Position numbers and translations under genes: made by a program. DNA of 22,101 nt, taken from positions 1-22,101 of the forward strand of contig JAHLLK010000083.1 of assembly GCA_020444165.1 (NCBI GenBank), in the 5' to 3' direction. The notes under the pieces are model-generated. The model did no database searches, was not told the DNA's origin, and saw only the letters and a list, made by a program, of their open reading frames with translations. The DNA comes from Deltaproteobacteria bacterium (GTDB lineage Bacteria > Desulfobacterota > Desulfarculia > Desulfarculales > Desulfarculaceae). Positions 1 through 22,101 of this stretch are shown piece by piece. Position 1 is the stretch's first letter; each line of letters begins with the position of its first letter.

Positions 1-135
1 TCGTGAAAGGCGTCAACCTTATGAAACCTCTCGATGCACCATGCGGATAGGCTCAACACCTTGATATATTCGGCGCAACGCACACCCTGCCCGGTACGGG
101 GCCGGGGGTTTTGTGGGTTTGCTGTCTTCCCTGCG

Positions 136-172
136 CCCCCGCAGGCGCCTCCTGGGGAGGCGCCTGCGGGGG
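136..172. repeat. Perfect 17-bp GC-rich hairpin
   Basis: The left arm at 136-152 and right arm at 156-172 are perfectly complementary over 17 bases, with a 3-base loop (TGG). Neither side has a T-run, so it is not a classical intrinsic terminator. It could be a REP-like palindrome, or a terminator for a gene outside the window. Confidence 0.75.
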
Positions 173-203
173 ATTGCGGCTGAATTTGCGGCGCGGGCCC
201 GGC

Positions 204-233
204 CTAGCAGGCTGTTTTTCAACAGCCTGCTAG
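204..233. repeat. Perfect 13-bp hairpin, IS/MITE-end-like
   Basis: CTAGCAGGCTGTT at 204-216 pairs perfectly with AACAGCCTGCTAG at 221-233 around a TTTC loop. From memory, palindromes of this AACAGCCTGCTAG type recur next to mobile elements in proteobacteria; I have not verified this. No transposase lies beside it. Confidence 0.7.
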
Positions 234-466
234 TGATATTTTACGTACAGTAAAGAAATGAATCTTCCAGCCTTGCGGGAGGCCAGACCAGGTCGGCGGG
301 GAGAAATCAGTCCAAATTAACGACAAGCAAGGCGTAATATCAAGGCCGCGCCCCAGCCAAATTCGCGGCAGAGCGGAGCACGCTTTTCGCGAACCAGGCC
401 ATGCCAAAATAACTTTCCCTGGCGCTAAAAGATAAAGAAGCCCGGCTACGACCGCCGTGCAAATTG

Positions 467-496
467 CCGCGGGCGCCCCCGGAAGGGCGCCCGCGG
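467..496 (-). terminator. Candidate terminator after the peroxidase gene
   Basis: This is a 12-bp perfect GC stem: CCGCGGGCGCCC at 467-478 pairs with 485-496 around a 6-base loop. It starts 35 bases past the stop codon of the peroxidase gene. On the minus strand it is followed by CAATTTGC, a poor U-tract, so termination is plausible but not certain. Confidence 0.45.
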
Positions 497-530
497 TGTA
501 TTCCGACAGGAATGAAGGCCCGGGGCCGGC

Positions 531-2258
531 CTAGTTCGGCAGGGTCCGGAAGGTGAAGCCAAGGGAGTTCTGCTGCTCCCAGGTGGGCAGGTTGGTCAGG
601 ATCCAGGCCAACTCATTGGGGTTGGCCGTGTAGAGGTGGTCACCCAGCCCGGCATTGTACAGGGTGTAGACCTCGGAGGTCCCGGCCTGGGCCGTGGGGA
701 ACATGAAGCCCTGGTTGTTATCGGCCTGCCAGCCCTGGCTGATCAGCGCGGTGCGCTCGCCGGCTCGCAGGGTAAGGTAGTGGGCGCCGGTGTAGGGGTT
801 GTAGAGCCGGTACACCGGCTTGCTCCCCGTCAGCTCACTGACCGAGACGAAGAAGGGCTGCGGGCTGGATTCGTCCTGCCAGCCCATGGCTATCAAGGCC
901 GTGGCTTCACCCGGGCTGATGGTGAACAAGTGCCGGCCGCTGGAGGGGTCGTAGAGCCGCCGCATGCCCACGTTGATGGCCGGGCTCACCGTGCTGGTGT
1001 CGCTCAGGGTCTTCATGAACAGCACCAGGAGCGCCTCTTCCTCGTTGTTGAGGCCCAGGTTGCCCAGTTCCGTGTCATTGACGGTGGTCGGGACTTCCGC
1101 CGCGGGCCAAACCTCCACATCCCGGGTGTTGTAGAAGTGCACGACCTCCTCGAGGGTCTTGAAGAAACCGTTGTGGGTGAAATCCTTCACGCCCCCCGTG
1201 GGCCGCTTGTCCACGTTCCTGAGGGTGGGCACCTTCTGCTTACCCCACAAAGTGGCGTCGCCCAGAATGCCGCCCACGCCCAGGTCCAGCCAGTCGACGC
1301 TCAGGGGGTTGATGTCGGCCGGCATGGTGTAGAAGGGGTTGGCCAGGTTCTTGGGCACGCCCAGGTTGTCGTAGGTGAAGTCGGTGAACAGGGGATAGCC
1401 CTCAACTCCGGCGTCCAGCACATGGCAGGCCGCGCAGTTGCCCTTGGTGGCGTCGTTGAAGATGGCCAGGCCCCGCACCTCGTCGTTGGTGAGGCCCAGG
1501 CCCTGGTAGTTCTGGAAGTTGGCCGTGGTGATCAGGGTCACGTCCAGGCCGGCCGCCCCGGCGGCATCCCAGAACTGGTCAAAACGGGAGTCAAAGGGGT
1601 TCACCTCGGCCGAGCGCTCGAAAGCGGCCACGGCATAGCCGATCACCTTATAGGCCTTGGAGGCCACGTCGCTGGCGAGCGTGAAGGTGCCGCCGCTGGC
1701 CCGGGCGGCCTCCAGCGAGAAGCCGTTGGGAACCGCGGACTCACCCCAATATCTCTGGTACAGCTTCAGGAAGTCGGCGCCGTAACTGGAGAAGATGACC
1801 TTCCAGACCACCGTCTCCACGTTGGGATTGTGCATCTCCACCCGGTTGACGGGCGGGCCAATGGCCTGCTCGGCCAGGGGATCGCCCAGGATGGCCCCGT
1901 TGGCCCGGCCGTCCCAGAACACGCCACCCACCACCAAGCCGTCCGCGTCCACGTACTGCACCGGGCTGGCGCCGGCATAGGCCGCGCTCGGAGGCTTGCG
2001 GTTACCGGCCAAGGTGGAAACCACGCCAGGCACCACCGCGCCGGCGGCATTGACAACGGGGTCGGGGCTGGCCCAACCCCAGGCCGGATCATGGCAGCTG
2101 GCGCAACTCTGGCCCGCTGGATCGGATAGGGACGTGTCGAAGTAGATTTGTTTTCCCACCTTCTCCCAGTTTTGGTCATAAACCGGTGGGGTCTCGGCCA
2201 AGGCCGGACCCGCCGCCAGGAGAAAACACACCACCCAAAGTGACCACCTAGCTAACAT
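531..2258 (-). CDS. Secreted di-haem cytochrome c peroxidase/MauG-type protein with DUF5648-like tail
   Basis: The 575-residue product starts with a Sec signal peptide (hydrophobic core at residues 7-20, likely cleavage after ALA at 21). Two c-type haem sites are visible: CASCH at residues 52-56 and CAACH at 275-279. The segment KVPTLRNV followed by THNGFFKTLEEVVHFYN is the usual C-terminal signature of the CCP/MauG family. Such proteins reduce peroxide or oxidise substrates in the periplasm or outside the cell. Residues from about 430 to the end are not part of that family. They are three DUF5648-like repeats, as in the four beta-helix genes upstream. The first repeat opens with GMRR, as in the adjacent 723-residue paralogue, which suggests the tail came from that gene. 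The start is supported by an AAGGAAG motif just upstream. The substrate is unknown. Confidence 0.9.
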   Translation of the reverse strand: MLARWSLWVVCFLLAAGPALAETPPVYDQNWEKVGKQIYFDTSLSDPAGQSCASCHDPAWGWASPDPVVNAAGAVVPGVVSTLAGNRKPPSAAYAGASPVQYVDADGLVVGGVFWDGRANGAILGDPLAEQAIGPPVNRVEMHNPNVETVVWKVIFSSYGADFLKLYQRYWGESAVPNGFSLEAARASGGTFTLASDVASKAYKVIGYAVAAFERSAEVNPFDSRFDQFWDAAGAAGLDVTLITTANFQNYQGLGLTNDEVRGLAIFNDATKGNCAACHVLDAGVEGYPLFTDFTYDNLGVPKNLANPFYTMPADINPLSVDWLDLGVGGILGDATLWGKQKVPTLRNVDKRPTGGVKDFTHNGFFKTLEEVVHFYNTRDVEVWPAAEVPTTVNDTELGNLGLNNEEEALLVLFMKTLSDTSTVSPAINVGMRRLYDPSSGRHLFTISPGEATALIAMGWQDESSPQPFFVSVSELTGSKPVYRLYNPYTGAHYLTLRAGERTALISQGWQADNNQGFMFPTAQAGTSEVYTLYNAGLGDHLYTANPNELAWILTNLPTWEQQNSLGFTFRTLPN

Positions 2259-2296
2259 CTCTTTCTTCCTTATGTGGCAGGTTCTTCTGTTATCGT

Positions 2297-2337
2297 CGGG
2301 ACAATCCCGCCCATTTCATACGCAGGGTCAGACCCTG
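2297..2337. promoter_or_regulatory. Two short palindromes upstream of the peroxidase gene
   Basis: CGGGA-caa-TCCCG at 2297-2309 and the odd palindrome CAGGGTC-A-GACCCTG at 2323-2337 lie 39 and 65 bases before the peroxidase start codon. On the minus strand a weak promoter-like pair, TTTTCA and TATGAA, flanks the second palindrome with a short 15-base spacer. The palindrome could therefore be an operator. It may equally belong to the hairpin array that follows. Confidence 0.25.
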
Positions 2338-2350
2338 AAAATGCTGTGCC

Positions 2351-2634
2351 TGGCGCTTGCGCCAAGTGGAGGCCTTAAACTTCACAATTTCGAGGATATT
2401 GCACGGTATTTTCCAGAAAAGACCGTGCAATGTTCTCCTGCGGGCCACGGATTCACCCCAAACAAGCTTCGCTTGTTTGGGGACCCCGTGGATGGCCCGC
2501 CGAATAACAAACCTGAAAGGTTTGTTATTCGTGAGGCTTGGCAAAACCCGGGCCCCCGGCAAGCTCTGCTGGCTGGGGTGGAGTCACGCTTTTGCCAAGC
2601 CGATCGTTGCCCAAGGCCGGGAGCCTGGTGCAAC
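2351..2634. repeat. Array of adjacent, non-identical hairpins
   Basis: Consecutive inverted repeats are seen as follows. 2351-2364 is TGGCGC-tt-GCGCCA. 2399-2430 has 15-base arms with one mismatch and a 2-base loop. 2440-2500 has outer arms GCGGGCCA/TGGCCCGC around a perfect 12-bp inner stem at 2456-2482. 2501-2531 has perfect 14-base arms with a GAA loop. 2535-2601 has 12-base arms GGCTTGGCAAAA/TTTTGCCAAGCC. 2606-2634 has imperfect 12-base arms. The stems differ in sequence, so this is not a tandem repeat or CRISPR. It could be clustered REP/BIME-like palindromes, nested miniature elements or a structured RNA. Confidence 0.8.
2531..2601 (+). repeat. Dispersed repeat with 12-bp inverted ends, copy 1
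   Basis: The 67-base unit 2535-2601 begins GGCTTGGCAAAA and ends TTTTGCCAAGCC. It matches the reverse complement of 22031-22097 at 64 of 67 positions by hand alignment, and the similarity continues weakly into the 4 flanking bases. The inverted ends and conserved interior suggest a miniature non-autonomous element or REP-like unit. Confidence 0.8.
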
Positions 2635-3267
2635 AGTCTCATTTCTGAGTTTAGGTTTGACGGAGATCCGGCCCAAGGGCAGTTCAATTTAGGTGATGCC
2701 TGGCCGTTGCTCACATAACCTTTTGCGCTCGATCAGGAAACATCCTGATTAAACGTAAGCTGGTTTGGCAGATTGGATAAATCGTCACAATTTGGTATTT
2801 TGAACAGAGGAAAATTCCCATTATTCTTAGTTGCTCTTGCGGTATGCTAGGATTTGTTTTTTGCGCTTCGCAGCGAGTACGCATAATTTTTTAATTATAA
2901 TAACTAGATATCCAACCATGAACCCGATTGAAATACTTCATTTCCCTTGCGTTGCGGTCAGACACCTAGGGAATTAACTTTGATATTTATTTTTACTTGA
3001 AAACACCTCTCCCTGGATTTGGCATAGATTCAAGCGCGCACCGCCCGGCTGTCCGCTCCGGAAAATCAGGTCTTTCATATCTATTGACTAGGTTTTTAAT
3101 TGATAACCATTGCTGTTTTTTGGGGGAGAGCCTTTCCCCAGGCGGGAGCACGGCACGGCAAAAGCAAGACGCTAACGGTTTGGCTGAAGATGGGGGAGGA
3201 GGCGGATCTGGCAGGGGGTTGAAGAAGTCCATCCAGGGCCTTTTTCAACCAAACTTGGCAAAAGCGA

Positions 3268-3325
3268 GGCTGTGGCAAACCGCTAGTTGCCCCAGGCAGG
3301 GAGCCTTGGGCAACCGTCTCTAATT
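3268..3325 (+). repeat. Degenerate copy of part of the hairpin array
   Basis: This stretch aligns with about 2590-2646. Both contain a TTGCC(C)-AGGC-…-GCCT-…-GCAAC hairpin and the flank GTCTC(T)A(A)TT. Just before it, ACTTGGCAAAA at about 3254 resembles the inverted end of the 67-base repeat. The hairpin here is 3286-3297 paired with 3303-3314, with one mismatch and a 5-base loop. It lies immediately after the stop of the 723-residue paralogue and may affect 3'-end formation, but no U-run follows on the minus strand. Confidence 0.55.
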
Positions 3326-5491
3326 GGGCTGTGGCCGGAAGGCCCAGCCCAGGGAGCTTTGTTGCGACCACAGGGCCAGGTTGGCCAGGATCCAAGCCCC
3401 CTCCGAGCTGGTGGTGTAGAAATGCTCGCCCAGGACGGGGTGATACAGGGTGAGCACCTCGCTGGCCCCCGGCGCCGCCGCGGGGAACATGCGCCCCTGG
3501 TCGCGCTCGGCCAGCCAGCCCAGGCTCACCAGGAAGTCCCGCTCCCCGTTCTTGAGGGTCAGGTAGTGCTCGCCCGAAAAGGGGTTGTAGAGCCGGTGCA
3601 CCGGCCGGCTGCCCGGCAGGTTCGTGGTGGTCACGTAAAAGGGCATGGGGCTGGATTCGTCCCGCCAGCCCAGGGCGGTGAGCGCCGCGATCTCCCGGGC
3701 GCTGAGGGAGAACACGTGCCGGCCGGTGACCGGGTTGCAGGCCCGCCGCATGCCCACCAGGCTGCCCGCTCCCAGGGCCAGATCGACCGCGACCTGCCCG
3801 GTCCGGCCGTAGGTGGGGGTGGGGTCCGCCACGGTTATGAGCGCGGCATGGGTCCCCGGGGCCAGGCCGGCCGTGTCGTAGGTCACGGTGACCGTCTGGC
3901 TGCCCCCGGGAGCCACCGTGCCCGACGCAGGGTCCAGGCGAAGCCAGGCGGCGTTGCTCCCGGCGGTGAAGTTCAGTGGCGCGCCGCCCAGGTTCCGCAC
4001 CAGGAAGGTCTGGGGCGCGGGGTTCCCTCCCAGGGTGGCGGCGGGGTGCAGGCCGTCCGGCGTGAGGGCCAAGTCGCCGGTGCTCACGGTCAGGCTCACC
4101 GCGATCTGCCTGGTCCGGAAGTACACCGGGGTGAGGTCCGCCACGGTGATCAAGGCGAAATAGGAGCCCGGGGCCAGGCTGGCCGTGTCATAGGTCACGG
4201 TGACGGTCTGGCTGCCCCCGGGAGTCACCGTGCCGGAAGCCGGGTCCAGGCGAAGCCAGGAGGCGTCGCTCGAAGCCGTGAAGTCGAAGCCCAGGGCGCC
4301 CTGGTTCCCCACCTGCAAGGCCTGGGGCGCGGGGTTCTGGCCCAGGGGGGCGGCGGGGCTCAAGCTGGCGGGCGCGAGGACCATTCCCGGCGTGGGATAT
4401 TCCCGGGCCCCGATATCCACCACCTCGTTCTGCACCCGGGGAGTCATTTCCAGGTCCAGGAGAAGGTCTGCCACGGCGGAGTTGTAGCCCGCGTCCCGGC
4501 AGGGGGAGCCGGCCGTGGGAAGATAGGAGCCGTCCAGAAGGGGGTCCTCGTTCAGGTTGTCCTGGGGGTTGAAGGAGATGGCCGCGTCGCCGCTGTAGGC
4601 GGCCACCAGGTTGTTCCACAGGATGACGTCGGGATAGGGCCCGGCCACATTGGCGCGGGCATAGATGTCGTCGCTGTCCGGTGCAGTGGCGGTGTTGCCC
4701 CAGAACAGATTGTTATAAAGCTCGGGCGCCCAAGCGGCGCTGAGCATGAAGAGGTACACTCCCCCGCCCTGCAAACCGGCGTTGTTGACAAAGGTGTTGT
4801 TGGTCAGCTGCACCGGGCCCGAAACCTCGACGTACAAACCTCCCCCGTACCCCGCGGCTCCCCCGTCATTGCCCACGAACAGGCAATTGTCCACGCTGGC
4901 GTATCCCTGGGCGCTGGTGCTGAGGAGCAGGCCCGCGCCGTAAAGAGCCATGCTCCCCGAAGCAAGGCCGTTGCCGGAGAAGATCGAGCGGGAGACTTGG
5001 ATGCGGGTCGCGTCGAGGAGCACTCCCCCTCCCCAGGCAACCACCGCCTTATTGTTCAGGAAAGAGCAGTCCGTAACCACGATTTGGGTGTTGCTTCCCA
5101 TAAAGTCCGCATAGAGGCCCCCGACATTGGGGCTGATGTAGCCATTCTGGAGGACCAGGTCACGGAGGGTTATGGACGTCCCGCTGGCGAAGGACCTCAA
5201 CAACATCACCCGGTAGGTGCCGCCGCCGTCCAGGATGGCCTTGCCGCCCTGGCCCTGGATCACCAGGGAGTGGTTGGACTGGCCGGTTTCGAATCTGGCG
5301 GTTTGGGTCAGATGGTAGGTGCCCGCCTGGATAGCGATGGTGTTGTCCTCGTTGTTGGCAGCCGCCGTGGCCAGGGCGGCGGTCAATTCGGCTTCGCTGG
5401 TCACCTCGAAGATGGCGGCCGCCGCGGCGGTCGGCAGGGCCAGAAAGACCAAACACCAGAGGACAGCCAGGGACTTTCCAGCGGCAGGCAT
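3320..5491 (-). CDS. Secreted beta-helix protein with two BACON-like domains and DUF5648-like tail (paralogue 4)
   Basis: 723 residues. Residues 1-26 form a Sec signal peptide. The mature protein opens with FEVTSEAELTAALATA…GTYHLT, the entry motif of CSLREAI-type right-handed beta-helix proteins. Helix turns with asparagine-rich rungs (VDNCLFVGN, LTNNTFVNN, LYNNLFWGN) run to about residue 365. Two near-identical Ig/BACON-like domains follow, at about 370-473 and 474-577, each with WLRLDPASGTV and GGSQTVTVTYDTA. Residues 580-723 are three DUF5648-like repeats. It is the longest of the four paralogues because of the second BACON copy. No sortase, PEP-CTERM or autotransporter anchor is visible. 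GGGGGGAAG precedes the ATG. The likely location is the outer surface or matrix. Polysaccharide binding is inferred from the domain types and has not been shown. Confidence 0.88.
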   Translation of the reverse strand: MPAAGKSLAVLWCLVFLALPTAAAAAIFEVTSEAELTAALATAAANNEDNTIAIQAGTYHLTQTARFETGQSNHSLVIQGQGGKAILDGGGTYRVMLLRSFASGTSITLRDLVLQNGYISPNVGGLYADFMGSNTQIVVTDCSFLNNKAVVAWGGGVLLDATRIQVSRSIFSGNGLASGSMALYGAGLLLSTSAQGYASVDNCLFVGNDGGAAGYGGGLYVEVSGPVQLTNNTFVNNAGLQGGGVYLFMLSAAWAPELYNNLFWGNTATAPDSDDIYARANVAGPYPDVILWNNLVAAYSGDAAISFNPQDNLNEDPLLDGSYLPTAGSPCRDAGYNSAVADLLLDLEMTPRVQNEVVDIGAREYPTPGMVLAPASLSPAAPLGQNPAPQALQVGNQGALGFDFTASSDASWLRLDPASGTVTPGGSQTVTVTYDTASLAPGSYFALITVADLTPVYFRTRQIAVSLTVSTGDLALTPDGLHPAATLGGNPAPQTFLVRNLGGAPLNFTAGSNAAWLRLDPASGTVAPGGSQTVTVTYDTAGLAPGTHAALITVADPTPTYGRTGQVAVDLALGAGSLVGMRRACNPVTGRHVFSLSAREIAALTALGWRDESSPMPFYVTTTNLPGSRPVHRLYNPFSGEHYLTLKNGERDFLVSLGWLAERDQGRMFPAAAPGASEVLTLYHPVLGEHFYTTSSEGAWILANLALWSQQSSLGWAFRPQPN

Positions 5492-5889
5492 GCTTCCCCC
5501 CAGGATTCAAATCAGGTATTCCGGCGCGAAAAGCGAACATGTGCCGGCAAGGATGAACGTTGTTAATTTTCGGACAACTATGCCACAAAACACGGGATTT
5601 ACCTAGCGGGATTTTTGGGCGAGTTGAACATTCGGCGGCGTGTTTGAGGTCCGATCCTGGATCGTCAAGCGGCAGATAGGCCGCGCAAGTCCCAAACAGG
5701 CAAAGCCCACCCTTTGGCTAATCGGTTTAGCCTTTTAGGAAGTGCGGGTGATCTGGAGCGTCAGGGATTTGTTGAAAACTAAAGATGTTCCTTGGCCAGC
5801 AAATCTAAGATCAATGCGCCGAGAAATCCCTGCCGGCAGCAAGGCGGGTACCTGCCAAGGTACGCCCACCCTCAACCTCGGCTGGTCAG
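5492..5889. other. Non-coding gap between paralogues 3 and 4
   Basis: This 398-base gap has no gene I can support. It carries the leader of the 723-residue paralogue on the minus strand and the 3' flank of the 627-residue one. Small hairpins occur at 5716-5732 (GGCTAA/TTAGCC), 5830-5839 (CTGCCGGCAG) and about 5843-5867 (GTACCT/AGGTAC core). I found no clear promoter. Confidence 0.5.
5829..5868 (-). terminator. Possible terminator after paralogue 3
   Basis: On the minus strand, 20-30 bases past the stop, an interrupted hairpin (core GTACCT/AGGTAC with flanking GC pairs) is followed by the palindrome CTGCCGGCAG and then GATTTCTC. The U-tract is weak and the stem is bulged, so this is tentative. 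Confidence 0.25.
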
Positions 5890-7773
5890 CTAGTTGGGCC
5901 AGCGCCGGAAGGCCCAGCCCAGGGAGGTCTGCTGCTGCCAGGGCGGCAGATTGGCCAGAATCCAAGCCAACTCCCGGGGGTTGGCCGTGTAGAGATGGCC
6001 GCCGGTGTCGGGGTGGTAGAGGTGGTAGACCTCCGCGGCCCCGGCCACCTGGCCCGCGTACATCCAGCCCTGGTCCCGCTCGGCCTGCCAGCCGAGCCCC
6101 ACCAGGGCGTCCCGCTCCCCGTTGTTGAGGGTCAGGTAGTGCACCCCGGTCCAGGGGTTGTAGAGCCGGTGCGCCACCCGGGAGCCGGAGATGGCCGTGG
6201 AGGCCACCGAAAAGGGCACGGGCGAGGACTCGTCCGACCAGCCCAGGGCCACGAGGGCGGCCTGTTCGTGGGGGTCCGTGGTGAAGAGGTACTGGTAGTC
6301 CGCGGGATTGTAGAGCCGGTACATGGTCCGCTGGGTGCCCGCGTCCACGTTGAGGTTCACCACGAAGAGCCGGGTGGTCCCGTGGGTCACGTCCCGGCCC
6401 AGCACCAGGGCCTGGTACAGGCCCGGGGTCAAGCTGGCGGCGGCGAAGCTGGCGGTCACGTCCTGGCTGCCCACCGGGCCCAGGTGGCCGGCCGCGGTGT
6501 CCAGGGAGAGCCAGGGCCGGTCCTCGGTCAGGGTGAAGTCAATGGCCGCGCCGCCCAGGTTCCGCGCCTGGAAGACTTGGGAGGCGGGGTTCAGGCCCGG
6601 GGCGGTGGTCACCGCCAGGTAGGCGGGCGCGAAGCCCAAATCACCCACGGGGTACTCGTAGGCCCCCCGGTCCACCACCCCGTTCTGGATGCGGGGCAGG
6701 CTGTCCAGGTCCAGGGCGGTCAGGCCCGGCGCGGCGTTGTCGCCGGTGTCCCGGCAGGGTGAGGTATCGGTGGGCCGGTAGTTCACGTCCAGGCCGGGGT
6801 CCACGTCCTGGTTGGCCGTCTGCAAAATCAGCTCCGGCGCATCTCCGTCGATTTCACCCAGGATGTTGTGGGAAAACATGATCTTGGCTTCTATGCCGGG
6901 TTCGTCCCATTCCACAAAAACGTCCGCCGGGCTGGGCACATCCACCGTATTGCCCCGGATCACGTTATTGTACACTGGGGCGGTGTACACTTCCGGGGCC
7001 ATGATCAGGAAGAGGCCGCCCACCGCCGCGGCGTGGTTGTTCACGAAGGTGTTGTTGACCAGCGCGAAGTCCGTGGGCACCACGGTCATCAACCCGCCCC
7101 CCACACAAAACGTCGCCCCGGCGTCGTTGTCGATGAACAGGCAATCAGCCACCCGCACTTGGCCGTCTATGTCCGAGAGGATGGCCGCCCCCCCGCCTTG
7201 GCACGTGAATCCCGTGGGATCGAAGGTGTTGCGGGCGATGATGCAGCGCTCCAGGATCACCGTGTGTGACTCCAGGTAGGTCCCTATCCCCTGGCCGAAC
7301 ATCGGTGAAAAATTGTCCAGGAATTGGCAGTCCTCCACCCGGACCACCGCGTCCACCCCGTACATGCTGACTTCCAGGCCCATGCCGGGATAAGGGTCCG
7401 GGCCGCCGCCGTGCTGGAACACCAGGTTCTGGAAGGTTAGGATAAAGCGGTCGCCGTCGGGGTAGAAATAGGCCACCTGGTTGGCGTCGCCGCCGTCCAG
7501 GACGGCCAGGCCGCCGTCACCCCGCACGGTCAGGGAGCGGTCCGGGACGTCGTTCTCAAAGGCAAGGAAGGTGCTCAGGTTATAGGTGCCAGGAGCTATA
7601 TTGATGACGTTGTCTTCGTAGTTGGTCTCGCACTGGGCCAGGGCGGCCACCAGCTCCGCTTCGTTGGACACGTTGAAAACCGCCGCCGCTGCGGGGGAGG
7701 CGGAAGCGCTCAAGAGCGCCACCGCCAGGGCCGCCAGACAGGCCCAACGGGCCGCCAAGCCGGAGAAACGCAT
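5890..7773 (-). CDS. Secreted beta-helix protein with BACON-like and DUF5648-like domains (paralogue 3)
   Basis: 627 residues. The signal peptide is residues 1-30, ending in SPAAAA. The beta-helix starts with VFNVSNEAELVAALAQ…GTYNLS and runs to about residue 370, with rungs such as VEDCQFLDN and LVNNTFVNN. One BACON-like domain lies at about 377-482 (WLSLDTAAGHLGPVGSQDVTASF). Three DUF5648-like repeats fill 483-627 (YRLYNPADYQYLFTT, HRLYNPWTGVHYLT, YHLYHPDTGGHLYT, each ending at a GW or LPPW). AAAAGGA lies 7 bases before the ATG. It has the same architecture as the two genes upstream but is more diverged from them. The C-terminus RRWPN resembles those of the 723-residue paralogue and the peroxidase. 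The role is unknown; a surface or matrix carbohydrate-binding protein is an inference. Confidence 0.88.
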   Translation of the reverse strand: MRFSGLAARWACLAALAVALLSASASPAAAAVFNVSNEAELVAALAQCETNYEDNVINIAPGTYNLSTFLAFENDVPDRSLTVRGDGGLAVLDGGDANQVAYFYPDGDRFILTFQNLVFQHGGGPDPYPGMGLEVSMYGVDAVVRVEDCQFLDNFSPMFGQGIGTYLESHTVILERCIIARNTFDPTGFTCQGGGAAILSDIDGQVRVADCLFIDNDAGATFCVGGGLMTVVPTDFALVNNTFVNNHAAAVGGLFLIMAPEVYTAPVYNNVIRGNTVDVPSPADVFVEWDEPGIEAKIMFSHNILGEIDGDAPELILQTANQDVDPGLDVNYRPTDTSPCRDTGDNAAPGLTALDLDSLPRIQNGVVDRGAYEYPVGDLGFAPAYLAVTTAPGLNPASQVFQARNLGGAAIDFTLTEDRPWLSLDTAAGHLGPVGSQDVTASFAAASLTPGLYQALVLGRDVTHGTTRLFVVNLNVDAGTQRTMYRLYNPADYQYLFTTDPHEQAALVALGWSDESSPVPFSVASTAISGSRVAHRLYNPWTGVHYLTLNNGERDALVGLGWQAERDQGWMYAGQVAGAAEVYHLYHPDTGGHLYTANPRELAWILANLPPWQQQTSLGWAFRRWPN

Positions 7774-7796
7774 GATCGATCCTTTTCCGCCGGGGT

Positions 7797-7828
7797 AAAA
7801 ATGCTCCGGGGGGCGCGGCTCCCCGGGC
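7797..7828 (-). terminator. Intrinsic-terminator-like hairpin in the leader of paralogue 3
   Basis: On the minus strand, GCCCGGGG (7828-7821) pairs with CCCCGGAGC (7811-7803) with one bulged A, followed directly by ATTTTT. It lies 24 bases before the ATG of the 627-residue gene and about 120 bases after the stop of the gene upstream. It can be read either as the terminator of paralogue 2 or as an attenuator in the leader of paralogue 3. Confidence 0.5.
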
Positions 7829-7847
7829 GGCTCCGGCGGTGGAGATC

Positions 7848-7876
7848 AATATGCCATGATTTCCTAGGAATTTGAA
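7848..7876 (-). promoter_or_regulatory. Candidate sigma-70 promoter for paralogue 3
   Basis: The minus strand reads TTCAAA, a 17-base spacer, then CATATT. Each box matches the consensus at 4 of 6 positions. The predicted start of transcription is about 68 bases before the ATG, upstream of the terminator-like hairpin. Confidence 0.4.
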
Positions 7877-7904
7877 CCCGAAAAACCACCGGGGACGGCG
7901 GAAA

Positions 7905-7945
7905 TAAGGCGGGGCCGCCCGGCTCTCAGGGACAGCCCCGGCGGG
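7905..7945 (-). terminator. Possible terminator after paralogue 2
   Basis: Immediately after the stop the minus strand can fold CCGCCGGGGCT against AGCCGGGCGG with one mismatch, and TTATTT lies shortly after the stem. The stem is GC-rich but imperfect. Confidence 0.3.
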
Positions 7946-7947
7946 GC

Positions 7948-9801
7948 CTAGCGGTAGGCCCAACCCAGGGAGCTTTGCCGCTGCCAGGCCGGCAGGTTGG
8001 CCTGAACCCAGGCCAGTTCATGGGGGTTGGCCGTGTAGAAATGGCCGCCCGTGGCCGGGTCGTAGAACTTGTATACTTCCCAGGCTCCCCCCACGCTCGT
8101 GGGGAAGGCCCAGCCCTGGTCCCGCTCGGCCCGCCAGCCGAGGTTCACCAGGGCGTCCCGTTCGCCGTTACGCAGGGTCAGGTAGTGCTGGCCGCTGGCG
8201 GGGTCATAGAGCCGGTGCACCGGCCGCGCGCCCGCGAGCGCCGTGCCGGCCAGGTAGAAAGGCGCCGGGGTGGACTCGTCCGACCAGCCCAAGGTGGCCA
8301 GGACCTGGGCCTCCCGGGCGTCGGTGGTGTAGAAGTGCTGCCCGTCCGCGGGGTGGTAAAGCCGGTACACCGGCTTCTGCGTCCCGGCGTCCACCGTGAG
8401 GTTCACGGTGATCTGGCTGAAGGCCCCGGTGGCCTGGTTCCGCCCCACGATCGCGGCCTGGTGCAGGCCCGGGGCCAAATCACCGGTGGCGAAGGACACG
8501 GTCACGTCCCGGCTGCTCACCGGGCCCAGGTTGCCGGACGCGGGGTCCACCGCGAGCCAGGGCTGGTTGGCGGCCAGGGCAAAGGTGAACCCCAAGGCCC
8601 CCAGGCTGCGCGCCGACACGATCTGGGTCACGGGGCTCTGGCCCGGGGTCGTGGTCAGGTTAAGGGTCGCCGGGGTGAGGAGCAGATCGGCCGAGGGGTA
8701 CTCGTAGGCCCCCCGGTCCACCACCTGGTTTTGCACCCGGGGCAGCCCGTCCAGGTCGACCGCCGGCAGGTCCGGGGCGGCGTTGTCGCCCGTGTCCCGG
8801 CCGGGGGAGGCCGCGGTGGGCCGGAAGTCGGCGTCCAGGGCCGGGTCCTGGTCCAGAGTGCCGTTTTCCGCGAACAGGTCCGCCGGGGAAGCCGCGTGAG
8901 CTCCCAGGATATTGGCGGAAAGCGTCACGGGCACCATGGGGTCGGGGTAGCCGGTGGCCGCGAAGATATCGTTGGATTCCGCCAGGGTCGCGAGGTTGCC
9001 CCAGATCACGTTGTTGGCCAGAGTGGGTTGGCCCTGGTTGGAGTCCAAGGACAAGGCCACGCCGCCGCCGGCCATGGCGCGGTTATCCACGATGGTGTTG
9101 TTGACCAGGGTCACGTCCCCCGTGCCCTGGCAGTAGATGGCCCCGCCCAGCCCCGCGAGGATCTGGTTGCTGCTGAACAGGCAATCGGCCACCAACACCC
9201 GGGTTTGCGCCTCGGCCATGATAAACAGCCCGCCTCCCCGTTCACCGGCTCCTCCCACCGTGGTCTGGTTGCGCTGGAAAACCGAGCTTTCCACCACCAC
9301 TTCCCGGGTGGCCGAGACCAGAGCCCCCAGGCCGAGGCCGGTGACTTGCTGGTTATCCAGGAAGGCGCAGTTAGTGACCCGGATCGTGGTGTCGGTCCCG
9401 GTCAAGCCAACCAAGAGCCCGATCCCGGCCACGTAGCCACCACCCCCATGTTGCACGGTCAGGTTTTGCAGGCTCAGGCTGTAGCCATCCCCTGCGGCCT
9501 GGAAATTGGCCACCTGCAGCACCCCGCCGCCGTCCAACACCGCCTGCCCTCCTACGCCCAGGAGCACCAGGGAGTGGTTGATTTCAGCGCTGCTGAAAGT
9601 GACGGTGGCGGTCAGGTTATAAGTGCCGGCCGCCAGGTTGATGGTGTCGTCTTCGTTGTTGACCGCCGCGGTGGCCAGGGCGGCAGTCAGCTCGGCCTCG
9701 TTGGCCACGTCGAACACGGCCGCCCGGGCCGGGCCGGGAGCCAGGCAGATCAGGGCGCAGAAAACCGCCAGAAACCACAGGCAAGGTCGGTAGGCAGGCA
9801 C
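7948..9801 (-). CDS. Secreted beta-helix protein with BACON-like and DUF5648-like domains (paralogue 2)
   Basis: I place the start at the GTG at 9801, giving 617 residues. This puts the signal peptide (VPAYRPCLWFLAVFCALICL…ARA) at the very N-terminus, as in the paralogues (MPAAGKS…, MPPARIL…), and GGGGGGGAAA precedes it. The ATG at 9873 would add 24 non-hydrophobic residues. The beta-helix (AVFDVANEAELTAALATA…) runs to about 370. One BACON-like domain follows (WLAVDPASGNLGPVSSRDVTVSFATG). Three DUF5648-like repeats cover about 477-617, and the protein ends GWAYR. It is closest to the gene upstream: 61 consecutive bases at 8100-8160 are identical to 10117-10177, which suggests recent duplication or gene conversion. 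Confidence 0.87.
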   Translation of the reverse strand: MPAYRPCLWFLAVFCALICLAPGPARAAVFDVANEAELTAALATAAVNNEDDTINLAAGTYNLTATVTFSSAEINHSLVLLGVGGQAVLDGGGVLQVANFQAAGDGYSLSLQNLTVQHGGGGYVAGIGLLVGLTGTDTTIRVTNCAFLDNQQVTGLGLGALVSATREVVVESSVFQRNQTTVGGAGERGGGLFIMAEAQTRVLVADCLFSSNQILAGLGGAIYCQGTGDVTLVNNTIVDNRAMAGGGVALSLDSNQGQPTLANNVIWGNLATLAESNDIFAATGYPDPMVPVTLSANILGAHAASPADLFAENGTLDQDPALDADFRPTAASPGRDTGDNAAPDLPAVDLDGLPRVQNQVVDRGAYEYPSADLLLTPATLNLTTTPGQSPVTQIVSARSLGALGFTFALAANQPWLAVDPASGNLGPVSSRDVTVSFATGDLAPGLHQAAIVGRNQATGAFSQITVNLTVDAGTQKPVYRLYHPADGQHFYTTDAREAQVLATLGWSDESTPAPFYLAGTALAGARPVHRLYDPASGQHYLTLRNGERDALVNLGWRAERDQGWAFPTSVGGAWEVYKFYDPATGGHFYTANPHELAWVQANLPAWQRQSSLGWAYR

Positions 9802-9879
9802 GGATTTCCCCCCCAAGCCGCCGGGCAGGCAAAAACGGTTATGGTTGGGATGCGGATGCAAGCTGATGGCCACCGGCCC

Positions 9880-9885
9880 TGTATA
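9880..9885 (-). promoter_or_regulatory. Candidate -10 box for paralogue 2
   Basis: The minus strand shows TATACA, with a poor TTATTT -35 some 17 bases upstream. It predicts a start of transcription at about 9873. That fits the GTG start at 9801 and argues against the ATG at 9873. Confidence 0.25.
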
Positions 9886-9928
9886 GCACCATCTCCGGTA
9901 AAAAATAACCTTTTTTTGGGGGCTGCGG

Positions 9929-9954
9929 CGGGCCCGCCCCGGGGGACGGGCCCG
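9929..9954 (-). terminator. Hairpin after paralogue 1
   Basis: CGGGCCCG at 9929-9936 pairs with the same palindrome at 9947-9954, starting 11 bases after the stop of the 618-residue paralogue. On the minus strand it is followed by C and A runs, with T6 only about 25 bases later. This is not a textbook intrinsic terminator. Confidence 0.3.
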
Positions 9955-9964
9955 GGGTCAGGTC

Positions 9965-11821
9965 TTAGCGGTAGGCGTAACCCAGGGGGCTTTGTTGCTG
10001 CCAGGCGGGCAGGTTGGCCTGGATCCAGGCCACCTCGTGCGGGTTGGCCGTGTAGAAATGGAAGCCCGTGGCCGGGTCGTAGAACGTGGCCACCTCGCTG
10101 GCTCCCCCCAGGCTGCTGGGGAAGGCCCAGCCCTGGTCCCGCTCGGCCCGCCAGCCGAGGTTCACCAGGGCGTCCCGCTCGCCGTTTCTGAGGGTCAGGT
10201 AGTGCGCGCCGCCCGCGGGATTGTAGAGCCGGTGCACCGGCCGCGCGCCGGGGTGCGCCGTGCTGATGAGGTAGAAGGGCGCCGGGGTGGACTCGTCCGC
10301 CCAGCCCAGGGCCGCCAGGGCCTGGGCCTCGTGGGGGTCGCTGGTGAAGAAGTGCTGCCCGTCTCCAGGGTTGTAGAGCCGGTACACCGGCTTCTTGGCC
10401 ACATCTTCCACGGTGAGGTTCACGGTGATTTGGCTGGAGTTTCCGCTGACCAGGTCATGCCCCACGATCTGGGCCTTATAGGCGCCCGGGGCCAGATTGC
10501 CGGTGGCGAAGGACACGGTCACGTCCCGGCTGCCGACCGGGGCCAAAGGCGCCGACGCGGGGTCCACCGCGAGCCAGGACTGGTTCAGGTCCAGGCCAAA
10601 CTGGAAGCCCAAGCCCCCCAGATTGCGCGCGGTCACGATCTGGGCCACGGGACTCTGGCCCGGGGTCGTGGTCAGGTTCAGGGTCGCCGGGGTGAGCAGC
10701 AGCTCGGCCGCCGGGTACTCATAGGCCCCCCGGTCCACCACCTGGTTCTGCACCCGGGGCATCCCGCCCAGGTCCAGGGTCCCCAGATTCGGGGCGTTGT
10801 TGTCGCCGGTGTCCCGGCCGGGCGAGGCCTCGGTGGGGCGGAAGTTGCCGTCCAGGGCGGGGTCCTGGTCCAGGGTGCCGGTTTCGTTGAACACATTCGT
10901 GGGATCCCCGACCCGGGCGCCCAGGATGTTGTTACCCAGCACCACCGCCGTATATGGAACCACATAGTTGAAGGCACAATACAAATCAGCTCCCCCCCCC
11001 GCCACGGCGGTGTTGCCCCGGATCACGTTGTTCACCACCTGCGGCTGGGTGGCGCCGGAACGCAGGTCCAGGAACACCCCACCCGTTGTTCCCGCGTGGT
11101 TGCCCACCACGGTGTTGTTGACCAGCGTGTAGTCCGCCCCTCCGGTGCAGTACAGGGCCCCACCGGCCCCCCCGCTTTCCCCTCCCTGGTTGCCGGTGAA
11201 CAGGCTGTCGCTCACCAGGATCCGGCCCGCGATATCGTTGACGACGATCGCCATGCCCCCGCCCTGCACAAAGGCGGTCGCGGGCGTGGCGGGCGCATTG
11301 TCCTGCACGCGGCAGCGCCGCACCTCCACCAGGGCGGTGGCCCTCAAAACCGACCCGGGGCCGAGGCCATCGCCGCCCACATTGTTCAGTACGGTGCAGT
11401 CCGCCAGGTGCAGGGAGGAGTTGGCGCCCTGCAGCTGGACGGCGAGGCCGGCCCCGTTGGCCACCCCGGCTCCATGCCGAAAATGCAGGTTTTGCAGGGT
11501 AAGGGATATGCCTTCCGTGGCGCTGGTGAACCTGGCCACCTGCACGGTGTTCCCGCCGTCCAGCAAGGCTGGCCCCCCCACCCCCTGCAACACGAGGGAA
11601 TGGTTGGTTTCGGCCGTATCGAAGACCAGGGTGCTGGAGAGGCTGTAGTAATTGGAGGCCAGGTTGATGGTGTCGTCCTCGTCATTGGCCGCCGCAATGG
11701 CCAAGGCGGCGGCCAGCTCGGCTTCGCTGGCCACGTCGAACACCGCCGCCGAGGCGGGTCCGGGGAGCAGGGTGAAGAGGGACAGACAGACAACCAGGGA
11801 CAGGATTCTGGCGGGGGGCAT
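9965..11821 (-). CDS. Secreted beta-helix protein with BACON-like and DUF5648-like domains (paralogue 1)
   Basis: 618 residues. The Sec signal peptide is residues 1-25, ending PASA. The beta-helix opens with VFDVASEAELAAALAIAAANDEDDTINL and has rungs such as VSDSLFTGN, LVNNTVVGN and VVNNVIRGN up to about residue 370. A single BACON-like domain follows (WLAVDPASAPLAPVGSRDVTVSFATG), then three DUF5648-like repeats at 478-618 (YRLYNPGDGQHFFTS, HRLYNPAGGAHYLT, ATFYDPATGFHFYT), ending GYAYR. GAGGT lies a few bases before the ATG. It is first in the tandem array and probably has its own promoter. Nothing indicates an enzyme active site. A structural or carbohydrate-binding extracellular role is inference. 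Confidence 0.88.
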   Translation of the reverse strand: MPPARILSLVVCLSLFTLLPGPASAAVFDVASEAELAAALAIAAANDEDDTINLASNYYSLSSTLVFDTAETNHSLVLQGVGGPALLDGGNTVQVARFTSATEGISLTLQNLHFRHGAGVANGAGLAVQLQGANSSLHLADCTVLNNVGGDGLGPGSVLRATALVEVRRCRVQDNAPATPATAFVQGGGMAIVVNDIAGRILVSDSLFTGNQGGESGGAGGALYCTGGADYTLVNNTVVGNHAGTTGGVFLDLRSGATQPQVVNNVIRGNTAVAGGGADLYCAFNYVVPYTAVVLGNNILGARVGDPTNVFNETGTLDQDPALDGNFRPTEASPGRDTGDNNAPNLGTLDLGGMPRVQNQVVDRGAYEYPAAELLLTPATLNLTTTPGQSPVAQIVTARNLGGLGFQFGLDLNQSWLAVDPASAPLAPVGSRDVTVSFATGNLAPGAYKAQIVGHDLVSGNSSQITVNLTVEDVAKKPVYRLYNPGDGQHFFTSDPHEAQALAALGWADESTPAPFYLISTAHPGARPVHRLYNPAGGAHYLTLRNGERDALVNLGWRAERDQGWAFPSSLGGASEVATFYDPATGFHFYTANPHEVAWIQANLPAWQQQSPLGYAYR

Positions 11822-11867
11822 GGCTTACCTCGGGGGCCACCGAAGCGGGCAGGTATCAATATTCAGT

Positions 11868-11873
11868 ATTATA
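11868..11873 (-). promoter_or_regulatory. Consensus -10 box for paralogue 1
   Basis: The minus strand carries a perfect TATAAT about 47 bases before the ATG of the 618-residue gene. The -35 region 17 bases upstream (GCAAAA) is poor, so an activator or another sigma factor may be needed. Both this leader and that of paralogue 3 contain ATCAATAT on the plus strand near the -10 region. Confidence 0.45.
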
Positions 11874-11991
11874 AGGAACAAAATTGTTGATTTTGCTGAA
11901 AGAGATTATTAGCACCCGTCATACGGCTAAACCAAGCTAATTCTGCCCCGCCGGTCCGGGGGCCGTCCCCGGGGAGCGCGCCCCAGGCTGG

Positions 11992-12085
11992 TTGGCGGAA
12001 AGCGTGACCCAGAGGGCTCAGTTGCTCCCACGGGGCAAGGCGGTCAGGGTGGCGGCCACGGAGGGCGGCGGTTCGCGCCAGGGAG
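11992..12085 (-). pseudogene. Frameshifted relic of a DUF5648-like C-terminal tail
   Basis: On the minus strand one frame reads PWEQLSPLGHAFR, which matches the paralogue endings AWQQQSPLGYAYR and TWEQQNSLGFTFR. The preceding segment, VAATLTALP, matches the usual AWIQANLP but is in another frame. A single-base deletion near 12030, relative to the peroxidase gene tail, explains the shift. The stop codon that normally follows is missing and the upstream part of the module is not recognisable. This is a remnant of another family member. Confidence 0.6.
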
Positions 12086-12146
12086 AGAAGCGGGACTTCA
12101 GGAAAATCAACCGGCGGGGGAAGACCCGGGCGGCCTCGGGCGGGGT

Positions 12147-13544
12147 TCAGTAGGCGTGGGGGCTGACCCAGCCGCGCACCAGGGTGATCAGGACGATCTT
12201 GAGGTCGAACCAGAGGGACCAGTTCTCGATGTAATAAAGGTCGTGCTCGATGCGGCGCTCCAGGGAGGTGTTGCCGCGCCAGCCGTTGATCTGGGCCCAG
12301 CCGGTCATGCCGGCCTTGGTCTTGTGGCGCAGCATGTAGCCCGGAATTTGGTGGCGGAACTCGGTGATGAACTCGGGCCGCTCCGGCCGGGGCCCCACCA
12401 GGCTCATGTCGCCGCGAAGCACGTTGAAAAGCTGGGGCAGCTCGTCCAGGCTGGTCTTGCGGATGAAGGAGCCGAAACGGGTGCGGCGGGGGTCCTCGGG
12501 GCAGGCCCACACCGGGCCGCAGTCCCTTTCCGCGTCCCGGGCCATGGAGCGGAACTTCAGCATGTCAAATACCCGGCCGTCCATGCCCATGCGCTTTTGG
12601 CGGTAGAGCACCGGCCCGGGGGAGGAGAGCTTCACCCCCAGGGTCACGGCCAGCATCACCGGGCCCAGGAGGATGATGGCCACCAGGCTGCCGGCCAGAT
12701 CCATGGCCCGCTTGGCCACCCGGGCCCAACCCTCCAGGGGGCTGCCCCGGAGCCCGATGATGGGCATGCCCTCGAACTCCTCGATGGAGTTCTTGAAGCG
12801 CATGAAGCGGTAGAGGTCGGGCACGATCTTGATGTCCACCATCTCGTCGGCCACGTTGTTGATCACGTCGTAGATGCGGTCGTGGGCCGCCAGCGGCAGG
12901 GCGATGATCACCACCTGCACGGGGTTGCGGGCCAGCACCTCGGGGATTTCCTGGTACAGGCCCATGACCGGCAGTTCGTCCACGGTCTGGCCCACCAGCT
13001 CCGGGCGCCGGGTGAGGAAGCCCACCAGCCGGAGGCCCAATTCGGGGTGGGAGCGGATCATCTGGGCCACGGTGCGGCCCAGCTCCTCCACCCCCACGAT
13101 GATCACCCCCTCGCCGGGGTCGCTCTTCCGGCGGCGGGTCCAGACCCGGTGCCAAAAGGGGCGGCTGACGATCATGGTCACCGTGAGGAGTATGAAGAAC
13201 TGGGCAAAGACCAGGCGGGAAAGCTCATAGGCCCGGAGGAAATAGGTGAGGGCGATGGCCACCACCGCGCCCAGGGTGACCGCCCGGAGGATGGGCCACC
13301 AGGCCTGGGCCAGGCGGGCCCAGGGCCGGCGGTACAACCCCATCACCGGCAAGGTCACGGCGAACACCGTGAGCACCAGAAAGAGCAGGATGACGTATTG
13401 CTGAATGGGCGGAGTGCCCTTGGTCACCGGGATTATGGGCAGGAAGAAACGAACGTAATAGGAAAGAAGCCAACAGACGGCCACCAGGGCCAAGTCGCCC
13501 GCGTAGAGGACTGAGCGAAAAAATTGCAGGCGTTTCTGGAACAT
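12147..13544 (-). CDS. Polyprenyl-phosphate sugar-1-phosphate transferase (WcaJ/PssY-like)
   Basis: 465 residues, the full length for the undecaprenyl-phosphate glucose phosphotransferase type. Four hydrophobic segments occupy about residues 13-128. A Rossmann-like domain begins near 147 (GVIIVGVEELG). The catalytic bacterial sugar transferase domain starts near 275 (KRAMDLAGS plus a membrane segment). It contains SPGPVLYRQKRMGMDGR, KLRS-like KFRSM, RKTSLDELPQLFNV and SLVGPRPE (381-388), and the protein ends in SPHAY. The enzyme transfers a hexose-1-phosphate to the lipid carrier at the inner membrane, the first step of exopolysaccharide units. The sugar cannot be told from the sequence. AAAGGG precedes the ATG. 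No glycosyltransferase cluster follows; instead the secreted beta-helix genes do. Confidence 0.92.
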   Translation of the reverse strand: MFQKRLQFFRSVLYAGDLALVAVCWLLSYYVRFFLPIIPVTKGTPPIQQYVILLFLVLTVFAVTLPVMGLYRRPWARLAQAWWPILRAVTLGAVVAIALTYFLRAYELSRLVFAQFFILLTVTMIVSRPFWHRVWTRRRKSDPGEGVIIVGVEELGRTVAQMIRSHPELGLRLVGFLTRRPELVGQTVDELPVMGLYQEIPEVLARNPVQVVIIALPLAAHDRIYDVINNVADEMVDIKIVPDLYRFMRFKNSIEEFEGMPIIGLRGSPLEGWARVAKRAMDLAGSLVAIILLGPVMLAVTLGVKLSSPGPVLYRQKRMGMDGRVFDMLKFRSMARDAERDCGPVWACPEDPRRTRFGSFIRKTSLDELPQLFNVLRGDMSLVGPRPERPEFITEFRHQIPGYMLRHKTKAGMTGWAQINGWRGNTSLERRIEHDLYYIENWSLWFDLKIVLITLVRGWVSPHAY

Positions 13545-13611
13545 GCCCTTTAGTGTCCGCTGCCGCTACCGGAATTGGCGGTTGGCGCCGGCAGCGGGCA
13601 AACGCGGAGTG

Positions 13612-13974
13612 TCACACGCCCCGGACTTTTTCGTTGGCCTCTTGACGCTTTTTGCAGTCAATGCACAAAGTGGTCACCGGCCGAGCCTTCAACCGTTCGT
13701 CGCTGATGTCCTCACCGCAGGACTCGCAGATACCGTAAGAGCCGTCATCGATGCGCTCCAGGGCTTCCTCGATCTTGGCGATGAGCTTCCGCTCGCGGTC
13801 CCGAATCCTCAAGAGGAAATTGCGGTCCGACTCCATGGCCGCCCGGTCGGTGGGATCGGGCAGATTGTCCTTGTCGTCGGTCATGCCGCTCACCGTACTC
13901 GCGGCTTCCTTGCGCAACTCCTCCAGCTTCTCATGCATCAAATTGCGGAAGAATTCCAGTTTTTCCTGGTCCAT
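13612..13974 (-). CDS. dksA: DksA/TraR-family RNA polymerase-binding regulator
   Basis: 120 residues, shorter than the about 151 of the E. coli protein but typical of short DksA forms. The N-terminal half is a predicted coiled coil. D40, D43 and A45 form the DxxDxA tip motif needed for action in the RNA polymerase secondary channel. A four-cysteine zinc finger is complete (C83, C86, C104, C107). The protein is expected to work with ppGpp in stringent control of rRNA and amino-acid genes. AGAGGA lies 5 bases before the ATG, and a good promoter lies at 14012-14040. The DxxDxA motif favours DksA over a plain TraR-like protein. Confidence 0.9.
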   Translation of the reverse strand: MDQEKLEFFRNLMHEKLEELRKEAASTVSGMTDDKDNLPDPTDRAAMESDRNFLLRIRDRERKLIAKIEEALERIDDGSYGICESCGEDISDERLKARPVTTLCIDCKKRQEANEKVRGV

Positions 13975-14011
13975 GGCATCCTCTCAGTCCCACGGGCTGA
14001 TTGACGCGGGA

Positions 14012-14040
14012 ACTTTAGCACGCTGACCGGCGGGTGTAAA
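14012..14040 (-). promoter_or_regulatory. Candidate sigma-70 promoter for dksA
   Basis: The minus strand shows TTTACA (5 of 6), an exact 17-base spacer and TAAAGT (4 of 6). The predicted start of transcription is about 31 bases before the dksA ATG. A loose stem after the dnaJ stop (AAGCTC/GAGCTT) overlaps the -35 box. Confidence 0.5.
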
Positions 14041-14076
14041 GCTCGGGAGCGGTGTTTGGCTCTTCCCCGCGGGAGC

Positions 14077-15219
14077 TTAGTTGAAACCCCAACGCCGTTT
14101 TTTCTTCTTCTCACCCCCAAGGGCGGCTTCGCCCTCGGCCGGGGGCAGGGACGCGGCCTCGCGGTCGCCCAGGGCCGCCGCCTCCTCCAACAGCTCCTTC
14201 TGCCGTTTGCTGAGCTTGGAGGGGGTCTTCACCACCACCTGCACCAACAGGTCGCCCCGGCGTCCGCCCCGGAGGCTGGGCATGCCGAGCCCGGCCAGCT
14301 TCAGGGCCTGGCCGGTCTGCACCCCGGCCGGCAAGGGCAGTTCGGCCTCATCGTCCACCAGGGTGTCCACCATGACCGTGTGGCCCAGGGCGGCCTGGAA
14401 CATGGAGACTTCCAGGCGGCGGTAGAGATTGTCGCCTTCGCGCTCGAACACCGCATGGGGCGCCACGTGCACCACCACATAGAGGTCGCCGGGGCCGCCG
14501 CCCCGGAAGCCGCCCTCGCCTTCGCCGCGCATGCGGAGCCGCTGGCCGTGGTCGATGCCGGCCGGCACCTTCACCGACAGCTCCCGCTCCTGGAAGGCGC
14601 GGCCCCGCCCGCCGCAGTCGGGACAGGGGTCGGTGATGACCCGGCCCTCGCCGCGGCACACCGGGCAGGTGGTGGCCAGGCGGAAGAAGCCCTGGGCCCG
14701 GATCACCTGGCCGGAGCCGCCGCAATGGGCGCAGACGCTGGGGCCGGCGTCGTCGGCCGAGCCGGTGCCGTTGCAGGTCTTGCAGTTCACCTCGCGGCCG
14801 GCCTTGACGCTGGTTTCGAAGCCCTGGGCCGCCTGCTCCAGCGTGATCTCCAGGTCATAGCGCATGTCCCGGCCGGGCTGGGGGCCGGTGGCGCCCCTGC
14901 CGCGGGCCTGGCCGCCAAAGCCGAAGAGGTCGCCGAAGATGTCGCCGAAGGTGCTGAAGATGTCCTCGACCCCGCCGAAGCCGCTGAAGCCGGAGCGCTT
15001 GAGGCCATCGTGGCCATACATGTCGTAAAGGCGGCGCTTTTCCGGGTCCCGGAGCACCTCGTAGGCCTCGGCGCACTCCTTGAAGCGCTCCTCGGCCTCG
15101 GTGTCGTCCGGATTTCGGTCCGGATGATACTGCAGGGCCAGCTTGCGGTAGGTTTTCTTGATGACCTCGATGTCGCAGTCGCGCTCGACACCTAACGTCT
15201 CGTAGTAGCACTTCTTCAT
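14077..15219 (-). CDS. dnaJ: Chaperone DnaJ
   Basis: 380 residues from the ATG at 15219 ([11 protein letters not shown]). An in-frame ATG at 15255 would add 12 residues not found in the family. The J domain carries HPD at 32-34. A Gly/Phe-rich linker follows (SGFSGFGG…[13 protein letters not shown]). All four zinc-binding CxxCxGxG repeats are present ([32 protein letters not shown]; about 146-206). The two client-binding beta domains complete the protein. DnaJ stimulates DnaK ATPase and delivers unfolded clients. No dnaK or grpE lies in the window, so this copy is separate from any dnaK operon here. The C-terminus is lysine-rich ([10 protein letters not shown]). Confidence 0.95.
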
Positions 15220-15286
15220 GGCTGAACTCGGTCTCGGGCCGGCCCGGCCGGCCACCGGCCGGGGCGGGCGGGCATTACATTCCTTA

Positions 15287-15307
15287 TCCCGGGAAGTTCA
15301 TCCCGGG
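15287..15307. repeat. CCCGGG hairpin in the rpoZ-dnaJ gap
   Basis: Two CCCGGG blocks separated by AAGTTCAT, in the 223-base gap between rpoZ and dnaJ, can form a short hairpin. No clear dnaJ promoter or CIRCE element was found. The gap is otherwise extremely GC-rich and featureless to me. Confidence 0.35.
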
Positions 15308-15442
15308 TCTGTTATCCACGGGTCGCGCCCGCGCTGGCGGCCAGGCGCGCCGGGCGGGGCCGCGGCAGCCCCGCGCCAAATCCTGGGGCAACCCAGAGCC
15401 GGCCGGGCCGCCGGGCCGGCGTTCGGGCCGCCGGCGGAGGAG

Positions 15443-15814
15443 CTAGATGTCCTCCGGGTCCACCTCGGTCAGCTCGCCGTCCAGGACCAGCTCCTCCTGC
15501 AGGGGCTCTTCCTCTTCCTCGACCTCCTCGGCCGGGCGGGAAGCGCGGGCTTCCAGGGCGGCGGACGCTTCGAACAGGCGCGCCTTCTCCCGGGCCTCGG
15601 CCCGGGCCCGTTCCTCCTGGGCCTCCTCGGGGCTCACGGGGTAGATCTCGCCCGAGGCGATCTCCCGGAGGGCCAGCACTACTTCCTTGTTCTTGCTTTC
15701 CAGCATGGGCGGCGCGCCGTCCCGGAGCTGGCGCACCCGTTGGGCCGTCAAATGCACCAGGGAAAAACGGTTGGGCACTCTCCGCAGGCAATCTTCCACG
15801 GTCACTCTGGCCAT
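15443..15814 (-). CDS. rpoZ: RNA polymerase omega subunit
   Basis: 123 residues. The N-terminus [20 protein letters not shown] followed by a run of conserved residues ([22 protein letters not shown]) is diagnostic of omega, which binds beta-prime and helps assemble RNA polymerase. The E. coli protein is 91 residues. The extra length is an acidic tail ([13 protein letters not shown]… to PEDI). Omega contributes to a ppGpp binding site on the polymerase in E. coli, so its nearness to dksA is functionally suggestive. GGAGAG precedes the ATG and a promoter candidate lies upstream. Confidence 0.93.
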
Positions 15815-16175
15815 GTGTCTCTCCGCCCAGGCGGGGCCAAGGCCCTGCCAACATGGGATTCTGGTTCTCTGTTACCGCGCCCCCCGCACGGGGCAAAGCA
15901 GTAAATAAACCAGATCGTAGGGTAATTTGCAAGCGCCAGGGGCGTTTGCCGGTTTCGCCAGCTGCCCGCCGGCGGCGTCCGGGACTTCGCTCCAACTTCG
16001 ACATGGCTTGGGCTGCGCCTTTGGTTGCCGCTCGTCCGTCGCCTAGCCGGCCGCCACCTGGCTGCGCCGGTCCCAGGCCGAAACGTCGCCCGGAAATTCG
16101 GGAAACCTCGTTTTGGGAACCAATCCAGGGGATAGTTTAGCTGATCAAACCATCCGGCCCGGTGAAATATCCGGC
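15815..16175. other. Gap between rpoZ and the ABC operon
   Basis: 361 bases without a supported gene. It contains the rpoZ promoter at 15904-15932. I see no convincing terminator for the DUF4340 gene and no RNA gene. Confidence 0.5.
15904..15932 (-). promoter_or_regulatory. Candidate sigma-70 promoter for rpoZ
   Basis: The minus strand reads TTGCAA, a 17-base spacer, then TTTATT (4 of 6 in each box). It lies in a locally AT-rich patch and predicts a leader of about 83 bases. Confidence 0.5.
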
Positions 16176-17555
16176 CTAATTTCCCGCTGGGGCCAGGCCG
16201 GGCACGTTTTTCAACAACCCGGCGTCGAGCCCGTAAATTTCAGCCTTGCCCCGCACCTGGGCGGCCAAAAGCCCGCTGGCCGGGTCCACTTGGCCCAGGA
16301 CCAGGGTGAGCTGCCGGGGCGCGCCGTTCTTTTCCGCGGGCAAGAGGCCCACGGTCAGCACGGCCTGGGGCTTGTCCAGGCCATAGTCGCCTCCGGCCGG
16401 GAGGATCTTCTCCCACTTCAGCTTGGCCAGGTCCCACACCAAGAGTTCCGCCGGGGTCTCCTGACCGGGTCGCTCCTGGGGCGGCTCGAGGCGCTTCCAG
16501 GGCTCCTCGGCCGTCTGGACGAACACCAGCTTCTGGTTCGGGAGTTGCACCGTGAGCCGCCGCACCGCCTCGCGGTCCAGGTCCCACACCGCCCGGAGGG
16601 CCAGGGCGTGGCGGGTGAGCTTGCCCAGAGGGGCCAGCATCTGGTCCGCGCCCACCAGGACCGGCCCCCCCGCCAGCCGGCGCAGATATTTCTCGTCCCG
16701 CCCGGTGACCGCGCCGCCCAACATGATGCCCATTTTCGCGCCGTCAGCCATGGTCAGGGCCAGGGCGCCGGCCGGCGGCTCCAGGCCCAGCTTGGGCAGA
16801 TCCAGGTCGGTGTCCAGAAAGTCCTTGGTCTGCAGGCCGTGCACCTGGAACAGGAAGTCCTCCACCGCGTCGGGGTCGGCCCGCTCCCCGTCGGCAAAAC
16901 GCCACACCGGGGCGGCCCCGCCCTTTTCCCTGGTCACTTCCAACGCCTCGGAGCCCGGCCAGTTCAGCTTGAGGCTCTTGACATCGGCCACCACGAAGCT
17001 CAGGACGTCCTTGTTGCGCAAATCGAACAGCGTCCGGTCCACCGCGCCGCGCACCTGGGCCGGCAGGCACCAGACTTCCTTGGTCTCGCCGGCGGGCGCC
17101 GCGTAGAGGTACTCCCGGGTGGGGCTCAGGATGCCCAGGCGCACCTGGTTCACTCGGCCCTGTTTGTCCGTGAGCTTCACGTCAAAGGCCGGCGGCTCCA
17201 GGCCAAAGGGGCCCAGGCGGTCCTTGCCGCCGTCCACCCCCACCCGTTTGGTCACCCGGGCGTCGATCAAGGTGCGCACCAGGCGGCCCACGGCCAGGTT
17301 GTCGGCCGGGTAGTCCACCGGCGCCAGCAGATGCCAGGCGGCGTCCTTGCCCTGGCGCTCCAGGGTGATCGGCCGGGGCACCTCGCGCCCGGTCAGTTCC
17401 ACCTTGACCACGGTCAGGGGATCGGTGAAAGACAGAACCTGGCCGGCCTTGTCCGCCAAGTCCGCCTGGCGCTGATCGGCCCAGTTGCTGATGAGCCAGG
17501 CGGCTATCGCCGCCCCCAGGAACAGCACCCAAATCAGAAGCTGTTTGGGTTTCAT
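16176..17555 (-). CDS. DUF4340 protein, ABC-operon auxiliary
   Basis: I start at the ATG at 17555 (MKPKQLLIWVLFLGAAIAAWL), giving 459 residues. That ATG overlaps the TGA of the gene upstream as ATGA and has GGAG 8-11 bases before it. A frame open to 17579 would add 8 residues. The N-terminus is a single membrane anchor, and the rest is predicted extracytoplasmic and beta-rich with several related segments (DRLGPFGLEPPAFDV, LGLEPPAGALALTM, LDKPQAVLTVGLL), a pattern usual for DUF4340. Proteins of this type regularly follow GldG-like genes. The molecular function is unknown. It is last in the transporter operon. Confidence 0.82.
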   Translation of the reverse strand: MKPKQLLIWVLFLGAAIAAWLISNWADQRQADLADKAGQVLSFTDPLTVVKVELTGREVPRPITLERQGKDAAWHLLAPVDYPADNLAVGRLVRTLIDARVTKRVGVDGGKDRLGPFGLEPPAFDVKLTDKQGRVNQVRLGILSPTREYLYAAPAGETKEVWCLPAQVRGAVDRTLFDLRNKDVLSFVVADVKSLKLNWPGSEALEVTREKGGAAPVWRFADGERADPDAVEDFLFQVHGLQTKDFLDTDLDLPKLGLEPPAGALALTMADGAKMGIMLGGAVTGRDEKYLRRLAGGPVLVGADQMLAPLGKLTRHALALRAVWDLDREAVRRLTVQLPNQKLVFVQTAEEPWKRLEPPQERPGQETPAELLVWDLAKLKWEKILPAGGDYGLDKPQAVLTVGLLPAEKNGAPRQLTLVLGQVDPASGLLAAQVRGKAEIYGLDAGLLKNVPGLAPAGN

Positions 17556-19222
17556 GCCGGTCTCCGCCGGGAAAGCCATACCAACACCCCGGCCACCACG
17601 AACACCAGGGGCCAGATTACCACGGGCAGCCAGAAGATAAGTCTGGCCTGCTCGGGTTGCAACAACAAGGGCTGACTGGCCTGGGATTTCGGGCGGATGG
17701 CGATGAGATCCTGTTCCTCGGCCAAGAAGCCGATGGTGTTCATCACCAGGTCGCGGTTGCCGCCCTGGTCGAGGTAGGTGTTGTCGACAAAGGAAGTGTC
17801 GCCCACCACCACCAAGTTGCCCTTCACCGGCTTGCTGTCCGCCGGCTTGGCCGGCTCCTTTTCCTGGCCCTTATCCTGGGCCTTATCCTGGCCCATATCC
17901 TGGGCCGCGGCCTGGTCCTGGGCCTTGGCCTGGTCCCCTTCCTTCCCGGCGGCCTGGGCCGCTTCCTTTTGGGCCGGCAGGGTCACGGCCACGGCCAGGC
18001 TGATGGGGCCCTGGCGGTCCACGCCCTCCTGGTACTCGGCCTGGCCCTGCTCCAGGGAAGCGAAGTCGGTCTCGGCCCAGGAAGCCGGGCTGGTCTGCAC
18101 CAGGGACACCCCCTCCTCCCCCGGGGGCAGGGGCTGGGCCAGCTCCACCGAGCGGGCCAGGGGGAAGAAGCAGAAGATCCCCTCCAGGCCCTTGGTGAGG
18201 GGGTGCGCGCCATAGGACACGGCCAGGGGCGCGGCCGGGGAAAGGCCCTGGAGGCGGCTGGCGTTGTCCAGGACCAGGTCCTGGGCCAGGATCACCCCCC
18301 GCGCCTGCAGCCAATCCTTGAGCCCGGCGTCCTGCTTGGGCTCCAGCAACAGCAAGAGCCCGCCGCCCTGGTTCAGGTAATCCGCGAGCCGGGCCAACTC
18401 CGGGGCGGTGTAGGGCTTCTGGGGCCCGGCCGCCACCACCACCGCCGCGTCCGGGGGCACCCGCTGGCTGGTGGCCAACAAGAGGGCCTTCACCACGTAG
18501 TTCTCGCCCTCCACGGCCTTCTTGAGGTTGCCGAGGCCTTCCTTGCCGATGTCGTCCAGGCCCGATTCGCCGTGGCCGGTGAGGAAATAGACCACCTTCT
18601 GGCCCGGCTTGGTCAGGCGCACCAGGGCGTTGGTGAGGTTCTCCTCCTCGGGAAGCTGCACCCGCTCCTGCCGCTCGCCCTGGGTCAAGACCACGGTGCC
18701 GTAGGTGCGCACCTTGAAGCGCATGGCCAGGCCGGGGTCACTGTCCGGGTCCACGAACTGGTAGGTGAAAGCGGGGCTGGCAAAGGCGAAGTTGTCCAGC
18801 ACCGCCTGGGCCTCGGCGCGGCCGGCCTGGGCCTCCCGGAAAAAGGCGTAGGCCTTCACCGGTTCCCCCAGCCCGGCCAGGACCTGCCTGGTCTGGGGGG
18901 CCAGGGTGTGCACCCCGCTGGCCGAGAAATCCCAGCGCAGGTGGTGCCGGCCGGCCAGGGAGCCCAGGAAGAACACCAGGGCCACCACCACCAGCACGCT
19001 GAGGCCCGCGCCCAGGCCCAGGCGGGCCGTGCGGCCCGCCAGGCTCTGGCCCAGTTTGGCCCGGGCCAGGAAAGCGGCCACGAGGAGCAGGAGCAGCCCT
19101 GCCCCGGCCACGTAGAGGCCGTACTCGCCGTGGAGCATGCTCACATTGTAGAAGATGCCGCCGCCGGCCAGGAGCACCAGCCCCGCCAGCGTCAATTGCT
19201 TAGCGGTTTTCACGCCTTCCAC
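17552..19222 (-). CDS. GldG-like ABC transporter auxiliary membrane protein
   Basis: 556 residues. Three N-terminal hydrophobic segments lie within about residues 10-90. A large soluble ABC_transp_aux/GldG-type domain follows (LRWDFSASGVHTLAPQT, VYFLTGHGESGLDD, LLLLEPKQDAGLKDWL, VVGDTSFVDNTYL). A C-terminal membrane segment precedes SRRRPA. The start may be the GTG at 19222 or the GTG at 19213. The latter overlaps the previous stop as GTGA and is attractive for coupling. Residues of about 425-466 are a low-complexity Lys/Gln/Asp/Ala stretch (AQDMGQDKAQDKGQEKEP), encoded by imperfect 12-base-like repeats, which I take to be a flexible insertion. In Flavobacterium GldG works with GldA and GldF in gliding. 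In other bacteria the substrate is unknown. Confidence 0.83.
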   Translation of the reverse strand: MEGVKTAKQLTLAGLVLLAGGGIFYNVSMLHGEYGLYVAGAGLLLLLVAAFLARAKLGQSLAGRTARLGLGAGLSVLVVVALVFFLGSLAGRHHLRWDFSASGVHTLAPQTRQVLAGLGEPVKAYAFFREAQAGRAEAQAVLDNFAFASPAFTYQFVDPDSDPGLAMRFKVRTYGTVVLTQGERQERVQLPEEENLTNALVRLTKPGQKVVYFLTGHGESGLDDIGKEGLGNLKKAVEGENYVVKALLLATSQRVPPDAAVVVAAGPQKPYTAPELARLADYLNQGGGLLLLLEPKQDAGLKDWLQARGVILAQDLVLDNASRLQGLSPAAPLAVSYGAHPLTKGLEGIFCFFPLARSVELAQPLPPGEEGVSLVQTSPASWAETDFASLEQGQAEYQEGVDRQGPISLAVAVTLPAQKEAAQAAGKEGDQAKAQDQAAAQDMGQDKAQDKGQEKEPAKPADSKPVKGNLVVVGDTSFVDNTYLDQGGNRDLVMNTIGFLAEEQDLIAIRPKSQASQPLLLQPEQARLIFWLPVVIWPLVFVVAGVLVWLSRRRPA

Positions 19223-19977
19223 CGTTTGGCCTCCAGGGTTCTGATGGTCAGGAACAAAAACAGACCGATGAACAGGGCGAAGTAGGCCAGATCCTTGGTA
19301 TCCACCAGGCCCTGGGTGAAGCCGTCAAAATGGCTGCCGATGCTGAGCGCTTCCAACACCGGACCCAGGCCCGGCCCCACCACGCTGGCCGACCAGCCCA
19401 GCACCCAGATGAGGAGAAGCCCCACGAAGCCGCCCACCGCGGCCACGATCTGGTTCTCGGTCCAGGCCGAGGCCCACAGGCCCAGGGCCAGGAAGGCCGC
19501 GCCCACCAGGAGAAGCCCCAGATAGCTCACCAGCATGGCCGGCAAATGGGGCTCGCCCAGCCACAACAGCATGCCCATCTGCACCCAGGTGCCCAGGGCC
19601 ATCAGCGCGAACACCGTGCAGGCGGCCAGGTACTTGCCCAGCACCACGCTGGTGTCGGTGAGGGGATAGGACAAGAGCAGCTCCAGGGTGCCGGTCTTCT
19701 TTTCCTCGGAGAGGAGCCGCATGGTGAGTAGCGGACAGATGAGCATGAAGATGATGGACATGTTGGACAAGAGCGGCCGCACCACCATGTCCTGCAAATT
19801 GAGCTGCATCATCATGGGGTTCTGGGTGGCCTGCATGCTGGCCAGGGAGTAGAAGGCCACGCCCGAGAAGAAGAAGTAGCCCGACAGGGCCAGGAAGGCC
19901 ACCAGGAGCACGTAGGCGATGGGCGAGTGGAAATAGGCTCTCAGCTCGCGTTGGTAAATGGCCCAAAAGGCTTTCAT
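19210..19977 (-). CDS. ABC-2 type permease (GldF-like)
   Basis: 255 residues with about six membrane segments, starting MKAFWAIYQRELRAYFHSPIAYVLL, a typical opening for ABC-2 permeases. The segment RLLSEEKKTGTLELLLSYPLTDTSVVLGKY is the conserved cytosolic coupling region of this family. The ATG overlaps the stop of the ATPase gene (ATGA) and GGAGGA precedes it. The gene overlaps the GldG-like gene downstream. It should form the membrane channel with the ATPase. The substrate is not evident. Confidence 0.88.
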   Translation of the reverse strand: MKAFWAIYQRELRAYFHSPIAYVLLVAFLALSGYFFFSGVAFYSLASMQATQNPMMMQLNLQDMVVRPLLSNMSIIFMLICPLLTMRLLSEEKKTGTLELLLSYPLTDTSVVLGKYLAACTVFALMALGTWVQMGMLLWLGEPHLPAMLVSYLGLLLVGAAFLALGLWASAWTENQIVAAVGGFVGLLLIWVLGWSASVVGPGLGPVLEALSIGSHFDGFTQGLVDTKDLAYFALFIGLFLFLTIRTLEAKRWKA

Positions 19978-20942
19978 GCCGCTTCCTCCTCGCTGGGGGC
20001 CGGCTCGGCGGTGAGCCGGACGAACACCTCCTCCAGGGTGGCGGGCCGGGAGGCCAGTTCCAACAGCCCGCCGCCGGCCGCGGCCACGGCCTGGGCCAAA
20101 AGGGGCCGCACCTTGGCCTCGCCGCTGGTGGTCACCAAAAAGGCCCAGGCGTCCTCGGCCAGGGGCGAGGGGCCCTCGGCCGCCACGGCCTTCACCCCGG
20201 GCACCGCGGCCAGGGCCGCGGCGAGGGCCTCGGCCGGGCCCGTGGCCGCCAGGTTCAGGCTCTGGCCGCCCTCGCCGGCGGCGGTGTTCAGCATGGCCGG
20301 CGGGCCCTCGGCCACCAGTTGGCCGCGGTGGATGATGATCACCCGGGAGCAGGTGGCGGCCACCTCGGGCAGGATGTGGCTGCTGAAGATCACGGTCTTC
20401 TCCCCGGCCATGGCCCTGATGAGGCTCCGTACCTCCACGATCTGGCCCGGGTCCAGGCCGATGGACGGCTCGTCCAGGATCAGCACCGGGGGATCGGCCA
20501 AGAGCGCCTGGGCCAGGCCCACCCGCTGGCGGAAGCCCTTGCTGAGCTGGCGGATGAGCTGGCCCCGCCGCTCGCCCAGGGCCAGCAGCGCCATGACCCG
20601 GTCCAGCTCCCGGCGGGTGGCCTCGGCCGTGAGCCCCTTGACCCGGCCCACAAAGGCCAGGTACTCGCCCACCCGCATGTCGCCGTACAGGGGCACGTTC
20701 TCCGGCAAATAGCCCACCGCCCGCCGGGCGGCCAGGGGCTCGTCCAGCACGTCGCGGCCCGCGATGCTCACCGTGCCGCCCGAGGGCGGGAAGTAGCCGG
20801 TGAGGACGCGCATGGTGGTGGTCTTGCCCGCGCCGTTGGGGCCCAACAGCCCCAGGATTTCCCCCTTTTCCACCCGGAAATTCAGCCGGTCCACGGCCAA
20901 GGTTTCGCCGAAGCGTTTGGTCAGGTCTTTAACCTCGATCAT
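19974..20942 (-). CDS. ABC transporter ATP-binding protein (GldA-like)
   Basis: 322 residues. Walker A is GPNGAGKT at 34-41. The signature loop is the variant LSKGF at 133-137, as in ABC-2/drug-type ATPases. Walker B is VLILDEP, with D157 and catalytic E158. The switch histidine lies in FSSHILPEV near 188. Beyond about 215 there is an Ala-rich C-terminal domain, as in GldA/CcmA/NatA-type subunits. GGGGA lies just before the ATG. It is the first gene of a tightly overlapping operon with the permease, the GldG-like protein and the DUF4340 protein. Confidence 0.92.
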   Translation of the reverse strand: MIEVKDLTKRFGETLAVDRLNFRVEKGEILGLLGPNGAGKTTTMRVLTGYFPPSGGTVSIAGRDVLDEPLAARRAVGYLPENVPLYGDMRVGEYLAFVGRVKGLTAEATRRELDRVMALLALGERRGQLIRQLSKGFRQRVGLAQALLADPPVLILDEPSIGLDPGQIVEVRSLIRAMAGEKTVIFSSHILPEVAATCSRVIIIHRGQLVAEGPPAMLNTAAGEGGQSLNLAATGPAEALAAALAAVPGVKAVAAEGPSPLAEDAWAFLVTTSGEAKVRPLLAQAVAAAGGGLLELASRPATLEEVFVRLTAEPAPSEEEAA

Positions 20943-20990
20943 ATTTTCCCCGCTGCTGCCGGCGGAAGCCGCCGAAGAAGGGTTCCGGAG

Positions 20991-21020
20991 TCAAAGAGCC
21001 GCCCCTGAAGGGCTGGCGGC
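20991..21020 (-). terminator. Candidate terminator of the cysteine-rich gene
   Basis: On the minus strand GCCGCC-AG-CC pairs with GGGGCGGC around a short loop (8 bp with an AG bulge), followed by TCTTTGA. It starts 40 bases after the stop of the cysteine-rich gene and would separate it from the ABC operon. Confidence 0.45.
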
Positions 21021-21059
21021 GGGTCTTTCCGCCGGTCCAGGGCCTCCGATGAGGGCAGT

Positions 21060-21944
21060 TTATTTTTGTACTCCTTTAAGCCCGACCTGGCAAGTCCGGG
21101 TTCCCGCCCCGGGCACGTCCCCGGCCGCCCGCCAGCGCCGCCACACCTCGGGGAGCACGCGGTCCCGTCCCGTGAGCCGCCGCCAGAAGCGGCCCTCCCA
21201 CTCCCCGGCCAGGGCGTGCCAGGTCTCGCCCCCGGCCACCGGCGGCAAGGGGCCCAGCCCCCGGGCCAGGGCCAGGGCCTCCTGTTCCACCACCCGGTCC
21301 AGCTCCGGCTCCCGCCACAGGGCCGGGCCTTGCTCCCGGGCCAGACGCGCCAGGAACCAGCCCCAGGCCGGAGCCAGGCGGGCCAGCCAGGGCCAGCCGC
21401 CGGGCTCGCCGGGGGCCAGGGCCAGCCCGGCCACCAGCTCGGCCACCCCGGGCCCCAGGGCCAGCACCCGCCGCCAGGGATTCAAGCGCGGGCTGGAAAA
21501 GGCGAAGCTCTCCATGCCTTGCCACGCCGCGAACAGCACCTCCCGGGCGCCGGGCGAAAGCTCCCGCCAGGCCCGGGCCGCGGGGCAGGATTCCCGGGCG
21601 CATTTGTCCCGGTACCCGGTGACCTCCCGCAAATCGCGGCCCTGGTTGACCGCCGGGTGCAAGAGGCAGCCCACCCGCCGGCCCGTGGGGTCCAAAAAGC
21701 CCAGGCCGGCGCACCAGAAGCCCACCATGGGGCGGGAAGGCCCCCGGCCGGCCCGGAGGTCGGCGGTGTTCTCCCCCAGGAGCCGGCGCAGGCTGCCCGG
21801 AAAGTCGGCGTGGTCATAGCCCGCCGGCCGCATGGGCGGGCAGCAGGCAAAGCAGGCCAAGCCCCGGCCCGGCGAGCACAACTCGGGATAAACCTCGGCG
21901 ATGGCAACGGCTCCTTTCCGGCCCCGCGCCCCAGCCCGGGCCAA
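21060..21944 (-). CDS. Cysteine-rich protein of unknown function, start uncertain
   Basis: I do not recognise a named family. From the TTG at 21944 the protein has 294 residues. Eight cysteines cluster in the first 120 (C23, C31, C34, C35, C78, C93, C115, C120), with the motifs CFACCPPMRPAGYDHADF, FWCAGLGFLDPTGRRVGCLLHP and CARESCP. The pattern suggests a metal site or iron-sulphur cluster. The rest is Ala/Arg/Trp-rich and probably helical, with no signal peptide or clear membrane segment. An upstream frame open to 22094 runs through a palindromic repeat and is unlikely to be coding. A strong AAAGGAG lies 8 bases before an ATC codon at 21902, which would give 280 residues if that rare start is used. 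The TTG has no such site. Confidence 0.65.
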   Translation of the reverse strand: MARAGARGRKGAVAIAEVYPELCSPGRGLACFACCPPMRPAGYDHADFPGSLRRLLGENTADLRAGRGPSRPMVGFWCAGLGFLDPTGRRVGCLLHPAVNQGRDLREVTGYRDKCARESCPAARAWRELSPGAREVLFAAWQGMESFAFSSPRLNPWRRVLALGPGVAELVAGLALAPGEPGGWPWLARLAPAWGWFLARLAREQGPALWREPELDRVVEQEALALARGLGPLPPVAGGETWHALAGEWEGRFWRRLTGRDRVLPEVWRRWRAAGDVPGAGTRTCQVGLKGVQK

Positions 21945-21997
21945 GAGCCAAGCCCCATGGCGGTGGATAGGGAGCGGACCGCGTCCTATAATGAGAG

Positions 21998-22028
21998 CAT
22001 TGCACGGGGCTTCCTGCCCCATGCAATG
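21998..22028. repeat. Hairpin next to the right-edge repeat
   Basis: CATTGCACGGGGC at 21998-22010 pairs with GCCCCATGCAATG at 22016-22028 with one mismatch and a 5-base loop. Its TTGCACGG core also forms the stem at 2399-2430, so both regions place this hairpin type near the 67-base repeat. Confidence 0.6.
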
Positions 22029-22030
22029 TC

Positions 22031-22101
22031 GGCTTGGCAAAAACGCGACTCCACCCCAGCAAGCAGAGCTTGCCGGGGGCCCGGGTTTTGCCAAGCCTCG
22101 C
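22031..22101 (-). repeat. Dispersed repeat with 12-bp inverted ends, copy 2
   Basis: 22031-22097 is the inverted counterpart of 2535-2601 (64 of 67 identical by hand). It has the same GGCTTGGCAAAA/TTTTGCCAAGCC ends. The two copies lie 19.4 kb apart in opposite orientation and bracket most of the genes. The window ends 4 bases beyond it, so the outer flank cannot be seen. Confidence 0.8.

Follow-up and report, generated by a model that had tools for sequence, protein, structure and literature searches.

A DUF5648 tail common to four tandem beta-helix proteins and a di-haem peroxidase, and its possible role in surface retention

What might four consecutive secreted proteins of similar build be doing beside the gene of an EPS-type sugar transferase in a deltaproteobacterial genome, and what holds them where they act? 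The stretch of DNA analyzed here, which we call the window, is 22,101 bases long (66.6% G+C), and the genes described below lie on its minus strand. In reading order they begin with an ABC-type transporter set (profile matches to ABC_tran, ABC2_membrane, ABC_transp_aux and DUF4340) and an Rpb6/omega-type gene (Pfam), which are followed by genes for DnaJ, a DksA-type protein and a WcaJ-type transferase, by four paralogues (P4, P3, P2 and P1) and by a di-haem peroxidase; the contig ends 530 bases past the peroxidase gene.

The four tandem paralogues of the first-pass annotation are present with a common layout. P4 (9965..11821, 618 aa), P3 (7948..9801, 617 aa), P2 (5890..7773, 627 aa) and P1 (3320..5491, 723 aa) share one order of domains, namely a hydrophobic N-terminus, a predicted right-handed beta-helix, a choice-of-anchor-Q motif, one or two Ig regions and a DUF5648 tail. 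The helix lies at about 10715-11749 in P4, 8698-9723 in P3, 6652-7686 in P2 and 4397-5419 in P1; the Ig region at about 10385-10714, 8368-8697, 6322-6651 and, as a pair of copies, 3749-4396; and the tail at 9968-10384, 7951-8367, 5893-6321 and 3323-3748. P3 is read from a GTG start at 9801, where the predicted protein P0001 (617 aa) begins, and its open reading frame as listed begins at 9873. Compared pairwise, the four share 37-53% identity over the helix region and 58-81% over the tail.

Most parts of this layout can be traced to profile scores or to regularities in the sequences themselves. An N-terminal hydrophobic stretch with an AxA site, found in all four proteins, is signal-like, as had been proposed. 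Beta-helices with asparagine-rich rungs are likewise predicted, since Beta_helix (PF13229, cut-off 25.9 bits) is listed for all four (P1 35.5, P3 34.8 and P4 31.2 bits, above the cut-off; P2 23.2, below it), and each helix has five rungs of the form C/S/N-x-hydrophobic-x-x-N spaced about 26-36 residues apart. The count of this motif stands out from residue shuffles at p <=0.008, the motif having been picked after the sequences had been viewed. Searches of structure databases returned no significant similarity between any solved structure and the helix or the tail. NCBIfam includes a CSLREA model, and no CSLREA family appears among the NCBIfam matches of P1-P4 up to E=1; the CSLREAI-like entry to the helix that had been described was rejected for want of a match. 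At the helix exit, choice_anch_Q (NF041518, cut-off 25 bits) is above its cut-off in P3 (30.1) and P4 (25.1) and below it in P2 (24.5) and P1 (21.9). This exit motif and the Ig region of P1 resemble those of choice-of-anchor Q/D proteins (NF041518, NF012200), partly below cut-off, but in P1-P4 it is DUF5648 that comes after the motif. The BACON-like label given to the Ig regions suits P1, which scores 64.9 bits with BACON_2 (PF19190, cut-off 25 bits) and 32.3 with BACON (PF13004), and the relatives P0005 (43 bits), P0032 (31.6) and P0004 (89.8), all above the BACON_2 cut-off; it is less apt for P2 (20.6), P3 (18.3) and P4 (14.7), all below. P1 owes its two Ig copies to a duplication of about 312 bases within the gene. 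The DUF5648-like tail (PF18885, cut-off 25 bits) is well above cut-off throughout, at 75.5 bits in P1, 86.0 in P2, 128 in P3 and 96.1 in P4.

Right-handed beta-helices are common among polysaccharide lyases and glycan-processing enzymes. Considered together with a tail that resembles a carbohydrate-binding module and with the WcaJ neighbor, this fold would fit an array of lyases or other glycan-processing enzymes, each with an ordinary carbohydrate-binding module, that degrades or remodels polysaccharide. We regard such a cluster as improbable, as the Pfam and NCBIfam matches of P1-P4 include no lytic, pore-forming, lyase or hydrolase domain, and the invariant polar positions of seven homologues, judged by eye, are mostly rung asparagines and glycines and the choice-of-anchor-Q motif.

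Some of the paralogues may have exchanged sequence with one another. In P4 and P3 the 3' halves, which comprise the choice-of-anchor-Q segment, the Ig region and the tail, look homogenized by recombination while the helices have diverged: dS between the two genes falls from 0.83-0.95 in the helix to 0.26-0.31 over the rest of the sequence, starting with the choice-of-anchor-Q segment, and the difference at four-fold sites drops from 0.40 to 0.15 past residue 328 (permutation p 0.0008). A homogenization signal below an uncorrected p of 0.05 is seen in three of the six gene pairs (P4-P3, P3-P2 and P2-P1; 0.0008, 0.0054 and 0.0232), with the P3-P2 break at residue 131, within the helix. The helix has a GC3 of 0.83-0.85 and the later segments one of 0.84-0.96, a difference that could contribute to the signal. 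In addition, the spacer between WcaJ and P4 holds, on the minus strand, a trace of 15 residues (11995..12039) that looks like the end of a DUF5648 tail, with a local score of 53 that none of 300 Markov shuffles reached (maximum 52); it is short and no more than suggestive of a lost further paralogue.

Is the array tied to exopolysaccharide synthesis? The adjacency itself was correctly reported, as a WcaJ-type undecaprenyl-phosphate glucose phosphotransferase (12147..13544; TIGR03023 492.9 bits, cut-off 410.75) lies upstream of P4. WcaJ forms the end, in the window, of a conserved chromosomal block, DnaJ-DksA-WcaJ-Wzm/Wzt, whose other members here are DnaJ (14077..15219; NCBIfam and locus comparison) and the DksA-type protein (13612..13974; Pfam and locus comparison). 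The best relatives of this WcaJ, which have the same gene order upstream of it, come from Desulfarculaceae JdFR-95 (65%), from Dethiosulfatarculus sandiegensis (61%), a member of the class Desulfarculia in the phylum Thermodesulfobacteriota, and from a deltaproteobacterial MAG (60%). Our sample of 21 WcaJ loci comprised 19 over-cut-off places in 18 of the 63 genomes of the class and two below the cut-off. In 17 of them WcaJ is at least 60% identical to that of the window, and 16 of these 17 have Wzm and/or Wzt downstream, recognized by ABC2_membrane and by ABC_tran together with Wzt_C, an assignment confirmed on D. sandiegensis. Only L133 departs from this, with different genes in the 5 kb that follow WcaJ. 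The array thus occupies the place that polysaccharide exporter genes hold in relatives. Queries with P4, P1 and the peroxidase gave no match above 45 bits in the 21 loci, some of them cut short and one with only 500 bases downstream. The functional EPS partnership that the first-pass annotation had suggested consequently fails as a general one: among these relatives the array was detected beside WcaJ in 0 of 21 loci, the window being the one place where the two were seen together, and WcaJ belongs to a conserved block. The link of the array to EPS is weak. Within the block, 16 related loci have MoaC between the DnaJ and DksA genes; it is missing from the window, where about 100 bases (13974-14077) separate these two genes.

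A stronger clue comes from a fifth tailed gene, which the proposal of a four-gene system, right about the four paralogues, had overlooked. Beyond these four, at 531..2258, the same DUF5648 tail (534-962; 95.4 bits) stands on the core of an unrelated, secreted di-haem peroxidase. This core matches CCP_MauG (PF03150) at 85.4 bits against a cut-off of 25.6, has CXXCH at residues 52 and 275, and finds its best solved relatives in the di-haem peroxidase 6nx0 (E 7.8e-33) and in MauG. It is a relative of MauG only, and MauG proper is excluded by a score of 34.9 bits with TIGR03791, whose equivalog cut-off is 443.85.

Several comparisons suggest how the peroxidase came by its tail. The core has its best homologue in P0039, a tailless protein of 437 aa that shares 74% identity with it and ends at the core-tail junction. 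For the peroxidase tail, identity is 80% to the tail of KQJ78_25260 (P0005), which is related to P1-P4 and comes from another MAG, versus 51-58% to the tails of P1-P4 themselves. Support for this pair of tails is 91/92 in a tree of eight tails, just below the starred level, and 99/94 in a tree of 25. From the end of P0039 at the junction and from the tail match to the other MAG we infer that the DUF5648 tail was probably grafted onto the peroxidase, and in that direction. P0039 may instead have lost a tail, or the fused gene may be a misassembly of the single window contig, a reading with which the presence of the fusion on one contig only would agree. Among 120 listed core homologues (of 7,998 matches), PF18885 occurs only on the window's own peroxidase, and one listed homologue bears a different C-terminal tail, PF18962. 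The peroxidase tail being nearer to a tail of another MAG than to those of its neighbors, tails in the window do not simply follow the genome.

That other MAG holds a comparable set. In a similarity search with P3, five of the 30 listed proteins align over most of its length, namely P2, P3 and P4 themselves together with KQJ78_25255 and KQJ78_25260, both on a single 7,482-base contig of that MAG. Querying with the peroxidase tail adds KQJ78_25250, so that three successive locus tags make up the set in this second MAG, with Beta_helix at 22-26 bits (cut-off 25.9, one above) and DUF5648 at 85-99 bits. As to the reach of these searches, the matches listed for P3 do not include P1, and those listed for the peroxidase tail include none of P1-P4.

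What, then, could the common tail do? Work on other proteins connects DUF5648 with glycans. Among the MACPF toxins of Bacteroidales, the largest group has it as C-terminal domain; this group holds homologues of three toxins targeting the O-antigen of other strains (PMC12853789), and the domain is thought to recognize the O-antigen of the victim. It is also an auxiliary domain of GH70 enzymes, described as a (beta3alpha)3 structure of three ~45-residue units with surface aromatic residues (PMC11299179), and one GH25-DUF5648 endolysin is reported (PMC13379245). The window tails presumably share this fold. The BSAP-2/BSAP-3 group, which has been tied to O-antigen glycans as receptors, resembles the window proteins in that its secreted proteins, too, end in this Pfam family, and differs in that its DUF5648 belongs to a MACPF toxin on a surface lipoprotein, whereas the window has beta-helices and a di-haem peroxidase with no pore-forming domain listed (PMC12853789); in GH70 the same PF18885 is joined to a glucan-synthesizing enzyme (PMC11299179). 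These relatives are our grounds for supposing that the tail binds glycans. The earlier description of a secreted, glycan-binding-like surface protein thus fits where the tail is concerned (PMC12853789, PMC11299179), and is weak where BACON is taken as the glycan binder, a later study having reported one BACON domain without substrate binding (PMC12853789). No binding experiment on DUF5648 itself was found in the literature searched, which was consulted in part, had most subscription journals outside its scope and contains one paper that names PF18885 and three that name DUF5648.

On this basis we propose that DUF5648 is a portable, probably glycan-binding module that retains the rods and the peroxidase at the surface, a reading that we favor and to which we would give about an even chance. 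Each protein would consist of a passenger, an Ig spacer in the case of the beta-helix proteins, and a DUF5648 tail. The N-terminal signal would take the protein across the inner membrane, and the repeat-built tail, to judge by its relatives, may then bind polysaccharide on the cell surface or in the matrix and thereby retain whatever stands before it. Displayed in this way would be four diversified beta-helix rods, probably structural or adhesive, and a MauG/CCP-like di-haem peroxidase onto which the portable tail has probably moved; glycan binding, self-retention and a matrix role of the tailed proteins are all inferred. Speaking for this reading are the occurrence of one tail on genes as different as the four paralogues and the peroxidase, the comparisons with P0039 and KQJ78_25260, and the drop in four-fold-site difference along P4 and P3. 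Retention on LPS has a precedent in the Caulobacter S-layer, which binds O-antigen (PMC6978808); the likeness, drawn at the level of mechanism and not from a comparison, is that a secreted protein stays non-covalently attached to O-antigen of the cell that made it, and that layer is a crystalline one of another protein.

Tails from elsewhere in the phylum also support this proposal. Our comparison of 25 tails combined eight from the window and KQJ78 lineages with 17 from 14 of the 23 phylum genomes that match PF18885, leaving out the other nine (partial, weak or unlisted matches) and a fifth match in genome G088. In G088, of the same phylum, four different passengers carry tails that share 68-75% identity among themselves, against 32% at most with the remaining tails of the comparison. 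The passengers are a beta-helix recognized by eye (Pfam lists DUF5648 only), an SBBP/DUF7948 protein, a multicopper-oxidase-like protein (a weak match, 22.7 bits against a cut-off of 21, in an incomplete copy whose tail ends early) and an S8 protease. These tailed proteins are located on L100 1-9497 and L101. A further G088 locus, L110 430-3528, matches the helix part of the family profile and has SpaA-like and InlB-type repeats, with DUF5648 not listed. Other DUF5648 proteins of the phylum have Ig/BACON-like regions (partly below cut-off), agglutinin or RHS regions, and the spread over different passengers extends to a Lactococcus phage protein with a GH25 annotation and a related tail.

The tail might also act outward: by recognizing a polysaccharide on other cells or on a substrate, it would deliver helix and peroxidase there to capture, adhere or antagonize, much as proposed for the DUF5648 domain of the Bacteroidales toxins. 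The three described toxins of the DUF5648 group, which target the O-antigen of other strains (PMC12853789), would fit such a role, as would a Lactococcus phage protein annotated as GH25 that bears a related tail (found in the phage search with the P2 tail). We consider outward delivery a serious but unlikely possibility: the four helix proteins have no listed lytic or pore-forming domain, and in both the window lineage and G088 a single tail type serves several passengers, which is easier to reconcile with one constant ligand. This sharing of one tail type by several passengers in two lineages is what leads us to prefer, modestly, retention on the surface of the producer.

Several observations count against the retention proposal: no binding by DUF5648 itself and no solved relative of the tail turned up, the array was not found with WcaJ elsewhere, the homogenization signal is confined to three of six pairs and goes with a difference in GC3, the fused peroxidase is known from one contig and has a tail nearer to that of another MAG than to those of its neighbors, and myxobacterial tails track orthology. 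In four myxobacterial genomes the tails of beta-helix proteins are 87-93% identical across genomes and 48-56% identical (28% for L181) to other DUF5648 tails within the genome, which rules out a rule that tails always follow the genome. The myxobacterial proteins L158, L163 and L165 have, like P1-P4, a Beta_helix match, at 59-73 bits, ahead of a DUF5648 at the C-terminus, at 113-117 bits; unlike P1-P4 they have no Ig domain listed, and the L158 tail is 29% identical to that of P4. This protein of L158 (1-1926), a beta-helix with C-terminal DUF5648, was found in four of the genomes compared. In the myxobacterial L178 and L184, DUF5648 stands before a metallophosphoesterase domain.

Tails that follow orthology, and a WcaJ adjacency seen only once, would also be expected if P1-P4 were an ordinary expansion of choice-of-anchor proteins placed by chance beside WcaJ, with DUF5648 a generic stability or oligomerization domain that has no specific ligand. 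Such an expansion explains poorly both the likely graft onto the peroxidase and the four G088 passengers with one tail type, and of the explanations weighed here we find it the hardest to credit.

A bolder and rather doubtful reading would be that DUF5648 is a general non-covalent surface-sorting tag of Gram-negatives, which some lineages have tuned to the polysaccharide they make themselves and which recombination has moved onto secreted proteins of unrelated kinds (rods, peroxidase, copper oxidase, protease); the intergenic trace and the likely graft would then show the process in action. A tail that holds proteins on the cell's own sugar coat would be an anchor common to several phyla, in proteins currently annotated as unknown, and would account for the gathering of rods and unrelated exported enzymes in one matrix.

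PF18885 was found weakly in 4 of 63 genomes in the class of D. sandiegensis, one of them above cut-off together with its neighbors, in 23 of 395 genomes sampled in the phylum (21 above cut-off), in 54 of 195 in the phylum of G443 (a Myxococcus) and in 4 of 249 in the phylum of G447. Profile A2 gave weak partial matches in 6 of the 63 class genomes, and a first genome scan with the paralogue alignment gave no matches. Among plasmids, 320 records match P3; the 20 listed span 20-30% of it, from about residue 443 on, and none of the 320 covers 80%. Viral contigs, searched with two short patterns only, gave no match, and seven phage records match the P2 tail, the sole query used. A phage or plasmid origin of the array was rejected on these results.

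Around the genes themselves, no RNA element reached the gathering threshold, and a promoter scan found one site in 14.1 kb versus 2.0 expected, not at the array. The gap of about 1 kb between P1 and the peroxidase gene (2258-3320) has lower G+C and several imperfect inverted repeats. Just past the peroxidase gene, at 204-233, a perfect 13-pair hairpin is followed by a T-rich stretch on the plus strand, and may be terminator-like or the end of a mobile element.
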